Part shown: positions 1-64,000 of the stretch, in pieces
Layout: each line of letters begins with the position of its first letter
How positions within the stretch are numbered: position 1 is the stretch's first letter
NCBI RefSeq assembly: GCF_014495845.1
Contig: NZ_CP061080.1
Span: 1,229,001-1,293,000 of the forward strand
From: Aquibium microcysteis
GTDB lineage: Bacteria > Pseudomonadota > Alphaproteobacteria > Rhizobiales > Rhizobiaceae
DNA: 64,000 nt
Direction of reading: 5' to 3'
The notes under the pieces: model-generated
What the model was told of the DNA's origin: nothing
The model's database searches: none
What the model saw: the letters and a program-made list of their open reading frames with translations, nothing else
Position numbers and translations under genes: made by a program

Positions 1-54
1 TGGCGAGGCGCTCGAACTCTGATGCGGATCGCGGGGGGAACGAACGGGGGCGCG

Positions 55-459
55 ATGCGCGCGCTGCTGCTGGCCGGCGGGCTGGTCTGGTCGGCCTGCG
101 CTGCGGCGGCCGATTTTCCGGGCGGCGTCTACGCGCCGTCGCAGGAACTCTGCGCGGCCGGACTGGCCGGCGGCATCCAGTCCATTTTCGAACAGGGAGA
201 CACGGTCCTGACGGCGGCCGGCATCGAGGGGATCGAGTATCACTGCGATTTCGTCCAGGTCCTCGAAGGCCGGCGGACGCCCGGCTTCGTCGTCACCGCG
301 CTGTGCGAGGAGCCGGACTTCGCCTTCCCCGACCTGCTGGCCATCGTGCCGCGCGGAGAGGACGAGCTGCAGGTCACCTCGGTGCTGGATGCGGCGGGCG
401 GCGAGCCCTCCGCCAACAGCGGCACCTACCATCGGTGCAAGGGACTCGAACTGCCCTGA
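55..459 (+). CDS. small secreted cysteine-containing protein, unknown function
   Basis: I do not recognise a family. The 134-residue product begins with a clear signal peptide (hydrophobic run LLLAGGLVW, then small residues ending near AAAA before DFPGG), so it should be exported to the periplasm. The mature part has four cysteines (in QELCA, YHCDF, ALCEE and HRCKG), an even number that suggests two disulfide bonds. An in-frame ATG lies 33 bases earlier, but it would put a polar 11-residue extension before the signal peptide, and a G-rich ribosome-binding stretch sits just before position 55, so I chose 55. The gene lies 104 bases upstream of gatC on the same strand. Function unknown. Confidence 0.6.
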
Positions 460-563
460 GCCGCCGCTGCCGGCCGGTCGGGCGTTGCGCCCCGCCCGTC
501 CGACCGGTATAGCGCGGGACGGCCCCGCGCGAGCCACGGGCCGGTCACATCCCGGAGAAGCCC

Positions 564-851
564 ATGTCCGTCGATCTCGCCACCGTCAAGCGCGTCGCCC
601 ACCTCGCCCGCATCGCCGTCACCGAGGAGGATGCGGAACGGATGACCGGGGAGCTCAACGCCATCCTCGGCTTCGTCGAGCAGCTGGACGAGGTCGACGT
701 GTCCGGTGTCGAGCCGATGACGTCCGTGATCCCCATGCAGATGCGCAAGCGCGAGGACGTGGTGACGGACGGCGGCAAGGCCGCCGACGTCGTCGCCAAC
801 GCCCCGGCCTCGGCGGAGAATTTCTTCCTCGTGCCGAAGGTGGTGGAGTAG
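564..851 (+). CDS. gatC: Asp-tRNA(Asn)/Glu-tRNA(Gln) amidotransferase subunit C
   Basis: GatC is the small belt subunit of the GatCAB complex, which converts misacylated Glu-tRNA(Gln) and Asp-tRNA(Asn) to the correct aminoacyl-tRNAs in the cytoplasm. The 95-residue length is typical. The N-terminus [16 protein letters not shown] and the central [16 protein letters not shown] segment are classic GatC signatures, and the end ([11 protein letters not shown]) also matches the family. A GGAGA ribosome-binding site precedes the ATG. A GNAT gene follows after 6 bases and then gatA, so the three probably share one transcript. gatB is not in the window. Confidence 0.95.
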
Positions 852-857
852 CCCGCC

Positions 858-1328
858 ATGGCCGTGACGATCGCCGCCGAGACGCCGCTGCAGGACGACG
901 TGCGCCGGCTCGTGGCCGCGCTCAACGCCTATATGATGCCGCTCACTCCGCGCGAATTCCAGTTCCAGCTCACCGTCGAGCAGATGGCCGCGCCGTCGGT
1001 GACCTGCTTCGTGGCCCGCGACGAAGCGGGCAGGGCCGTCGGCATGGGATCGCTCAAGGACCATGGCGAGGGGCTGGGCGAGGTGAAGCGCATGTACACG
1101 CTTCCCGAAGTCCGGGGCCGGCGCATCGGCTCCCTGCTGCTGCAGCGCATCGAAGGCCTCGCCCGCGACAGGGGCCTGACGCTCCTGGTGCTGGAAACCG
1201 GCGAGGCCCCGGGCTTCGAGGAGGCCTGGCGCGTCTACGAGCGCGGCGGCTTCACGGTCTGCGGTGCCGTGCTCGACTATCCCGATTCAGGCTATTCGCG
1301 CTTTTACGAGAAGAAGATCCTTTCATGA
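858..1328 (+). CDS. GNAT-family N-acetyltransferase
   Basis: A 156-residue protein with one Gcn5-related acetyltransferase fold. The acetyl-CoA-binding motif A is visible as [20 protein letters not shown] (the Q/RxxGxG/A loop is RGRRIG), followed by the ERGGF segment typical of the fold's end. It lies between gatC and gatA: 6 bases after gatC, and its TGA overlaps the gatA ATG (ATGA), implying translational coupling. The substrate cannot be told from sequence. The position suggests shared expression with the amidotransferase, but a functional link is not shown. Confidence 0.85.
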
Positions 1329-2896
1329 CCGAGCTGACCAGACTGACGATCGCGCAGGCGCGCGACAAGCTTGCGGCCGGGGAGTTCAAGGCTGCCGAAC
1401 TCACCGACGCCTATCTGGCCGCGATCGACGCGGCCAACGGGACGCTGAACGCCTATGTGACGGTCACCCACGACAAGGCTCGCGCCATGGCCGCCGCGTC
1501 AGACGAGCGGCTCGCGAAGCGGCAGGGCGGCGCGCTCGAGGGCATTCCGCTCGGCATCAAGGACCTGTTCGGTACCGAAGGCGTCCACACCCAGGCCTGC
1601 AGCCATGTGCTCGACGGCTTCGAGCCGCGCTACGAATCGACCGTGACGGCCAATCTCTGGGCCGACGGCGCGGTGATGCTGGGCAAGCTCAACATGGACG
1701 AGTTCGCCATGGGCTCGTCCAACGAGACCTCCTACTACGGCCCCGTGGTCAATCCCTGGCGGCGCTCGCGCGAGATGATCGTGGCCGGCATGCCCGTCAC
1801 GCATGGCGGCGAGGGCGGCTTCGCCGGGGCCGGCAGCGGCGTGCGCACCGAGCGCGTGACCGACAATGTCGACCTCGTGCCCGGCGGATCATCGGGCGGA
1901 TCGGCAGCCGCCGTCTCGGCCTGGCTCTGCGCGGGCGCGACGGCGACCGACACCGGCGGCTCGATCCGCCAGCCGGCGGCCTTCACCGGCACGGTCGGGA
2001 TCAAGCCCACCTACGGCCGCTGCTCGCGCTGGGGCATCGTCGCCTTCGCCTCCTCGCTCGACCAGGCCGGCCCGATCGCCCGCGACGTCCGCGATGCCGC
2101 GATCCTGCTGAAGTCGATGGCCTCCGTCGACACGAAGGACACGACCTCCGTCGACCTGCCGGTTCCGGACTACGAAGCCTCGCTCGGCCGGTCGATTCGC
2201 GGAATGAAGATCGGCATCCCGCGCGAGTACCGGGTCGAGGGCATGCCGGACGAGATCGAGGCGCTGTGGCAGCAGGGCATCGACTGGATGCGCGACGCCG
2301 GCGCCGAGATCGTCGACATCTCGCTGCCGCACACGAAATACGCCCTGCCGGCCTACTACATCGTCGCGCCCGCCGAGGCCTCCTCCAACCTCGCCCGCTA
2401 CGACGGCGTCCGCTACGGCCTGCGGGTGCCCGGCAAGGACATCGTCGAGATGTACGAGAAGACCCGCGCCGAAGGTTTCGGCCGCGAGGTCAAGCGCCGC
2501 ATCATGATCGGCACCTACGTGCTCTCGGCCGGCTATTACGACGCCTATTATCTCAAGGCGCAGAAGGTGCGCACGCTGATCAAGAAGGATTTCGAGGACG
2601 TCTTCGCCGCCGGCGTCGACGCCATCCTGACCCCGGCCACGCCCTCGGCCGCCTTCGGCATCGCAGACCAGGACATGGCGAGCGATCCGGTGAAGATGTA
2701 CCTGAACGACATCTTCACGGTGACCGTGAACATGGCCGGTCTGCCCGGCATCGCCGTCCCCGCCGGCCTCGACGGCCGCGGCCTGCCGCTCGGCCTGCAG
2801 CTGATCGGCCGTCCCTTCGAGGAGGAGACGCTGTTCCGCACCGCGCACGTGATCGAGCAGGCGGCGGGGCGGTTCGAGCCGACGAAGTGGTGGTAG
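1325..2896 (+). CDS. gatA: Asp-tRNA(Asn)/Glu-tRNA(Gln) amidotransferase subunit A
   Basis: GatA is the amidase-signature subunit of GatCAB; it hydrolyses glutamine and passes ammonia to the GatB active site. The catalytic triad is visible: Lys79 in PLGIKDLFG, the cis-Ser in [12 protein letters not shown] (about Ser189) and the nucleophile in DTGGSIRQP (about Ser213). The start is the ATG overlapping the stop of the GNAT gene. The product is 523 residues, about 30 longer than I expect for this family. The excess sits at about residues 147-181, after NPWRR and before LVPGGSSGG, where most GatA proteins run almost directly from one motif to the other. The insert is in frame and the rest of the protein looks intact. 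Confidence 0.95.
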
Positions 2897-3006
2897 GGAG
2901 GTCATTCCCGGCGGCCGGAGCGCGGCCGGGGGCCTCGTACCGGGCGCGGTGAATGCCGCATTCATGGAGGCGCGAATCGGCCCCCCTGGATACAAACGCT
3001 GGTTCG

Positions 3007-3031
3007 CGCCCGATCCGCATCGGATCGGGCG
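3007..3031. terminator. hairpin between convergent gatA and higA, probable bidirectional terminator
   Basis: A perfect 11-bp stem (CGCCCGATCCG / CGGATCGGGCG) closes a 3-base CAT loop in the 222-bp gap between two convergent genes. There is no T-tract on either side, so intrinsic termination would be weak or assisted. A second small palindrome, TGAATGC-C-GCATTCA, lies at 2950-2964 in the same gap. I see no gene here. Confidence 0.5.
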
Positions 3032-3118
3032 TCAGCAGGGCTCAGAGGGTTGGACATCGATACTCTGGGACTCGCCGGAATCGCGCGCATCACAGGCGCA
3101 ATGCTTCCAGCTCCGGCG

Positions 3119-3400
3119 TCACGCGGCATCCCGGACGCTGATCTCGACCTGAAGCCCGGCCGCGCCCAGCAGTTTGAAGAGTGCATCCAGCGAGAACAGG
3201 TCGATCTTGCCGCGCAGAAGATCGGAAATGCGCGGCTGCGTCACGCCGAGACGGCGGGCGGCCTCCGCCTGCGTCCAGCGCTTCGACCGGATATGCTGTT
3301 CCAGCGCCATCATCAGCGTGGAACGGAGCTTCATGTTCTCCGCGTCTGCGGCCGTGTCCTCGATGGCGTCCCAGGCGCTTGCAAACGTCTTCTCGGTCAT
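3119..3400 (-). CDS. HigA-like XRE-family antitoxin
   Basis: A 93-residue protein with a helix-turn-helix of the Cro/CI (XRE) type near residues 43-65, seen as WTQAEAARRLGVTQPRISDL. The C-terminal part, LFSLDALFKLLGAAGL, is characteristic of antitoxins paired with Gp49-like toxins. It should neutralise the upstream toxin and repress the operon. Its ATG overlaps the toxin stop codon (ATGA), so the two are translationally coupled, with the toxin first as is usual for higBA. A palindrome in front of the toxin gene is the probable binding site. Confidence 0.88.
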   Translation of the reverse strand: MTEKTFASAWDAIEDTAADAENMKLRSTLMMALEQHIRSKRWTQAEAARRLGVTQPRISDLLRGKIDLFSLDALFKLLGAAGLQVEISVRDAA

Positions 3401-3726
3401 GACCGCTGTACCTTCACCAGTTCCAGATAGCGCTTCGAGGCGAGCGCCAGATCCGCCTTGCTTGTCTTCTGCGAGGTCTTGCGGAAGCAGTGCAGGACAT
3501 GGACGGCATCCGCGAAGTTCGCAACATAGATCACCCTGAAGGCGCCGGCCTCGTCTCTTATCCTGATCTCCTGGACACCCTTTCCGAGCGTCGCCATAGG
3601 CTTCCAGTCCGAGGGAAGAAAACCGTTCTGTATTTTCTCCAGCTGGTATCCGGCCGCGCGCCGGACCGCGGTGGGGAAGGCCCGCAGGTCGGCCAGAGAA
3701 CTCCCCCAGAACCGCAGCGCTTTCAT
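3397..3726 (-). CDS. HigB/RelE-like toxin of the phage Gp49 family
   Basis: A 109-residue basic protein of the Gp49-like (DUF891) toxin family, related to RelE ribosome-dependent mRNA interferases. Recognisable stretches are GYQLEKIQNGFLPSDWKPM, the EIRIRDEAGAFRVIYVA strand pair and the HCFRKTSQKT segment, where the conserved F-x-K-K/R-T motif lies. I chose the ATG at 3726, giving MKALRFWGS; a TTG five codons earlier is possible but would fall in the operator. It is the first gene of a toxin-antitoxin pair with the XRE antitoxin downstream. The pair sits alone between gatA and a membrane-protein gene. Confidence 0.88.
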   Translation of the reverse strand: MKALRFWGSSLADLRAFPTAVRRAAGYQLEKIQNGFLPSDWKPMATLGKGVQEIRIRDEAGAFRVIYVANFADAVHVLHCFRKTSQKTSKADLALASKRYLELVKVQRS

Positions 3727-3735
3727 GAAGGGAGT

Positions 3736-3751
3736 ATACAAGAACTTGTAT
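3736..3751. promoter_or_regulatory. palindromic operator of the HigBA-like pair
   Basis: The 16-bp sequence ATACAAGAACTTGTAT is an inverted repeat with 7-bp arms and a 2-bp centre. It ends 9 bases before the toxin ATG. On the minus strand a TATACT hexamer, a good -10 element, overlaps its proximal edge, so a bound repressor would block the promoter and the transcript leader would be very short. Antitoxin autoregulation through such sites is established for the family; binding here is inferred. Confidence 0.6.
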
Positions 3752-3867
3752 GGCGCGCAAAGCCCGCCGCGTCATTGCCGACGGCGCATCCCTTGCAGGC
3801 CAGCGAGAACGACGGCAATACGTCTGCGGATGGCAGACAGAGCATCGACCGTGCGGGGGACCCGAGC

Positions 3868-4488
3868 ATGAACAACAGCCATGTCCCCCCGCGCCGCGAC
3901 GGGGCGCCCTGGCGCATCACGGTGCGCAAGACCGCAGACGGAGTGGGCGTCTACAATCCGACGCGCCGCAAGCTCGGCCTCGTCATCTTCATGGTCTTCT
4001 GGCTCTGCGGCTGGTCGGCCGGCGAGTGGTTTGCGCTGTCCGAGATTCTGCGCCCGGGTTCGCCGCTGGTCGTCGACCTGTTCCTGCTCGTCTGGGTGTC
4101 GCTCTGGACGCTCGGCGGGCTTGCCGTTCTGGCGGTGGTCGCCTGGAATCTCGTCGGGGTGGAAAAACTGTTCCTGGTCGAGGGTGGCGGCGTCGTCGTC
4201 GAGCGCGGCATCGGCCCGCTGACGAGGCGCAAGGTGTATCGCGTCGACCAGGTCGGCGAGATCGGCTTCGCGCACCAGCTCGGATCGCGGCGCGCCGAGG
4301 GCATCCTGTCGGGCGGTGCCGTACGCTTCTTCGCCGACGGCAAGCCGCAGTCCTTCGGCATCGATCTCGACGACGAGGAGACGCACCGGGTGGTGAGCCT
4401 GATGCAGGACTTCGTCGGGCGGCACCGGCCGCAGCCCGCCGCGACCGGCGAGACGGGCGAACGCAACGGCGGCGACGCGACGCCGTAG
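3868..4488 (+). CDS. membrane protein with two helices and a cytoplasmic C-terminal domain, unknown function
   Basis: A 206-residue protein. Residues about 35-55 (LVIFMVFWLCGWSAG) and 66-95 (LFLLVWVSLWTLGGLAVLAVV) are two hydrophobic helices, leaving both termini on the same side, probably cytoplasmic. The C-terminal part, with alternating short strands (KLFLVEGGGVVVERGIG, KVYRVDQVGEI), resembles the plain beta folds of bacterial PH-like domains, but I cannot assign a family. The chosen ATG follows a short purine-rich stretch; the frame is open further upstream without a convincing start. It is followed after 60 bases by the YdcF-like gene. Function unknown. Confidence 0.7.
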   Translation: MNNSHVPPRRDGAPWRITVRKTADGVGVYNPTRRKLGLVIFMVFWLCGWSAGEWFALSEILRPGSPLVVDLFLLVWVSLWTLGGLAVLAVVAWNLVGVEKLFLVEGGGVVVERGIGPLTRRKVYRVDQVGEIGFAHQLGSRRAEGILSGGAVRFFADGKPQSFGIDLDDEETHRVVSLMQDFVGRHRPQPAATGETGERNGGDATP

Positions 4489-4548
4489 CCGGGACGTGAC
4501 TGAGGCCTCCCGTAGTCCAGTCGCCCCGCGGCGAGAAAGGCGATTTCC

Positions 4549-5346
4549 TTGTTCTTCGTTGCTTCCAAGATCTTCTGGCTACTCGCCAACCCGCTGTCGC
4601 TGGCGACGCTGCTGGCGCTGGCGTCGTTCCTGCTGGTCCTCGCCGGCTGGCGGCGCCTCGCCGCGACCGCGGGCGGTCTCGGCTTCCTGGTCCTCGCCGT
4701 CTCCGGCTGGACGACGGCGGGTGCCCTCATGCTGCATCCGCTGGAGGAGCGATTCCAGCGTCCGATGACGCTTCCGGAGCGAATCGACGGTATCGTCGTG
4801 CTCGGCGGCGGCTTCGAAGGCGGGGTCAACCGCACCCGCGGCGGCTACGAACTGAATTCCTCCGGCGACCGCTTCGTCGAGACGGCGATCCTGGCGCTTC
4901 GCCATCCGGAGGCGAAGGTGCTCGTATCGGGCGGCACCGGCGCCCTGATGCTGGCCGGCGAGGGGGACGGCGAGACCGCGCCGCGCCTTCTGGAAGCGCT
5001 TGGCGTCGGGCGCGGCAGACTGCTTCTCGACAACGAGGCCCGCAACACCCAGGAGAACGCGATGTTCTCAAAGCGGCTCGCCGATCCGAAGCCGGGCGAA
5101 ACTTGGCTCCTCGTGACATCGGCCTTCCACATGCCGCGCTCCGTCGGGCTGTTCCGCAAGGCCGGTTTCCAGGTGCTGCCGTGGCCGGCCGATTACCGGA
5201 CGTCCGGCGCCGAACGGCCCGGGCTTGCCGAGGACAATGCCTTCGATTCGATGCAGAACACGGCGCTGGCGATCCGCGAGTGGATCGGGCTTGCCGCGTA
5301 CCGAATCACGGGCCGGATCGACGTGTTGCTGCCGGCCCCCGAGTGA
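4549..5346 (+). CDS. YdcF-family (DUF218, SanA/ElyC-like) membrane protein
   Basis: A 265-residue protein with two N-terminal hydrophobic segments (residues about 7-30 and 37-58) followed by a DUF218 domain. Domain hallmarks are GIVVLGGGF, KVLVSGGTG, the acidic NTQENA segment and LLVTSAFHMPRSV. E. coli relatives (ElyC, SanA) affect envelope integrity and peptidoglycan precursor handling; the chemistry is not settled. The start is a TTG, chosen because AGAAAGG stands 9 bases before it and because the first transmembrane helix begins directly after (FFVASKIFWLL). The N-terminal helices should anchor it in the inner membrane with the domain in the periplasm. Confidence 0.88.
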   Translation: MFFVASKIFWLLANPLSLATLLALASFLLVLAGWRRLAATAGGLGFLVLAVSGWTTAGALMLHPLEERFQRPMTLPERIDGIVVLGGGFEGGVNRTRGGYELNSSGDRFVETAILALRHPEAKVLVSGGTGALMLAGEGDGETAPRLLEALGVGRGRLLLDNEARNTQENAMFSKRLADPKPGETWLLVTSAFHMPRSVGLFRKAGFQVLPWPADYRTSGAERPGLAEDNAFDSMQNTALAIREWIGLAAYRITGRIDVLLPAPE

Positions 5347-5365
5347 CCGCTCGACCCCGGTCGGT

Positions 5366-5440
5366 TCAGAGGAGGAAGAGGATCAGGATGATGATGGGGA
5401 TCGGAATGCCGAGAAGCCAAAGTCCAAGACCGCGAAACAT
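5366..5440 (-). CDS. 24-residue hydrophobic membrane peptide
   Basis: A very short gene, convergent with the YdcF-like gene. Its product starts MFRGLGLWLLGIP and then consists almost entirely of isoleucine, leucine, phenylalanine and proline, ending in LILFLL; it would form one transmembrane segment with a short basic N-terminus. Evidence that it is real: an ATG with a GGAGA ribosome-binding site 9 bases upstream, an intact frame ended by TGA, and a composition unlike a random GC-rich frame. I recall similar tiny LGLWLLGIPIP peptides in other Rhizobiales but cannot verify that here. Function unknown; small membrane peptides often modulate larger membrane proteins. Confidence 0.6.
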   Translation of the reverse strand: MFRGLGLWLLGIPIPIIILILFLL

Positions 5441-5532
5441 CTGCGTTCTCCAGTTGAAGAGCGGATCTGCAACGGACGGGATCGTTCTTCGGTTCCGGCA
5501 GAGGCGGCATGATCGTTCGATGACGCGTTCGG

Positions 5533-6219
5533 CTATGACAGCAGTGCCGACCGCGCCGTGGAGAAGAACTGCCGACGGACCAGGACGGTGAGCACGAGCA
5601 GCGTCGTCATCACCAGCACCGCCGGGCCGACGAACCAGCCGAGATAGCCGATCGAGAAGAACAGCCCGCGCAGTCCCGAATTGAAATGACCGCCGGCGAT
5701 CACGTTCATGCGGGCGGCCCGCAGCAGCGCCGTCTCGAGGTCGGCCTCCTCGGCGTCCTTGGTCATGGGCACCGCGCCGATCAGGATCGAGCAGTAGTTG
5801 AACAGCCGGTAGGCCCAGCCGAACTTGAAGAAGGTGTAGGCCAGGAGCGTCATCAGCCCGAGCACCTTGACCTCGTAGACGGCGCGGTCGGGTGCACCTG
5901 CCAGCGGCAGGTCAGCGAGCAGCATGAGCACGGCATCCGACGACTGCAGCAGGGCGAAGCAGCCGCCGAGCGCCAGGAGCGCGCTCGAGGCGAAGAAGGC
6001 GGTCCCCTGCTGCAGGCCTGTCATGATGCCGGTGTCGATCATGCGCAGCTCGCGCCGCGCCATCGTGCGCATCCACGCTTCCCGGTGCGCATTCATCAGC
6101 TGCGTCAGCGACTTGCGTCTGAAGAAGCGGCCCGACGTCGCCTGCGAGAACAGCACCCAGAGCAGGATGAAGACGGCAAGCGCCGAGGCGTCGGTCCAGT
6201 GGAAGGAATCGGTGTCCAT
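5533..6219 (-). CDS. DUF599 family integral membrane protein
   Basis: A 228-residue protein matching the DUF599 family in length and character. There are four strongly hydrophobic stretches: near residues 13-30 (LAVFILLWVLF), 70-95, 110-135 (VLGLMTLLAYTFFKFGWAYR) and 185-215 (GPAVLVMTTLLVLTVLV). The segment FKFGWAYRLFNYC followed by the AARMN and GGHFNSGLRG motifs is diagnostic of the family. The ATG at 6219 (MDTDSFHW) gives the expected N-terminus; the frame upstream is open but lacks a credible signal. No function is established for the family. Confidence 0.85.
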   Translation of the reverse strand: MDTDSFHWTDASALAVFILLWVLFSQATSGRFFRRKSLTQLMNAHREAWMRTMARRELRMIDTGIMTGLQQGTAFFASSALLALGGCFALLQSSDAVLMLLADLPLAGAPDRAVYEVKVLGLMTLLAYTFFKFGWAYRLFNYCSILIGAVPMTKDAEEADLETALLRAARMNVIAGGHFNSGLRGLFFSIGYLGWFVGPAVLVMTTLLVLTVLVRRQFFSTARSALLS

Positions 6220-6500
6220 CGCCGCAGCATATCCCTCTCGCGGCCCGACGGCAGGAGCCTTCCGGGCCGATGCCACGATTTGGACAAAACGATTGAGACA
6301 TCGTTGACGGCCGCCGCGCACTAAGCCCTTGATCGGATTGCCGCTACAGGCCGCAAGCAGCGTCTCGCGCCCGCAGCTGCCGCCGGATTGCCTCTTTTGC
6401 GGTTGCGAACAGGAAGCCGACGCATTACAGGGAGGTCGTGAATTGGAGCGTTTCTGTCACGCGTAGCGGCGCTCCGGGGCAACCATCAACACGGAAGATC

Positions 6501-6629
6501 ATGGACAATACGGTACCGAAATCGTGCTGGGGCGTCACCGCCAAGGCGATCGTGGGTTTTGCGGGTCTCATTCTTCTGGCATGGCTGGTCGGCGGCGCCG
6601 AGCACGCAACGGTTCTCGCAGCGAGCTGA
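6501..6629 (+). CDS. 42-residue single-helix membrane peptide
   Basis: A small gene encoding MDNTVPKSCWGVTAKA followed by a hydrophobic helix (IVGFAGLILLAWLVGG) and a short polar tail, a typical one-pass membrane peptide. GGAAG stands 5 bases before the ATG. The strongest support is the perfect intrinsic terminator 27 bases after the stop, which shows that something on this strand is transcribed and ends here, separately from sdaA. An ATG 63 bases upstream in the same frame is possible but adds a polar extension with no ribosome-binding site. Function unknown. Confidence 0.55.
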   Translation: MDNTVPKSCWGVTAKAIVGFAGLILLAWLVGGAEHATVLAAS

Positions 6630-6656
6630 GGACTGCCAGTCGCAGACGGAATTGCG

Positions 6657-6690
6657 GGGCGCGGCATCATTGCCGCGCCCTTTTCTTTTC
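6657..6690 (+). terminator. intrinsic terminator after the 42-residue peptide gene
   Basis: A perfect 10-bp GC-rich stem (GGGCGCGGCA / TGCCGCGCCC) with a TCAT loop is followed by TTTTCTTTT. It is the clearest rho-independent terminator in the window. It separates the small-peptide transcript from sdaA, whose GTG lies about 150 bases downstream; that gap presumably holds the sdaA promoter. Confidence 0.9.
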
Positions 6691-6838
6691 CGCTGGGCGT
6701 CCGACCGGTAAGGTGGACCGGGTCCGCCGCCGGAACGGCCGACGCGGGATGTCGCGGCAGGATCAGCAGACGTCGGGAGCCGCGCAGCGAAGCCGGTGCG
6801 AACAATCGAACATCCCACCGCATCCTGGAGGCCTGCCT

Positions 6839-8239
<1,401 letters not shown>

Positions 8240-8313
8240 GGCCGCGACGTTGCGTCCTGTGGAGAACCGGCGACGCCATTGACCGGGCGCGAGAGGGCGC
8301 TACACCTGCTGCC

Positions 8314-8751
8314 ATGTCGCTCAACCTGATCAAGCTCTGCGTCGGCGCCGACAGCGTCGAGGATCTCGAAAGCTGGATCGAATTCCGGCTGGGCGAGATG
8401 CGGCGGGCGGGCGAGGTGCCTGAGCAGGTGCACACCACGCGCATGGTGCCGAAGCGCGTCGAGGAACTCCTCGACGGCGGCTCGCTCTACTGGGTGATCA
8501 AGGGCAACGTCCAGTGCCGGCAGCGGCTCGTCGACATCCGGCCCTTCGTCGATACCGACGGCATCGGCCGCTGCCATCTCGTTCTCGATCCGCGGATCAT
8601 CGTCACCGACTGGCAGCCGCGCCGCGCCTTCCAGGGTTGGCGCTACCTGACGCCGGCAGACGCGCCAGCCGATCTCGGCGCCGGCCGCGCCGGCTGGGCG
8701 GCGCTGCCGACGGAACTGCGCCGCGAACTCGCCGATCTCGGCCTGCTCTGA
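8314..8751 (+). CDS. DUF1489 family protein
   Basis: A 145-residue soluble protein matching the alphaproteobacterial DUF1489 family: start MSLNLIKLCVGADSVEDL, the HTTRMVPKR segment, GGSLYWVIKG, and GRCHLVLDP with the FQGWRYL motif. The function is unknown. Start chosen at the ATG giving the conserved N-terminus; no strong ribosome-binding site is seen. It lies between sdaA and mipZ on the same strand. Confidence 0.88.
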   Translation: MSLNLIKLCVGADSVEDLESWIEFRLGEMRRAGEVPEQVHTTRMVPKRVEELLDGGSLYWVIKGNVQCRQRLVDIRPFVDTDGIGRCHLVLDPRIIVTDWQPRRAFQGWRYLTPADAPADLGAGRAGWAALPTELRRELADLGLL

Positions 8752-8848
8752 CTGAAGCGCGCGACCGAAGTCCGGTAAACATTTGATCGGCTTGTGCCGG
8801 CGGACGAATGGCGGCATTCTGTCGCCGGGACGTTCGGGTGGCGAAACC

Positions 8849-9787
8849 ATGCTTGTGACGGGATTGACCGGTCCCACGGACGGGCGGAAGCACGAAAGCG
8901 CGCACGTCATCGTCTGCGGCAACGAGAAGGGCGGCTCGGGCAAGTCGACCACGGCCGCGCATATCGCCATAGCGCTCCAGCGCGCCGGCCATTCGGTGGC
9001 GACCATCGATCTCGACGGGCGCCAGCTCACCCTGACGCGCTACTTCGAGAACCGGCGCCGCTGGGCCGCCAAGGCGCGGCTTTCGCTTCCCGTCCCGCAC
9101 CATTTCCACGTTCCGCCGGCCTACAGGGAAACGGTCTCGGCCGCCGAAAGCGAGGAATTCCGCCGGCTGACCGAGGGTCTGGCCGAGATCGAGAACAGCC
9201 ACGACTTCGTCGTCGTCGACACCCCCGGATCCGACACTTTCCTCAACCGGCTCGCTCACCGGATCGCCGATACGCTGGTGACGCCGATGAACGACAGCTT
9301 CATCGATTTCGACGTGCTCGCCCGCGTCGATCCCGTCACCCACGAAATTCTCGAGACGTCGCAATATGCGGCGGCGGTGCGCGAGGCGCGCCGCGAGCGC
9401 AGGCGCGCCGACAACTCGCTGCTCGACTGGGTGGTGGTCCGCAACCGCCTGTCCAGTATCGCCTCCCGCAACGAGCAGAAGATCGACGCCTGCCTGAAGA
9501 ACCTGTCGGCGCGCCTCGGCTTCCGGATCGCCGACGGCATCTCCGAGCGCGTCATCTTCCGGGAGTTCTTCCCCATCGGCCTTACCGCGCTCGACGATTT
9601 CGAGGAGCACGTTCTGGGCACGAAGCCGACGCTGTCCCATCTGGCGGCGCGCCAGGAGATACGCCAGCTGATCGCCGCGCTGCGGCTCCCGACGGACGTG
9701 GCGGGGAAGCGCCGCGCCGATCTCCGCCGCCAGTTCGCGGAGACCGCCGGCCGGCCGCTCCGACTGCCCGACATCTTCGCCGAGTGA
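8849..9787 (+). CDS. mipZ: MipZ-like division-plane positioning ATPase
   Basis: A ParA/MinD-superfamily ATPase of 312 residues. MipZ forms a polar gradient in alphaproteobacteria and inhibits FtsZ assembly away from midcell. Visible features: deviant Walker A NEKGGSGKSTTAAH with the signature lysine, switch I VATIDLDGRQLTLTRYF, Walker B/switch II FVVVDTPGSDT, and DWVVVRNRLSSI. LDGRQLTLTRYFENR and the long charged insert around 190-210 are typical of MipZ rather than chromosome-partition ParA. The ATG at 8849 gives the usual short N-terminal extension. A VWA-like gene and a DnaJ-domain gene follow. Confidence 0.92.
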   Translation: MLVTGLTGPTDGRKHESAHVIVCGNEKGGSGKSTTAAHIAIALQRAGHSVATIDLDGRQLTLTRYFENRRRWAAKARLSLPVPHHFHVPPAYRETVSAAESEEFRRLTEGLAEIENSHDFVVVDTPGSDTFLNRLAHRIADTLVTPMNDSFIDFDVLARVDPVTHEILETSQYAAAVREARRERRRADNSLLDWVVVRNRLSSIASRNEQKIDACLKNLSARLGFRIADGISERVIFREFFPIGLTALDDFEEHVLGTKPTLSHLAARQEIRQLIAALRLPTDVAGKRRADLRRQFAETAGRPLRLPDIFAE

Positions 9788-9852
9788 CGACGGCTCCGGT
9801 GCGCCATCGCCGGGGCTTGCATCGCAGCGCCCACCGCCACATCTTCAGCGCC

Positions 9853-10602
9853 ATGAGCGACAAACGGCTTCGCAAGACCGACGATCCGCTCGCGCCTCGG
9901 GAGGGCACGACCGCGACGGGCAGCGACGTGGAAGCATTCGTGCGCCACGTGCGGGCGCTCGGCGCCATGAAGGGCGCGGCAGCGAGAGGCCGGCTCATCC
10001 TCGCTCTGGATGCCACCATGAGCCGCCAGCCGACCTGGGACCTGGCCTGCCGTCTCCAGGGCGAGATGTTCGAGGCGGCGGGGCGCACCGCGCTCAACGT
10101 CCAGCTCGTCTACTTCCGCGGCTTCGGCGAATGCCGGGCGTCCCGCTTCGTGAACGACGCCGGGGAACTCACCCGGCTGATGACGAAGATCGATTGCCGC
10201 GGCGGCCATACCCAGATCGGCAAGGTGCTGTCGCATGCGCTGAAGGAGAACGAACGCGGCAAGGTCGACGCGCTCGTCTACATCGGCGACGCGATGGAGG
10301 AAAACGTCGACGACCTCGCAGACAAGGCCGGGCAGCTCGGTCTTCGCGGCGTTCCGGTTTTCGTGTTCCAGGAGGGGCACGACGGTGCCGTCGAGACGGC
10401 GTTCCGGGAGATTGCCCGCCTGTCCCGCGGGGCATGGTTCCGGTTCGACCGACAGTCGGCTGCCACGCTCGCCCGCCTGCTGTCGTCCATCGCGGTCTTC
10501 GCCACCGGAGGACTGAAGGCGCTCGAGGCGCGGGGCAATGCCAGCGACCGGCTGCTCATCGAGCATCTCGGCGGAAAGGGGCAGGGCGGGGCGGGTCGAT
10601 GA
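9853..10602 (+). CDS. von Willebrand factor A-like protein
   Basis: A 249-residue soluble protein with a VWA-like Rossmann fold. The first strand and metal-site-like motif read LILALDATMS (a D-x-T/S-x-S form of MIDAS), later strands are LNVQLVYFRGFGE, VDALVYIGDAMEEN and VPVFVFQEG, and GGHTQIGKVL supplies the conserved threonine. I do not know a characterised homologue. Its stop overlaps the start of the DnaJ-domain gene (ATGA), so the two are translationally coupled; a MipZ gene precedes them. The role is not predictable beyond a metal-dependent protein interaction domain. Confidence 0.8.
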   Translation: MSDKRLRKTDDPLAPREGTTATGSDVEAFVRHVRALGAMKGAAARGRLILALDATMSRQPTWDLACRLQGEMFEAAGRTALNVQLVYFRGFGECRASRFVNDAGELTRLMTKIDCRGGHTQIGKVLSHALKENERGKVDALVYIGDAMEENVDDLADKAGQLGLRGVPVFVFQEGHDGAVETAFREIARLSRGAWFRFDRQSAATLARLLSSIAVFATGGLKALEARGNASDRLLIEHLGGKGQGGAGR

Positions 10603-11294
10603 CGTTCATGTTCTATGCGACCGCGGCGCTGGTCGTCGCCTTCCTGGCGGCCGTCGGCTTCGTGCGGGCGGATGCGGTCACCGTGGCGCGGACGATCGGG
10701 CTTGCCGGTCCCGCTTTGCTCGGCCTGGCCGGGCTTGGCCTGCTGGCCCTCGGGCGTGTCGGCCTGGCGGGAGCCGCCTTCTCGGGTGCGGTGGCCTGGT
10801 ACCTGTCGGGCCAGAGGAGGCGCGCGGCGCGGCCGACGCCCGGCAAGCGCTCCACCGTCCGCACCGCTGCCCTCGAGATGGAACTCGACCATGACAGCGG
10901 CGCGCTCGCCGGCATGGTTCTGGCCGGCCGTTTCGAAGGCCGCCAGCTCGCCGGACTGTCCCGCGACGATCTCCTGGCGCTCTACCGGGAACTCGAGGGC
11001 GAGGCCGACAGTCTACAGCTTCTGGAAGCTTATCTTGACGGCCGATTCCCCGGTTGGCGTGACGGCATGGATGCGCACGTTGGCGGGGGGAAGGGACGCG
11101 CGCCAGGCACGGGCGCCATGACTGAGCAGGAGGCCTACCAGGTCCTTGGTCTTGAAGCGGGTGCCAGTGCGGCGGACATCCGCAAGGCGCATCGCCGCCT
11201 GATGCAGCGCGTGCACCCCGACCTCGGCGGCTCGTCCTTTCTTGCGGCGCGTATCAACGAGGCCAAGGACGTTCTGCTGAATGGTCATGACTAG
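10599..11294 (+). CDS. membrane-anchored DnaJ-domain protein
   Basis: A 231-residue protein with two or three hydrophobic segments at the N-terminus (residues about 4-22, 32-55 and 58-68), a linker, and a C-terminal J domain at about 173-230. The J domain carries AYQVLGLEAGAS and the HPD tripeptide in RVHPDLGGS, so it should stimulate an Hsp70 (DnaK) ATPase at the membrane; architecture resembles TIM14/DjlA-like proteins rather than full DnaJ. Its ATG overlaps the stop of the VWA gene. A weak hairpin lies just after it. Confidence 0.87.
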   Translation: MTFMFYATAALVVAFLAAVGFVRADAVTVARTIGLAGPALLGLAGLGLLALGRVGLAGAAFSGAVAWYLSGQRRRAARPTPGKRSTVRTAALEMELDHDSGALAGMVLAGRFEGRQLAGLSRDDLLALYRELEGEADSLQLLEAYLDGRFPGWRDGMDAHVGGGKGRAPGTGAMTEQEAYQVLGLEAGASAADIRKAHRRLMQRVHPDLGGSSFLAARINEAKDVLLNGHD

Positions 11295-11326
11295 TTCTCC
11301 GTCGACAGAATACATTACCGGGAGAC

Positions 11327-11345
11327 CGGGGCCGGATCGGCCCCG
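11327..11345. terminator. hairpin between convergent DnaJ-domain and carboxypeptidase genes
   Basis: An 8-bp perfect stem CGGGGCCG / CGGCCCCG with a 3-base loop in the 68-bp gap between convergent genes. No T-tract follows, so it is only a possible bidirectional terminator. Confidence 0.35.
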
Positions 11346-11362
11346 CGGTCGTTTGCGTCACG

Positions 11363-12697
11363 TCACTGCTGCACCGCGTAGCAGTCGATCTTCTTGCGCT
11401 TGAGAGCGGTGCAGGCGTCGAAAGCGGCCGTCTTGGTGGAGAATCCGCCGAAACGGGCGCGGTGGTAGACGTTCCCCTTCATCTCGAAGAGTTCGGTGAA
11501 GGGCAGGGCGCCCGCCAGGATGCTGCCGGCGCGCGAACTCGTCGCATCGAGGACGGCCATGGCCTGCTCCTTCGAAGGCGTCGACGCCACCTGCACGACC
11601 CAGCCGCCCTGGCTGATGACCGAGGCCGTCCGGATCGGATCGACTCCGGGGGCGGGCGTGACCCTCTCGATCGCCGCTTCGGCGATGTCCGCGGCCGCCT
11701 TCGCGGCAGGCTCGGGCGCATAGGCGACGACAGCGGCCTCCTCTTCCTCCGGCCGGAAGTCGGGCGTGGGGGCCTCGCTCTTCGGCAGCGTCACGGCCGC
11801 GGTCGCGATCGGTGCGCCCGGCTTGATGGCGCCGCGCGCGATCAGCGGACCGCTCCTGCGGGTGGACGCCTTGGGAAGGTATTCCCGGATCAGCTTGGTC
11901 ATCTGTGCGTCGCGGCTGGCGCCGGTGTTGCCGCCGATGACCACCGCCACGATGTTGCGCCCGTCGGTCTTCACGGAGGAGACCAGGTTGAAGCCCGAAG
12001 CGCGGATGTAGCCGGTCTTGATGCCGTCGACGCCCTTCACGCGCCCGAGCAGCTTGTTGTGGTTGGCCATGCGGACTTTGCCGAGGGTGAAGGAGCGCGT
12101 CGAGAAATAGTCGTAGTGGTGCGGGAAGTGCTCGCGCAGCGCGATGCCGAGGATGGCCATGTCGCGGGCGGTCGTCCGCTGGTTGGCGTCCGGCAGGCCC
12201 GACGCATTGCGGAAGGTGGTGTTCGACATGCCGAGCTGGCGCGCCTTGGCGGTCATCTGCCGCGCGAAGCCGGATTCCGTTCCGCCCAGAAGCTCGCCGA
12301 CGGCAGCCGCCGCGTCGTTGGCCGACTTGGTGACCAGCGAGTAGATGATCGTCTCGACCGTCACCGAATTGCCGGCGCGCACGCCGATCTTCGTCGGCGG
12401 CTGGGCCGCCGCATGGGCCGAGAACGGAACGCGGGTATCCTTGCGGATACGCCCGGCGTCCAGCGCCTCGAACACCATGTAGAGGGTCATCATCTTGGTG
12501 AGGGACGCGGGATACCGCGCGGAATCGGCCGAGGATTCATAGAGGGTCCTGCCGGTGTTCGCGTCGATCACGATGCCTGCATAGTCGCCGGCGCGGGCCG
12601 GTGCGGACGACAGGGCGGCCATGGCCGCGACGGCGAGGATGACGAGGAATCGGGAGGCAGCGAGAAGGGTTCTGGGGATACCGTTCGACTGACGCAC
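11363..12697 (-). CDS. secreted serine D-Ala-D-Ala carboxypeptidase with C-terminal SPOR domain
   Basis: A penicillin-binding-protein-type D,D-carboxypeptidase (DacA/DacF-like peptidase S11) of 444 residues that trims peptidoglycan stem peptides in the periplasm. Residues about 13-36 form a signal peptide (FLVILAVAAMAALSSAPARA). The catalytic motifs are SLTK in ARYPASLTKMM, SAN in VTKSANDAA and KTG in GIKTGYIRAS. After a proline/alanine-rich linker the last ~75 residues form a SPOR domain (GGWVVQVAST to KKIDCYAVQQ), which binds denuded septal glycans and would target the enzyme to the division site. The GTG start has AAGGTG just upstream; the longer open frame before it lacks a signal. A GTTACC-(11)-GGTAAC inverted repeat lies upstream at 12780-12802. 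Confidence 0.92.
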   Translation of the reverse strand: MRQSNGIPRTLLAASRFLVILAVAAMAALSSAPARAGDYAGIVIDANTGRTLYESSADSARYPASLTKMMTLYMVFEALDAGRIRKDTRVPFSAHAAAQPPTKIGVRAGNSVTVETIIYSLVTKSANDAAAAVGELLGGTESGFARQMTAKARQLGMSNTTFRNASGLPDANQRTTARDMAILGIALREHFPHHYDYFSTRSFTLGKVRMANHNKLLGRVKGVDGIKTGYIRASGFNLVSSVKTDGRNIVAVVIGGNTGASRDAQMTKLIREYLPKASTRRSGPLIARGAIKPGAPIATAAVTLPKSEAPTPDFRPEEEEAAVVAYAPEPAAKAAADIAEAAIERVTPAPGVDPIRTASVISQGGWVVQVASTPSKEQAMAVLDATSSRAGSILAGALPFTELFEMKGNVYHRARFGGFSTKTAAFDACTALKRKKIDCYAVQQ

Positions 12698-12928
12698 GTT
12701 GCACCTTCGAATTCTTGTTGTTCGATTTCCGGCGACACGCGTGCCGCCACGACATGGAGCGGACGGTAAGGTCGGCGTCGTTACCAATCCGTTTAAGGTA
12801 ACCGGAATGTTGCCGGATCCATGACCATTCGGTTCGAGTTTTAGCGTTCGGACGGTCACGCAGCGTCAGGCGGGCGAGAGCCTGCCGTCGCGATTGCCAT
12901 CGGGCCGCCGGCGCTCTAGAAGCCGGGC

Positions 12929-13429
12929 ATGAGCAAACGTGTCGCCATCTATGCTGGCTCCTTCGATCCGCTGACCAACGGTCACCTCGACGTCCTCAAG
13001 GGCGCCATGGCGGTGGCCGACGAGATCGTCGTGGCCATCGGCATCCAGCACGGCAAGACGCCCGTCTTCACCTTCGAGCAGCGCGTGGCGCTCATCGAGG
13101 AGGTCGCGGCGTCCGAACTGCACGCGCTGAAAGGGCGGGTGCGCATCATCTCCTTTTCCGGCCTGCTGATCGACGCCGCCCGCGCCAACGGCGCCACGAT
13201 CATGATCCGCGGGCTGCGCGACGGCACCGATCTCGACTACGAGATGCAGATGGCCGGCATGAACGAGACCATGGCGCCGGAACTGCAGACGGTGTTCATT
13301 CCGGCCAGCCCGTCGGTCAGAACCATTACCGCCACACTCGTCAGGCAGATCGCGGCGATGGGCGGCGAAATCCGCCCCTTCGTCCCGGCCGCCGTCGCAT
13401 TGGCGCTGGCCGCCAAGTTCAAGGCCTGA
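12929..13429 (+). CDS. coaD: phosphopantetheine adenylyltransferase
   Basis: Catalyses the penultimate step of coenzyme A synthesis, joining ATP and 4'-phosphopantetheine to dephospho-CoA. The 166-residue length is standard. The nucleotidyltransferase motif is visible as [16 protein letters not shown] (T/HxGH type), with the substrate-binding [15 protein letters not shown] segment and the C-terminal SPSVRTIT. It heads a co-oriented run coaD, cyclophilin, cyclophilin, transporter, queA, tgt, an order familiar from Rhizobiales. Confidence 0.96.
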
Positions 13430-13451
13430 CAGTTTCCAGGGAGAATACGCA

Positions 13452-14030
13452 ATGCTGCTCAAACAGCTGGCCTCGGCCTGCCTCATTTCGGCGAGCCTCG
13501 TCTTCGGTGCCGCGGCGGCCGAGCCGGAGAACACGCTGATCCTGACGCTGAAGGACGGCGACGTGACGATCGCGCTGCGGCCCGATCTGGCGCCCAAGCA
13601 CGTCGAGCGGATCAAGACGCTCGTGCGCGAAGGGGCCTACGACAACGTCGCCTTCCACCGGGTCATCGACGGCTTCATGGCGCAGACCGGCGACGTGGAA
13701 TTCGGTGACATGGAGGACGGCTTCAATGCCCGCCGCGCCGGCACCGGCGGCTCGTCGCTTCCGGACCTTCCGGCAGAGTTCTCGCGCACGCCGTTCCTGC
13801 GCGGCGTCGTCGGCATGGCCCGCGCCCAGGACCCGAACTCGGCCAATTCGCAGTTCTTCATCATGTTCGCACCCGCGCCGAACCTCGACGGTGGCTACAC
13901 CGTGGTCGGCGAGGTGGAGAGCGGCATGGAGGCGGTGGACGCGATCAAACGCGGCGAACGCGCCGCCAACGGCGTCGTCCAGGACCCCGACCGGATCATC
14001 GACGCGCGCATCGCGTCGGACCCGCAGTAG
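13452..14030 (+). CDS. periplasmic cyclophilin-type peptidyl-prolyl isomerase
   Basis: Cis-trans prolyl isomerase of 192 residues. A signal peptide occupies residues 1-22 (LLKQLASACLISASLVFGAAAA), so it acts in the periplasm. The cyclophilin core is clear: [16 protein letters not shown] with the catalytic Arg-Phe environment, [20 protein letters not shown] and GYTVVGEVESGMEAVD. It starts 22 bases after coaD with AGGGAG before the ATG. The next gene is a second, cytoplasmic copy with high similarity, an evident old duplication. Confidence 0.93.
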   Translation: MLLKQLASACLISASLVFGAAAAEPENTLILTLKDGDVTIALRPDLAPKHVERIKTLVREGAYDNVAFHRVIDGFMAQTGDVEFGDMEDGFNARRAGTGGSSLPDLPAEFSRTPFLRGVVGMARAQDPNSANSQFFIMFAPAPNLDGGYTVVGEVESGMEAVDAIKRGERAANGVVQDPDRIIDARIASDPQ

Positions 14031-14089
14031 ACCGATACCCTGAAACCGGCCGAGCGCCGACAACATCCGATACGAAGGGAGCCCGACAG

Positions 14090-14599
14090 ATGGCCGAAAT
14101 CAAGGATCCGGAAAACACCCTGCTCATGGAAACGACCAAGGGCAGGGTCGTGATCGAACTCTTCCCCGACCTGGCGCCCGGCCATGTCGGCCGCATCAAG
14201 GAACTCGCCCGCGAAGGCGCCTATGACGGCGTCGTCTTCCACCGCGTCATCGAAGGCTTCATGGCCCAGACCGGCGACGTTAAGTTCGGCAAGTCGGGCG
14301 GCGCCTCGTTCAACCCGGCGCGCGCCGGCATGGGCGGCTCCGACAAGCCCGACCTGAAGGCCGAGTTCTCCAACATGAACCACGCCCGCGGCACCTGCTC
14401 GATGGCGCGCGCCCAGAACCCGAACTCGGCCAACTCGCAGTTCTTCATCTGCTTCGCCGATGCCGGCTTCCTGAACCGCCAGTACACGGTCTGGGGCCAG
14501 GTCATCGAGGGCATGGAGAACGTCGACAAGATCAAGCGCGGCGAGCCGGTGCAGGATCCCGACAAGATCGTGTCGATGAAGGTCGCGGCCGACGCGTGA
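14090..14599 (+). CDS. cytoplasmic cyclophilin-type peptidyl-prolyl isomerase
   Basis: A 169-residue cyclophilin without signal peptide, so cytoplasmic. Motifs: [34 protein letters not shown] and the closing [20 protein letters not shown]. It is paired with the exported isomerase upstream, an arrangement common in alphaproteobacteria. AAGGGAG precedes the ATG by about 9 bases. Its stop (TGA) overlaps the start of the small transporter gene. Confidence 0.93.
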
Positions 14600-15057
14600 T
14601 GCGCTCCATGACGGGCGTGCTCTGGCCTCTCGTGGGCATGATCGCCGGGGCGGCGCTCGCCCTGCAGGCGCCCGTCAATTCCGCACTGGCGCGCGGCCTC
14701 GGCCAGCCGGTCGCGGCCGCCGCCTTTTCCTTCCTGTCGGGTGCGATCGTGCTCGGCCTCGTCTCGGCCCTCTGGGCAAAGATGCAGGGCACGGCGATCG
14801 ACTTCCGCGCGCCTGCACTCTGGCTCTTCGTCGTCGGCGGCTGTCTCGGCGGCTTCTACGTCACCTGCGTCGTGGTGCTGGTGCCCAAGCTCGGCGCCGC
14901 CACGCTGATCGCTTTCGTCGTCGCCGGGCAACTGCTCGCCGGCCTCCTGATCGACCGCGTCGGCCTGCTCGGTGTCGCCGTCCGCGAGCTGTCGCTCGGC
15001 CGCATCGCCGGCGCCGTGCTGCTCGTCACCGGCGCCCTGATGATCAGGCGGTTCTGA
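14599..15057 (+). CDS. DMT-superfamily DUF606 (YdcZ-like) membrane protein
   Basis: A 152-residue protein with five hydrophobic helices, the length and layout of the DUF606/EamA half-size transporters. Typical stretches are [19 protein letters not shown] and [19 protein letters not shown]. Its ATG overlaps the TGA of the preceding cyclophilin gene (TGATG); an internal ATG three codons on is equally possible. Substrate unknown. queA follows after 11 bases, so it is likely in the same operon. Confidence 0.85.
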
Positions 15058-15068
15058 GGCAGGCGGCT

Positions 15069-16150
15069 ATGAAGGTCGACCTCTTCGATTTCGAACTCCC
15101 CGAAACCAGCATCGCGCTGAGGCCCGCGGAGCCGCGCGACGCGGCGCGGATGCTGGTCGTGCGGCCGGGCGAGAGGGTGGAGAACGCGGTGGTCCGCGAC
15201 CTTCCGTCCTTCCTGCGGCCCGGAGACGCGCTCGTCTTCAACGACACGCGGGTGATCCCCGCGCAGCTGTCGGGCACGCGGCGGCGCGGCGCGGCGCGGC
15301 GATGGCGCATGTCGATGCGACGCTGCACATGCGCACGGGCGCGGATCGCTGGAGGGCCTTCCTGCGGCCGGCCAAGCGGGTGGCGGCGGGTGACCGCATC
15401 GTCTTCGGCCACGGCGGCAATGCCTGCATGCTCGGCGCGCTGGAGGCGACGGTGGCCGAAAAGGGCGAGGCCGGCGAGGCGCTGCTCGTCTTCGATCTCG
15501 CCGGTCCGCTGCTCGACGAAGCGCTGCACGCGGTCGGCCACATGCCGCTGCCGCCCTACATCGCCTCGAAGCGGGCGCAGGACGCGCGCGACCTGGTCGA
15601 CTACCAGACCATCTATGCCCGCGAGGAGGGCGCCGTCGCGGCGCCGACGGCCGGGCTCCATTTCACGCCGGACCTCTTCGCGCGGCTGGACGCGATCGGC
15701 GTCGAGCGGCATTTCGTGACGCTGCACGTGGGGGCAGGGACCTTCCTGCCGGTGAAGGTCGACGATACGAACGACCACCGCATGCATGCCGAGATCGGCC
15801 ATGTCGCCCAGCCGACGGCCGATGCGCTGAACGCGGTGCGGGCGCGCGGCGGGCGCGTGGTCGCGGTCGGCACGACGTCGCTGCGGCTGCTCGAGAGCGC
15901 GGCGGCTCCGGACGGACGCCTCGCCGCCTGGTCGGACGCCACCTCGATCTTCATCACGCCCGGCTACCGTTTCCGCGCAGTGGACGTGCTGCTGACGAAT
16001 TTCCACCTGCCGCGATCGACGCTGTTCATGCTGGTCTCGGCCTTCAGCGGGCTGGAGACCATGCGAGACGCCTATGCGAATGCGATCGCGAGCGGCTACC
16101 GCTTCTACTCCTATGGCGATGCGAGCCTTCTGTTCAGGGACGCCGGATGA
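15069..16150 (+). pseudogene. queA: S-adenosylmethionine:tRNA ribosyltransferase-isomerase, frameshifted
   Basis: QueA transfers the ribosyl part of SAM to 7-aminomethyl-7-deazaguanine in tRNA, giving epoxyqueuosine. Here the reading frame is broken. The first part, [19 protein letters not shown] to [20 protein letters not shown], is in one frame; the remainder, from [13 protein letters not shown] at 15302 through [24 protein letters not shown] and [15 protein letters not shown], is in another. The break coincides with four tandem copies of GCGGC at 15281-15300. Removing one 5-bp unit would rejoin the frames as [18 protein letters not shown] with nothing else missing. Everything else looks conserved, so this is either a very recent mutation, a switchable tract, or a sequencing or assembly error. 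Confidence 0.9.
15281..15300. repeat. (GCGGC)4 pentanucleotide tandem repeat inside queA
   Basis: Four perfect GCGGC units. Since five is not a multiple of three, gain or loss of a unit shifts the frame, and this is exactly where the queA frame breaks. Three units would keep queA open. Confidence 0.9.
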
Positions 16151-16184
16151 CCGCCAGATCGGACCCCACCGGAGCCGGCACGCC

Positions 16185-17315
16185 ATGACCGAGACCTTCA
16201 CCTTCCGCGTGCTCGCGACCGACGGCAAGGCGCGTCGTGGCGAGATTTCGATGCCGCGCGGCACCGTGCGCACGCCGGCCTTCATGCCGGTCGGCACGGC
16301 GGGCACGGTCAAGGCGATGTATCTCGACCAGGTGCGCGACCTCGGCTCCGACATCATCCTCGGCAACACCTACCACCTGATGCTGCGGCCGGGTGCGGAG
16401 CGCATGGCGCGGCTGGGCGGCCTGCACGAATTCGCCCGCTGGCCCTGGCCGATCCTCACCGATTCCGGCGGTTTCCAGGTCATGTCGCTGGCGCAGCTGA
16501 GGAAGCTGACCGAGAAGGGCGTCACCTTCAAGTCGCATGTCGACGGTGCCGCCTACGAGATGACGCCCGAGCGCTCGATCGAGATCCAGGGGCTGCTGGA
16601 CTCCGACATCCAGATGCAGCTCGACGAATGCGTGGCGCTGCCGGCCGAGGCCGCCGAGATCGAGCGCGCGATGGAACTGTCGCTGCGCTGGGCCGAGCGC
16701 TGCAAGGCAGCCTTCGGCGAGCAGCCGGGCAAGGCGATGTTCGGCATCGTCCAGGGCGGCGACATCGCGGCGCTGCGCGAGCGTTCGGCCTTGGCGCTGA
16801 AGGCGATGGACCTCAAGGGCTACGCCGTCGGCGGTCTCGCCGTGGGCGAGCCGCAGGCGGTGATGCTCGACATGCTCGACGCGACCTGTCCCGTGCTGCC
16901 GGCCGAGAAGCCGCGCTATCTGATGGGTGTCGGCACCCCCGACGACATCCTGAAATCGGTCATGCGCGGCATCGACATGTTCGACTGCGTGATGCCGACG
17001 CGGGCAGGCCGGCACGGGCTCGCCTACACCCGGCGCGGCAAGATCAACCTGCGCAACGCACGACACGCCGAGGACCACCGCCCGCTCGACGAGGAAAGCG
17101 ACTGCCCGGCCGCGCGCGACTATTCGCGCGCCTACCTGCACCACCTCGTGCGGTCGCAGGAGGCGCTGGCCGGCATGCTGCTCACCTGGAACAACCTTGC
17201 CTACTACCAGAGCCTGATGCAGGGCATCCGCGAGGCCATCTCGGCGGGGCGGATGGGTGAATTCGCGGCCGAGACGGCGGAGCTTTGGGCGAAGGGTGAT
17301 CTTCCGGCGCTCTGA
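16185..17315 (+). CDS. tgt: queuine/preQ1 tRNA-guanine transglycosylase
   Basis: Exchanges guanine-34 for preQ1 in GUN tRNAs, the step before QueA. The 376-residue TIM-barrel protein shows [12 protein letters not shown], the catalytic [30 protein letters not shown] and [18 protein letters not shown] lies 10 bases before the ATG. Oddity: the zinc site of bacterial Tgt is normally C-x-C-x2-C plus a histidine; here the segment reads [21 protein letters not shown], so only the middle cysteine remains, with serine and alanine at the others. I believe this occurs in other Rhizobiales, so it may be a lineage trait. With queA broken, the strain could stop at preQ1-tRNA. Confidence 0.95.
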
Positions 17316-17374
17316 CTGCGTAACAGCTTTCGAACCGCGCATGCGTCGCGGCCGCCGCCAGGAGGAAGCCCGCC

Positions 17375-17797
17375 ATGAAATACGTCACCGCCTACGGCAT
17401 CGCGGTCGTCATCTTCCTCATCATCGACGCGATCTGGCTCGGCATCGTGGCCCGCGGTTTCTACGCCTCGCGCATGGGCGACCTCATGCTCGACCACCCG
17501 CGCTGGGGCGTGGCGGCCGTGTTCTACCTCGTCTACGTCGCCGGGCTGGTCTATTTCGCCATCAGCGTCGGCATGGCGCAGGACAGCGTGCTCGCGGCAG
17601 CCTTGAACGGCGCCCTGTTCGGCTTCTTCTGCTATCTCACTTACGACGCGACCAACCTCGCCGTGCTCAAGGGCTACGACCCGGTCGTGGCGATCGTCGA
17701 CGTCATCTGGGGCACGGTGCTGAGCGGCACGGTGGCGGCCGGCACGCTCTTCGCGATGAAGTCGTTCGGGCTCCTGTCGCAGCCCTCGGGCGGATGA
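17375..17797 (+). CDS. DUF2177 family membrane protein
   Basis: A 140-residue protein with four hydrophobic helices and the DUF2177 signatures IIDAIWLGIVARGFY, LFGFFCYLTYDATNLAVLKG and VDVIWGTVLSG. AGGAGG precedes the ATG by 8 bases. Integral inner-membrane protein; the family has no established function. It stands 59 bases after tgt and could be read from the same transcript. A hairpin just after it separates it from a convergent gene. Confidence 0.88.
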   Translation: MKYVTAYGIAVVIFLIIDAIWLGIVARGFYASRMGDLMLDHPRWGVAAVFYLVYVAGLVYFAISVGMAQDSVLAAALNGALFGFFCYLTYDATNLAVLKGYDPVVAIVDVIWGTVLSGTVAAGTLFAMKSFGLLSQPSGG

Positions 17798-17824
17798 GGC
17801 GCTGCCTCAGGTCCTGAGCGCCTC
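17796..17824. terminator. hairpin between convergent DUF2177 and DUF4864 genes
   Basis: GAGGCGCT and AGCGCCTC form a perfect 8-bp stem around a 13-base loop that can itself fold (CTCAGG/CCTGAG). No T-tract. It fills the 32-bp gap between convergent stops, so a bidirectional terminator is the natural reading. Confidence 0.45.
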
Positions 17825-17829
17825 GTCGC

Positions 17830-18249
17830 TCAGGTGCTGAGCGCATTGGAGGCGCGCATGCTGACGCCGGTGATCAGCCAGTTCCCGTCCCCCTGCATCT
17901 CCAGCGTATAGACCGCCTCGTAGGTCTTGCCGTCGGGTCCGACCAGCAGGACCTGCTGGACGATCCGCGTCGGGCTCATCTCTTCGGACTTGCCGAAGGC
18001 ATGGCTCTGCGGGCGCCGCACCGGCATGTAGCCGTTCTCCACCATCGCCATGAAGGACTGCTGGGTCGGGAAGTAGCGCTTGATGTTCGGCGCTGCGAAG
18101 GAATAGGCGCGCGCCGCATCGTCGGCAAGGAAGGCCTCGATCTGGTTCTGAATGACGGTCTGCGCCGCCCTGATCTCCGCCTCGCCGGCCAGAGCCGGAG
18201 GCGAAGCGAGCAGGAAGGCGAGGGCGGCGATTGCGATCGGTCTCGGCAT
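17830..18249 (-). CDS. exported DUF4864 family protein
   Basis: A 139-residue protein with a signal peptide (PIAIAALAFLLASPPALAG) and a mature part of the DUF4864 type: AQTVIQNQIEAFLADDAARAY, FPTQQSFMAMVENGYMPV and GNWLITGVSMR, an NTF2-like fold in appearance. AAAGGAGG lies 7 bases before the ATG, the best ribosome-binding site in this part of the window, which fixes the start. Periplasmic, function unknown. It is convergent with the DUF2177 gene and divergent from the ATP-grasp gene. Confidence 0.87.
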   Translation of the reverse strand: MPRPIAIAALAFLLASPPALAGEAEIRAAQTVIQNQIEAFLADDAARAYSFAAPNIKRYFPTQQSFMAMVENGYMPVRRPQSHAFGKSEEMSPTRIVQQVLLVGPDGKTYEAVYTLEMQGDGNWLITGVSMRASNALST

Positions 18250-18500
18250 GGCGGCAACCTCCTTTGGCCACGGCAGTCCGCCGACTGCGGACCTCGACAG
18301 ATACGATGCCACAGCGATTCCGGTTTCATCCGCAGCGACGCTCCGGGCAACGCTGCGCACCGCGGATGCATGCGGCGAGGCAGACTGCCGCTTTGTTCGG
18401 CAAACGCCGGAATTCGTCTCTTTCACAGGCGCTTGCGGGCGATTGCGCTTGATTTCCGCAGGCGAACACTCTGAAATGGCCGTCACAGGGGAGTATCTCA

Positions 18501-19916
18501 GTGACAGCGTTCGACGAGATGCGGCCGGACGGTTCGACCGTGCGAGATCCGTACCGAGGATATGACGGTTGGCTGCAGTCGCAGGACAAGGCGCGGCTGA
18601 CCGAGAAGACCGGGGATGCCGAGCGCGTCTTCCGCAAGACCGGCATCACCTTCAACGTCTATGGCGAGAGCGAGGCGGCGGAGCGTCTGATCCCGTTCGA
18701 CATCGTGCCCCGCATCATCTCGGGTCGCGAGTGGCGCCGGCTGACGCAGGGCATCGAGCAGCGCGTGATCGCGCTGAACGCCTTCCTGGACGACATCTAC
18801 CACCGCCAGGAGATCCTGCGCGCCGGGCGCATCCCCCGGGAGCTGATCGCCGGCAACGAGGCCTTCCTGCCCGAGATGATCGGCGTCAAGCCGCCCGGCG
18901 GCGTCTACACCCACATCATCGGCGTCGACATCGTGCGCACCGGCGAGGACGAGTTCTACGTGCTGGAGGACAATGCCCGCACGCCGTCGGGGGTCTCCTA
19001 CATGCTGGAGAACCGCGAGACGATGATGCAGCTCTTCCCGGAGCTGTTCCAGCAGGTGAAGGTGCGGCCGGTCGAGAACTATCCGCAGCTGCTGCGCCAG
19101 TCGCTGTCGCGGGTGCGGCCGAACGGCTGCCGCAAGGAGGTGCCGCGCGTGGCGGTGCTGACGCCCGGCATCTACAACTCCGCCTATTTCGAGCACGCCT
19201 TCCTCGCCGACCAGATGGGCGTCGAACTGGTCGAGGGGTCCGACCTGCGCGTGGTCGACGGCCGCGTGGCGATGCGCACCACCGAGGGATACAAGGAGAT
19301 CGACGTGCTCTACCGCCGCGTCGACGACGATTTCCTCGATCCGCTGACCTTCCGCCCGGATTCGGCGCTCGGCATCGCCGGCATCATGGACGTCTACCGT
19401 GCCGGCAACATCACCATCGCCAATGCGCCCGGCACCGGCATCTCCGACGACAAGGCGATCTATTCCTACATGCCCGAGATCGTCGAGTTCTACACTGGCC
19501 GCAAGGCGCTGCTCGGCAACGTGCCGACCTGGCGCTGCTCGGAGGAGGACAGCCTGAAATACGTGCTGGAGCACCTCGGGGAACTGGTCGTGAAGGAGGT
19601 CCACGGCTCGGGCGGCTACGGCATGCTGGTCGGTCCGGCGGCGTCGAAGAAGGAACGCGAGGCCTTCGCCGCCAAGCTGAAGGCGAGGCCCAAGAACTAC
19701 ATCGCCCAGCCGACGCTCTCGCTCTCCACCTGCCCGATCCTCACCGAAGCCGGCCTCTCCCCCCGCCACGTCGACCTGCGTCCTTTCGTCCTGGTCTCCG
19801 ACAAGATCCAGATCGTCCCCGGCGGCCTCACCCGCGTGGCGCTCAAGGAAGGCTCCCTCGTGGTCAACTCCTCGCAGGGCGGCGGGACGAAGGATACGTG
19901 GGTGCTGGATGACTAG
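18501..19916 (+). CDS. circularly permuted type 2 ATP-grasp protein of the Anbu cluster
   Basis: A 471-residue member of the CP_ATPgrasp (DUF404/DUF407) family, predicted to form peptide or amide bonds with ATP. Recognisable parts: ERLIPFDIVPRIISGREW near the N-terminus, GVYTHIIGVDIVRTGEDEFY, LEDNARTPSGVSYMLENR, ELVVKEVHGSGGYGMLVGP and the conserved end GGGTKDTWVLDD. The start is GTG with CAGGGGAG just upstream. In many proteobacteria this gene stands with alpha-E, transglutaminase and Anbu protease genes, exactly the set found here, and a role in making a peptide-tag-like substrate has been proposed from genomic context. The stop overlaps the ATG of the inserted four-helix gene. Confidence 0.92.
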   Translation: MTAFDEMRPDGSTVRDPYRGYDGWLQSQDKARLTEKTGDAERVFRKTGITFNVYGESEAAERLIPFDIVPRIISGREWRRLTQGIEQRVIALNAFLDDIYHRQEILRAGRIPRELIAGNEAFLPEMIGVKPPGGVYTHIIGVDIVRTGEDEFYVLEDNARTPSGVSYMLENRETMMQLFPELFQQVKVRPVENYPQLLRQSLSRVRPNGCRKEVPRVAVLTPGIYNSAYFEHAFLADQMGVELVEGSDLRVVDGRVAMRTTEGYKEIDVLYRRVDDDFLDPLTFRPDSALGIAGIMDVYRAGNITIANAPGTGISDDKAIYSYMPEIVEFYTGRKALLGNVPTWRCSEEDSLKYVLEHLGELVVKEVHGSGGYGMLVGPAASKKEREAFAAKLKARPKNYIAQPTLSLSTCPILTEAGLSPRHVDLRPFVLVSDKIQIVPGGLTRVALKEGSLVVNSSQGGGTKDTWVLDD

Positions 19917-20337
19917 CGGAGAAGGGCAGTCGGCAGTCGGCAGTCGGCAGTCGGGGGATGCCGATCGGAGTTCACTTGTTCGTTCCTACCGGGATCTGCG
20001 GGTCTGGAAACTGTCGATAGAGCTCATCGTCGAATGTTATGAGGTGACCAAAGCCTATCCGGCGATGGAACTCTACGGTCTCACCTCCCAGATCAGACGA
20101 TCGGCCACCTCGATCGCTGCGAATATCTCCGAGGGGTACGGGCGAGAGAACAAGGGCTCATACCTCCAATTTCTGAGGATTGCCCAGGGCTCGCTCAAGG
20201 AGCTCGAGACCCACCTGATCGTGTCCGGAAGGCTTGGCATGCTTGACCAGGCGACTGAGGAAAAGCTCCTCGTGACGACGGAGAATGTGGGGAAGATGCT
20301 ACGCGCGTTGATACGCAGCCTGGAGAAAGCAGCATGA
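19909..20337 (+). CDS. four-helix-bundle protein (23S rRNA intervening-sequence / Avd-like family)
   Basis: A 142-residue protein of the S23/IVP family, relatives of which are encoded by intervening sequences in 23S rRNA genes and, as Avd, in diversity-generating retroelements. Family marks: SYRDLRVWKLSIELIV, LTSQIRRSATSIAANISEG, GRENKGSYLQFLRIAQGSLKELETHL. The only usable start is the ATG overlapping the stop of the ATP-grasp gene, so translation is coupled. As a result the heptamer repeat is translated (SAVGSRQSG) at the N-terminus. The gene splits an otherwise conserved operon and lies between perfect inverted repeats, so it looks inserted. No reverse transcriptase or rRNA is nearby. Confidence 0.88.
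   Translation: MTSGEGQSAVGSRQSGDADRSSLVRSYRDLRVWKLSIELIVECYEVTKAYPAMELYGLTSQIRRSATSIAANISEGYGRENKGSYLQFLRIAQGSLKELETHLIVSGRLGMLDQATEEKLLVTTENVGKMLRALIRSLEKAA
19924..19954. repeat. left inverted repeat, G(GGCAGTC)4GG
   Basis: Four tandem heptamers GGCAGTC plus flanking G residues. The 31 bases are the exact reverse complement of 20362-20392. The repeat is read as codons within the start of the four-helix gene; 28 bases is not a multiple of three, so a change in copy number would shift that frame. Confidence 0.92.
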
Positions 20338-20361
20338 CGAGTTCGCGGGCCCGTCGAAAGA

Positions 20362-20392
20362 CCGACTGCCGACTGCCGACTGCCGACTGCCC
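20362..20392. repeat. right inverted repeat, CC(GACTGCC)4C
   Basis: Exact reverse complement of the left repeat. It starts 24 bases after the stop of the four-helix gene and ends 17 bases before the alpha-E start codon. Confidence 0.92.
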
Positions 20393-20409
20393 GACAAAGG
20401 CCGCCTGAC

Positions 20410-21351
20410 ATGCTCCTCGGACGCACCGCCAACGGCCTCTACTGGATGAACCGCTACATCGAGCGCGCCGAGAACACGGCGCGGCTGGTGGATGCGGGGC
20501 TGCGGCTGGCGCTGACGCGCAGCGCCGATCCGAGCGAGGAATGGGCCTCGATCGTGGCGAGCGCCGGCGCGTCGATCGCGTTCAGGGAGCGCCACGCCGA
20601 GTTCACGGCGGAGAACGTCTCGGACTTCCTGCTCCGCGACACGTCCAATCCGGGCAGCGTCATGTCGGTGATGGAGACGGCGCGCAACAACGGCCGCATG
20701 GTGCGCACGGCGCTCACCCGCGAGACCTGGGAGAGCCTCAACGAGGCCTGGATGTCGATGAAGCGGATGCTGGCGCAGCCGATCGACGGCCGCGACCTGC
20801 CCAAGGTTCTCGACGCCATCAAGCGCGAGACCGCGCTGATCCGCGGCGCGTTCCACGGCACCATGCTGCGCAACGAGATCTTCGACTTCTCGCAGATCGG
20901 TGCCTTCGTCGAGCGGGCCGACAACACCGCCCGCATCCTCGACGTCAAATACTACGTGCTCCTGCCGTCGGTCTCCTGGGTCGGCTCCACGCTCGACAAC
21001 TATCAGTGGGAATCGATCCTGCGCTCGGTGTCGGCGCACCGCTCCTACCGCTGGATCTACGACGCCGAATACAAGCCGACGCTGATCGCGGACTATCTGA
21101 TCCTCAACGGCCGCATGCCGCGCTCGCTTGCCTTCTGCTACCGCAACATCGCCGAAAGCCTCGGATTCTTGGCGAGCGAATACGGCGTGCGCCATCCCTG
21201 CCACGACACCGCCGAGGCAATCCTCGGCCGGCTGAAGGTCAGTTCGGTGCGGGAGATCTTCGACCAGGGGCTGCACGAGTTCCTCACCGACTTCATCGGC
21301 GACAACAACCGCCTGGGCAACGAGATCGCCCAGAACTACCGCTTCTACTGA
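20410..21351 (+). CDS. alpha-E domain protein of the Anbu cluster
   Basis: A 313-residue all-helical protein of the alpha-E (DUF403) family. The start LLGRTANGLYWMNRYIERAE is diagnostic, as are ERADNTARILDVKYYVLLP, SILRSVSAHRSYRW and the end FLTDFIGDNNRLGNEIAQNY. Proteins of this type occur with circularly permuted ATP-grasp and transglutaminase genes; their biochemical activity is not known. Here the gene is separated from its usual ATP-grasp partner by the inserted element, but the ATG context still looks sound. The transglutaminase gene follows after 14 bases. Confidence 0.92.
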   Translation: MLLGRTANGLYWMNRYIERAENTARLVDAGLRLALTRSADPSEEWASIVASAGASIAFRERHAEFTAENVSDFLLRDTSNPGSVMSVMETARNNGRMVRTALTRETWESLNEAWMSMKRMLAQPIDGRDLPKVLDAIKRETALIRGAFHGTMLRNEIFDFSQIGAFVERADNTARILDVKYYVLLPSVSWVGSTLDNYQWESILRSVSAHRSYRWIYDAEYKPTLIADYLILNGRMPRSLAFCYRNIAESLGFLASEYGVRHPCHDTAEAILGRLKVSSVREIFDQGLHEFLTDFIGDNNRLGNEIAQNYRFY

Positions 21352-21365
21352 GGCCGGAAGGATCC

Positions 21366-22160
21366 ATGCGGCTCAAGATTACCCACCGCACCGAGTACCG
21401 CTACGAGGCCCCGCTCGGCTATGCGCTGCAGCGGCTGCGGCTGACGCCCTACAGCGGCGGCGCGCAGACCGTGCGCTCCTGGTCGCTGGCCATCGAGGGC
21501 GCGCGCGAGGAAGTGCGCTTCGTCGACCAGTTCGGCAACGAGACCATCCTCATCAGCGCCGAAGGCGGTCCGCACGCCATCGTGGTCGAGGTCCGCGGCG
21601 AGGTCGACGTCGTCGACACGACGGGCGTGACCGGGCTTCACCGCGGCTTCGCACCCCTCTGGCTCTTCACGGCACCAACGGCGCTGACCGCCCCCGGCGA
21701 GGGGATCGCCGCGCTCACGGCCTCGATCGGCGGCGACAGCGAACTCGAGCGCCTCCATGCCCTGATGACGGCGGTCGCCGCGCAGGTCGCCTACGTCAAG
21801 GGCACCACCGATCCCGCCACCGGTGCGGAGGAGGTGCTGCAGCGGAAATCGGGCGTCTGCCAGGACCATGCCCACGTCTTCGTTTCGGCAGCCCGCGCGC
21901 TCGGCTTCCCGGCGCGCTACGTCAGCGGCTATCTCTATTCGGGCGATGCGCCCGAGCAGGCCGCGAGCCATGCCTGGGCTGAGGCCCATGTGTCGCACCT
22001 CGGCTGGGTCGGTTTCGACGCGTCCAACGACATGTGCCCCGACGACCGCTACGTCCGGCTGGCAACCGGGCGCGACTACCGCGACGCCATGCCAGTGTCG
22101 GGAATCCGTCATGGCAGCGGCGAGGAACGGCTTGCGGTCTCCGTGACCGTCGAGCAGTAG
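21366..22160 (+). CDS. transglutaminase-like protein of the Anbu cluster
   Basis: A 264-residue cysteine-protease-fold protein. The N-terminal domain begins MRLKITHRTEYRYEAPLGYA, typical of the bacterial family. The catalytic triad is visible as Cys in KSGVCQDHAHVF, His in ASHAWAEAHV and Asp in WVGFDASNDMC. It may hydrolyse or form isopeptide-like bonds; together with an ATP-grasp ligase and the Anbu peptidase it fits a proposed peptide-modification and turnover pathway. The Anbu gene follows after 33 bases. Confidence 0.93.
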   Translation: MRLKITHRTEYRYEAPLGYALQRLRLTPYSGGAQTVRSWSLAIEGAREEVRFVDQFGNETILISAEGGPHAIVVEVRGEVDVVDTTGVTGLHRGFAPLWLFTAPTALTAPGEGIAALTASIGGDSELERLHALMTAVAAQVAYVKGTTDPATGAEEVLQRKSGVCQDHAHVFVSAARALGFPARYVSGYLYSGDAPEQAASHAWAEAHVSHLGWVGFDASNDMCPDDRYVRLATGRDYRDAMPVSGIRHGSGEERLAVSVTVEQ

Positions 22161-22193
22161 TGTCGGCCGGGGAAATCGGGCCGAATCGCTGTC

Positions 22194-22925
22194 ATGACCT
22201 ATTGCGTTGGCATCAAGTTCGATCGGGGGCTTGCGTTCATGTCCGATACCCGGACGAACGCGGGGATCGACAGCATTTCGACCTTCCGCAAGATGTTCAC
22301 CTGGTCGAAGCCCGGCGAGCGCGTCATCGTTCTCCTGGCCGCAGGCAATCTGGCGACCACGCAGGCCGTCGTCAGCCTGCTCGACGAACGCTCCAAGGCG
22401 CCGTCGGAGCGCACGCCGTCGCTGCTCGAGACTCCGTCCATGTTCCAGACGGCCCGTGTGGTGGGCAATCTGGTCAAGGAGGTGATCGCCAGCTCCGCAC
22501 CGGCCGGCCAGAGCCAGGATGCGTTCAGCGCCTCCTTCATCCTCGGCGGGCAGATCAAGGGCTCGGAGCCCCGGCTCTTCATGATCTACCCGGAGGGGAA
22601 TTTCATCGAGGCGGGCTCCGACACGCCCTTCTTCCAGATCGGCGAAGCCAAGTACGGCAAGCCGATCCTGATCCGCGCCTACGACCGGGCGATGAGCTTC
22701 GAGGCGGCGGCCAAGCTGCTGATGGTGTCGTTCGACTCGACGCTCAAGTCGAACCTGTCGGTCGGCATGCCGCTCGATATGCTCTTCTACGAGAGCGACA
22801 GCTTCGAGATCGGTTTCCAGAAGCGGATCACCAAGGACGATCCCTATTTCCGGACGATCTCGGACGGCTGGTCGGACGCGCTCAGGACGGCCTTCGGCAG
22901 CCTGCCCGATTTCTCTCTGTCATGA
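22194..22925 (+). CDS. Anbu (ancestral beta subunit) proteasome-like peptidase
   Basis: A 243-residue Ntn-hydrolase related to HslV and proteasome beta subunits. After loss of Met the product begins TYCVGIKFDRGLAFMSDTRTNAG, so Thr2 is the expected nucleophile, and the S-D-T-R segment is typical of the fold. Other marks: VLLAAGNLATTQAVV and FQIGEAKYGKPIL. Anbu forms open helical or ring-like assemblies in known cases. It is the last gene of the cluster ATP-grasp, (insertion), alpha-E, transglutaminase, Anbu. Its 3' end overlaps by 6 bp the convergent HpaR-like gene. Confidence 0.93.
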   Translation: MTYCVGIKFDRGLAFMSDTRTNAGIDSISTFRKMFTWSKPGERVIVLLAAGNLATTQAVVSLLDERSKAPSERTPSLLETPSMFQTARVVGNLVKEVIASSAPAGQSQDAFSASFILGGQIKGSEPRLFMIYPEGNFIEAGSDTPFFQIGEAKYGKPILIRAYDRAMSFEAAAKLLMVSFDSTLKSNLSVGMPLDMLFYESDSFEIGFQKRITKDDPYFRTISDGWSDALRTAFGSLPDFSLS

Positions 22926-23396
22926 GCCTTCGCCCGCGCTCAGCGCGTTGAGATCCTGCAGCATGTCGAGCAGCGCCTCGATCCGCTCGCGGCCGAGTTT
23001 GGCCTCCATCTCGGCATAGATGGCCCGGCTGGCTGGCGTGACATCACGGATGAACTCCAGTCCCCTCGGCGTGATCCGGATCACGGCGCGCCGCGCATCC
23101 GCCTCGTCCCGCCCGCGCGTCACGAAGCCGCGGTCCTCCAGCGTCCGCACGATGCGTGTCAGGCTCGGCGCAAGCAGGCAGGCCCTGGCCGCGAGTTCCG
23201 TGGCGTCGAGTGCACCGGACTCGCCGAGCGTTCGCACGACGCGCCACTGCTGCTCGGTGATGTCGTGCGCGGCAAGCAGCGGCCTGAAATGCGACATCAC
23301 CGCCTCGCGCGCGCGCAGCAGCGCGATCGGCAGCGAGCGGTTGGTGTCGCGCGGCATCAGGAGGTCATCCGGGCAGGTGGACCGGGAGGGTGTCAT
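22920..23396 (-). CDS. MarR-family regulator, HpaR-like
   Basis: A MarR-type repressor resembling HpaR, which controls homoprotocatechuate catabolism in enterobacteria. The N-terminal NRSLPIALLRAREAVMSHF, the HDITEQQWRVVRTL helix and TELAARACLLAPSLTRIVRTLEDRGFV winged helix fit well. The start is uncertain: the ATG at 23396 gives 158 residues, one at 23357 (MPRDTNRS) gives 145 and may fit the family better; neither has a good ribosome-binding site. It is divergent from an aromatic amino acid decarboxylase gene, which it may regulate through the shared 170-bp region. No hpa catabolic genes are in the window. Confidence 0.85.
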   Translation of the reverse strand: MTPSRSTCPDDLLMPRDTNRSLPIALLRAREAVMSHFRPLLAAHDITEQQWRVVRTLGESGALDATELAARACLLAPSLTRIVRTLEDRGFVTRGRDEADARRAVIRITPRGLEFIRDVTPASRAIYAEMEAKLGRERIEALLDMLQDLNALSAGEGS

Positions 23397-23566
23397 CCGT
23401 CGCTTCGTGCTCCCTCTCATGCCGCCCCGGACCATGCGGCGCGCCGTCTCCCGCAGGCATAGACGATCGGTCGGCGCATGGGAAATGGCCCAGCGCGCAC
23501 TTTCGGGTGACAGCCGCGTCTGCTGCGTCGTAGGTATCGGGCCCGGTGGCGCAGGAGAGTGACTTC

Positions 23567-24988
23567 ATGGACGGCGAATCGTTCCGACAGTGGTCGGTCA
23601 AGGCGGCGGAGTGGGGCGCCGATTACCGCGAGAGCCTGCGCGACCGCCCGGTGCGGGCGCAGACCGTGCCGGGCGAGATCGCCTCAGCCATTCCCGCCGC
23701 GCCGCCGGAGCAGCCGGAAGCGATGGACAGGATCTTTTCCGACTTCGAGACGACGATCGTGCCGGGCATGACGCACTGGCAGCACCCGCGCTTCTTCGCC
23801 TATTTCCCCGCCAATGCCGCGCCGGTCTGCGTCGTGGCCGAGTATCTGGTCACGGCGATGGCCGCACAATGCATGCTTTGGCAGACCTCGCCGGCGGCGA
23901 CCGAGCTCGAGACGAAGGTGCTCGACTGGCTGCGCCAGGCGCTCGGCCTGCCGGACGGCTTCGTCGGCGTGATCCAGGATTCCGCCTCGTCGGCGACGCT
24001 GTCGGCGGTTCTCGTCATGCGCGAGCGCGCGCTCGACTGGAAGGGCAACAGCCAGGGCCTGCCCGGGCAGAAGCGGATCCGGATCTATTCCTCCGATCAG
24101 GTCCACACCTCCATCGACCGTGCAATCTGGGTCTCCGGCGTCGGCCAGGAGAACCTCGTGCGCATTCCGACCCGGGGCACTGCGCGCGGCATGGATGCCG
24201 ACGCGCTCGAACGCGCCATCGACGCCGACAGGGCGGCCGGCCACCTGCCGGCGGGAATCATCGCCTGCGTGGGCGGAACGAGCATCGGCGCCACCGACGA
24301 CCTCCTCGCGATCTGCGCGGTGGCGAGGCGGCACGGCCTCTACGTGCATGTCGACGCCGCCTGGGCCGGGTCGGCCATGATCTGCCCGGAGTTCCGCCGC
24401 TTCTGGACGGGCATCGAGCAAGCCGATTCCGTCGTGCTCAACCCGCACAAATGGCTGGGTGCGCAGTTCGACTGTTCGACCCATTTCCTGCGCGATCCCG
24501 ACAGCCTGGTACGGACACTGGCGATACAGCCGGAATATCTGAAGACACACGGCAAGGACGGCCTCATCAACTATTCCGAATGGACGGTGCCGCTCGGCCG
24601 CCGGTTCCGCGCGCTGAAACTGTGGTTCCTGATGCGGGCGCATGGGCTTGAAGGGCTGCGCGGCATGATCCGCAACCATGTCTCCTGGTCTCACGACCTC
24701 GCGCGCCGTATCGGTGAAGAGCCGGAGTTCGAACTGGTGACCGAGCCGATGCTGTCGCTGTTCAGTTTCCGGCACTGTCCCGCGGGTGTGGTCGATCTCG
24801 ACCGCCACAACATCGACCTCGTCAGCCGCATCAACGACGAAGGCCGCATCTATCTCACCCAGACACGTGTCGACGGGGCCGTTGCGATCCGCTTCCAGGC
24901 CGGCCAGTTCGACGCGACCGAGGCCGACGTCGCCGAGGCGTTCGACGCCATTCGGGCAGCGGCCCGCGGCATGCCGCCGCAACGGTGA
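23567..24988 (+). CDS. pyridoxal-phosphate-dependent aromatic L-amino acid decarboxylase
   Basis: A group II decarboxylase of 473 residues, closest in appearance to DOPA/tryptophan/phenylalanine decarboxylases. Visible: TIVPGMTHWQHPRFFAYFPA, CVGGTSIGATDD, the cofactor-contact Asp in HVDAAWAGSAMICPEFR, and the Schiff-base lysine at about residue 295 in NPHKWLGAQFDCS. ATG chosen because GGAGAG lies 9 bases upstream; a GTG seven codons earlier is possible. The product would make an aromatic amine such as phenethylamine, tyramine or tryptamine and CO2; the substrate is not decided by sequence alone. The divergent HpaR-like gene hints at control by an aromatic catabolite. Confidence 0.9.
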   Translation: MDGESFRQWSVKAAEWGADYRESLRDRPVRAQTVPGEIASAIPAAPPEQPEAMDRIFSDFETTIVPGMTHWQHPRFFAYFPANAAPVCVVAEYLVTAMAAQCMLWQTSPAATELETKVLDWLRQALGLPDGFVGVIQDSASSATLSAVLVMRERALDWKGNSQGLPGQKRIRIYSSDQVHTSIDRAIWVSGVGQENLVRIPTRGTARGMDADALERAIDADRAAGHLPAGIIACVGGTSIGATDDLLAICAVARRHGLYVHVDAAWAGSAMICPEFRRFWTGIEQADSVVLNPHKWLGAQFDCSTHFLRDPDSLVRTLAIQPEYLKTHGKDGLINYSEWTVPLGRRFRALKLWFLMRAHGLEGLRGMIRNHVSWSHDLARRIGEEPEFELVTEPMLSLFSFRHCPAGVVDLDRHNIDLVSRINDEGRIYLTQTRVDGAVAIRFQAGQFDATEADVAEAFDAIRAAARGMPPQR

Positions 24989-25030
24989 GGACCCCAACCA
25001 CCGCCGAAAAAACGACTTGCCAAGCCGCGT

Positions 25031-25065
25031 CTTTCGTTTTTCTGTAGAAGAAAGAAAAACGAAAG
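25031..25065. promoter_or_regulatory. 13-bp perfect inverted repeat, probable GlpR operator
   Basis: CTTTCGTTTTTCT and AGAAAAACGAAAG are perfect reverse complements separated by 9 bases. The repeat ends 8 bases before the start codon of the DeoR-type gene and overlaps a weak -10 (TCTGTA at about 25041; -35 TTGCCA at 25017), so autorepression is likely. AT-rich arms stand out in this GC-rich sequence. Assignment to GlpR is by position. Confidence 0.65.
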
Positions 25066-25073
25066 GGGGGTGC

Positions 25074-25838
25074 ATGTTCCTGTCGCCGCGGCATTCGGCC
25101 ATCATCGAAATGGCGAAGGAACAGGGGCGAGTGCTCGTCGAGGACCTCGCCCAGCATTTCGGCGTGACGCCGCAGACCATCCGGAAGGACCTGAACGACC
25201 TCTGCGACCAGCGCCTGCTGACGCGTATCCATGGCGGTGCCCTGTTCCCTTCGGGGATCGAGAACATGGAGTACGAGGCACGTCGCAAGATCGCCTCCGA
25301 GGAGAAGGACGCGATCGGCCGGGCGGCGGCCCGGCTGATCCCCGACAATGCCTCGCTGTTCATCAACATCGGCACCACCACCGAGGCGGTGTCGAAGGCG
25401 CTGCTCGATCACAACGGGCTGATGGTCATCACGAACAACATCAACGTCGCGAACCGGATGCGGATCTACCCCTCGATCGAGGTGGTGATCGCCGGCGGCG
25501 TGGTGCGCGGCTCCGACGGCGGCATCGTCGGCGAGGCGGCCGTCGACTTCATCCGGCAGTTCAAGGTCGACTATGCCGTCATCGGCGCCTCGGCGATCGA
25601 TCATGACGGCGCGCTGCTGGATTTCGACTTCCGCGAGGTGAAGGTGGCGCAGGCGATCATCGCCAATGCGCGGCACGTGATCCTGGTGGCCGACGGCACC
25701 AAGTTCGAGCGGACCGCGACGGTCCGGATCGGCCACCTGTCGCAGGTCAACACCTTCATCACCGACCGCTGCGACGTCGAGCCGGTCCGCACGATCTGCG
25801 CGGAGGCGGAGGTGCGGCTGATCGAAACCGGACGGTGA
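25074..25838 (+). CDS. glpR: DeoR-family repressor, GlpR-like
   Basis: A 254-residue DeoR-family regulator. The N-terminal helix-turn-helix is LVEDLAQHFGVTPQTIRKDLNDL followed by LLTRIHGGAL; the C-terminal sugar-phosphate sensor has FINIGTTTEAVSKALLDH, VVIAGGVVRGSDGGIVGEAA and AVIGASAIDHDG. GlpR represses glycerol genes and is released by glycerol-3-phosphate. Assignment to glycerol rests on glpK lying 164 bases downstream on the same strand. Start at the ATG after AAAGGGGGG. A long inverted repeat sits just upstream. Confidence 0.88.
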   Translation: MFLSPRHSAIIEMAKEQGRVLVEDLAQHFGVTPQTIRKDLNDLCDQRLLTRIHGGALFPSGIENMEYEARRKIASEEKDAIGRAAARLIPDNASLFINIGTTTEAVSKALLDHNGLMVITNNINVANRMRIYPSIEVVIAGGVVRGSDGGIVGEAAVDFIRQFKVDYAVIGASAIDHDGALLDFDFREVKVAQAIIANARHVILVADGTKFERTATVRIGHLSQVNTFITDRCDVEPVRTICAEAEVRLIETGR

Positions 25839-25867
25839 CGGAAACGGACCAGTTCCTTTGCGCGCGT

Positions 25868-25895
25868 TTGACATTCGGTTGGTTTTCACTTTAGT
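25868..25895 (+). promoter_or_regulatory. sigma70-type promoter for glpK
   Basis: TTGACA at 25868-25873 and TTTAGT at 25890-25895 are separated by 16 bases, the best consensus -35 in the gap between glpR and glpK. The spacer is T-rich (GGTTGGTTTTCAC) and may hold an imperfect GlpR half-site. Confidence 0.5.
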
Positions 25896-26002
25896 CCTTT
25901 GCGCGGGAGGTGCGGCGACGGCGCGGTGAGCGGACCGTCGGCTGCGGCCCGAGCGGCGGGGGACCGTCCGTCGCCCGCGACGTGACAGGGAGGCATGACG
26001 AC

Positions 26003-27496
<1,494 letters not shown>

Positions 27497-27579
27497 CGGA
27501 ATTCGACCGGGGAGAAACGCATCGCGCGTCTTGCGGCGCTTGCGGGGCAGGCGCGCTGCGCCTAAGACACCGTCCCGAC

Positions 27580-28542
27580 ATGACATCCGATCCGGCCTTC
27601 CCGATCTATCCGCACCGCCACCTGCTCGGCATCAAGGACCTGTCGCCGGGCGACATCGAGCTGTTGCTCGACCGGGCCGAGAAGGCGGTGGCGATCTCGC
27701 GCCAGCCCGAAAAGAAGACGTCGACGCTGCGCGGCCGCACGCAGATCAACCTCTTCTACGAAGCCTCCACCCGCACCCAGTCCTCCTTCGAACTCGCGGG
27801 AAAGCGGCTCGGCGCCGACGTGATGAACATGTCGGTGGCGAGTTCCTCGGTGAAGAAGGGCGAGACGCTGATCGACACGGCGATGACGCTCAACGCCATG
27901 CGGCCCGACATCCTGATCATCCGCCATTCCTCCGCCGGGGCGGCGGCGCTGCTTGCCCAGAAGGTCGGCTGTTCGGTTGTCAATGCCGGCGACGGTGCGC
28001 ATGAGCACCCGACCCAGGCGCTGCTCGATGCGCTGACCATCCGCCGCGCGAAGGGCCGGATCGGCCGGCTGACGGTGGCGATCTGCGGCGACATCCTGCA
28101 TTCGCGCGTGGCGCGGTCGAACATCATCCTGCTCAACGCGCTGGGCGCCGCCGTGCGCGTCGTGGCGCCGTCGACGCTGCTGCCGTCCGGCATCCGCGAC
28201 ATGGGCGTCACCGTCCACAATTCGATGGCCGAAGGCCTGAAGGGCGCCGACGTCGTCATGATGCTGCGCCTGCAGCGCGAGCGCATGACCGGCGCCATGG
28301 TGCCCTCGGTGCGCGAATACTTCCGCTATTTCGGCCTCGACGCCGAGAAGCTGAAGGCGGCCAATGACGGCGCGCTGGTGATGCATCCGGGCCCGATGAA
28401 CCGCGGCGTCGAGATCGCGTCGGAGATCGCCGACGGGCCGCAGAGCGTCATCCAGGAGCAGGTGGAGATGGGCGTGGCCGTGCGCATGGCCGTGATGGAG
28501 GCACTGCTCGATCCGCGCCGCAACCCGGGAGCCTCCGCATGA
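27580..28542 (+). CDS. pyrB: aspartate carbamoyltransferase catalytic subunit
   Basis: Condenses carbamoyl phosphate and aspartate in pyrimidine synthesis. The 320-residue protein has the carbamoyl-phosphate motif [35 protein letters not shown], the aspartate-domain [14 protein letters not shown] and [13 protein letters not shown]. It overlaps pyrC' by ATGA, which fits the noncatalytic-PyrC holoenzyme arrangement known from Pseudomonas. A small GC hairpin (27549-27563) lies before the start. Confidence 0.96.
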
Positions 28543-29843
28543 GGACGCCTGGCAAGGGCACCACCGTCTTCGCCGATGCGCGCGTGGTCGACCCGTCGCG
28601 CGGGCTGGACGAGCGCGGCACGGTGATCGTGACCGACGGCGTCATCGCCGCGGCCGGCGCCTCCGCCCTGAACCAGGGCGTGCCGGAAGGCGCGACCGTC
28701 GTCGACTGCCGGGGCAGGGCGGTGCTGCCCGGCCTCGTCGATGGCCGCGTCTTCATCGGCGAGCCGGGCGGCGAGCACCGCGAGACCATCGCTTCCGCCA
28801 GCGCGGCAGCAGCGGCCGGGGGCGTCACCGCGCTGGTGATGATGCCCGACACCAATCCGGTCATCGACGAGGTGTCGCTGGTCGAATTCGTGCTGCGCAC
28901 CGCGCGCGACACGGCGTCGATCAACATCCATCCGGCCGCCGCCGTCACGCGCCGCCTCGAAGGCCAGGAACTGACCGAGTTCGGCCTGATGCGGGAGGCG
29001 GGCGCCGTGGCCTTCACCGACGGCCGCCATTCGATCCGCAGCCCGCTCGTCATGCGCCGCGCGCTGACCTATGCGCGCGATTTCGGCGCCGTCGTCGCCA
29101 ACGAGACGCACGACGCGGAGCTTGCCGGGGCCGGCGTGATGAACGAGGGCCTGTTCGCCAGCTGGCTCGGCCTGCCCGGCATCCCGCGCGAGGCCGAGGC
29201 GATCCCGCTCGAGCGCGACCTTTTGCTCGCGCGCCTCACCGGCAGCGCCTACCACGCGGCGAAAATCTCGACCGCGCTGTCGGCGGGTGCGGTCTCCCGC
29301 GCCAAGAACGACGGCGCCAAGGTCACCGCCGGCATCTCGATCAACCACCTGTCGCTCAACGAGAACGACGTCGGCGAATACCGCACCTTCTTCCGCCTCT
29401 CGCCGCCGCTGCGTGCGGAGGAGGACAGGCTGGCCATGGTCGAGGCGATCCGCGACGGCACGATCGACGTCATCGTCTCCTCGCACGACCCGCAGGACGT
29501 GGACACCAAGCGCCTGCCCTTCGCCGATGCCGCCGACGGCGCGATCGGGCTGGAGACGCTGCTTTCGGTCGCGCTTCGCCTCCACCACAATGGCGACGTC
29601 CCGCTGCTGCGGCTGGTCGAACTCCTCTCGACGGCCCCGGCGAAGCTCTTCGGCCTGCCGGGCGGCACGCTGAAACCCGGCAGCCCGGCCGATCTCGTCC
29701 TGGTCGACCTCGACGAACCCTGGGTGGTGCGCGAGGCCGACATCCGCTCGCGCTCGAAAAACACCTGTTTCGAAGGCGCGCGCCTGCAGGGACGGGTCTT
29801 GCAAACGCTGGTGGCGGGCCGCACAATCTTCACCGCAGCATAG
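28539..29843 (+). CDS. pyrC': dihydroorotase-like protein, probably non-catalytic PyrC'
   Basis: A 434-residue amidohydrolase-fold protein translationally coupled to pyrB. Active dihydroorotases begin the metal site with D-x-H-x-H followed by REPG; here the matching segment reads [15 protein letters not shown], so both histidines are missing. The region that normally carries the carboxylated lysine or its replacement ([11 protein letters not shown]) is also altered. Later parts remain: [10 protein letters not shown] and [12 protein letters not shown]. In Pseudomonas a similar inactive PyrC' is a structural partner needed for PyrB assembly, and I infer the same role. A catalytic dihydroorotase must be elsewhere in the genome. 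Confidence 0.85.
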
Positions 29844-29883
29844 AGGCCGGCGAGGGTCGCCCTCGGCCGGCGCAGGAGTGCCG

Positions 29884-30498
29884 ATGCCCGATCCGAACAG
29901 CTGGCAGCTCGCCTTGCCCACGCTCCTCGCAGCCCTCGTCTTCGGCTATCTGCTTGGCTCCATTCCCTTCGGCCTGCTGCTGACGCGGGCGGCGGGTCTC
30001 GGCGACGTGCGCAAGATCGGCTCGGGCAACATCGGCGCCACGAACGTGCTGCGCACCGGCAACAAGAAGCTCGCCGCCCTGACGCTGCTGCTCGACGCGC
30101 TGAAGGGCACGGCGGCCGTGCTTCTCGCCGGCTATCTCGGACCCGACCATGCGCTGATCGCCGGCCTCGGCGCCTTCCTCGGCCATCTCTATCCGGTCTG
30201 GCTCGGCTTCAGGGGCGGCAAGGGTGTCGCCACCTATCTCGGCGTGCTGGTCGCTGTGGCCTGGCAGGGGGCGCTGGTCTTCGCCGCCGCCTGGCTCGCG
30301 GTCGCCTTCCTCACCCGCTACTCCTCGCTCGCCGCGCTGGTGGCGGCGGTGGCCGTGCCGGTGGCGCTCCATCTCCTCGGCTTCGGCCGCGCCGCGGAGC
30401 TTTTCGTGCTGTTGAGCCTGATCGTCTTCGTCAAGCACCGCGCCAACATCCGCCGGCTCCTGTCGGGAACCGAATCCCGGATCGGGGCCAAGGGATGA
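29884..30498 (+). CDS. plsY: glycerol-3-phosphate acyltransferase PlsY
   Basis: Transfers acyl groups from acyl-phosphate to sn-glycerol-3-phosphate, the first step of phospholipid synthesis in the inner membrane. The 204-residue protein has five hydrophobic helices and the three family motifs: [27 protein letters not shown] and [23 protein letters not shown] lies 7 bases before the ATG; a GTG two codons earlier overlaps that site and is less likely. It overlaps dprA (ATGA). Confidence 0.96.
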
Positions 30499-31634
30499 CC
30501 TCCCGGCCGGTCTCTGGGCAGCGGCTGCTCGGAGACCGGCAGCGCCTCCACTGGCTGCGCCTGATCCGCACCGACAATGTCGGCCCCGCGACCTTCCGCG
30601 ACCTGATCAACCGCTTCGGCTCGGCCGAAAAGGCGATCGAGCGCCTGCCGGAACTGATCCGCGCGGGCGGCGCCCAGCGCCTGCCGCGCATTTGCAGCGT
30701 CGAGGAGGCGCAGGCCGAGCTCGACGCGCTGGCCGGGCTCGGCGCGCGACTGATCGCGCTCGGCGAGCCGGACTATCCGCCGCTGCTGCGGATGATGGAC
30801 CTGCCGCCGCCGCTGGTGACTGTGCTGGGAGAACCCGCCGTGTTCCAGCTGCCGCCGGTGGCGATCGTCGGGGCGCGTAACGCCTCGCTCGCCGGCATCA
30901 AGCTCGCCCGCAGCTTCGCCGCCGAGCTCGGCCGCGAGGGTTTTGCCGTGGTCTCCGGGCTGGCGCGCGGCATCGACACCGCCGCCCACGAGGGCAGCCT
31001 CTCGACCGGAACCGTCGCGGTGCTCGCCGGCGGCATCGACCGGCCCTATCCGCCCGAGAACCTGCCGCTTCTGACCGAGATCACCCGCCGCGGCGGTGCG
31101 GCCATTTCGGAAATGCCGCTCGGCTGGGAGCCGCGCGCGCGCGATTTCCCGCGCCGCAACCGCATCATCGCCGGCCTGTCGCACGGGCTGGTCGTGGTGG
31201 AGGCCGCGCTGCGCTCCGGCTCGCTGATCTCGGCGCGGCTGGCGGCCGAGATGGGCCGGCTGGTCTTCGCCGTCCCCGGCTCGCCGCTCGACCCGCGCGC
31301 GGCCGGCACCAACGGTCTGCTCAAGGACGGCGCGACGCTGGTCACGGAAGCCCGCGACATCCTCGAACAGGTCGCCCCGCTGATCGGCGCCCCGCTGCCG
31401 CCGGCGACCTCGCTCGAAGAGCCGCCCGACTTCACCGCCACGCGTCAGCCCGACGACGGCGACCGCGCCCGCGTCGTCGAATGCCTCGGCACCACCCCCA
31501 CCGCCATCGACGAAATCATCCGCCACACCGGCCTGCACCCCGCGCAGGTCTTCATGGTCCTCCTCGAACTCGACCTCGCTGTCCGCCTGGAGCGGCATGC
31601 GGGCGGCAAGGTATCGCTGCTGTTCGGGGATTGA
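30495..31634 (+). CDS. dprA: DNA-processing protein DprA (Smf)
   Basis: DprA loads RecA on incoming single-stranded DNA during transformation. The 379-residue protein has an N-terminal helical SAM-like part ([20 protein letters not shown]), the Rossmann-like core with [56 protein letters not shown] and [20 protein letters not shown], and a C-terminal winged helix ([23 protein letters not shown], split by family usage). It is last in the pyrB-pyrC'-plsY-dprA run. topA, which I expect next in many rhizobia, is not here; a convergent STAND gene lies instead. Confidence 0.95.
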
Positions 31635-31709
31635 GCGGGGAGGGGAACCCGACGAGGGTGAAGCACGTATCCGACACGTGAGCCCGCCGCGCGGAGGCCT
31701 CTGCCTCCA

Positions 31710-34700
31710 TCACCCGGCCGCGCCGGGCTCCGCGCCCTCGTCGCACTCGGGCGGCATCACGACGGGCCTCCCATCCGGCCCGGTCCCGACCTCGTAGAGA
31801 TAGCGCCAGGCATTGGGGCCGATGTCGGTCACCGTCATATCCTCGCCGAGCACCGCCCAGGAGTCCGGCAGCGCGAGCATGATCCGCAGCACCTTGCCGG
31901 TTGCGGCGTCCCAGAAGCGTGCGGTGTTGTCGTCTGACCCTGTGAGGATTTTCCTGCCGTCAGGCGCGAAGGCGACGGCGGCGACCGTGCCGCCATGTCC
32001 TTCGAAGCGTCTGATTTCGGTTCCTGTCGCGGCGTCCCAGAGGCGTGCGGTTTTGTCGGATGAGCCAGTGATGACGGTGCGTCCGTCGGGCGCGAAAGCG
32101 ACGGCGGTGACCGTGTTGCCATGCCCTTCGAAGCGTCTGATTTCGGTCTCTGTCGCGGCGTCCCAGAGGCGTGCGGTGTTGTCGGATGAGCCTGTGATGA
32201 CGGTGCTTCCGTCTGGCGCGAAGGCGACGGCGGTAACCGGGCTGCCAATCCCTTCGAAGCGTCTGATTTTGGTCCCTGTCGCGGCGTCCCAGAGGCGTGC
32301 GGTGTTGTCCCATGAGCCTGTGATGACGGTGCTTCCGTCCGGGGCGAAGGCGACGGCGGTGACCCGGCTGCCATGCCCTTGGAAGCGTCTGATTTCGGTC
32401 CCTGTCGCGGCGTCCCAGAGGCGTGCGGTTTTGTCCCAGGAGCCGGTAGTGACGGTCGTGCCGTCCGGCGCGAAGGCGACGGCGTTGACCAAGTTGCCAT
32501 CTCCTTGGAAGCGTCTGATTTCGGTTCCAGTTGCGGCGTCCCAGAGGCGTGCGGTTTTGTCCCAGGAGCCGGTGATGACAGTTCTGCCGTCCGGCGCGAA
32601 GGCGACGGCGGTGACCCTGGAGCCATGACCTTCGAAGCGTCTGATTTCGGTTCCAGTTGCGGCGTCCCAGAGGCGTGCGGTGTTGTCCCAGGAGCCGGTG
32701 ATGACGGTCTTTCCGTCTGGCGCGAAGGCGACGGCGGTGACCCTGGAGCCATGACCTTCGAAGCGTCTGATTTCGGTTCCAGTTGCCGCGTCCCAGAGGC
32801 GTGCGGTGTCGTCCCAGGAGCCTGTCATGACGGTTCTGCCGTCTGGCGCGAAGGCGACGGCGGTGACCCTGGAGCCATGACCTTCGAAGCGTCTGATTTC
32901 GGTTCCAGTTGCGGCGTCCCAGAGACGTGCGGTGTTGTCCCAGGAGCCGGTGATGATGGTGCTTCCGTTGGGCGCGAAGGCGACGGCGGTGACCGTGTTG
33001 CCATGACCTTCGAAGCGTCTGATTTCGGTTCCGGTCGCCGTGTCCCAGAGGCGTGTTGTGGTGCCCTCTGATCCTGTGAGGATTGCCCTGCCGTCTGGCG
33101 CGAAGGCGACGGCGGTGACCGGGTTGCCATGTCCTTCGAAGCGTCTGATTTCGGTACCTGTTGCGGCGTCCCAGAGGCGTGCGGTTTCGTCGTATGAGCC
33201 TGTGATGACGGTCTTTCCATCTGGCGCGAAGGCGACGGCGGTGACTGTGTTGCCATGTCCTTCGAAATGTCTGATCTCGGCTCCGGTTTTGGCGTCCCAG
33301 AGGCGTGCGGTGTCGTCGGATGAGCCTGTGATGACGGTCTTTCCATCTGGCGCGAAGGCGACGGCGGTGACTTTGTCGCCATGTCCTTCGAAGCGTTTGA
33401 TTTCGGTACCTGTTGCGGCGTCCCAGAGGCGTGCGGTTTCGTCGTATGAGCCTGTGATGACGGTCTTTCCATCTGGCGCGAAGGCGACGGCGGTGACTTT
33501 GTCGCCATGTCCTTCGAAGCGTTTGATTTCGGTACCTGTTGCGGCGTCCCAGAGGCGTGCGGTGTTGTCCCAGGAGCCGGTGATGACGGTCCTGCCGTCT
33601 GGCGCGAAGGCGACGGCGTTGACAGTGTTGCCATGTCCAAGCGTGATTCTCGACCTTCCCGGCCGAATCATTAGCCGCCCATTCGTTCGAAGCACGACCG
33701 CGCGAAAATCGAGGCCCGGTGAGGCCGAAACGTCCGACCGGTGCATCCGCACCGAGCCGAGTTCCCGCGGCGCGCCGGTGCAGGCGACGAGGCGGCAGCG
33801 GTCGAATTCGGCCTGCGCCAGCACGGCGCCGTCGAAGGAACAGTCTTCGAACGACGCGTCGGTGAAGCGCGCCTTGAAGAGATGCGCCCGGTCGAACCGC
33901 ACGCGCGAGAACGTCTGGCCGCCCGTCGGCGACACGAAATGCATTTCGCTGCAATCCAAATCGGAGAGGTTGGCGCCCGCGGCCATGTCGCGCCAGCCGA
34001 AGCGTCCGTTGATCCCCCGCCGCAGCCGTTCCGCGAACTGGCGTCGGGCGGCGGCATCGTCCGAGCAGAGCAGGGCGTGGGTTTCCGCGCGGAGCCGCTC
34101 GCCTGCGCTCTCGATCTCGGCCAGGTCGAGCAGGAAGCCTAAGGTTTCCTCGCTGACCGGCGCCATGTCGCCGAGGTCGGAATAGGCGCGGTTCATCAAG
34201 GTTTCGAACAGGCCGCGGGCGAGAAAATACTCGCCGAAGGAGGTGTGGACGAAGCGGAAGCCGTCGTCCTGCCCGCGCACCAGCAGGCTGGCATTGCGCA
34301 GTTCGAGATGCAGCAGGTGGCGCGCCTCCCGGCCGCTCGCCGCGATCAGCTTCAACCCCGGGTCGTCGATCGCATAGGCGTCGAACCACCGTTCCAGTTC
34401 GTCGATGCGGATGACGGGCCTCCGGTCCCGCCAGAGCTTCAGGGCGAGGCTCTGCAGCAGCCGCAGCCGGTCGTCGGGCGTGAGCAGCAGGCGCTTGTCC
34501 CGGTCGCGCTCCAGCGCGCTGTCGAAGAGATGGCGGTAGATACGGGCAGCGTTGATCGGCCGCCCCGCCGCGTGATCATCGAGAAGCGCCGGCGCGATCT
34601 CGGTGATGTAGCGCGTCATGATCGGCTTGGCGGCCAGATCGTCGAGATCGCCGATACGCGCGATCGCCGCGAAGGTCTGCGCGCCCCGCTTGGCACCGAG

Positions 34701-36440
34701 CGACCGCACGAAGAAGGAGCGGATCTGGTCGGGCGAAAACGGCGCCATGTACCAGACCGCGATGCGCGGCCGGGACAGCGTGCCGGGCCGGATGTCCTGG
34801 CGTGCGCGCCCCGAGAACGTGCTCTCCTCCTCGATATGCGACCGGAAGAAATGCGTCCGGCAGGTGACCAGCAGCCGCACCGGGCAGGCCGTCCAGTCGG
34901 GCGTGTCCCGGTGCTTGGCCATATCGGCATTCCAGGCCTCGCGCGGGACGATCTCCAGCAACTGGCGATAGATCTGGGACGCGCGCTCGTGCCCGATGCG
35001 GGTGCCGATCTCGTCTAGCCCGTCGAAAATGATCACGCAGGGCTCGCCGCGCAGCAGCGGCAGGATCGTCGCCGCGTCGATCCGGTCGCGATAGGCAGGC
35101 GCGAGCGAGCCGACGATCAGATCGACCAGCGAGGGCGGGTTCCTGTCGCCATAGGCGTCGTTCAACCGCCGGAAATCGAGATAGACCGGAAAAGGCGCCG
35201 CCGGATCCGCCTCGCGCCGCGCCAGGAGCCGCTGCGCGAGCAGCTGGCTGGTGGTCGTCTTGCCCGAGCCGAAGCTGCCGAGCAGCACCGACAGGCGGTT
35301 CGCGGTCGAGGGCGACGTCGCCCACTCCTCCAGCAGAGGCAGAATCGGCGTGGCACCGTCCGCGCCTTCCGCCATGGTGGCCTGCGGCTCCTCCACGGAC
35401 CCGTCGCGGACGTGCTCGTCGAACTCCCATCTGCTCGCCTGCCGCAGCAGGTCGCGCGGATCGGCCGGCCGGCCCTTGCGCTTGTCGGCCTGAGGTGTCG
35501 CTGTGGGATCGGTCGCCGGCGCAGCATCGCCCTCGTTCGGAGGAAGCGGCAGCGCCTTCAGGATTTCGTCGCGGACATGGCGGACGAACTCGTCGCGATC
35601 ATGCGCGTTCCCGACCGTGAACAGCTCGAGCCAGTTGGACCACCTCTCGTTCCACTGTTCCGGCAGGACAGGGCCTCTGGTGAAAAGCTCCAATCCATCC
35701 CGGCGGTGGCCGCTCGACTGGATGCGCAGCGTCCGGCCCGGTTTCAGCACACCGTCCACGATGAAGAAGGAGGCTTCCCGCCGGCAGGCCTTGCTCGCAT
35801 AGAACCTGTCCGACAGCAGGAAGATGCAGAAATCCGCCGTCTCGAACACCGGGTCCGTTGCGTGCTCGAAGCTCGGCACGGTCGCGGAAATGCTCTTGCG
35901 GTCGAAGAACAGCCTGACCTTGATCCGGCCATGCCAGGGGGGCGGCAGGGTGCCGAGAAGCCGATCCAGTTCGTCGACCAGATGGTCGATCGCCTTCTCG
36001 ATCTCCTTGCTCTCCCAGCCATGCGAGATCGCGACGACGTATTCCGGGATGCGCAGGACGCGCGGCTCCTGCGCGAAGCCGGGCGGCAGCTTCGTGTCCT
36101 CGTCCGTCGATTCCGTGACGGCCGCGCGGGCGGCGTCGCGGGCGGCACCCCCAAGCGAGCCCGGCTCGAACGTGACCGTGTAGCCCGCCTTGCCGGAGCG
36201 CAGCCGCACGCCATGTGCCTTCAGCGCGCCGTTGATCTGCACGATCCGCTGGCGCAGCGCCGCAGCCTCCGGCAGCCCGCCTTCGCCCGCCTGCAGCCGC
36301 CCATGCACGTCCGCCTTCGCGGCGAACAGATCGTCGCCATCGCCGGGATTCGCGTGCGCGGCCACCGCGTCGTAGAGCTTCAGCGGCGCCGGCCCGAGGA
36401 GCGGCTCGATCAGGCTGCGCAGGCGGGCGAGGACGGTCAT
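31710..36440 (-). CDS. giant STAND protein: TIR-like domain, NACHT ATPase, pentapeptide-like stretch and 14 WD40 repeats
   Basis: A 1576-residue single polypeptide. Residues 1-95 form a helical N-terminal domain of unknown type. About 128-250 is TIR-like: YVVAISHGWES, KVRLFFDRKS, ADFCIFLLSDRFYASKACRRE, where S-x-x-C-x-x-E fits the catalytic-glutamate motif of TIR NADases. About 380-560 is a NACHT P-loop ATPase with Walker A LLGSFGSGKTTTSQLL and Walker B VIIFDGLDEIG. Helical STAND segments follow to about 815, then FxxxxF-type pentapeptide-like residues to about 890. Residues 935-1522 are 14 WD40 repeats of 42 residues, enough for two seven-bladed propellers. GGAG stands 7 bases before the ATG. 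Expected logic: propellers sense a ligand, NACHT oligomerises, TIR depletes NAD or signals. Known STAND/Avs and TIR defence proteins support this; the trigger is unknown. Confidence 0.9.
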   Translation of the reverse strand: MTVLARLRSLIEPLLGPAPLKLYDAVAAHANPGDGDDLFAAKADVHGRLQAGEGGLPEAAALRQRIVQINGALKAHGVRLRSGKAGYTVTFEPGSLGGAARDAARAAVTESTDEDTKLPPGFAQEPRVLRIPEYVVAISHGWESKEIEKAIDHLVDELDRLLGTLPPPWHGRIKVRLFFDRKSISATVPSFEHATDPVFETADFCIFLLSDRFYASKACRREASFFIVDGVLKPGRTLRIQSSGHRRDGLELFTRGPVLPEQWNERWSNWLELFTVGNAHDRDEFVRHVRDEILKALPLPPNEGDAAPATDPTATPQADKRKGRPADPRDLLRQASRWEFDEHVRDGSVEEPQATMAEGADGATPILPLLEEWATSPSTANRLSVLLGSFGSGKTTTSQLLAQRLLARREADPAAPFPVYLDFRRLNDAYGDRNPPSLVDLIVGSLAPAYRDRIDAATILPLLRGEPCVIIFDGLDEIGTRIGHERASQIYRQLLEIVPREAWNADMAKHRDTPDWTACPVRLLVTCRTHFFRSHIEEESTFSGRARQDIRPGTLSRPRIAVWYMAPFSPDQIRSFFVRSLGAKRGAQTFAAIARIGDLDDLAAKPIMTRYITEIAPALLDDHAAGRPINAARIYRHLFDSALERDRDKRLLLTPDDRLRLLQSLALKLWRDRRPVIRIDELERWFDAYAIDDPGLKLIAASGREARHLLHLELRNASLLVRGQDDGFRFVHTSFGEYFLARGLFETLMNRAYSDLGDMAPVSEETLGFLLDLAEIESAGERLRAETHALLCSDDAAARRQFAERLRRGINGRFGWRDMAAGANLSDLDCSEMHFVSPTGGQTFSRVRFDRAHLFKARFTDASFEDCSFDGAVLAQAEFDRCRLVACTGAPRELGSVRMHRSDVSASPGLDFRAVVLRTNGRLMIRPGRSRITLGHGNTVNAVAFAPDGRTVITGSWDNTARLWDAATGTEIKRFEGHGDKVTAVAFAPDGKTVITGSYDETARLWDAATGTEIKRFEGHGDKVTAVAFAPDGKTVITGSSDDTARLWDAKTGAEIRHFEGHGNTVTAVAFAPDGKTVITGSYDETARLWDAATGTEIRRFEGHGNPVTAVAFAPDGRAILTGSEGTTTRLWDTATGTEIRRFEGHGNTVTAVAFAPNGSTIITGSWDNTARLWDAATGTEIRRFEGHGSRVTAVAFAPDGRTVMTGSWDDTARLWDAATGTEIRRFEGHGSRVTAVAFAPDGKTVITGSWDNTARLWDAATGTEIRRFEGHGSRVTAVAFAPDGRTVITGSWDKTARLWDAATGTEIRRFQGDGNLVNAVAFAPDGTTVTTGSWDKTARLWDAATGTEIRRFQGHGSRVTAVAFAPDGSTVITGSWDNTARLWDAATGTKIRRFEGIGSPVTAVAFAPDGSTVITGSSDNTARLWDAATETEIRRFEGHGNTVTAVAFAPDGRTVITGSSDKTARLWDAATGTEIRRFEGHGGTVAAVAFAPDGRKILTGSDDNTARFWDAATGKVLRIMLALPDSWAVLGEDMTVTDIGPNAWRYLYEVGTGPDGRPVVMPPECDEGAEPGAAG
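31875..33638 (-). repeat. 14 tandem 126-bp repeats encoding WD40 blades
   Basis: From the first GHG codon at 33638 to the end of the fourteenth unit at 31875 is 1764 bp, exactly 14 times 126, so no unit has gained or lost a codon. Units share a nearly fixed core (AVAFAPDG, TGS, TARLWDAATGTEI, RRFE). Differences cluster after GHG (NT, DK, SR, NP), after DG, and in the S-W/Y/S-D-N/E/K/D step. Nearly identical DNA over many units points to recent duplication or gene conversion. Confidence 0.95.
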
Positions 36441-36470
36441 GGCGGATCTCCTTGCGTCAAGAAGATCACG

Positions 36471-36499
36471 AAACTCACAAAAATGCAAATCGTGAGTTT
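36471..36499 (-). promoter_or_regulatory. inverted repeat upstream of the STAND gene
   Basis: AAACTCAC and GTGAGTTT form 8-bp perfect arms with a 13-base AT-rich spacer, 31-59 bases before the STAND start codon. The spacer contains TTGCAT on the minus strand, a possible -35. It could be an operator; alternatively it may act as a terminator for the amidase operon that ends at 36579 on the same strand. The AT-rich patch stands out locally. Confidence 0.4.
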
Positions 36500-36578
36500 T
36501 TCGCTACGTCTCCGGCGCCGTTCGCCCCGCGAGTTAAGCCCGACGGGACCCTCTGTCATGCCCGATCAGATCGTCCGG

Positions 36579-37958
36579 TCAGCCGAACATCGCCTCGATG
36601 GTCGAAGCGATCGCAAGCAGCGCCCGGTCGCGATACCATGGCGCGCAGAGCTGCAGGCCGACGGGAAGTCCCTTCGACGTCCGGCCGCAAGGCAGCGAGA
36701 TGGCCGGGTGGCCCGTCAGGTTCTGCGGAAAGGTGAAGGGATACCAGGCGCCGCGCACGGTGCCCTCGTTGTGGCCGTCGATCATGATGTCGCCGGTCGG
36801 ATCGACGTCGATCGGCAGCGGCGGCGCCGTGAGCGTGGGCGAGACGACGAGATCGAACCGTTCGAACAGCGACTGCATCGCCTGGAACAGCACGGTCCGC
36901 GCCGCGGTTGCCCGGGCGAGGTCGACGCCGGAGCAGGCCTCGCCGAGCGCGATCGTGTCGAGCAGGGACTGGGACACCAGCGCCTCGCGCCCCTTCGTCA
37001 GCGGGCCGGTGCGGGCGGCGAGCCCGACGCGCAGCAGGGTGAGGAACGCCGCCTCATGGGACTTGAAGTCGATCTCCGTCGTTTCGACCCGCGCGCCTTC
37101 GGCTTCCAGCGCCCGGACCGCCCGCCCGGTGATCGACGCGACCTCGCCCTCCACCCGGGCGCCGCCCTGCGCGATCCAGGCAATCCGCAGCCCCTCGAGC
37201 GAGGGACGGCCGGGCTCGTGCAGCATCACCGCCGCCTGGCCGTAGGGATCGCGCGGATCGGCCCCGGCGATCGCCGCAAACAGCAGTTCGGCGTCGGCCA
37301 CGGTGCGCGCCATCGGACCGACGAAGGAATTGGCGCCGAAGAGGTCGGGCAGTTGCAGATGCGGCACGACCCCGAGCGTCGGCTTGAAACCGACGACGCC
37401 GCAACAGGCGGCCGGAATGCGGATCGAGCCGCCCCCGTCTGTGCCGAGCGCCAGCGGCCCCATGCCAGCCGCAACCGCGACCGCCGCGCCGGAACTCGAA
37501 GCGCCGGGTGTGACGCCGGCATCGATCGGATTGAGCGTGCGGCCGAACAGCGGCGAGGTCGGCGACTGCACGTGGCCGAACTCCGGCGTGGTGCTCTTGC
37601 CGATCAGGATCGCGCCGGCCTTGCGCGCGCGCGCCACCGAGACCGCATCGTCCTTGGGCACGTTGGTTTCGAACAGGCGCGAGCCCATGGTGGTGCGCAC
37701 GCCCGCCGTGTTGATCAGGTCCTTGACCGAGTAGGGGATGCCGAACAGCGGCGGCAAGTCCTCGCCGGCCGTCATCGCGGCCTCCGCGGCGCGCGCCTCG
37801 GCTCGCGCTTCCCGGCCCGTGACGGTGATGAAGGCGTTGAGGTCGGCGCGCGCCTCGATCCGCCCGAGCACGGCTTCGGTCACCTCGACGGGCGACAGCG
37901 CCTTGCGGCGATACCTTGCGGCGAGTTCGGTGGCGGTGAGATCGGCGATGTCGGTCAT
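36579..37958 (-). CDS. amidase-signature family hydrolase
   Basis: A 459-residue amidase-signature enzyme. Catalytic residues: Lys in PYSVKDLINT, cis-Ser in TPGASSSGAAVAVAAG and the nucleophile Ser in TDGGGSIRIPAACCG. It hydrolyses an amide of unknown identity in the cytoplasm. GGAGA precedes the ATG by 3-4 bases. It is the last gene of an operon running from an ABC binding protein through a CE4 hydrolase and two short-chain dehydrogenases, so its substrate is probably derived from what the transporter imports. A half-amidase role after imide ring opening is a hypothesis. Confidence 0.9.
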   Translation of the reverse strand: MTDIADLTATELAARYRRKALSPVEVTEAVLGRIEARADLNAFITVTGREARAEARAAEAAMTAGEDLPPLFGIPYSVKDLINTAGVRTTMGSRLFETNVPKDDAVSVARARKAGAILIGKSTTPEFGHVQSPTSPLFGRTLNPIDAGVTPGASSSGAAVAVAAGMGPLALGTDGGGSIRIPAACCGVVGFKPTLGVVPHLQLPDLFGANSFVGPMARTVADAELLFAAIAGADPRDPYGQAAVMLHEPGRPSLEGLRIAWIAQGGARVEGEVASITGRAVRALEAEGARVETTEIDFKSHEAAFLTLLRVGLAARTGPLTKGREALVSQSLLDTIALGEACSGVDLARATAARTVLFQAMQSLFERFDLVVSPTLTAPPLPIDVDPTGDIMIDGHNEGTVRGAWYPFTFPQNLTGHPAISLPCGRTSKGLPVGLQLCAPWYRDRALLAIASTIEAMFG

Positions 37959-37969
37959 GGTCTCCGCTC

Positions 37970-38725
37970 TCAGATCATCCACCGGCCGCCGTCGATCAGC
38001 AGGCTCTGGCCCGTGATGAAGCGCGCCTCGTCGCTGGCGAGGAAGGCCACGGCGGCGGCGACGTCCTCGGGTTCGCCGACGAAGCCCGCCGGCGTGGCCG
38101 CCTTGATCCTGTCGATGACGGCGGCCGGCACGCGGTCGTGCGCGCGGGTGCGAATCGCGCCCGGCGCGACGGCGTTGACGGTCACGCTATGCGGCGCGAG
38201 TTCGCGCGCCAGCGAGCGCGTGAAGCCGACGATGCCCATCTTGGCGGCCGCATAGTCGGCGAGCCCGGCATCGCCCGCGAAGGCCGCGTCGCTCGCCATG
38301 TTGACGATCCGCCCGCCATGCGCGCGCATGGCGCCGACGACGAGGCGCGACAGCCGCATGGCGCTGAACAGGGACACTTCCATGACGAAGCGCCAGACCT
38401 CTTCGCTCGATGCGTGGAACGGGGCCGAGCGTTCGCGCCCGCTCTGCCCGACATTGTTGACGAGGATTTCCACCCGTCCGAACCGCGCCACGGTCCCGGC
38501 ATGGAAGCTTTCGAGCACCTCGCCATCGGTGCAGTCGCCGTCGATGGCAAACAGTCTTTCCGCCTCCGCTGCGTCCATGTCGACGGTCAGAGCCGCGGTC
38601 GCGAGGTCGAGAACGCCGACGCGGGCGCCCTCGGCCAGGAAGCGCCTGGCGATGGCCGCGCCGATGCCTGCGCCGCCGCCGCTGACGATCACGACACGGT
38701 CCCTGAAGCGCTGGACGGCGATCAT
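37970..38725 (-). CDS. short-chain dehydrogenase/reductase (first of two)
   Basis: A 251-residue classical SDR. Cofactor motif: VIVSGGGAGIGAAIARRF; NNVG replaces the usual NNAG; the catalytic Ser lies in VNMASDAAF and the Tyr/Lys pair in ADYAAAKMG; the end, GQSLLIDGGRWMI, is typical. It lies 11 bases before the amidase and 10 bases after the second SDR, in the same operon. The substrate is unknown; the aspartate after the second strand (GVLDLA) suggests NAD(H). Confidence 0.9.
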   Translation of the reverse strand: MIAVQRFRDRVVIVSGGGAGIGAAIARRFLAEGARVGVLDLATAALTVDMDAAEAERLFAIDGDCTDGEVLESFHAGTVARFGRVEILVNNVGQSGRERSAPFHASSEEVWRFVMEVSLFSAMRLSRLVVGAMRAHGGRIVNMASDAAFAGDAGLADYAAAKMGIVGFTRSLARELAPHSVTVNAVAPGAIRTRAHDRVPAAVIDRIKAATPAGFVGEPEDVAAAVAFLASDEARFITGQSLLIDGGRWMI

Positions 38726-38735
38726 CCCGGGGTCC

Positions 38736-39485
38736 TCAGTGGAAGGTCCGCCCGCCATCCACCGCGATCGTCGCCCCGGTGATGTAGGACGCGTCGCGAC
38801 TGGTCAGGAAGGCGATCACGGCGGCGATCTCGTCCGGATCGGCGATGCGCGCCAGCGCATATCGGTCCCGCACCGCCTGCAGCGCGGGCTCCGGATCGCT
38901 CGATGGCAGCGAACCGCGAAACAGCTCCGTGTCGACGGCGCCGGGGCACACGATGTTGACGCGAACTCCGTAATCCGCCGCTTCGATGGCGAGCGCCTTG
39001 GAAAACATCTGCAGGCCGGCCTTGGAAGCACCGTAGGCGGTGCGATGCCGCAGCGGTTGCAGGCCCGCGCCCGACGACACGTTGACGATCGATCCCTGTC
39101 CCGCCGCGCGCAGATGCGGGACGGCCTGGCGGCAGACCAGCATCGGCCCGGTCAGGTTGACGGCCATCAGGTGCTGCCATTGCTCGTCCTCCATGGCCTC
39201 GATCGGGCATTCGAGGTCGATGCCGGCCGAATTGACGATGCCGTCGAGCCCTCCGAGCACATCGGCCGCGCGGTCGACCGCATCGCGGACGCTGCCGGCG
39301 TCGGCGAGATCGGCGACGATCGGATACAGCTCGTCCCGCCGCGCCAGTGCGGCGAGCGCCGCTTCGTCACGGTCGAGGCAGGCGACCCGTGCGCCACCAG
39401 CCAGGAAGCGCTCCACGCTCGCCCGGCCGATGCCGCGGGCGCTGCCCGTCACCAGGATGCGCCGGCCGGTGAAGTCGCCGCTCAT
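38736..39485 (-). CDS. short-chain dehydrogenase/reductase (second of two)
   Basis: A 249-residue classical SDR with RILVTGSARGIGRASVERF, VNSAGIDLE, the SSGAGLQ serine region and TAYGASKAGLQMF (YxxxK). The acidic residue in VACLDRDEA suggests NAD(H). Its start overlaps the stop of the CE4 hydrolase gene (ATGA). Only moderately similar to the neighbouring SDR, so they probably act on different steps or stereoisomers. Confidence 0.9.
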   Translation of the reverse strand: MSGDFTGRRILVTGSARGIGRASVERFLAGGARVACLDRDEAALAALARRDELYPIVADLADAGSVRDAVDRAADVLGGLDGIVNSAGIDLECPIEAMEDEQWQHLMAVNLTGPMLVCRQAVPHLRAAGQGSIVNVSSGAGLQPLRHRTAYGASKAGLQMFSKALAIEAADYGVRVNIVCPGAVDTELFRGSLPSSDPEPALQAVRDRYALARIADPDEIAAVIAFLTSRDASYITGATIAVDGGRTFH

Positions 39486-40303
39486 GCCGCTGCCTTCTCG
39501 AGGCCTGGGCGCATCGCCTCGACCATCTCGTCACAGCGGCCGATCCACACGTCGCCGTGCTTGAGCGCACGCTCGATCAGCCGTTCCAGGACGCCGATGC
39601 GCGACGGCTGGCCGATGATCTGCGGATGCATGCCGACCATCATCATGCGCTTTTCGGCGTAGAGCACGTCGAACTCGGCGGTCCAGGCCTCCGACAGCGC
39701 CGACGGCGCCTGCATCGTGCGGCCCGGCAGGACGATCGAGTACTGGAAGAAGGGCGCGTCATCGAGCACCCAGCGGAACGGCAGTTCCACGATCTTCGTC
39801 TTCTTGCCGTCCACCGTGTGGAGATAGGGCGAATCGTCGTCGAAGAAGTTCGAGGAATAGTCGAAGCCGTATTCGACCAGCATCGGCATGGTGATCGGAC
39901 TGATTTCGGCGGCGGGCGAGCGCCAGCCGCGCGGCGCGCGGCCCGTCACGCGTCTGATCGAGTCGTAGCCCTTCTGCATCTCCTCGCGTTCCTGTTCGGG
40001 CGTGAGGTTGAGAATCCAGGAATGCGTATAGCTGTGGTGGGCTATCTCGTGGCCGCCCTCGAGAATGCGCTCCATCAGCTCCGGACGCTGGTCGATCACC
40101 AGGCCAGGGATGAAGAAGGTCGTCTTCAGCCCGTAGCGCGCCAGCAGCTTCAGGACGCGATCGGTGCCGACCTTCCAGCCATAGGCGCCCTGCGACATCA
40201 GGACAGGCCGGTTCGCATAGGAAGGGTCCCGCGCCGTCCACATCGTCTCGGCATCGAGATCGAAGGTCAGGAACAGGGGAAAGCCCCGGCTGGTGAGATG
40301 CAT
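39482..40303 (-). CDS. CE4 (polysaccharide-deacetylase fold) hydrolase, possibly cyclic-imide or ureide-acting
   Basis: A 273-residue NodB-fold metallohydrolase. Metal site: FDLDAETMW supplies aspartates and GHEIAHHSYTHSW the two histidines. The architecture, without signal peptide and with the long insert RSPAAEISPITMPMLVEYG, resembles the PuuE/HpPgdA-like branch of CE4, some members of which open cyclic imides or allantoin rather than deacetylate sugars. Being cytoplasmic, and between an importer and an amidase, it more likely acts on an imported nitrogen compound than on a polysaccharide. It is coupled to the downstream SDR gene. Confidence 0.85.
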   Translation of the reverse strand: MHLTSRGFPLFLTFDLDAETMWTARDPSYANRPVLMSQGAYGWKVGTDRVLKLLARYGLKTTFFIPGLVIDQRPELMERILEGGHEIAHHSYTHSWILNLTPEQEREEMQKGYDSIRRVTGRAPRGWRSPAAEISPITMPMLVEYGFDYSSNFFDDDSPYLHTVDGKKTKIVELPFRWVLDDAPFFQYSIVLPGRTMQAPSALSEAWTAEFDVLYAEKRMMMVGMHPQIIGQPSRIGVLERLIERALKHGDVWIGRCDEMVEAMRPGLEKAAA

Positions 40304-40316
40304 GCGGAGGTTCCGA

Positions 40317-41105
40317 TCAGACGAAGCGGTGGAAGCCGGTCCAGCGCTCCGCGAAGAAGAGCACCAGCACGGTGGCGATGATGAGCAGGGTCGAGACGGC
40401 GGCGACGCTGGGGTCGACGCCCATCTCCACCGAGGTGAAGATGAGGATCGGCAGCGTGGTCTGCCGCGGCCCGGCCAGGAAGATCGTCACCGGAACATTC
40501 TCCATCGAGGTGACGAAGGAGAACAGGGCGCCCGCCACCAGGCCGGGCTTGATCAGCGGCAGCGTCACCAGCCGGAAGGCGGTGAAGCCGTCCGCTCCCA
40601 GGCAGCGCGCGGCCTCCTCGACGGAGAGGTCGATGCCCGACAGGCTCGCCAGCGCCGAGCGCACGATATAGGGGACCGTGATCACGATATGGGCGAGCAG
40701 CAGCACCACGAAGCCGCCGCGCAGCCCCACCAGCGTGAAGTACTGCAGCAGCGCCACGCCGATGACGACCGAAGGGATGATCAGCGGCGACATCAGCAGC
40801 GCGGTCAGCGCCTCCGACCCCGGCAGCATCCTGCGGAACAGCGCGTAGGACGCGGCCACCCCCAGCACCAGCGAGATCGCCGTCGCGCCGATCGCCAGAA
40901 CGAGGCTGTTGCGGATGGCGCCGAGATAGGCACTGTCGGTGAGCACCGCCTGGAACCATTTCAGCGTGAGGCCCTGCGGCGGGATCGTCAGGTAGGAGGT
41001 TTCGCTGACGGAGGCCAGCACGACCACGATGACCGGGATCTGCAGGAACACGACCACCAGGAGCGCGATCGTCGTGACGGGGAGGGTGGGGCGCTGGTCG
41101 TTCAT
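40317..41105 (-). CDS. ABC transporter permease, PotC-like
   Basis: A 262-residue inner-membrane permease with six hydrophobic helices and the EAA-type loop that contacts the ATPase (VEEAARCLGADGFTAFRLVTLPLIKPGL). It belongs to the spermidine/putrescine/opine family. Its ATG overlaps the stop of the other permease gene. It forms, with the adjacent genes, a complete importer. Confidence 0.92.
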   Translation of the reverse strand: MNDQRPTLPVTTIALLVVVFLQIPVIVVVLASVSETSYLTIPPQGLTLKWFQAVLTDSAYLGAIRNSLVLAIGATAISLVLGVAASYALFRRMLPGSEALTALLMSPLIIPSVVIGVALLQYFTLVGLRGGFVVLLLAHIVITVPYIVRSALASLSGIDLSVEEAARCLGADGFTAFRLVTLPLIKPGLVAGALFSFVTSMENVPVTIFLAGPRQTTLPILIFTSVEMGVDPSVAAVSTLLIIATVLVLFFAERWTGFHRFV

Positions 41106-41953
41106 GCTAGGCCCGCCCAGCGCTTGGTCATGCGGCTCGAGATCCAGATGATGAGGAGCGTCGCCAGGGCGAGCGCGAAGGACAGCGCCGAGCCGCTCGG
41201 CCAGTCGAGCAGTTGCATGTACTCGTCATAGATGAGCGTCGCCATCACCTGGTAGGTCGGCCCGCCGAGCATCCGCGGCGTGACCAGCGCGCTGATGGTG
41301 AGCACGAACACCAGGATCGATCCGGCGATGATGCCGGGCGCCGTCAGGGGCAGGGTCACGGCCCGGAAGACATGGAACCGGCTCGAGCCCAGTGTGGCGG
41401 CCGCGGCCTCCAGGTCGCGCGGCACGTTCTGCAGCGCCGCGACGAGCATCAGGACCATGAACGGAAGGTAGATGTGGGTGAGCCCGATCGTCACCCCGGT
41501 CACGTTGAACATCAGCTTCAGCGGCGCCTCGATCAGCCCGACGTCGATCAGGAGGTTGTTCACCACGCCCCGGTTGGTGAGCAGCACGATCCAGCCGAAG
41601 GAGCGAACCACGAGGTTCAGCATCAGCGGAAAGATGACGAGCAGCGTCAGCGGCAGTCGCCAGCCGGGCCGGCCGCGCACGATGAGGTAGGCGACCGGAT
41701 AGCCGAGCAGCAGGCAGGCGACGGTCACGCCGACGCCGAGCCCCAGTGTGCGCAGCACGACCTCGCGATAATAATCGTCGGCGACGATGCGGACGTAGTT
41801 CTGCAGCGTGAACGACCCGGCGACGATGCCCATTCCCGGCTGGTATTCGCGGAAGCTGGTCGGCGCGAGCAGGATCAGCGGGACGATGAAGGCGCCTGCA
41901 AGCACCAGGAGCAGCGGCGAGAACAGCAGCACGCCCGTCCGCCACGATCTCAT
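41102..41953 (-). CDS. ABC transporter permease, PotB-like
   Basis: A 283-residue permease with a hydrophobic N-terminal helix and a core of five to six helices; the EAA loop reads DLEAAAATLGSSRFHVFRAVTLPL. LTFSFGWIVLL-like stretches and IGLTHIYLPFMVLM fit the PotB branch. ATG overlaps the stop of the ATPase gene, and its own stop overlaps the PotC-like start, so the permeases are made in equal amounts. Confidence 0.92.
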   Translation of the reverse strand: MRSWRTGVLLFSPLLLVLAGAFIVPLILLAPTSFREYQPGMGIVAGSFTLQNYVRIVADDYYREVVLRTLGLGVGVTVACLLLGYPVAYLIVRGRPGWRLPLTLLVIFPLMLNLVVRSFGWIVLLTNRGVVNNLLIDVGLIEAPLKLMFNVTGVTIGLTHIYLPFMVLMLVAALQNVPRDLEAAAATLGSSRFHVFRAVTLPLTAPGIIAGSILVFVLTISALVTPRMLGGPTYQVMATLIYDEYMQLLDWPSGSALSFALALATLLIIWISSRMTKRWAGLA

Positions 41954-43017
41954 GGCGCGGTCTCCCGCGAAAGCACCAGCACGTCCTGCGGATGCACCTC
42001 CAGCATCACCGCCTGCCCCGGGGCGAGGTCGCCGGCCGGCCCCGAGGACGGGGCTTCGACCACGAGTTCCTGGTCGCTGCCGATCCGCACGACATACTTG
42101 ACCTGGGGACCGGAGAAGGATCGCAGCGCCACCGTCCCCGCAATCCGGTTGACGCTCTCGTCGCCGGTCGCCGCCAGGCTGATCGCCTCCTGGCGGATGA
42201 AGACTTCGACCGGCCTGCCGTCGCCGCTCAGATCGCTCTCCGAACGCAGTTCGAGTTGCTCGTGCAGCGCCACGCGCCCGCCGCGGATGGTGCCCGCGAG
42301 CCGGTTGGGCTTGCCGATGAAGCTCGCGACGAAGGACGTCGCCGGACGTCGGTAGATCGTCTCGGGCTCGGCGAACTGCTGGATCACGCCGTCCTGCATC
42401 ACGCAGACGCGGTCGGACAGACTGAGCGCCTCGGCCTGGTCGTGTGTCACGAAGAGCGTGGTGATGCCCAGTTCGCGCTGCAGGCGCTTCAGTTCGATCT
42501 GCATCTCGTCGCGAAGCTTGGCGTCGAGGTTGGACAGCGGCTCGTCGAAGAGCAGGACGTTCGGACGCGGGGCGATCGCACGCGCCATGGCGACGCGCTG
42601 CTGCTGCCCGCCGGAGAGCTGGCGCGGATAGCGCTCGCCATAGCCGGCGAGCCGCACCATGGCCAGCGCCTCGCCGACGCGTGCGTCGAGCGCGGCACCG
42701 GACTGCCCCTTGCGGCGCAGGCCGAAGGCGACGTTCTCATGGACGGTGAGATGCGGAAACAGCGCATAGGACTGGAAGACCAAGCCGATGTTGCGCTTGT
42801 TGGGCGGCAACCGGGTCACGTCCCGGTCGCCGATGCGGATCGTGCCGCCGCTCGGATCGATGAGCCCTGCCACCATGCGCAGGATCGTCGTCTTGCCGCA
42901 TCCCGACGGCCCGAGCAGCGACACGAACTCGCCCTCGTCGATCGCGAGCGACACGTCCTTCACGACGGTCACGCTGCTGTAGCGCTTGACCACATGGTCC
43001 AGGGTAAGGTTGCTCAT
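41950..43017 (-). CDS. ABC transporter ATP-binding protein, PotA-like
   Basis: A 355-residue ATPase: Walker A LLGPSGCGKTTILRMVAG, Q-loop VFQSYALFPHLTV, signature LSGGQQQRVAMARAIAP, Walker B LLFDEPLSNLDAKLR, H-loop LFVTHDQAEA, and a C-terminal TOBE regulatory domain from about residue 270. It powers the importer encoded with it. It is 48 bases after the binding-protein gene. Confidence 0.94.
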   Translation of the reverse strand: MSNLTLDHVVKRYSSVTVVKDVSLAIDEGEFVSLLGPSGCGKTTILRMVAGLIDPSGGTIRIGDRDVTRLPPNKRNIGLVFQSYALFPHLTVHENVAFGLRRKGQSGAALDARVGEALAMVRLAGYGERYPRQLSGGQQQRVAMARAIAPRPNVLLFDEPLSNLDAKLRDEMQIELKRLQRELGITTLFVTHDQAEALSLSDRVCVMQDGVIQQFAEPETIYRRPATSFVASFIGKPNRLAGTIRGGRVALHEQLELRSESDLSGDGRPVEVFIRQEAISLAATGDESVNRIAGTVALRSFSGPQVKYVVRIGSDQELVVEAPSSGPAGDLAPGQAVMLEVHPQDVLVLSRETAP

Positions 43018-43065
43018 CGTGCCCCAATCGAAGCCGTGGGTTCCTCCCGGATACCCGGTTCTTGA

Positions 43066-44091
43066 TCAGCGCAGGACTTCACGCTGCCAGCGCCGCGTCC
43101 ATTCGGGCAGCTTCGTTGCCATCTCGCTCGGATCGAGGAACATCATGTCGTCCAGCGCCTCTCCCGTCGGTACCACGGCCGACACGGCATCGGACAGGCT
43201 GACGTTCTTGTTCACCGAGCCGATGAACTGGCGCTCCGAAAAGCACTTCTGGTTGTCGGCGTCGAGGACCGTGTCGATGAATTTGAGCGCCAGATCTTCC
43301 TGCTCGGTCCCCTTGGGGATCATGATGGACGGACGGATGCCGACCGCGCCTTCCTTGGGATAGGCGACGGCGAGCGGAAGGCCGTTGCCGATCTGCACGC
43401 CGGCGCGGTCCGGATACCAGACCGCGATGTCGATCTCGCCGCGCTCGAACAGCGAGACCACCTGGTCGGCCTGGGTGTAGAGGAGCACCGCATCCTTCGC
43501 CAGCGGCTTGATCTTCTCGATGCCGGGCGTGATGTCGTCGAGCGAGCCGCCGGCCATCTTGTTGACCGCGGCGAGGAACTGCCAGCCGGTGGTGCCGGAG
43601 ATGTCGCCGATCGTCACCCGCCCCTTGTAGGCCTCGTCGAAGAGATCGTTCCAGGAGGTCGGCGGCGTGGTGATCTTGTCCTTGTTGTAGATGATGGTCG
43701 TCGAGCCGAGCATGGCCGCGACATAGGCGTCGTCCTTGCCCCAGGCGCCGTCGATGATTTCCGGCGCGTTGCCGAGCTTGGCGCGATCGAGCGTGACCAG
43801 CAGGCCTTCGTTCGCCATCTGGACGGCGAAGGCGTCGTCGGCGAAGACCACGTCCATGTCCGACTGGCCGGCGGTGGCACGGATGGCGGCCGCCTGCTGG
43901 GCCGAATTGGCGAACTTGGTCACGACGGTCGCGCCGGTCTCCTTCTCGAAGACGTCGATGTAGCAGGCCTTCACGTTGTCGGCGAAGGAGCCGCCGAACT
44001 CGCCGAGCACGAGCTCCTGCGCCGAGGCGGACGAAACGGCGACGCCGGCCAGCATGGTGGCGGCGGTGAGCAGCTTGATACGAGATTTCAT
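43066..44091 (-). CDS. periplasmic solute-binding protein of a PotD-like ABC importer
   Basis: A 341-residue extracellular binding protein with signal peptide (LLTAATMLAGVAVSSASAQ) and the two-lobed fold of the polyamine/Fe/opine group (ELVLGEFGGSFADNVKACY, DVVFADDAFAVQMANEGLL, DYFLW-type elements replaced by IDIAVWYPDRAGVQIG). GGGAGAAAG precedes the ATG. The ligand is unknown; the acidic pocket residues of PotD cannot be confirmed by eye. It is the first gene of the eight-gene operon and starts next to a divergent MarR gene. Confidence 0.92.
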   Translation of the reverse strand: MKSRIKLLTAATMLAGVAVSSASAQELVLGEFGGSFADNVKACYIDVFEKETGATVVTKFANSAQQAAAIRATAGQSDMDVVFADDAFAVQMANEGLLVTLDRAKLGNAPEIIDGAWGKDDAYVAAMLGSTTIIYNKDKITTPPTSWNDLFDEAYKGRVTIGDISGTTGWQFLAAVNKMAGGSLDDITPGIEKIKPLAKDAVLLYTQADQVVSLFERGEIDIAVWYPDRAGVQIGNGLPLAVAYPKEGAVGIRPSIMIPKGTEQEDLALKFIDTVLDADNQKCFSERQFIGSVNKNVSLSDAVSAVVPTGEALDDMMFLDPSEMATKLPEWTRRWQREVLR

Positions 44092-44148
44092 TGACTTTCT
44101 CCCATTTCCGAAGGCCCCGGGCATCTCTGAAGGACGCCATCGGGGATC

Positions 44149-44197
44149 ACGCTAGCATCGGGTGAATTACCTTTCAAGAAAGAAAATTGAAAGGTAA
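44149..44197. promoter_or_regulatory. divergent promoter-operator: 11-bp perfect inverted repeat carrying both -35 hexamers
   Basis: TTACCTTTCAA (44167-44177) and TTGAAAGGTAA (44187-44197) are exact reverse complements with a 9-base spacer. Each arm contains TTGAAA reading outward. On the minus strand TTGAAA is followed after 17 bases by TAGCGT (44154-44149), giving a promoter for the importer operon. On the plus strand TTGAAA faces the MarR gene, with a weaker -10. A dimeric regulator at this site would control both directions. Confidence 0.7.
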
Positions 44198-44264
44198 ACT
44201 CCCTTACCCGTCACCTTGTCCGCGGCCGCTGGCCGGACTAGACGGTGAACGCAGCGGTCGGGAC

Positions 44265-44789
44265 ATGGAAGCATTGGACGAAGCACCCCTGAAGTATTGG
44301 GAACTGGATCGGGTCGGTCGCGGCATGGCGGCCTGGCGTCGCGAAAGGCCGGACATCGACGGCAGCGGCAAGGCCGTCGTCGGCCGCATCCTGCATCTCA
44401 ACGACATCATCATGCGCGCCGTGGACAAGGTGCTCGCCCGGCATGGCGTGAAGTATCCGGTCTATGCCGTCCTGGCGACGATCCGCGTGTCCGGCGCGCC
44501 CTACCGCATGTCGCCGACGGAACTGCTGTCCTCGCTGCTGGTCACGTCCGGCGGGCTGTCGAACCTGCTGCGGCGGATGGAGGCCGACGGCTACATCAAG
44601 CGCATGGCCGACAAGCGCGACGGGCGCGGCGTGATCGTGGAACTGACCGAAAAGGGCATCGCGGTCGCCGACGCCAGCATGGCCGACCACGCCGCCGCCG
44701 AACGCCATCTCGTGAACTGCCTTTCGCCGGAGCTGCAGGAGTCCGTGGCCCGCGCGCTGTCGCTGATGACTGCGGCGGCCGAGCGTTGA
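44265..44789 (+). CDS. MarR-family transcriptional regulator
   Basis: A 174-residue MarR protein: VLARHGVKYPVYAVLATIRV, the DNA-reading segment MSPTELLSSLLVTSGGLSNL, RRMEADGYIKRMADKRDGRG as wing, and the helical C-terminus. The ATG at 44265 (MEALDEAP) gives the expected N-terminus. It is divergent from the ABC importer and catabolic operon and almost certainly controls it through the inverted repeat between them; the effector is probably the substrate or an intermediate. Confidence 0.9.
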   Translation: MEALDEAPLKYWELDRVGRGMAAWRRERPDIDGSGKAVVGRILHLNDIIMRAVDKVLARHGVKYPVYAVLATIRVSGAPYRMSPTELLSSLLVTSGGLSNLLRRMEADGYIKRMADKRDGRGVIVELTEKGIAVADASMADHAAAERHLVNCLSPELQESVARALSLMTAAAER

Positions 44790-45153
44790 GGGTCGCCCCC
44801 CATTGACGCGCAGTCGCAATGCCCGACGACTTTCCGCGCCTGCTCTCTCGTCCAGCCGGCCTTTCTTGCGCGATACGCCAACGTACCGGTCGACAGCCTG
44901 CGACGATATGGTGTCGGGAGTGTTTCCCGCTCGATCACGCCATGGTTCGGAAAGCTCCATTTCTCTCCGCCGGACCCAGGCTTTCTGCGGCCCGCTCGCG
45001 TTCGAATGTCCTCGACCCGGTGTGGACGATCCAACCGCCTCGCTTTATCCGGATTCGCGCGGTATACCGCCTTCTCATTTGCTGTTTGGCAGACCGTGAT
45101 GGTTCCCATCGGTGCCACAGATCCCCATCGACGAAACGGGCGGCAGGACGACG
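44790..45153. other. 364-bp gap before dusA without a recognised gene
   Basis: No tRNA, small gene or riboswitch that I can support. Short open frames exist but lack ribosome-binding sites and family resemblance. The one feature is a 12-bp perfect palindrome, GCGGTATACCGC, at 45059-45070, about 85 bases before the dusA start; it could be an operator or part of the dusA promoter region. Confidence 0.5.
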
Positions 45154-46176
45154 GTGAGCAATCAGGAAAAGACAACTGGGTGCGGGATCTACGTGAACAA
45201 GGTGTTCGCCGTCGCCCCCATGATGGACTGGACGGATCGCCACTGCCGGTTCTTTCACCGGCAGCTCTCCCGGCGGGCGCTGCTCTATACCGAGATGGTG
45301 GTGGCCGACGCGGTCATCCATGGCGACCGGTCGCGGCTGCTCGGCTTCGATCCGGCCGAACATCCCGTCGCGCTGCAGCTCGGCGGCAGCGATCCGGCGA
45401 AGCTCGCGCAGGCGGCCTCGATCGCGGCCGACTTCGGCTATGACGAGATCAACCTCAACGTCGGCTGCCCGTCCGACCGCGTCCAGTCGGGCACCTTCGG
45501 GGCCTGCCTGATGAAGACGCCGGCGCTGGTCGCCGACTGCGTCGACGCGATGAAGCAGGCCGTCGTGATTCCGGTAACGGTCAAATGCCGGCTCGGCGTG
45601 GACGATCAGGACATCGAGACCGCCCTGGACGAACTGGCGGACGGTGTCTTCGCCCGCGGCGCCGACGCCTTGTGGGTCCATGCGAGAAAAGCCTGGCTCG
45701 CGGGGCTGAGCCCGAAGGAAAACCGCGACATCCCGCCGCTCGACTATGACCGGGTGTACCGGCTGAAGGCACGTTATCCCAACTGGTCCATCGGCTTGAA
45801 CGGCGGAATCAATTCCCTGGATGAAGCGGCGACCCATCTCGGCCGTGTCGACGGCGTCATGCTCGGCCGCGCCGCCTATCACACGCCCGGATTGCTGGCC
45901 GGGGTCGACCGGCTGCTGACGCAGGGGCAGGAAGGCGAACCGACCTTGGTCGAGGTCGTCGAGGCCATGGCTGCCTATTGCGCGCGCCACATTGCTGCGG
46001 GCGGCCGGCTCTCCCACGTGACACGGCATATGGTCGGTCTCTTCCACGGCATGCCCGGCGCGCGGCGCTGGCGCCAGATTCTCTCCACCGAGGCGACCCG
46101 CCCCGGCGCCGGTCCCGAGGTGCTGTGCGAGGCCTTCGCTGCGGTCGCGGAGGGTCCGGTCCGGTCGGCCGCCTGA
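45154..46176 (+). CDS. dusA: tRNA-dihydrouridine synthase A
   Basis: FMN-dependent reduction of uridines (positions 20/20a) in tRNA. The protein has FAVAPMMDWTDRHCRFFHR at the N-terminus, INLNVGCPSDRVQSGTFGACLMK with the catalytic cysteine, VKCRLGVDD, ALWVHARKAWLAGLSPKENR and GLNGGI. The start is uncertain: GTG at 45154 has AGGA 7 bases upstream and gives 340 residues; a GTG at 45193 would start closer to the conserved core. Confidence 0.93.
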   Translation: MSNQEKTTGCGIYVNKVFAVAPMMDWTDRHCRFFHRQLSRRALLYTEMVVADAVIHGDRSRLLGFDPAEHPVALQLGGSDPAKLAQAASIAADFGYDEINLNVGCPSDRVQSGTFGACLMKTPALVADCVDAMKQAVVIPVTVKCRLGVDDQDIETALDELADGVFARGADALWVHARKAWLAGLSPKENRDIPPLDYDRVYRLKARYPNWSIGLNGGINSLDEAATHLGRVDGVMLGRAAYHTPGLLAGVDRLLTQGQEGEPTLVEVVEAMAAYCARHIAAGGRLSHVTRHMVGLFHGMPGARRWRQILSTEATRPGAGPEVLCEAFAAVAEGPVRSAA

Positions 46177-46310
46177 ACCCTTTTCGTCACCCTCACGGTT
46201 GAACATTCGTGGTCCAACCTTCCCGATCCGCGGGAGCGGGAACCGGACGTTAACGAAAGTCCGGCAACCCTGAGACGACCGGGGATACGGTGAGTCTGGA
46301 AGGGGATCGA

Positions 46311-48218
46311 ATGGCTTCGCTGAACACGAAGATCACGGGCGGCGTCGCGCTGTCGGGACTGTTGTGCGCCCTGACGGCGGGAACCGGCCTGTATGTCGCC
46401 AGCAATCTCGGCGCCGAACTGAACGGCGCCCTGCAGTCGGCCGAGGTGCTGCGCCACCACATGCAGGCGGACATGATGCACGACGCCTTGCGCGGCGACG
46501 TGGTTTCCGCCATCCAGGCATCCTCGATCAGCATCGGCTTCGACGCCAAGGAGATCAAGCAGGAGTTCCTCGATCATTCCGCGGCCTTCACGGAGGCAAT
46601 CGAGACCGCCCGCCGGCTCGCCAGGGATCCGGAAGCCATCGCCGCGCTCGATCAGGTCACCGAGCCGCTGAAGGCGTATCAGGAACTTGCGGCGAAGATC
46701 TTCGACGAGACCGGGCGTTCGAATTTCGGTGCGCAGGAAATGTATCCTGCCTTCAAGGCGCAGTTCGACACGCTCGAAGTGGCCATGGGCGAAGCCTATG
46801 ACAAGATCCAGGCGGCGGCGAACCGCGAGGCGCAGGCAGCCGTCGAGGGGTCGGTGCTCGGCCAGTACACCATGCTCGGCCTGCTCGCTCTCGGTGTGCT
46901 GCTGTGCGGCGCCATCGCGCTGACGTCGCGCCGGCAGGTGGTCAAGCCGCTGATGGACGTCACCGAGGTTCTCGATCGCCTGTCGAAGGGCGATCTGTCG
47001 GCGCAGCCTCCCAAGGCGGAGCGCAGCGACGAGATCGGCAGGATGAACCACGCGCTGGAGGCCTTCCACAAGGCCGTGGTGGCGCGCCAGGCCGAGCTTC
47101 AGGCCGCCGACCAGCGCGAGGCGCTGGAGGCGGAGCGGGCCCGCAACGAGCAGCTGCGCGCGGAGGCCGAGCAGGCGCAGACGCAGGTCGTCACCGCGAT
47201 CGCCAACGGGCTCGCCGGCCTGTCGCGCGGCGACTTCACCATACGGCTCGATCAGGCCTTCCCGACCTCCTACGAGAAGCTCCGCCACGACTTCAACGCC
47301 ACGGTCGGCTCCTTGTCGGAAACCATTTCGGCGATCCTCGTCTCCGTCGCCGCGATCCGCAGCAGCTCCGGCGAGATTTCCCGTGCCGCCGACGACCTGT
47401 CGCTGCGCACGCAGCAGCAGGCGAGCGGCCTCGAGGAAGCGGCGGCCGCCATCGGCGAGATCACCGAAACCGTGAACCGCACGTCGGCCGGCGCGCAGCA
47501 GGCGCATGATTCGGTGCGCAGCGCCACCGGCGAGGTCGACCGCAGCGGCGAGATCGTCCGTCAGGCGGTCGAAGCCATGAGCGGCATCGAGAAGTCGTCC
47601 GGTTCGATCGGCCAGATCATCGGCGTCATCGACGAGATCGCCTTCCAGACCAACCTGCTCGCGCTGAACGCCGGCGTCGAGGCGGCGCGGGCGGGCGAGG
47701 CGGGGCGCGGTTTCGCGGTCGTGGCCCAGGAAGTGCGCGCGCTCGCCCAGCGCTCGGCGGAGGCCGCCAAGGAGATCAAGTCGCTGATCTCGTCGTCGAC
47801 CGAACAGGTCAACCGCGGCGTCGACTTCGTCGGCGAGACCGGCCAGGCGCTGACGCGGATCGCCGAGCAGGTCCGCAAGGTCAACGGCATCGTCTCCGAC
47901 ATCGCCTCCTCGGCCCGCGAGCAGGCGAACGGTATCGGCGAGATCAACACCACCGTCGACCAGATGGACAAGGTCACCCAGCAGAACGCCGCCATGGTGG
48001 AGGAGACGACGGCCGCGAGCCACCAGCTCGCCCGCGAGGCCGAACAGCTCGCCGCGCTGGTGGGCAGGTTCAGGATTGCCGGGCAGGGGCAGGCGACGAC
48101 CGCCGCCTTCGCTCCGCGCGCGGTCCGGCCGGCCGTCAGCGTGTCCTACACCTCCGATGGCAATGCCGCCCGCAAGGTCCAGGTCGCGCAGGAAACGGAC
48201 GACTGGGAAGAGTTCTGA
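46311..48218 (+). CDS. methyl-accepting chemotaxis protein
   Basis: A 635-residue chemoreceptor. First helix at 6-28 ([20 protein letters not shown]), a periplasmic helical sensor to about 185, second helix near 187-208 ([17 protein letters not shown]), HAMP domain after it, coiled coil, and the signalling hairpin [34 protein letters not shown] (shown in parts by its family). The last five residues, DWEEF, resemble the CheR/CheB tether NWETF. GGAAGGGGA precedes the ATG; the GTG at 46290 has no such site. The ligand is unknown. A strong hairpin follows the gene. Confidence 0.93.
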
Positions 48219-48245
48219 CCGCTCCGGTCTCACCGGGACATGCCG

Positions 48246-48270
48246 ACGGCCGGGCGCTCCGCCCGGCCGT
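48246..48270 (+). terminator. hairpin after the chemoreceptor gene
   Basis: Perfect 11-bp stem ACGGCCGGGCG / CGCCCGGCCGT with a CTC loop, 28 bases after the stop. No T-tract, but stem strength and position support transcript termination or 3'-end protection. Confidence 0.6.
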
Positions 48271-48387
48271 TCCGCATTCGGGCACGCCGCGTCGGCCGCA
48301 GGGGTTCCCGATGATCCGCCGACCGCCGCCGCGCGTCGTTTACTTCTATGGGCCGATCCGCTAGCCAGCCGGCCGAGAGGATACCGC

Positions 48388-49221
48388 ATGCTTCCGACCG
48401 AGATGCCGCTGGGCGAGATCGCCAGTTTCGCCGCCGGCGTCGCCGTGGCGGGTGCCGTGTCCGGCGTGCTCGCAGGCGTGTTCGGCATCGGCGGCGGGGC
48501 GGTGATGGTCCCGGTCTTCTACCAGGCCATGACCGCGCTCGGGGTCGACGAAGCCGTGCGGATGCACGTCGCCGTGGCGTCCTCGCTCGCCATCATCATC
48601 CCCACCTCGCTGCGGTCGTTCCAGGGGCACCACGCCCGCGGCGTCGTCGACATGGCGTTGCTGCGCAGCTTCCTCGTGCCGGTGCCGCTCGGCGTGATCG
48701 CCGCCACGCTGATCGCCGCATCGATCTCCGGCGACGGATTGCGGCTGATCTTCGCGATCATCGCACTGGCCGTCGGCCTTCGCCTCGCCTTCAACCGGGA
48801 CTCCTGGCGGCTGGGGACGGAGATACCGAAAAACCCCTGGCGCGCGGCGATCGGCTTCGTCATCGGACTGCTTTCGGCGCTGATGGGGATCGGCGGCGGG
48901 GTGATGAACAACACCTTCATGACGCTGTTCGGCCGGCCGATGCACCAGGCGGTCGCGACGTCGGCCGGCGTCGGCGTCCTGATCGCCATTCCCGGGACGA
49001 TCGGCTACGTCTGGGCCGGCTGGGGCGATCCGCGGCTGCCGGTGGCCTCGACCGGCTACGTCAACTGGATCGCGGTGGCGCTGATCCTGCCGATCACGCT
49101 GCTGGTGACGCCCTTCGGCGTCAAGCTCGCCCATGCCATGAAGAAGCGGCACCTGGAAATCGCCTTCGGCGCGTTCCTGCTCTTCGTCTCCGCCCGGTTC
49201 TTCTGGAGCCTCTACGGCTGA
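48388..49221 (+). CDS. TauE/SafE-family anion exporter
   Basis: A 277-residue integral membrane protein with eight hydrophobic segments and the two repeated glycine-rich motifs of the family, VFGIGGGAVMVPVFY and SALMGIGGGVMNNTF. Such proteins move sulfite, sulfoacetate or related organosulfur anions; the substrate here cannot be fixed. The ATG gives MLPTEMPLGEIA just before the first helix. Monocistronic, convergent with the retropepsin-like gene. Confidence 0.9.
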   Translation: MLPTEMPLGEIASFAAGVAVAGAVSGVLAGVFGIGGGAVMVPVFYQAMTALGVDEAVRMHVAVASSLAIIIPTSLRSFQGHHARGVVDMALLRSFLVPVPLGVIAATLIAASISGDGLRLIFAIIALAVGLRLAFNRDSWRLGTEIPKNPWRAAIGFVIGLLSALMGIGGGVMNNTFMTLFGRPMHQAVATSAGVGVLIAIPGTIGYVWAGWGDPRLPVASTGYVNWIAVALILPITLLVTPFGVKLAHAMKKRHLEIAFGAFLLFVSARFFWSLYG

Positions 49222-49228
49222 TCGGCGG

Positions 49229-49930
49229 TCAGTCGCGCAGGATCATCACGTCGCGGCGCATGTCGAAGCCGGACAGCGAGCCGATGAAGTTCATGCCGAG
49301 CAGGCTCTGGCCGAGCGCGCCCGGCGCGGCGACGAGCACCGGCAGCCTGCGCCGCACGATCGGGCCGACGCCGATCTCGTCGACGGTGGCGCGCGCCGCC
49401 CGCGCCACGCCGTTGGCCGTCGAGATCGGGATGGCGTAGTCGAGGGCCTGCGGATCGATGCCGACGCGCCGCGCATCCTCGGCCGACAGCACGGTCGACG
49501 TGGCGCCGGTATCGACGATGAAGTCGACCGGGACGCCGTCGACGACGGCCCTCGCGCCGAAATGGCCGTTGGCGAGCATGTCGAGGCGCACCGCCGCGCC
49601 GTCCTCGCCGAAGCTCATCGACAGCGGGCTGCCGGGCACGAGGCCGGCCGTGACGCGGTGCGCGACATCCTGGATCTCGTAGCGGTACTGGTAGCCGCCG
49701 ACGAGCACGAGCAGCACCGCCAGCCATCCGGCAGCCATCTTCAAGCCGCTGCCCCAGGCGGTCCGCGAATAGACGATGCCCGAGCCGACCAGCAGGGCGA
49801 TGGCGCCGAGCTGGATCAGCCCGGCGAAGGCGTCGCTGTCCAGCCCCGCCACCGTGCCCGCGTCATGATTGACCACCAGCAGCACCAGCCCGCCGGCGAG
49901 GATGATCATGGCGATCCAGAAGAGCTTCAC
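49229..49930 (-). CDS. membrane-anchored retropepsin-like aspartic protease (clan AA, TIGR02281-type)
   Basis: A 233-residue protein. Three hydrophobic segments occupy residues 1-90, and the C-terminal domain carries the single aspartic-protease motif VDFIVDTGATSTVL followed by AIPISTANGVARAA and the closing LLGMNFIGSLSGFDM. One D-T-G per chain means it must dimerise, as retroviral proteases do. The start is a GTG that overlaps the stop of the DUF1289 gene. Periplasmic face likely; substrates unknown. Confidence 0.9.
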   Translation of the reverse strand: MKLFWIAMIILAGGLVLLVVNHDAGTVAGLDSDAFAGLIQLGAIALLVGSGIVYSRTAWGSGLKMAAGWLAVLLVLVGGYQYRYEIQDVAHRVTAGLVPGSPLSMSFGEDGAAVRLDMLANGHFGARAVVDGVPVDFIVDTGATSTVLSAEDARRVGIDPQALDYAIPISTANGVARAARATVDEIGVGPIVRRRLPVLVAAPGALGQSLLGMNFIGSLSGFDMRRDVMILRD

Positions 49931-50169
49931 CGGTCAGGCTCCGCCGTTCCGCGTTCCCGCGCCATCCGCGCCCGCCTCGTCTCGCGGCGCGGCCGGCGCT
50001 CCACCGTTTCCAGCCGCGCGGGAAGCTCGGCCATCACCGTGCGCCGTTCGGCCGGCGTCATGACGATCCACCGGCCGATCTCCGCCTGCGTGCGGCCGCA
50101 GCCGAAGCAGTAGCCGGTGGTCCGGTCGATCGAGCAGACGAGGATGCAGGGAGATTCGATCGCGTTCAT
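49927..50169 (-). CDS. DUF1289 family small cysteine-motif protein
   Basis: An 80-residue protein beginning SPCILVCSIDRTTGYCFGCG, the C-x3-C...C-x2-C pattern of DUF1289, which probably binds zinc or an iron-sulfur cluster, followed by EIGRWIVMTPAERR. The basic C-terminal tail (RRPRRETRRARMARER) is unusual in density. Translationally coupled to the protease gene downstream. Function unknown. Confidence 0.9.
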   Translation of the reverse strand: MNAIESPCILVCSIDRTTGYCFGCGRTQAEIGRWIVMTPAERRTVMAELPARLETVERRPRRETRRARMARERGTAEPDR

Positions 50170-50338
50170 GTCGTCCTTCCGGCCACGGCTTCAGATGGTG
50201 AAAGCCGGTCTCCCGCGCAAGGGACGGATGCCCGCGGCCTCATGACGAGATCGTAACCGTTGTGGCGGCCGCCGCATCGGTCTATTTCCGCCCACGAATG
50301 GCCTGCGCTGCGGGCGAGCTCCTCGAACGGATGATGCG

Positions 50339-51328
50339 ATGACCACCGGACTGCCCTTCGACGACTACCGCGCGCTTCTGGCGCGGCTTCCGGAACCCGA
50401 CGAGGCCGCCGGCGCGGCCGCGCGCCGGCGTCTTGCGCGCATCGCCCCGGACACCGGGCTCGGCCTGCTGGGCGACCTCGCCGTCTGGCTGGCCGACTGG
50501 AGCGGCCGCACCCCGCCGTCGGTCAATCGGCCGCAGCTCGTCGTCTTCGCCGGCAACCATGGCGTGGCGCGGCACGGCGCGACGCTGCGGCCGGCCTCGG
50601 CCACCGCGGCGATCGTCGAGCACTGTGCGGCCGGCGGCATGCCGGTGAACCAGATCTGCGTGGCCAACGACGTCGGGCTGAAGGTTTACGACCTCGCCCT
50701 CGACATGCCCACGGGCGACATCAGCACCGGGCCGGCGCTGGACGAGCGCGGCTGTGCGGCCACCATGGCCTTCGGCATGGAGGCGACCGCGGGCGGTACC
50801 GATCTCCTGTGCATCGGCTCGGTCGGCGTCGGCGGCGAGATCGCGGCAACCGCGGTTCTCGCCGCGACGGCGGGCGGCACGGCCGCCGACTGGACCGCAG
50901 GCACGGACGCGCTGGCCGGCGAACGCGCGGCTTTGGCGGCGAGGGCGCTGGCTGCGCATCGCGGCCACCTCGCCGACCCGATGGAGACCCTTCGGCGCCT
51001 CGGCGGACGCGAGATCGCGGCCATCGTCGGCGCCATTCTGGCCGCGCGGGTGCAGAAGATTCCCGTCCTTCTCGACGGCGACCAGGCGCTCGCGGCCGCA
51101 AGCCTCCTGCATGCGGCCAACCCCGCCGCGCTCGCTCACTGCCGTCTGGCGGCGCGGCCGGCGGATGCGGCCCTCGCCCGGGCGGCCGACAGGCTCGGCC
51201 TGCGCACCGTGCTCTCGCTCGACGTCGATCTCGGGGAGGGGGCGGCGGCCGCGCTCGCAGTGGCCACCGTGCGGGCCGCCGCACTGTGCCTCGCCGGAGT
51301 CCAGCCGCTGCCGGTCCCGCTTCAGTAG
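50339..51328 (+). CDS. cobT: nicotinate-nucleotide:dimethylbenzimidazole phosphoribosyltransferase
   Basis: Makes alpha-ribazole phosphate for the lower ligand of cobalamin. The 329-residue protein shows LVVFAGNHGVARHG, GGMPVNQICVANDVGLKVYDL, DISTGPAL, GGTDLLCIGSVGVGG and the region of the catalytic glutamate (DVDLGEGAAAALA). No other cob genes are nearby and I see no cobalamin riboswitch in the 169 bases upstream. It is convergent with a histidine kinase gene. Confidence 0.92.
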   Translation: MTTGLPFDDYRALLARLPEPDEAAGAAARRRLARIAPDTGLGLLGDLAVWLADWSGRTPPSVNRPQLVVFAGNHGVARHGATLRPASATAAIVEHCAAGGMPVNQICVANDVGLKVYDLALDMPTGDISTGPALDERGCAATMAFGMEATAGGTDLLCIGSVGVGGEIAATAVLAATAGGTAADWTAGTDALAGERAALAARALAAHRGHLADPMETLRRLGGREIAAIVGAILAARVQKIPVLLDGDQALAAASLLHAANPAALAHCRLAARPADAALARAADRLGLRTVLSLDVDLGEGAAAALAVATVRAAALCLAGVQPLPVPLQ

Positions 51329-51347
51329 CCGCAGCGGCGCCGGTCCC

Positions 51348-52862
51348 TCAGCCCGCCGCGGCGAGCTTGACGGGAACCACGGGCGCGCGGGCGGGTTCGA
51401 GCACCCTCGAAGCCGGGAAGATCGCGAAGGCTTCCGTGCCCTCGCGCAGCTTGGATCGGAGATCGAACTTCCCGCCATGCAGGTCGATCAGCCCCTGGAC
51501 GATCGGCAGTCCGAGCCCGGTGCCCTGTTCGGCGCTCTTGATGGCGATCGAACCCTGGCCGAAGGCCGACAGGACGACCGGGATCTCGTCGGCGGGGATG
51601 CCCGGCCCGTTGTCCTTGACCGAAACATACTGGCCGCCGCCCGCCGTCCATCCCACGCACACCCGCACGGAGCCTCCCGTGGGCGCGAATTTCAGCGCAT
51701 TCGACAGGAGATTGAGCGTGATCTGGCGCACCGCGCGCTCGTCGGCCAGCAGCGGCGGCAGGTCGGGCTCGAAATCCTGCGTGACGTGGATGTCCTTGTT
51801 GCGGGCGCGCAGCGCCACCAGGTGGCAGCATTCCTCGACCACGTCGGCGAGCAGCATCGGCGCCGCGTTGATCTGGTAGCGCCCGGCCTCGATCCGCGAG
51901 ATGTCGAGGATCTCGTTGATCAGGTCGAGCAGGTGCTTGCCGGATGCGTGGATGTCGCGCGCATAGTCCTTGTAGGTGGCGTTCTGCATCGGTCCCAGCA
52001 CCTCGTCCGCCATGACCTCCGAGAAGCCGAGGATGGCGTTGAGCGGCGTCCTGAGCTCGTGGCTCATCGAGGCGAGGAAGCGGGACTTGGCGAGGTTGGC
52101 CTCCTCCGCACGGCGGCGGGCTTCGTCGGAAATCGCGTTGGCCGTTTCGAGTTCGGCGATCAGTCCGTCCTTTTCGGTGCGGAAGGACAGCAGCATGATC
52201 GTGGAACGGTGCAGGTGGGACGAAACATAGGCGAAGAAGGGCAGCGAGGCGGCGAGCAGGCCGGCCATCACGATCTGGCCCGGTTCGCCCAGCCGCACCG
52301 CGAGGAACAGCGACACCATCACGGGCACGGCGAAGGTGGCCAGCAGCGCCCCGCGCAGCGAATAGGCCAGGATCGCGGTCGCGGCGATGGCGAGCAGCAG
52401 GATCACCGCCTGGATGATGGGGAACTGATCGATCTGGCAGGTTTCGCAGTCGAGACTGGCGAACCAGGCCCAGCACAGTCCGGTCGCCGCGTGCAGCGCC
52501 AGGAAGCGGCGGCGCACGGAGGTCTCGTCCGGTTCGGCCGCTCGGCCCACGTGATGCGCATAGGCGGCCAGCCCCGCGTAGATCAGGGCCGCGGTGGTCG
52601 CCCAGACGATGACGGTGACGCCCATTCCCGCGAAGAGCCCGCCGAGCGCGACCGCGACCGTGAACAGCGGCACCACCACGGCGCCGCCCGTCAGCGCTCG
52701 GGCGTGCAGCCGCAGCATCTCGCGGTCGAAGACGGGATTGCCGGGCTGCTGTGCCAGCCGGTCGCGCGCTTCGCGCACGGTGCGCGACACGTCCGGATTG
52801 CGACGCGTCTTCGTGCGGTCCACGATGTTCTTGTCCGCCGAGGTGGAGCGTCTGGGAGCCAT
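51348..52862 (-). CDS. membrane sensor histidine kinase, PleC/DivJ/PdhS-like core
   Basis: A 504-residue kinase. Six hydrophobic segments between residues 55 and 215 form a membrane sensor without extended periplasmic domain. The HisKA box is FLASMSHELRTPLNAILGFS, with the LGFSEVM continuation typical of cell-cycle kinases of the alphaproteobacteria. The ATPase domain has N box LNLLSNALKFAP, G1 VKDNGPGIPADE, and G2 GTGLGLPIVQGL. A coiled linker lies between sensor and kinase. No response-regulator gene is adjacent, so it is an orphan kinase; the input is unknown. Confidence 0.92.
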   Translation of the reverse strand: MAPRRSTSADKNIVDRTKTRRNPDVSRTVREARDRLAQQPGNPVFDREMLRLHARALTGGAVVVPLFTVAVALGGLFAGMGVTVIVWATTAALIYAGLAAYAHHVGRAAEPDETSVRRRFLALHAATGLCWAWFASLDCETCQIDQFPIIQAVILLLAIAATAILAYSLRGALLATFAVPVMVSLFLAVRLGEPGQIVMAGLLAASLPFFAYVSSHLHRSTIMLLSFRTEKDGLIAELETANAISDEARRRAEEANLAKSRFLASMSHELRTPLNAILGFSEVMADEVLGPMQNATYKDYARDIHASGKHLLDLINEILDISRIEAGRYQINAAPMLLADVVEECCHLVALRARNKDIHVTQDFEPDLPPLLADERAVRQITLNLLSNALKFAPTGGSVRVCVGWTAGGGQYVSVKDNGPGIPADEIPVVLSAFGQGSIAIKSAEQGTGLGLPIVQGLIDLHGGKFDLRSKLREGTEAFAIFPASRVLEPARAPVVPVKLAAAG

Positions 52863-52986
52863 CCGGGCCGGGAGCGCGTTGGAGCAAAAGGTTCGGGTGG
52901 AAAATTACTTCCGATTGGTTAAGAGACCCTTCAGGCGACCCCTCGTCGAAGCGCTCGGCGACCGCCTGCCAACCGGGAGGACGATC

Positions 52987-53598
52987 ATGAAGCTGTTCGA
53001 CGGCGGCAAGGCGCCCAATCCGCGCCGGGTGCGCATCTTCCTGGCGGAGAAGGGCATCGAGGTCCCGCTCGTGCCGGTCGACATGACGGCGCTCGGTCAT
53101 CGCGATCCCGAGATCACCCGCCGAAATCCGCTGCAGCGGCTGCCGGTTCTCGAGCTCGACGACGGCACGATCCTGACGGAGTCGGTCGCCATCTGCCGCT
53201 ATTTCGAGGAACTCTATCCGCAGCCGCCGTTGTTCGGCACCGGGGCGCTCGGGCGGGCGCAGGTCGAGATGTGGCAGCGTCGCATGGAGCTGAACTTCCT
53301 CGGCACCGTCGGCAACGCCTTCCGCCACATCCATCCGGCGATGAAGGAATGGGAAGTGCCGCAGGTGCCCGAATGGGGAGAGGCCAACAAGCCGCGCGCC
53401 GTCGAGTTCCTGCGCATCCTCGACCGCGAACTGGCCGACCGCGAGTTCGTCGCCGGCGACGCGTTCTCCATCGCCGATATCACCGGCATGATCGGCGTCG
53501 ACTTCATGAAGCCTGCGCGCATCGCCATGCCCGACGACCTCACCCATGTCAGGCGCTGGTACGCTGCCGTCTCGGCGCGGCCGAGCGCCGGCGCCTGA
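52987..53598 (+). CDS. glutathione S-transferase family protein
   Basis: A 203-residue GST. The thioredoxin-like N-terminal domain is APNPRRVRIFLAEKGIEVPL, RLPVLELDDGTIL and the glutathione-binding ESVAICRYFEE (Ser in E-S). The helical C-terminal domain includes the N-capping FSIADITGMIGVDF. GGGAGG precedes the ATG. It likely conjugates or reduces small electrophiles; the substrate is unknown. The UDG-like gene follows after 8 bases. Confidence 0.9.
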   Translation: MKLFDGGKAPNPRRVRIFLAEKGIEVPLVPVDMTALGHRDPEITRRNPLQRLPVLELDDGTILTESVAICRYFEELYPQPPLFGTGALGRAQVEMWQRRMELNFLGTVGNAFRHIHPAMKEWEVPQVPEWGEANKPRAVEFLRILDRELADREFVAGDAFSIADITGMIGVDFMKPARIAMPDDLTHVRRWYAAVSARPSAGA

Positions 53599-53606
53599 CC
53601 GGAACA

Positions 53607-54233
53607 TTGAACGCGGGCTTGGACGAACGCGTCGCGGCAATCCGCGCCTGCCGGATCTGCCGCGACGCACCCCTGGCGCAGCCCCTGCCGCACGAGCCGC
53701 GCCCGGTCGTGGTGGCGTCGTCCACCGCGCGGGTGCTGATTGCCGGGCAGGCGCCGGGGCTGCGCGTTCACCAGTCCGGCATCCCCTTCGACGATCGGTC
53801 CGGCGACCGGCTGCGCGACTGGCTCGGCGTCACGCGCGAGACCTTCTACGACCCCGGCAACTTCGCCATCGTGCCGATGGGCTTCTGCTTCCCGGGATAT
53901 GACGCGAAGGGATCGGACCTGCCGCCGCGCCGCGAATGCGCGCCGGCCTGGCGCGCGTCGCTCCTGGCGGCGATGACGCAGGTCGAACTCGTGCTGACGA
54001 TCGGCCAGTATGCGCAGGCTTGGCATCTCGGCGGCGCACGTGCGGCGTCGCTGACGCAGACGGTCGCCGGCTGGCGGACGATCTTCGAGACGCCAGGACA
54101 GCCGCGGCAACTGCCCCTGCCGCACCCCTCCTGGCGCAACAGCGGCTGGCTCCGTCGGAATCCCTGGTTCGAGGCAGAACTGCTGCCGGTGCTGCGGCAT
54201 GAAATCGCCATCCGCATCCGGCCGCAGACTTAG
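53607..54233 (+). CDS. uracil-DNA glycosylase family protein
   Basis: A 208-residue protein of the UDG-like superfamily. Motif 1 reads RVLIAGQAPGLRVH, with the substrate-contact segment GIPFDDRSGDRLRDWLG, NFAIVPMGFCFPG, ELVLTIGQYAQ, and motif 2 LPHPSWRNSGWL. The cysteine pair CRICRDA near the N-terminus hints at metal binding, but only two obvious further cysteines are seen. The TTG start at 53607 is chosen because no ATG or GTG lies before the conserved part; confidence in the exact start is low. Confidence 0.82.
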   Translation: MNAGLDERVAAIRACRICRDAPLAQPLPHEPRPVVVASSTARVLIAGQAPGLRVHQSGIPFDDRSGDRLRDWLGVTRETFYDPGNFAIVPMGFCFPGYDAKGSDLPPRRECAPAWRASLLAAMTQVELVLTIGQYAQAWHLGGARAASLTQTVAGWRTIFETPGQPRQLPLPHPSWRNSGWLRRNPWFEAELLPVLRHEIAIRIRPQT

Positions 54234-54330
54234 CACGCGTGAAGCCGGCCCAAGCTTTGCGGGAGAAAATGTTTCTTGCAGCCTGCCGGCTTGCCGCTAG
54301 ATTCCGCAAAACCGTTCCGGAGCCCGCCTG

Positions 54331-54825
54331 ATGGACCGCCTCGACAAGAAGATCCTGCGCCTGCTGCAGGAAGACGCCACGCTCGCCGTCGCCGACGTCG
54401 CCAAGAAGGTGGGGCTGTCGACGACGCCGTGCTGGCGGCGCATCCAGAAGCTGGAGGAGGAGGGCGTCATCCAGCGCCGGGTGGCGGTCCTGAATCCCGA
54501 GAAGGTCAACACGAGGGTCAACGTCTTCATCTCCATCCGCACCAGTTCCCACAGCCTGGAGTGGCTGAAGCGTTTTTCGGAGGTGGTTCAGGAGTTTCCC
54601 GAGGTGGTCGAATTCTACCGCATGAGCGGCGACGTCGACTACCTGATCCGCGTCGTCGTGCCCGACATCGCCGCCTATGATGCCTTCTACAAGAAGCTGA
54701 TCGCCAGGATCGAGATCCGCGACGTGTCGTCCGCCTTCGCCATGGAGCAGATCAAGTACACCACGCAGCTTCCACTCGACTACATGGTGCTCGACAAGGA
54801 CGGCAGTGCCGGTGCAGGAAGCTGA
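54331..54825 (+). CDS. Lrp/AsnC-family transcriptional regulator
   Basis: A 164-residue Lrp-type regulator. Helix-turn-helix: LDKKILRLLQEDATLAVADV with KKVGLSTTPCWRRIQKLE; the RAM ligand domain follows, with VEFYRMSGDVDYLIRVVV and the closing SSFAM-like segment. It probably responds to an amino acid. The 97-bp upstream region is AT-richer than its surroundings (GAAAATGTTTCTTG), as expected for an autoregulatory site. Confidence 0.92.
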   Translation: MDRLDKKILRLLQEDATLAVADVAKKVGLSTTPCWRRIQKLEEEGVIQRRVAVLNPEKVNTRVNVFISIRTSSHSLEWLKRFSEVVQEFPEVVEFYRMSGDVDYLIRVVVPDIAAYDAFYKKLIARIEIRDVSSAFAMEQIKYTTQLPLDYMVLDKDGSAGAGS

Positions 54826-54876
54826 CCGGACGGTGCACCGGCGGGCCGGAGCGCAACGGACGGAGGGGGAAGAGGT

Positions 54877-55848
54877 TTGGCCGGACTGGTGTCGCGCAGG
54901 CGGATCCGCGGGCTCGCGCATCGGTTGAGCCTGCGGTGGATGAGCCCCGCGGACATCCTCTGGTCCAAGGGAATCGGTGATTTCTGCGACTTCGCCGGAA
55001 CGCGCGCCTACCGCATCGCCGGGACCGAATCGACGCAGCCGGCCGAATTCTTCGCCCGCACCTATGCCGGGGCGCACGGTCTGGTCTGGGTGAGGCTCGG
55101 CACCGTCGCGCGGGAAGGACGTGCCTGCGACCTCGACACATTCGCCGAGACGGTTCTGCCGACCATCGACAGGCCGTTCGTCCTGATCACGACGGACGGC
55201 GACCTGTCGGTGCCCTCGCAACTGCGCCCGCAGACCGTCGCCGCTCTGAAGCGGCACCCGATGCTGGCTGCCTGGTACAGCCAGAACGCGGACGGAACGG
55301 ACCGATCCGTGCTGCCCTTTCCGATCGGCCTCGACCTCCATACGCCTCGATACTGGACCACGGCGGCGCGCCTTCTGGCGACGCTCATGCGGATCGGCCG
55401 CGAAGCTCCCCATGCCGCGTCGCGGCCGCTGCGCGTCTTCAGCGACCTCGGTTTCGCCGTCACCGGGTCGCGCCGCGAGGCGCACGCTGCGGTCGAAGGC
55501 TGCATGCATGTCGATCTCGCCGCGACGCGGGTCTCGCAGATCGAGATCTGGCGTCGCTACGCCTCCTATCCCTTCGTGATGTCGGCGCATGGCAACGGCC
55601 TCGACTGCCACCGGACCTGGGAGGTCCTCTGCGTCGGCGGCATCCCGATCGTGAAGACCTCGTCGCTCGACCCGCTCTATCGCAGGCTGCCGGTGGCCAT
55701 CGTCCGCGACTGGCGCGAGGTTCGCGATGCCGCGCGCCTGCGGCATTGGCTGGAGACGCTCGGGCCGTTGGCGGACGCGACCGCCGTCCAGGCGAAGCTC
55801 GATCCGCGGGTCTGGCTCGATCCTCTGCGCCGGAAGCTCACCGGCTGA
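54877..55848 (+). CDS. exostosin-like glycosyltransferase-family protein
   Basis: A 323-residue protein. The C-terminal half contains YPFVMSAHGNGLDCHRTWE and VGGIPIVKTSSLDPLY, which closely resembles the donor-binding part of exostosin-type (GT47) domains. N-terminal half: FARTYAGAHGLVWVRLG and VLITTDGDLSVP, without a signal peptide. TTG at 54877 has GGAGGGGGA 6 bases upstream and is the likely start; a GTG at 54889 is an alternative. It stands alone, not in a polysaccharide cluster. The sugar donor and acceptor are unknown. It overlaps the 3' end of the convergent AlkD-like gene by 11 bp. Confidence 0.7.
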   Translation: MAGLVSRRRIRGLAHRLSLRWMSPADILWSKGIGDFCDFAGTRAYRIAGTESTQPAEFFARTYAGAHGLVWVRLGTVAREGRACDLDTFAETVLPTIDRPFVLITTDGDLSVPSQLRPQTVAALKRHPMLAAWYSQNADGTDRSVLPFPIGLDLHTPRYWTTAARLLATLMRIGREAPHAASRPLRVFSDLGFAVTGSRREAHAAVEGCMHVDLAATRVSQIEIWRRYASYPFVMSAHGNGLDCHRTWEVLCVGGIPIVKTSSLDPLYRRLPVAIVRDWREVRDAARLRHWLETLGPLADATAVQAKLDPRVWLDPLRRKLTG

Positions 55849-56569
55849 TCGCCCCGCCCGCCACCCGCCGGGCCGTCCGCTTCTCCATCCGCGCCAGCGT
55901 CTTCGGGTCGGACAACTCGCGCATGGCGTCCCGGCCGATCCAGCGTGCGGTGCGGTCATCCCGTTCCGCCAGACGCCCGGCCAGCGAAAGCGACGGTCCG
56001 TGCAGGGCGGCGGATCGCTTGCCGATCTGGCGCAGCGCCCAGTTGACGGCCTTGCGCACGAAGTTGCGCGGGTCCGTCGCGTGGCGTTCGATCAGGTCGA
56101 GCCAGCAGAGGAAGGTCGCGTCCGGCTCGGACTTCCGATGCACCGCTGCCCAGGCCATCATCGCGAAGGCGGTCCGGCGGACGAACTCCCGCTCGTCTTC
56201 GGCGAAGACCGGGATCAGGTCGAGATGGCCCGCCTCGACGAAGAGATCGCAGACGGAATCGACGATCTCCCAGGAATCGAAGTCCTGAGCCCAGCGGCGC
56301 GCCTGGTCGCGCGTCACCTGCTTCGGTTCGTCCGTGAAGGCGGCAAGCAGGCGGGCTTCCCGCCAGCCCGTTTCCCACAGCGCCAGCGCCCGTTCGTGAT
56401 CGCGCTTCAGGCGGCGGGCGAGGGGCCGCAGGAGCGTGTTGCCGACCCCGAAGGCGCGATCCGTCACGATACCGAACCGCGCCATGCCGGCGCGGTTCTC
56501 CGCGCTGCCGAGCGAACGCAGATGATCGAGGATGTCCGCGACGCTCCAGCCGGGTGCGGGCGCGGGCAA
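55838..56569 (-). CDS. AlkD-like DNA alkylation repair family protein (HEAT repeats)
   Basis: A 243-residue helical protein like AlkD-type alkylpurine-DNA glycosylases: GMARFGIVTDRAFGVG, LLRPLARRLKRDHERALALW, TRDQARRWAQDFDSWEIVDS and DPRNFVRKAVNWALRQIGKR. The start is uncertain because the frame runs into the upstream dehydrogenase gene; a TTG at 56569, just after that gene's stop, gives the best fit. Probably excises alkylated bases or acts as a DNA-binding relative. Confidence 0.82.
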   Translation of the reverse strand: MPAPAPGWSVADILDHLRSLGSAENRAGMARFGIVTDRAFGVGNTLLRPLARRLKRDHERALALWETGWREARLLAAFTDEPKQVTRDQARRWAQDFDSWEIVDSVCDLFVEAGHLDLIPVFAEDEREFVRRTAFAMMAWAAVHRKSEPDATFLCWLDLIERHATDPRNFVRKAVNWALRQIGKRSAALHGPSLSLAGRLAERDDRTARWIGRDAMRELSDPKTLARMEKRTARRVAGGAISR

Positions 56570-56579
56570 GGCTGCTGCC

Positions 56580-57449
56580 CTATTTCTCGAGCCGTGCCAG
56601 CAGCGAGGACGTGTCCCAGCGTCGACCGCCCATCGCCTGCACGTCCTTGTAGAACTGGTCGACGAGCGCGGTGACCGGCAGCTTCGCGCCGTTGCGGTCG
56701 CCCTCGTCGAGCACGATGCCGAGGTCCTTGCGCATCCAGTCCACGGCAAAGCCGAAATCATAGGTGCCGGCGATCATGGTCTTGTGCCGGTTCTCCATCT
56801 GCCAGGATCCGGCGGCACCCTTGGAGATCACCTCGACGACTTTCTCCATGTCGAGTCCGGCCTTCATGCCGAAATGGATGCCCTCGGCCAGTCCCTGGAC
56901 GAGGCCCGCGATGCAGATCTGGTTGACCATCTTGGTCAGCTGGCCGCTGCCTGCCGGCCCCATCAGCCCGACCATGCGGGCATAGGCCTCGATCACCGGG
57001 CGGGCCTTCCCGAACGTCTCGGGCTCGCCGCCGCACATGACGGTGAGCACGCCGTTCTCCGCACCCGCCTGGCCGCCAGACACCGGCGCGTCGATGAAGC
57101 CGAAGCCGGCGGCTCGGGCCGCGGCGTCGAGTTCGCGCGCGACCTCGGCCGAGGCGGTCGTGTTGTCGACGAAGACCGCGCCCGCCTTCATCGTCGAGAA
57201 GGCGCCGTCCGGTCCGGTGGTGACCGATCTCAGGTCGTCGTCGTTGCCGACGCATGAGAACACGAAATCCTTGCCGCGTGCGGCCTCCGCCGGCGTCGAG
57301 GCCATGGCCCCGCCATGCTGTTCCACCCACTTCGCCGCCTTGGCGGCCGTCCGGTTGTAGACGGTGACGGCGTGGCCGCCCTTGTGCTTCAGGTGCGCGG
57401 CCATGGGATAGCCCATGACGCCCAGCCCCAGGAATGCGATGTCGGCCAT
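56580..57449 (-). CDS. NAD(P)-dependent beta-hydroxyacid dehydrogenase (3-hydroxyisobutyrate dehydrogenase family)
   Basis: A 289-residue oxidoreductase: Rossmann motif AFLGLGVMGYPMAAHL, substrate motif FIDAPVSGGQAGAENG, and the catalytic lysine in GSGQLTKMVNQ. NRT after the second strand (VTVYNRT) suggests NADP(H). Candidate substrates are 3-hydroxyisobutyrate, tartronate semialdehyde or glyoxylate; context does not decide. The AlkD-like gene follows after 10 bases. Confidence 0.92.
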   Translation of the reverse strand: MADIAFLGLGVMGYPMAAHLKHKGGHAVTVYNRTAAKAAKWVEQHGGAMASTPAEAARGKDFVFSCVGNDDDLRSVTTGPDGAFSTMKAGAVFVDNTTASAEVARELDAAARAAGFGFIDAPVSGGQAGAENGVLTVMCGGEPETFGKARPVIEAYARMVGLMGPAGSGQLTKMVNQICIAGLVQGLAEGIHFGMKAGLDMEKVVEVISKGAAGSWQMENRHKTMIAGTYDFGFAVDWMRKDLGIVLDEGDRNGAKLPVTALVDQFYKDVQAMGGRRWDTSSLLARLEK

Positions 57450-57656
57450 CGGAGAGCCTCCCGTTGATCTGCCTCGTTCGGCGGAGAACGTCTAAGGGAA
57501 GGAAGGCGAAGGTCAAGCGGCGTTCGGGAAGGGCTGTCCCGGCAAGGCTCAGCGTACGGATTGTTCGGGGCCGTCCGACGAGCGGGGAGGAATGCTTGCT
57601 TGGCATGGCTGAAGGGCAAGACGGGCGCAAATCGCCGAAGCCTGGACCCTGCTTCG

Positions 57657-58022
57657 TCAGACCTTGTAGGGAATGTGAACTCCCGGCGAGCCTTCAGGAA
57701 AATCTTTGGTGTTGCGCGTGACCAGCAGCGCTGAATGCGCGTCTGCGGATGCCCGGATGATCGCGTCGGGCATTTTCAGCCGGTGAAACCGGCGAAGGGC
57801 GACCGCGCGTGTCGCGACCACTTCATCGAGCTGTTTGATGAAAAAACTGTCGAGGAACAGGCGGGTCGGCTCGGACGAAGCTGGATCGACGCCCACCAGC
57901 ACTTCCATCCAGCTCATGACGCTGATCGCCGGCTCACTATGCCGTGCGATTTCGTCCCGCGCCTGCTGAACACCGCCGAGGAAGTCGATGAGAATGTTCG
58001 TATCGAGGACGACCTTCACCAC
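57657..58022 (-). CDS. vapC: VapC-like PIN-domain toxin
   Basis: A 121-residue PIN ribonuclease. The acidic active-site residues are visible: Asp in VVLDTNILIDFL, Glu in SWMEVLVG, Asp in MPDAIIRASAD, and a late Asp in NTKDF. It is encoded after its antitoxin with a 7-bp overlap of the frames. Such toxins cleave tRNA or rRNA when released. The pair stands between a dehydrogenase gene and an ABC importer, a typical isolated position. Confidence 0.93.
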   Translation of the reverse strand: MVKVVLDTNILIDFLGGVQQARDEIARHSEPAISVMSWMEVLVGVDPASSEPTRLFLDSFFIKQLDEVVATRAVALRRFHRLKMPDAIIRASADAHSALLVTRNTKDFPEGSPGVHIPYKV

Positions 58023-58231
58023 TCCTTCCGGATCTCCTCCTGGTACGCGAGGCCGTCGATGTTCCGCTCGCGCCAGAGACCGAATGCGCGGTCGCGATGG
58101 CTGGCTTTCCGCCGGTTCAGGTACTCGGCGAGCGCATCCTCGATGAGTGCCGACCGCGTCCGGTCCGTTTCCCGGGCAATGCGGTCGAGTTCCTGCAACT
58201 GCTCTTCCTTGATTTCGACGAGCGAGCCCAT
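58016..58231 (-). CDS. vapB: VapB-like ribbon-helix-helix antitoxin
   Basis: A 71-residue protein with a ribbon-helix-helix N-terminus (LVEIKEEQLQELDRIARETD, RTRSALIEDALAEYL) and a C-terminal toxin-binding tail (NIDGLAYQEEIRKEW). It precedes and overlaps the toxin gene. On the minus strand TATAGT at 58266-58261 could be its -10. As is usual, it probably represses its own promoter. Confidence 0.92.
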   Translation of the reverse strand: MGSLVEIKEEQLQELDRIARETDRTRSALIEDALAEYLNRRKASHRDRAFGLWRERNIDGLAYQEEIRKEW

Positions 58232-58295
58232 CCTGACATCCTGCCGATGATCGGACCAGGACTATACCGCTTCGCGGACCGGTGGGAAACTTCCC

Positions 58296-59123
58296 TCACC
58301 GCTTCAGGTGCACCGTGATGCGCCGCTCGATCCAGTCGACGACGTTGCGCAGCAGTTCCACGATCGCGAGGTAGATCACGGCCGCCCAGATATAGGTCTG
58401 GAAATCGAAGGTGCGCGAGTAGGCCCGGCGCGTCTCGCCCATCAGGTCGTAGACGGTGATGATGGCCACGATCGCGGAGCCCTTGATCATCAGGATGATT
58501 TCGTTGCCGTAGGGCCGCAGCGCCACGACCAGCGCCTGCGGCAGCACGATTGTCCACAGCGTCTGCAGCTTCGACAGGCCGAGCGCGGCGCCCGCCTCCC
58601 ACTGGCCGCGCGGCACGCTGGCGATGGCGCCGCGCAGGATCTCGGCCTGGTAGGCGGCGGTGTTGAGGGTGAAGGCGAGGATGGCGCAGTACCAGGCCTC
58701 GCGGAAGAAGGTCCACAGTCCCAGCGCCTGGAGTTCGGGCCGGAAGGAGCCGAGTCCGTAATAGATGAGGAAGGTCTGCGCCAGCAGGGGGGTGCCGCGG
58801 AAGAAGTAGACGTAACCGTAGGCGATGCCCGCCACGATCGGGTTCCGGGACAGCCGCATCCAGGCCACCGGGATCGAGAGCAGCGCGCCGAGCACGATCG
58901 AAACCCCGACCAGCGTCAGCGTCACCCCGAGCCCCGACAGGTAGTACGGCAGGTACTTCTGGAACAGCTCCGGGTTCCACGCGGCGGTGAGGTAGACGAC
59001 GAGCCCGATCCCGCAGAGAATCCAGAACCCGAGCAGGACGGCACCGGCGATGCGTTCGCCTGTCCAGGGCCGCGGCAGCGCCGGCGGTTTCTGCACTGCG
59101 GCCGCGTCGATCCCTCCGTTCAT
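58296..59123 (-). CDS. polar amino acid ABC transporter permease, HisM-like
   Basis: A 275-residue permease with at least five helices. VTLTLVGVSIVLGALLSIPV and YVYFFRGTPLLAQTFLIYYG are typical of the His/Glu/Gln subfamily, and the EAA loop is GQWEAGAALGLSKLQTLWTIVLPQAL. The ATG follows directly on the other permease gene (overlap ATGA). The N-terminal extension of about 35 residues is longer than usual. An AT-rich gap with no ATPase gene follows. Confidence 0.92.
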   Translation of the reverse strand: MNGGIDAAAVQKPPALPRPWTGERIAGAVLLGFWILCGIGLVVYLTAAWNPELFQKYLPYYLSGLGVTLTLVGVSIVLGALLSIPVAWMRLSRNPIVAGIAYGYVYFFRGTPLLAQTFLIYYGLGSFRPELQALGLWTFFREAWYCAILAFTLNTAAYQAEILRGAIASVPRGQWEAGAALGLSKLQTLWTIVLPQALVVALRPYGNEIILMIKGSAIVAIITVYDLMGETRRAYSRTFDFQTYIWAAVIYLAIVELLRNVVDWIERRITVHLKR

Positions 59124-59833
59124 CGGGCGGTCTCCCGTCTCCCGACCCGGCGTTCGATCGCGCCGATGCCGAAGGAGGAGATGATCGCCAGCACGAGATA
59201 GATCAGGCAGGCGACGGCGAAGAACAGGAATGCCTCCTTGGTCACCCTCGCCGCAATGCCGGCCTGGCGCAGGATGTCCGACAGGCCGATCGCCGACACC
59301 AGGGCGGTGTCCTTGAGCAGGATCAGCCAGAGGTTGGACAGGCCGGGCAGGGCGATGCGGATCAGCTGCGGCAGCACCACCAGCCGCATGGTCTGGCCCT
59401 TCGACAGGCCGACCGAGTAGCCGCCCTCGTACTGGCCCTGTGGAATGGCCTTGAAGGCCGACAGGAAGACCTCGCTCGCATAGGACGAGAACACCACCCC
59501 GAGCGCGATCATGCCGGCCACGAAGCTGTTGATCTCGACAGTGGCATCCGGGCTGAAGAAGCGCACCACCTGCTGCACGCCGATCTGGGCGCCATAGAAG
59601 ACCACGAACAGGGTCAGGAGTTCGGGCAGGCCGCGGAAGATCGTGGTGTAGATGCTGCCGGCCAGCCGCAGCATCGGCTCCCCCGACCGTTTCGCGACCG
59701 CGACGAAGAAGCCGGCGAGGAGCCCCAGCGGCAGCGTTGCGAGTGCGAGCAGGATCGTCACCTGCACGCCGGATGCGATCTCGTCGAGCCAGCCCTCGGG
59801 CCCCCAGCTCAGCAGGGTCCACGCGTTCTGCAT
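59120..59833 (-). CDS. polar amino acid ABC transporter permease, HisQ-like
   Basis: A 237-residue permease: GVQVTILLALATLPLGLLAG, IFRGLPELLTLFVVFYG, and EAA loop GQYEGGYSVGLSKGQTMRLV. It pairs with the HisM-like gene. No hisP-type ATPase gene lies nearby, so an ATPase from elsewhere must serve this importer. Confidence 0.92.
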   Translation of the reverse strand: MQNAWTLLSWGPEGWLDEIASGVQVTILLALATLPLGLLAGFFVAVAKRSGEPMLRLAGSIYTTIFRGLPELLTLFVVFYGAQIGVQQVVRFFSPDATVEINSFVAGMIALGVVFSSYASEVFLSAFKAIPQGQYEGGYSVGLSKGQTMRLVVLPQLIRIALPGLSNLWLILLKDTALVSAIGLSDILRQAGIAARVTKEAFLFFAVACLIYLVLAIISSFGIGAIERRVGRRETAR

Positions 59834-59921
59834 CGGTCAGGAACCGTCCGCGCCGGGCACGGGCGGCTCGCACCGGCGGCGGTTCGCGCCGCCGGGCGAT
59901 AGGATGGCCGCAGCGGGTGCG

Positions 59922-60707
59922 TCAGCCGCCATAGACGTCGAAGTCGAAATACTTCTCGTTGATCGCCTTGTACTTGCCGTTGGCGCGGATGGCGTCGATG
60001 GCGGCGTTGAACTTGGCGGCCAGGTCGGACTCGCCCTTGCGCACCGCGATGCCTGCCCCCTTGCCGTGGATCGCTTCCACGGGCGTGATCGTTCCGGCGA
60101 TCTTGCAGCACTCGCCTTCCGGCGTCGCGAGCCATTCGGAGATGACGACGATGTCGTCGTTGACGGCGTCGAGCCGTCCGTTCGCCAGATCGAGCTGATA
60201 CTCCTGCGCGGTCGGGTAGGCCCGGATCTCGCTGTCCGTGTAGGTGGCCTCCGAATAGTTGAAATGCGTGGTCGAGCCCTGCACGCCGATGGTCTTGCCG
60301 GCGAGGTCGTCCTTCGTCACACCCGCGATCTCGCTGTCCTTCGGCACCGCGATCGCGGGCGGCGTGTTGTAGTACTTGTTTGTGAAGTCGACCTTCTCGG
60401 CGCGTTCCGGCGTGATCGACATGGACGCGATGATGGCGTCGAACTTGCCGGCCTGGAGCGCCGGGATGATACCATCCCAGTCCTGCGTGACGAATTCGCA
60501 GTCGGCCTGCATTTCCTCGCAGAGCGCACGCGCGATGTCGATGTCGAACCCTTCCAGCTTGCCGTCGGACGTGAGGTTGTTGAAGGGCGGATAGGCGCCC
60601 TCCGTGCCGATCTTCAGCTTCATCCTTTCCTGCGCATCGGCGGCGCCGACCGACAGGGCGAGCGCTGCAGCCGACAGGGCGAGCGCCAGACGCTTGTGGA
60701 TCTTCAT
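59922..60707 (-). CDS. periplasmic binding protein for a polar amino acid (Lys/Arg/Orn/His type)
   Basis: A 261-residue binding protein with signal peptide (RLALALSAAALALSVGAADA). The first lobe has KIGTEGAYPPFNNLTSDGKL and GFDIDIARALCEEMQADC; the ligand-binding DWDGIIPALQAGKFDAIIAS and SMSITPERAEKVDFT follow. Cysteines at C-E-E and CCKIAG could form a disulfide. GGAGA precedes the ATG. Gene order is binding protein, HisQ, HisM. Confidence 0.93.
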   Translation of the reverse strand: MKIHKRLALALSAAALALSVGAADAQERMKLKIGTEGAYPPFNNLTSDGKLEGFDIDIARALCEEMQADCEFVTQDWDGIIPALQAGKFDAIIASMSITPERAEKVDFTNKYYNTPPAIAVPKDSEIAGVTKDDLAGKTIGVQGSTTHFNYSEATYTDSEIRAYPTAQEYQLDLANGRLDAVNDDIVVISEWLATPEGECCKIAGTITPVEAIHGKGAGIAVRKGESDLAAKFNAAIDAIRANGKYKAINEKYFDFDVYGG

Positions 60708-60858
60708 GGGTCTCCTCGTATCGTTCTCGTGTTCCAAGGCGATTTCGCCCGTTCCCTCGAGGCCGGCGTTTTCGCTGGCCTTGCAACGATACTCCCACTG
60801 TTTCCGCGCGAAACGCAACTGCAAAGCAGTCGTCTGCGGTGCCAATTTTCCGGGCAGC

Positions 60859-61365
60859 TCAGGCGAGGCCGGCCGTTGCGGCGATGAAGTCCGCGATCGC
60901 CCCGGCGTCGTCGAGGCCGAAGGTCGGCAGGGCCTCTCCCGGGAGCGGATGGTCGGCCGCGATCGCGACGACGTTCGGGACGAAGCCCGCGAGCGGCCTC
61001 GTCTCGCGGGCGCCGAGCCGCCGCACCTCGATCTTCATGTGGTCGTCCAGCTTGTAGCCCTCGACGAGGACGATGTCGCAGGGGGCGAGCCTGGCGATCA
61101 CCTCGTCGAGCGTCGGCTCGGCGGCGCCGTCGAGTTCGTGCATCAGCGCCCAGCGCCGGCCCGATACGATCGCCACCTCGCTCGCGCCCGCGGCACGATG
61201 CCGGAAGGAGTCCGTCCCGGCGTGATCGATGTCGAAGTCGTGGTGCGCGTGCTTGACGGTGGCGACCCGCTTCCCGCGGCGACGGAATTCGGCGACGAGC
61301 CGCTCCGTGAGCGTCGTCTTGCCGGAGTTCTTCCAGCCGGTGATGCCGAAAATGCGCTTCTGCAT
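60859..61365 (-). CDS. mobB: molybdopterin-guanine dinucleotide biosynthesis adaptor protein
   Basis: A 168-residue P-loop GTPase: FGITGWKNSGKTTLTERLV at the N-terminus, KHAHHDFDIDHAGTDSFRHR and DIVLVEGYKLDDHMKIEV. MobB assists MobA in attaching GMP to molybdopterin. The ATG at 61365 starts at the conserved MQKRIFGITG; the longer open frame upstream has no family match. The moaA end near the right edge of the window is consistent with a Moco region. Confidence 0.92.
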   Translation of the reverse strand: MQKRIFGITGWKNSGKTTLTERLVAEFRRRGKRVATVKHAHHDFDIDHAGTDSFRHRAAGASEVAIVSGRRWALMHELDGAAEPTLDEVIARLAPCDIVLVEGYKLDDHMKIEVRRLGARETRPLAGFVPNVVAIAADHPLPGEALPTFGLDDAGAIADFIAATAGLA

Positions 61366-61483
61366 GGCCACTGCTTTCTTCTGCGCCGGTTGCCGCGTGC
61401 CGGGTTCTGCACCGGAACACTGCAGGATGCGCCTATCATCGCGAGGGGCGGCCCGAAAGCCTTTCGGTCCAGCCTTCGCCGCC

Positions 61484-62731
61484 TCAGGGCGAGGAGCGCC
61501 CGCCGGAGCCACCGGACGGACCGGCGATCCGTTCGATGCGCATGCCGTAGAGCGTGGCGCAGATCGCCAGCGACGACGATGCGATCATGACGGCGAAGAG
61601 CGGGTAGGGGCCGCTTGTCGGGGAAAGCAGCGCGCCGGCGAGGATCGACAGCAGAGCGCCGCCGCCCATCTGGATGGCGCCGCCGAGCCCCGACGCCGAG
61701 CCGGCGAGCTTCGGGCGCACGCTGACGATGCCGGCATAGGCGGTGGGCAGCGACATGCCGTTGCCGATGCCGACCAGTCCCGTCGGCAGGAACAGGCTGA
61801 CGGGGTGGTCGAAGCCGAGCGCGAAGAGCGCCACCCCGATGAATCCCCCGGCCGTCGCGGCCACGTTGCCGGCGATCATCAGCGTGTTGCGGCCGATGCG
61901 CGTCGAGAACCGTGCGGTCATGTAGTTTCCCGCCATGTAGCCGATCGAAACGAGGACGAAATAGAAGCCGTAGGCGGACGGCCCGATGCCGAGCATCGCG
62001 CTCGCCACGTAGGGGCCCCCGCCGAGAAAGGCGAAGAAGGCGCCGGCGGTGAAGGCGGCGGTGAGCGTGTAGGACCAGAAGCGGCGCGAGCCGACGAGTT
62101 CGGGATAGACCCGGAACTGCGCCCCGATGCTCCGGGTCGGCGACTGGTTGGTCTCGTTGAGATCGAGCCAGACCACGAGGACCGCGACCACGCCGTAGAC
62201 GAGGGTCAGGATGAAGGTCGCCCGCCAGCCGTAATACTCGTCGAGGACGCCGCCGAAGGCGGGCGCGATCATCGGCACGAGCGCCATGCCCATGGTGATG
62301 TAGCCGATGCGGCTCGCCGCCTCGTCGCTGTCGACCGTGTCGCGCACGACCGCCCGCGAGATCACCATGCCGCCGGCCGCGAAGGCCTGGAAGAAGCGCA
62401 GCACCAGAAGCGTCTCGATCGTCTGCACGAACACGGCGAGCAGGCTGCTGGCGACGAAGATGGCGAGGCAGGCCAGCAGCACGGGACGGCGCCCCAGCCG
62501 ATCGGAGGCCGGGCCGATGAAGAGCTGCAGCCCCGCTGTCGCGAACAGGTAGATCGACACCATCAGCTGGACCACTGCATAGTCGGTGTCCAGGTCGCGG
62601 GCGATGGACGGCAGCGACGGCAGGAAGACGTTCATGGCGAGCGCGCTCGACGCGGTCGCGATCACCAGCGTCAGGATGTGCGGCGAGCGCGGACGCGCTG
62701 GCTTTCCGGCGGCATCTCGGGACGTCGTCAT
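61484..62731 (-). CDS. MFS multidrug efflux transporter (Bcr/CflA family)
   Basis: A 415-residue 12-helix major facilitator. Signatures: MNVFLPSLPSIARDLDTDYA, motif A GPASDRLGRRPVLL, AISRAVVRDTV-type (GGMVISRAVVRDTV) and IGYITMGMALVPMIAPAFGG, characteristic of Bcr/CflA drug transporters. Proton-driven export in the inner membrane. The DMT transporter gene upstream ends 10 bases before its start. Confidence 0.92.
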   Translation of the reverse strand: MTTSRDAAGKPARPRSPHILTLVIATASSALAMNVFLPSLPSIARDLDTDYAVVQLMVSIYLFATAGLQLFIGPASDRLGRRPVLLACLAIFVASSLLAVFVQTIETLLVLRFFQAFAAGGMVISRAVVRDTVDSDEAASRIGYITMGMALVPMIAPAFGGVLDEYYGWRATFILTLVYGVVAVLVVWLDLNETNQSPTRSIGAQFRVYPELVGSRRFWSYTLTAAFTAGAFFAFLGGGPYVASAMLGIGPSAYGFYFVLVSIGYMAGNYMTARFSTRIGRNTLMIAGNVAATAGGFIGVALFALGFDHPVSLFLPTGLVGIGNGMSLPTAYAGIVSVRPKLAGSASGLGGAIQMGGGALLSILAGALLSPTSGPYPLFAVMIASSSLAICATLYGMRIERIAGPSGGSGGRSSP

Positions 62732-62741
62732 CGTGCCGCTC

Positions 62742-63662
62742 TCACAATCCGTCCGGCGCCATGCCCGGCGCGGTGCTGCTGGTGACCGGGCGGGTTCGGC
62801 CGACGATCTGCTCCCGGTAGAGCGTGTACAGTCCGGACCCGATGACGACGAAGGCCCCGACGGTCATGGCCGTGTCCGGCACGTTGCCGAAGACGAGATA
62901 GCCGAGCAGGATCGCCCAAAGAAGCGCCGTGTAGCGGAACGGCGCGATGTAGGAGATGTCGCCGGTCCGCATCGACATGATGATGAACTGGTAGCCGATC
63001 ACCACGAGCACGGCCGCACCGAGGAGAAGCAGCGCATGGTCTGCGCCCACGGGTTGCCAGCCGCCATAGGGAACGATCAGCGCGCCGCCCACCACCGTCA
63101 CCGCGCCAGCCGTGACCGTGGTGATGAAGAGCGAAGGAATCTCGGCGCTGACCCGCTTGGTCGCCAGGTCTCGCACCACGCAGAAGAACACGCAGCCGAG
63201 CGCGTAGAGCGAATAGGCGTCGAAGCCGTCGAGTCCCGGCCTGACGATGATCATGACCCCGCCGAACCCGGCGGCGATCGCGAGCCAGCGGCGCCAGCCG
63301 ACGGGTTCGGAGAAGAACAGTGCGGCGCCCATCGTCACGCCGAGCGGCAGCGCCTGCAGGATGGCCGAGACGTTGGCGAGCGGCAGATGTGCGAGCGCCG
63401 TCAGGAAGCAGAGCGTCGCCAGCACCTCGCCGCCGACCCGCAGCACGATCATCAGGTCGAGCGCGCCCGCCGGCAGCTTCAGCGCGCCGCGGTGCCACGC
63501 GATGGCACCCACCAGAAGCGTGGCGAAGCCGCCGCGGATGAACATGATCTGCGCCATCGTCAGCGCCTCGCCGACGAATTTGGAGATGGCGTCGTTCATG
63601 GTGAAGCCGGCCATCGAGACGGCCATGAACAGCGCACCGCGGAGATTGTTGGAAAGGGCCAA
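62742..63662 (-). CDS. DMT-family transporter (two EamA repeats)
   Basis: A 306-residue protein with ten hydrophobic helices in two EamA repeats: LRGALFMAVSMAGFTMNDAI, the FIRGGFATLLVG and IASMSLLT-like strands, and FRYTALLWAILLGYLVFGN in the second half. The start is a TTG (MALSNNLRGA), chosen because it gives the conserved N-terminus; a GGATC element lies 4 bases before. Exporter or uptake system of unknown substrate. Confidence 0.88.
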   Translation of the reverse strand: MALSNNLRGALFMAVSMAGFTMNDAISKFVGEALTMAQIMFIRGGFATLLVGAIAWHRGALKLPAGALDLMIVLRVGGEVLATLCFLTALAHLPLANVSAILQALPLGVTMGAALFFSEPVGWRRWLAIAAGFGGVMIIVRPGLDGFDAYSLYALGCVFFCVVRDLATKRVSAEIPSLFITTVTAGAVTVVGGALIVPYGGWQPVGADHALLLLGAAVLVVIGYQFIIMSMRTGDISYIAPFRYTALLWAILLGYLVFGNVPDTAMTVGAFVVIGSGLYTLYREQIVGRTRPVTSSTAPGMAPDGL

Positions 63663-63798
63663 GGCGGATCCGGTTGTTTTTCGACCGGATGTAGCACCGA
63701 AACCGGCCGAGGCAACGCGAAACCGCTGGGCCAGTTGCGCAGGACGCGGCGCCTGGCGGTCCCGCGGCGCAAGATCAGGACATCGTGCGCCGGCGCCG

Positions 63799-64000
63799 TC
63801 AGCCGCCCGTGACGCTCATGTGGCGCGAGACGGACGGACGGTTGGTGCGCCGGTCGATGACGAAGTCGTGCCCCTTCGGTTTGCGGCCGATCGCTTCGTC
63901 TATGGCCTGCGACAAGAGGTCGTTTCCTTCCGAGGCCCGCAGCGGCGCGCGCAGGTCGGCCGCGTCCTCCTGGCCAAGGCACATGTAGAGGGTGCCCGTG
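63799..64000 (-). CDS. moaA: GTP 3',8-cyclase MoaA, C-terminal end only (cut by the window edge)
   Basis: The last 67 codons of moaA; the rest lies beyond position 64000. The product starts here [20 protein letters not shown] and ends [10 protein letters not shown], the highly conserved MoaA tail with the cysteine of the C-terminal [4Fe-4S] cluster (LYMCLG) and the GG terminus whose peptide is needed for activity. It looks like a separate 61-codon frame if the ATG at 63984 is taken as start, but that is internal. MoaA forms cyclic pyranopterin monophosphate, the first step of Moco. Confidence 0.9.

What the first reader, a model, noticed from the sequence alone, without database searches (positions are those of the whole stretch)
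31710..36440. Single-gene TIR-NACHT-WD40 protein, candidate anti-phage or self/non-self system
One gene encodes a TIR-like domain with an S-x-x-C-x-x-E motif, a NACHT ATPase with intact Walker A and B, and two propellers' worth of WD40 repeats. Parallels are the STAND/Avs and TIR defence proteins and fungal HNWD incompatibility genes. No helper genes are attached, so sensing, oligomerisation and effector may be all in one chain.
Basis: partly seen in the sequence, partly recalled or inferred. Interest (0 to 1): 0.85.

Follow-up and report, generated by a model that had tools for sequence, protein, structure and literature searches.

The report
Bacterial TIR-NACHT-WD40 immune-receptor-like protein
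A single bacterial gene encodes a protein laid out like an NLR-type immune receptor: a TIR domain of the NAD-cutting kind, a NACHT switch and fourteen closely similar WD40 blades, much like fungal self/non-self recognition proteins; it is probably a one-gene defence receptor, but no activity has been tested.

Summary
One intact gene (31710-36440, minus strand, 1,576 aa) encodes a predicted winged-helix-like N-terminus, a TIR domain, a NACHT ATPase with intact Walker A and B motifs, a short pentapeptide element, and 14 WD40 blades of exactly 42 aa. Structure prediction supports the TIR fold. S216, C219 and E222 of the SxxCxxE motif are invariant in 9 of 9 aligned family members, and E222 aligns with the corresponding Glu of solved TIRs. 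NACHT passes Pfam's cut-off. By Foldseek the C-terminal part is closest to a solved highly repetitive WD40 protein, then Apaf-1. The gene stands alone and was not found in four congeners; in one of them other genes lie between the same two neighbours. Relatives are rare and scattered, and the NACHT-pentapeptide-WD40 scaffold also carries other N-terminal domains (nucleoside phosphorylase, Mrr nuclease, EAL-like). Blades are on average 80% identical, most alike when near each other, and vary mostly at positions selected in fungal HNWD proteins, but ordinary WD40 proteins share that site preference. Best reading: an autoinhibited one-chain NLR-like defence receptor with a TIR NADase effector. 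Activity, trigger and anti-phage role are untested. New variant of a known kind.

The parts
31710..36440 (-). whole coding sequence, 1,576 aa TIR-NACHT-pentapeptide-WD40 protein
   Evidence: relatives
36448..36453 (-). likely ribosome-binding site AAGGAG
   Evidence: read
36156..36440 (-). N-terminal region (residues 1-95), predicted winged-helix-like; sits where the NNH6 domain sits in relatives L013 and L024, homology to NNH6 not shown
35547..36050 (-). TIR domain (residues 131-298)
35775..35795 (-). S216-K-A-C219-R-R-E222 motif with the putative catalytic Glu222 (35775-35777)
34941..35297 (-). NACHT core (residues 382-500); Walker A 35253-35279, Walker B 35010-35033
33936..34940 (-). helical region after the NACHT core (residues 501-835, limits approximate), conserved in relatives
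33786..33911 (-). pentapeptide-repeat element (residues 844-885)
   Evidence: PF00805 20.5-21.8 bits, cut-off 20.2; short strands in the model
31890..33653 (-). 14 WD40 blades, each 42 aa (residues 930-1517)
31710..31889 (-). C-terminal tail (residues 1518-1576 and stop) with a W...WRYL-like motif seen by eye also at the C-termini of L012, L016, L022 and L088
31647..36544 (.). block absent from congener G680, in which another 7.5 kb block lies between the same dprA and amidase neighbours

Best explanation
A one-chain NLR-like (STAND) defence receptor. At rest, the double WD40 propeller is thought to fold back on an ADP-bound NACHT and hold the protein monomeric, as the two propellers of Apaf-1 do. 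A ligand, most likely a protein of an invading phage or other element, binds the top faces of the propellers. This allows nucleotide exchange and ring-like oligomerisation through NACHT, which brings TIR domains together so that Glu222 and a neighbouring TIR complete an NADase site. NAD+ is depleted and the infected cell stops growing or dies. Shown here by computation: domain order, TIR fold, conservation and alignment position of Glu222, intact Walker motifs, the 14-blade array, the lone-gene arrangement, patchy presence. Inferred from families: autoinhibition, oligomerisation, NADase activity, invader sensing, cell death.
For: TIR fold (AbTir 7uxu TMt 0.73). Glu222 invariant in 9 of 9, aligned with the Glu of PdTIR 3h16 (E = 2e-4) and of plant AtTIR 3jrn (weak, E = 0.15). 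NACHT with Walker A and B. C-terminal part closest by Foldseek to 2ymu and then to full-length Apaf-1 over 1,286 columns. Exchange of the N-terminal domain on a kept NACHT-pentapeptide-WD40 scaffold, as in fungal NLRs (PMC4986451, passages). Not found in 4 of 4 congeners (one of them only 69% complete); TIR-to-NACHT relatives in 1 of 296 other genomes of its order and 2 of 384 of its class, the patchiness typical of defence genes. No obvious neighbour that could receive a TIR-made signal.
Against: No activity data. TIR_2 score below the gathering cut-off in the window protein. PADLOC gave only HEAT-ARM_XIII, on the WD40 blades, and a marginal mad8 on the P-loop. No defence gene was recognised among the nine neighbouring ORFs scanned, with Pfam only; eight gave housekeeping or metabolic families, one nothing. 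No match in phage records and none among the 600 viral-contig stretches tested. Model 2 has a low pTM (0.42), so the placing of the propellers on NACHT is not predicted reliably.
Confidence: 0.6

Rival explanations
1. Same receptor logic, but the TIR makes a nucleotide second messenger for an effector encoded elsewhere, or acts only as an assembly scaffold.
For: Bacterial and plant TIRs can signal through ADP-ribose derivatives (PMC13174449, passages). Position 218 is Ala in the window protein, where plant AtTIR has Trp in SSWCLDE (alignment).
Against: No obvious partner gene sits beside the gene or, by eye, among the ORFs listed around L016. The Glu is kept in 9 of 9, which argues against a purely structural role.
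Confidence: 0.2
2. A non-immune STAND regulator (stress response, development, kin recognition or control of gene transfer agents) in which the N-terminal winged-helix-like region or the TIR gives a regulatory output.
For: N-terminal winged-helix-like model. Chromosomal site among housekeeping genes. A Caulobacter NLR-like system controls gene transfer agents (PMC13236601, search listing and start of abstract only).
Against: Patchy presence and exchange of N-terminal domains, including nucleases, look like conflict systems rather than housekeeping regulators.
Confidence: 0.17
3. A decaying or silent acquired gene without present function.
For: Not found in the four other genomes of the genus searched. 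No sigma-70-like promoter found, which says little for an alphaproteobacterium.
Against: 4.7 kb open frame, all catalytic motifs intact, constraint at the less variable blade positions (dN/dS-like ratio about 0.2).
Confidence: 0.03

Closest known systems
Fungal HNWD proteins HET-D / HET-E / HET-R (Podospora anserina)
   Same: N-terminal TIR-related effector, NACHT, C-terminal 42-aa WD40 units with high internal identity; modelled as two seven-bladed propellers; variation in blades at top-face positions (PMC12222747, PMC1805685, passages read)
   Different: Here a canonical TIR rather than a HET domain, a pentapeptide element between NACHT and WD40, 14 recognisable blades rather than 10-12 plus three cryptic ones, somewhat lower identity between blades, bacterial host; no known partner like HET-C; no allele series available
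Apaf-1 (apoptosome)
   Same: STAND ATPase followed by two WD40 propellers; second-best Foldseek entry over 1,286 columns
   Different: NB-ARC instead of NACHT, CARD instead of TIR, no pentapeptide element (Apaf-1 parts from PMC13174449 passages and recall); 16-17% identity and a poor global superposition
Bacterial NACHT (bNACHT) and Avs anti-phage proteins
   Same: Effector - NACHT/STAND - sensor layout in one chain (PMC12169576, PMC10907252, passages)
   Different: PADLOC gave no Avs match; sensor is WD40; bNACHT25 has a nuclease effector (PMC12169576)
TIR NADases (AbTir, PdTIR, plant TIR)
   Same: Fold and Glu position
   Different: Activity untested; the Trp before the Cys of plant TIR is Ala in the window protein
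Human TEP1 / NWD1 (DUF4062 TIR-like - NACHT - WD40)
   Same: TIR-like domain, NACHT and, in several, WD40 in one chain, proposed activation by oligomerisation (PMC13174449, passages)
   Different: DUF4062 is another TIR-like family; it was not among the Pfam hits of residues 1-930
2ymu, solved highly repetitive WD40 protein
   Same: Best match of the blade array: 2.1e-129 by sequence, rank 1 by Foldseek
   Different: The solved 577-residue chain is a WD40 protein only

Membership tests
TIR domain superfamily | flavodoxin-like TIR fold | tested here: met
   8 of 9 family members match TIR_2, the window protein itself below the cut-off
TIR NADase | catalytic Glu at the TIR active-site position | tested here: met
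   E222 invariant 9 of 9 and aligned with the Glu of PdTIR and AtTIR; by alignment only, coordinates could not be inspected
TIR NADase | NAD+ cleavage | not testable with these tools
   needs an enzyme assay
NACHT STAND NTPases / bNACHT | NACHT domain with Walker A and B | tested here: met
   PF05729 36.8 bits against a cut-off of 26.7; motifs
bNACHT anti-phage proteins | defence against phage | not testable with these tools
   no assay
Avs (antiviral STAND) | match to an Avs model | tested here: not met
   PADLOC scan gave only HEAT-ARM_XIII (on WD40) and a marginal mad8; that PADLOC holds Avs models is recalled
HNWD (fungal incompatibility NLRs) | HET effector domain | tested here: not met
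   no HET match in Pfam at E up to 5 in residues 1-930; TIR instead
HNWD (fungal incompatibility NLRs) | high internal conservation of 42-aa WD40 units (over 80% to 100% in HNWD, PMC12222747) | tested here: inconclusive
   same unit length; mean 80% aa identity, but pairs range from 67% to 95%
HNWD (fungal incompatibility NLRs) | diversifying selection at top-face codons | tested here: inconclusive
   three of the four strongly selected HNWD codons are the three most variable positions here and the pooled dN/dS-like ratio over the four is 1.4-1.5, but 9 of 9 WD40 ORFs without an upstream P-loop show the same site preference, the fourth site ranks 7th, and no likelihood test was run
HNWD (fungal incompatibility NLRs) | repeat-number polymorphism between strains | not tested
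   no second strain of this species held; relatives differ in blade number but many are draft assemblies cut at contig ends

The most novel reading that the evidence does not exclude
This gene and its relatives are a bacterial counterpart of the fungal HNWD recognition genes: a one-gene NADase receptor whose specificity is remade by shuffling and homogenising closely similar WD40 blades, so that strains carry different alleles for invader or self/non-self recognition, with the killing domain exchanged between TIR, phosphorylase, nuclease and other types on one scaffold.
Probability: 0.25. Interest if true: 0.85.

Novelty: new variant of a known kind. Interest (0 to 1): 0.5.

Why it matters
Receptors built from TIR-like, NACHT and WD40 parts are used by fungi for self/non-self recognition and occur in animals. 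A compact bacterial version in one gene, with a blade array that looks remade by local exchange and with exchangeable N-terminal domains, would let the activation route of such receptors and the origin of blade shuffling be tested in ordinary laboratory bacteria.

Tried and rejected
NNH6 for the N-terminus: relatives L013 and L024 have a clear NNH6 there, but profile-profile comparison with the window family gave only 11% probability, so the homology is not claimed.

Variable blade sites as proof of diversifying selection: rejected as proof. The match with HNWD sites is strong in three genes, but 9 of 9 WD40 ORFs without a P-loop before the blades show it as well (four-site p at most 0.005 each). 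What does separate the groups is high internal identity: mean blade identity of at least 0.6 in 11 of 13 ORFs with a P-loop before the blades against 0 of 9 without (Fisher 2.2e-4). Checked again on longer stretches: of the nine, one (L100/L085) has a P-loop-like motif after its blades and one (L091) runs off its contig, leaving 0 of 7 clean ones; Fisher values for 0 of 6 and 0 of 8 are 1.0e-3 and 2.2e-4. The P-loop set was fetched by likeness to this gene, so it is not an independent sample. Rows dropped before that count: three fragments of the window gene (L043, L060, L063), one duplicate (L085), and L088, a contig-start fragment with identity 0.84 and no P-loop in view.

Horizontal gain from composition: the WD40 part has lower GC3 (0.73) than the rest of the gene (0.88) and eight neighbours (0.86-0.92), but 14 copies of one unit count as about one sample; no conclusion drawn. 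Mobile-element ends: no direct or inverted match of 8-12 bases between the two edge stretches examined. Diversity-generating retroelement: three reverse-transcriptase domains occur in the genome, the nearest (with a stop inside) about 0.14 Mb away; none at this locus. Phage or plasmid carriage: no phage record; one record in the plasmid set matched 38% of the query, an 11.85 Mb record of Nonomuraea; viral contigs none. NCBIfam HalA matched the pentapeptide stretch at 25 bits against a cut-off of 250; not taken as membership.

Geometry of E222 in the model and closure of the two propellers could not be inspected, because no model coordinates were in the Python box.

Full report
Where it is. The window is bases 1,229,001-1,293,000 of a 6.1 Mb single-contig genome. 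The gene runs from ATG at 36440 to the stop ending at 31710 on the minus strand, 1,576 aa, with AAGGAG 7 bases upstream. It lies between dprA, whose coding end is 75 bp away, and an amidase gene, whose coding end is 138 bp from the ATG. Nine neighbouring window ORFs were scanned with Pfam: eight gave ordinary families (dihydroorotase-like, plsY, dprA, amidase, two SDRs, polysaccharide deacetylase, ABC permease) and one gave nothing. They were not scanned with PADLOC.

Anatomy. Residues 1-95 are predicted as a winged-helix-like unit, H-H-E-H-H-E-E, pLDDT 79-94 over 1-90. Residues 131-298 form the TIR domain: strand/helix alternation with pLDDT about 90 and one dip to 71 at 181-190. About 30 of the 50 Foldseek entries listed, and the first six, contain TIR domains (plant RPPT-TIR, TLR1, MAL, SPARTA, MyD88, AbTir with TMt 0.73); no E-value was below 0.001, and flavodoxin-like enzymes such as quinone reductase 2 are interspersed. 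Pfam TIR_2 is weak in the window protein but is found in 8 of 9 aligned family members. In that alignment of 9, invariant residues include S139, H140, D180, S216, C219 and E222. The family profile finds PdTIR 3h16 with E = 2e-4; there E222 aligns with the Glu of WPQKE. In AtTIR 3jrn (E = 0.15, weak) it aligns with the Glu of WCLDE. That a conserved Glu is the catalytic residue of TIR NADases is stated in PMC13174449 (passages). NACHT scores 36.8 bits against a cut-off of 26.7, with Walker A 388-396 and Walker B 470-477. A short pentapeptide element follows at about 844-885. Then come 14 WD40 units of 42 aa at 930-1517 and a tail with a W...WRYL-like motif that, by eye, also closes L012, L016, L022 and L088. 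Model 2 (NACHT to the end) has mean pLDDT 72.8 but pTM 0.42. Its best Foldseek entries are 2ymu, a solved highly repetitive propeller, and Apaf-1 over 1,286 columns, both with poor global superposition (rmsd above 23); a single-propeller match, ODA16, superposes well (rmsd 2.9). So the blades are credible, and two seven-bladed propellers is the natural reading of 14 units, but their closure and their placing on NACHT were not seen.

Relatives. In 297 genomes of the order (own included) one other genome has a relative 45% identical over residues 13-913; two others give weak partial matches. In 385 genomes of the class (own included; query residues 1-613) two others match across TIR and NACHT, one in the NACHT part only, and two weakly. 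None of 4 congeners has a match; one of them is only 69% complete. In 398 genomes of the phylum (own included), 12 others match, all only from profile position 360 onward, that is without the TIR. A scan of GTDB contigs gave 28 loci. Eight carry the TIR part (L015, L016, L017, L018, L019, L020, L021, L023), in records titled as Alpha- or Gammaproteobacteria or as groups within them; L022 is probably the other end of the gene in L023. Of the other 19, ten were scanned with Pfam: eight carry an Mrr-type nuclease domain before the NACHT (L025-L030, L034, L035; most with a ParA/CbiA-like match, often weak, absent in L030), L024 has NNH6 plus a clear TIR, and L036 showed no effector. Elsewhere the same scaffold carries NNH6 plus a nucleoside phosphorylase (L013) and an EAL-like domain below Pfam's cut-off (L073). 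The TIR and NACHT part was not found in phage records or among 600 viral-contig stretches tested; in the plasmid set only an 11.85 Mb Nonomuraea record matched, over 38% of the query.

Locus. In congener G680 the dprA and amidase proteins are 97% and 91% identical to those of the window. DNA likeness stops at window 31646 and 36545; between them G680 has a different 7.5 kb block with LysR-, SDR- and MarR-like genes among others (named by eye). Parts of that block occur elsewhere in the window's own genome. The gene is therefore the only gene in a block present in one species and replaced in another, without recognisable element ends.

The blade array. Mean identity among blades is 80% (aa, range 67-95%) and 84% (nt). 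Neighbouring blades are more alike than distant ones (r = -0.38; 48 of 20,000 permutations as low; third positions alone r = -0.35, 46 of 20,000; without the two end blades 190 and 108 of 20,000), as unequal exchange between neighbours would give. The most variable positions are 10, 30 and 28, then 21, 9 and 24. In HNWD, codons 7, 9, 25 and 27 are under strong positive selection, each pair flanking a conserved residue (PMC1805685, passages). Aligned on those conserved residues they are positions 10, 12, 28 and 30 here, so three of the four are the top three and the fourth ranks 7th. Random sets of four reach the same mean entropy in 8 of 50,000 draws for the window, 295 for G620 and 151 for G037. 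Against a full match: position 30 ranks only 29th in G620 and 17th in G037, and positions 8 and 37 of the wider HNWD set of seven hardly vary in the window. Pooled dN/dS-like ratios are 1.4-1.5 at the four positions and 0.15-0.21 at the 34 positions left after setting aside the seven HNWD positions and position 21; single positions are mixed (0.77 at position 10, 1.0 at 28, 5.6 at 30, no silent change at 12). Control: of WD40 ORFs with at least 5 blades held here, 9 of 9 without a P-loop before the blades show the same site preference, so the preference alone is a property of propellers. High internal identity is more specific: at least 0.6 in 11 of 13 ORFs with a P-loop before the blades against 0 of 9 without, or 0 of 7 after dropping one with a P-loop-like motif after its blades and one cut by its contig end; the sampling caveat is given under Tried and rejected.

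Mechanism. The layout is effector, switch, sensor. Apaf-1 shows how two propellers can hold a STAND ATPase closed; passages of PMC13174449 give that account and speculate the same route for TEP1. For TIR NADases, oligomerisation completes the active site (same source). I therefore favour ligand binding to the propellers, nucleotide exchange, NACHT-driven assembly, TIR activation and NAD+ loss. Domain architecture, fold, alignment position of the Glu and motifs are shown by computation; all steps of action are inferred. An invader as ligand is inferred from patchy presence and exchanged N-terminal domains.

Known or new. The kind is known: bacterial STAND receptors and fungal NLRs. Of the eight text searches of the held library made here, the seven that looked for NACHT, WD40 or TIR receptors in or beyond bacteria (all but 69, on HNWD) did not list, by title and start of abstract, a characterised bacterial TIR-NACHT-pentapeptide-WD40 protein; 'TIR-NACHT' had 0 occurrences in the 15 papers listed. 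Supplements were not read and most subscription papers are not in that library, so this is no proof of absence. The systematic study of prokaryotic highly repetitive WD40 proteins (PMC5587647, passages) has no occurrence of NACHT or TIR in its main text. I file it as a new variant of a known kind.

Noticed in passing
L013 (G482), ORF 3-3065 minus: NNH6 - nucleoside phosphorylase - NACHT - pentapeptide - WD40 protein (cut at the contig end): the same scaffold with another N-terminal enzyme, like fungal PNP_UDP-NACHT proteins.
   Followed up: partly
L025-L030, L034, L035: Mrr-type nuclease, mostly with a ParA/CbiA-like part, in front of related NACHT modules; L026, L029, L030 and L034 continue into WD40 arrays.
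   Followed up: partly
L073 1-1500: EAL-like domain (E = 4.9e-6, below Pfam's cut-off) in front of NACHT - pentapeptide - WD40; possibly a nucleotide-signalling or degenerate effector.
   Followed up: no
L107 from 343 (L087 from 19), 1,056-aa frame: TIR (TIR_2 and ThsB_TIR matches) followed by 14 WD40 blades with no P-loop motif anywhere in the frame: a possible minimal receptor without the switch.
   Followed up: partly
L104 from 2783, 1,574-aa frame (G443): WD40 blades first and a P-loop-like motif (residue 1262) after them: the order of sensor and possible NTPase is reversed.
   Followed up: no
L067 2388-5654 (own genome, contig 1 near 5.49 Mb): A second WD40 protein in the same genome with a caspase domain (Peptidase_C14, E = 3.3e-14).
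   Followed up: partly
window 31710-33650: The WD40 half of the gene has markedly lower GC3 (0.73) than its other half (0.88) and its neighbours.
   Followed up: partly
L022/L023 and L011/L088: In draft genomes the gene tends to break at contig ends or show few blades, so blade numbers in such assemblies may be too low.
   Followed up: no
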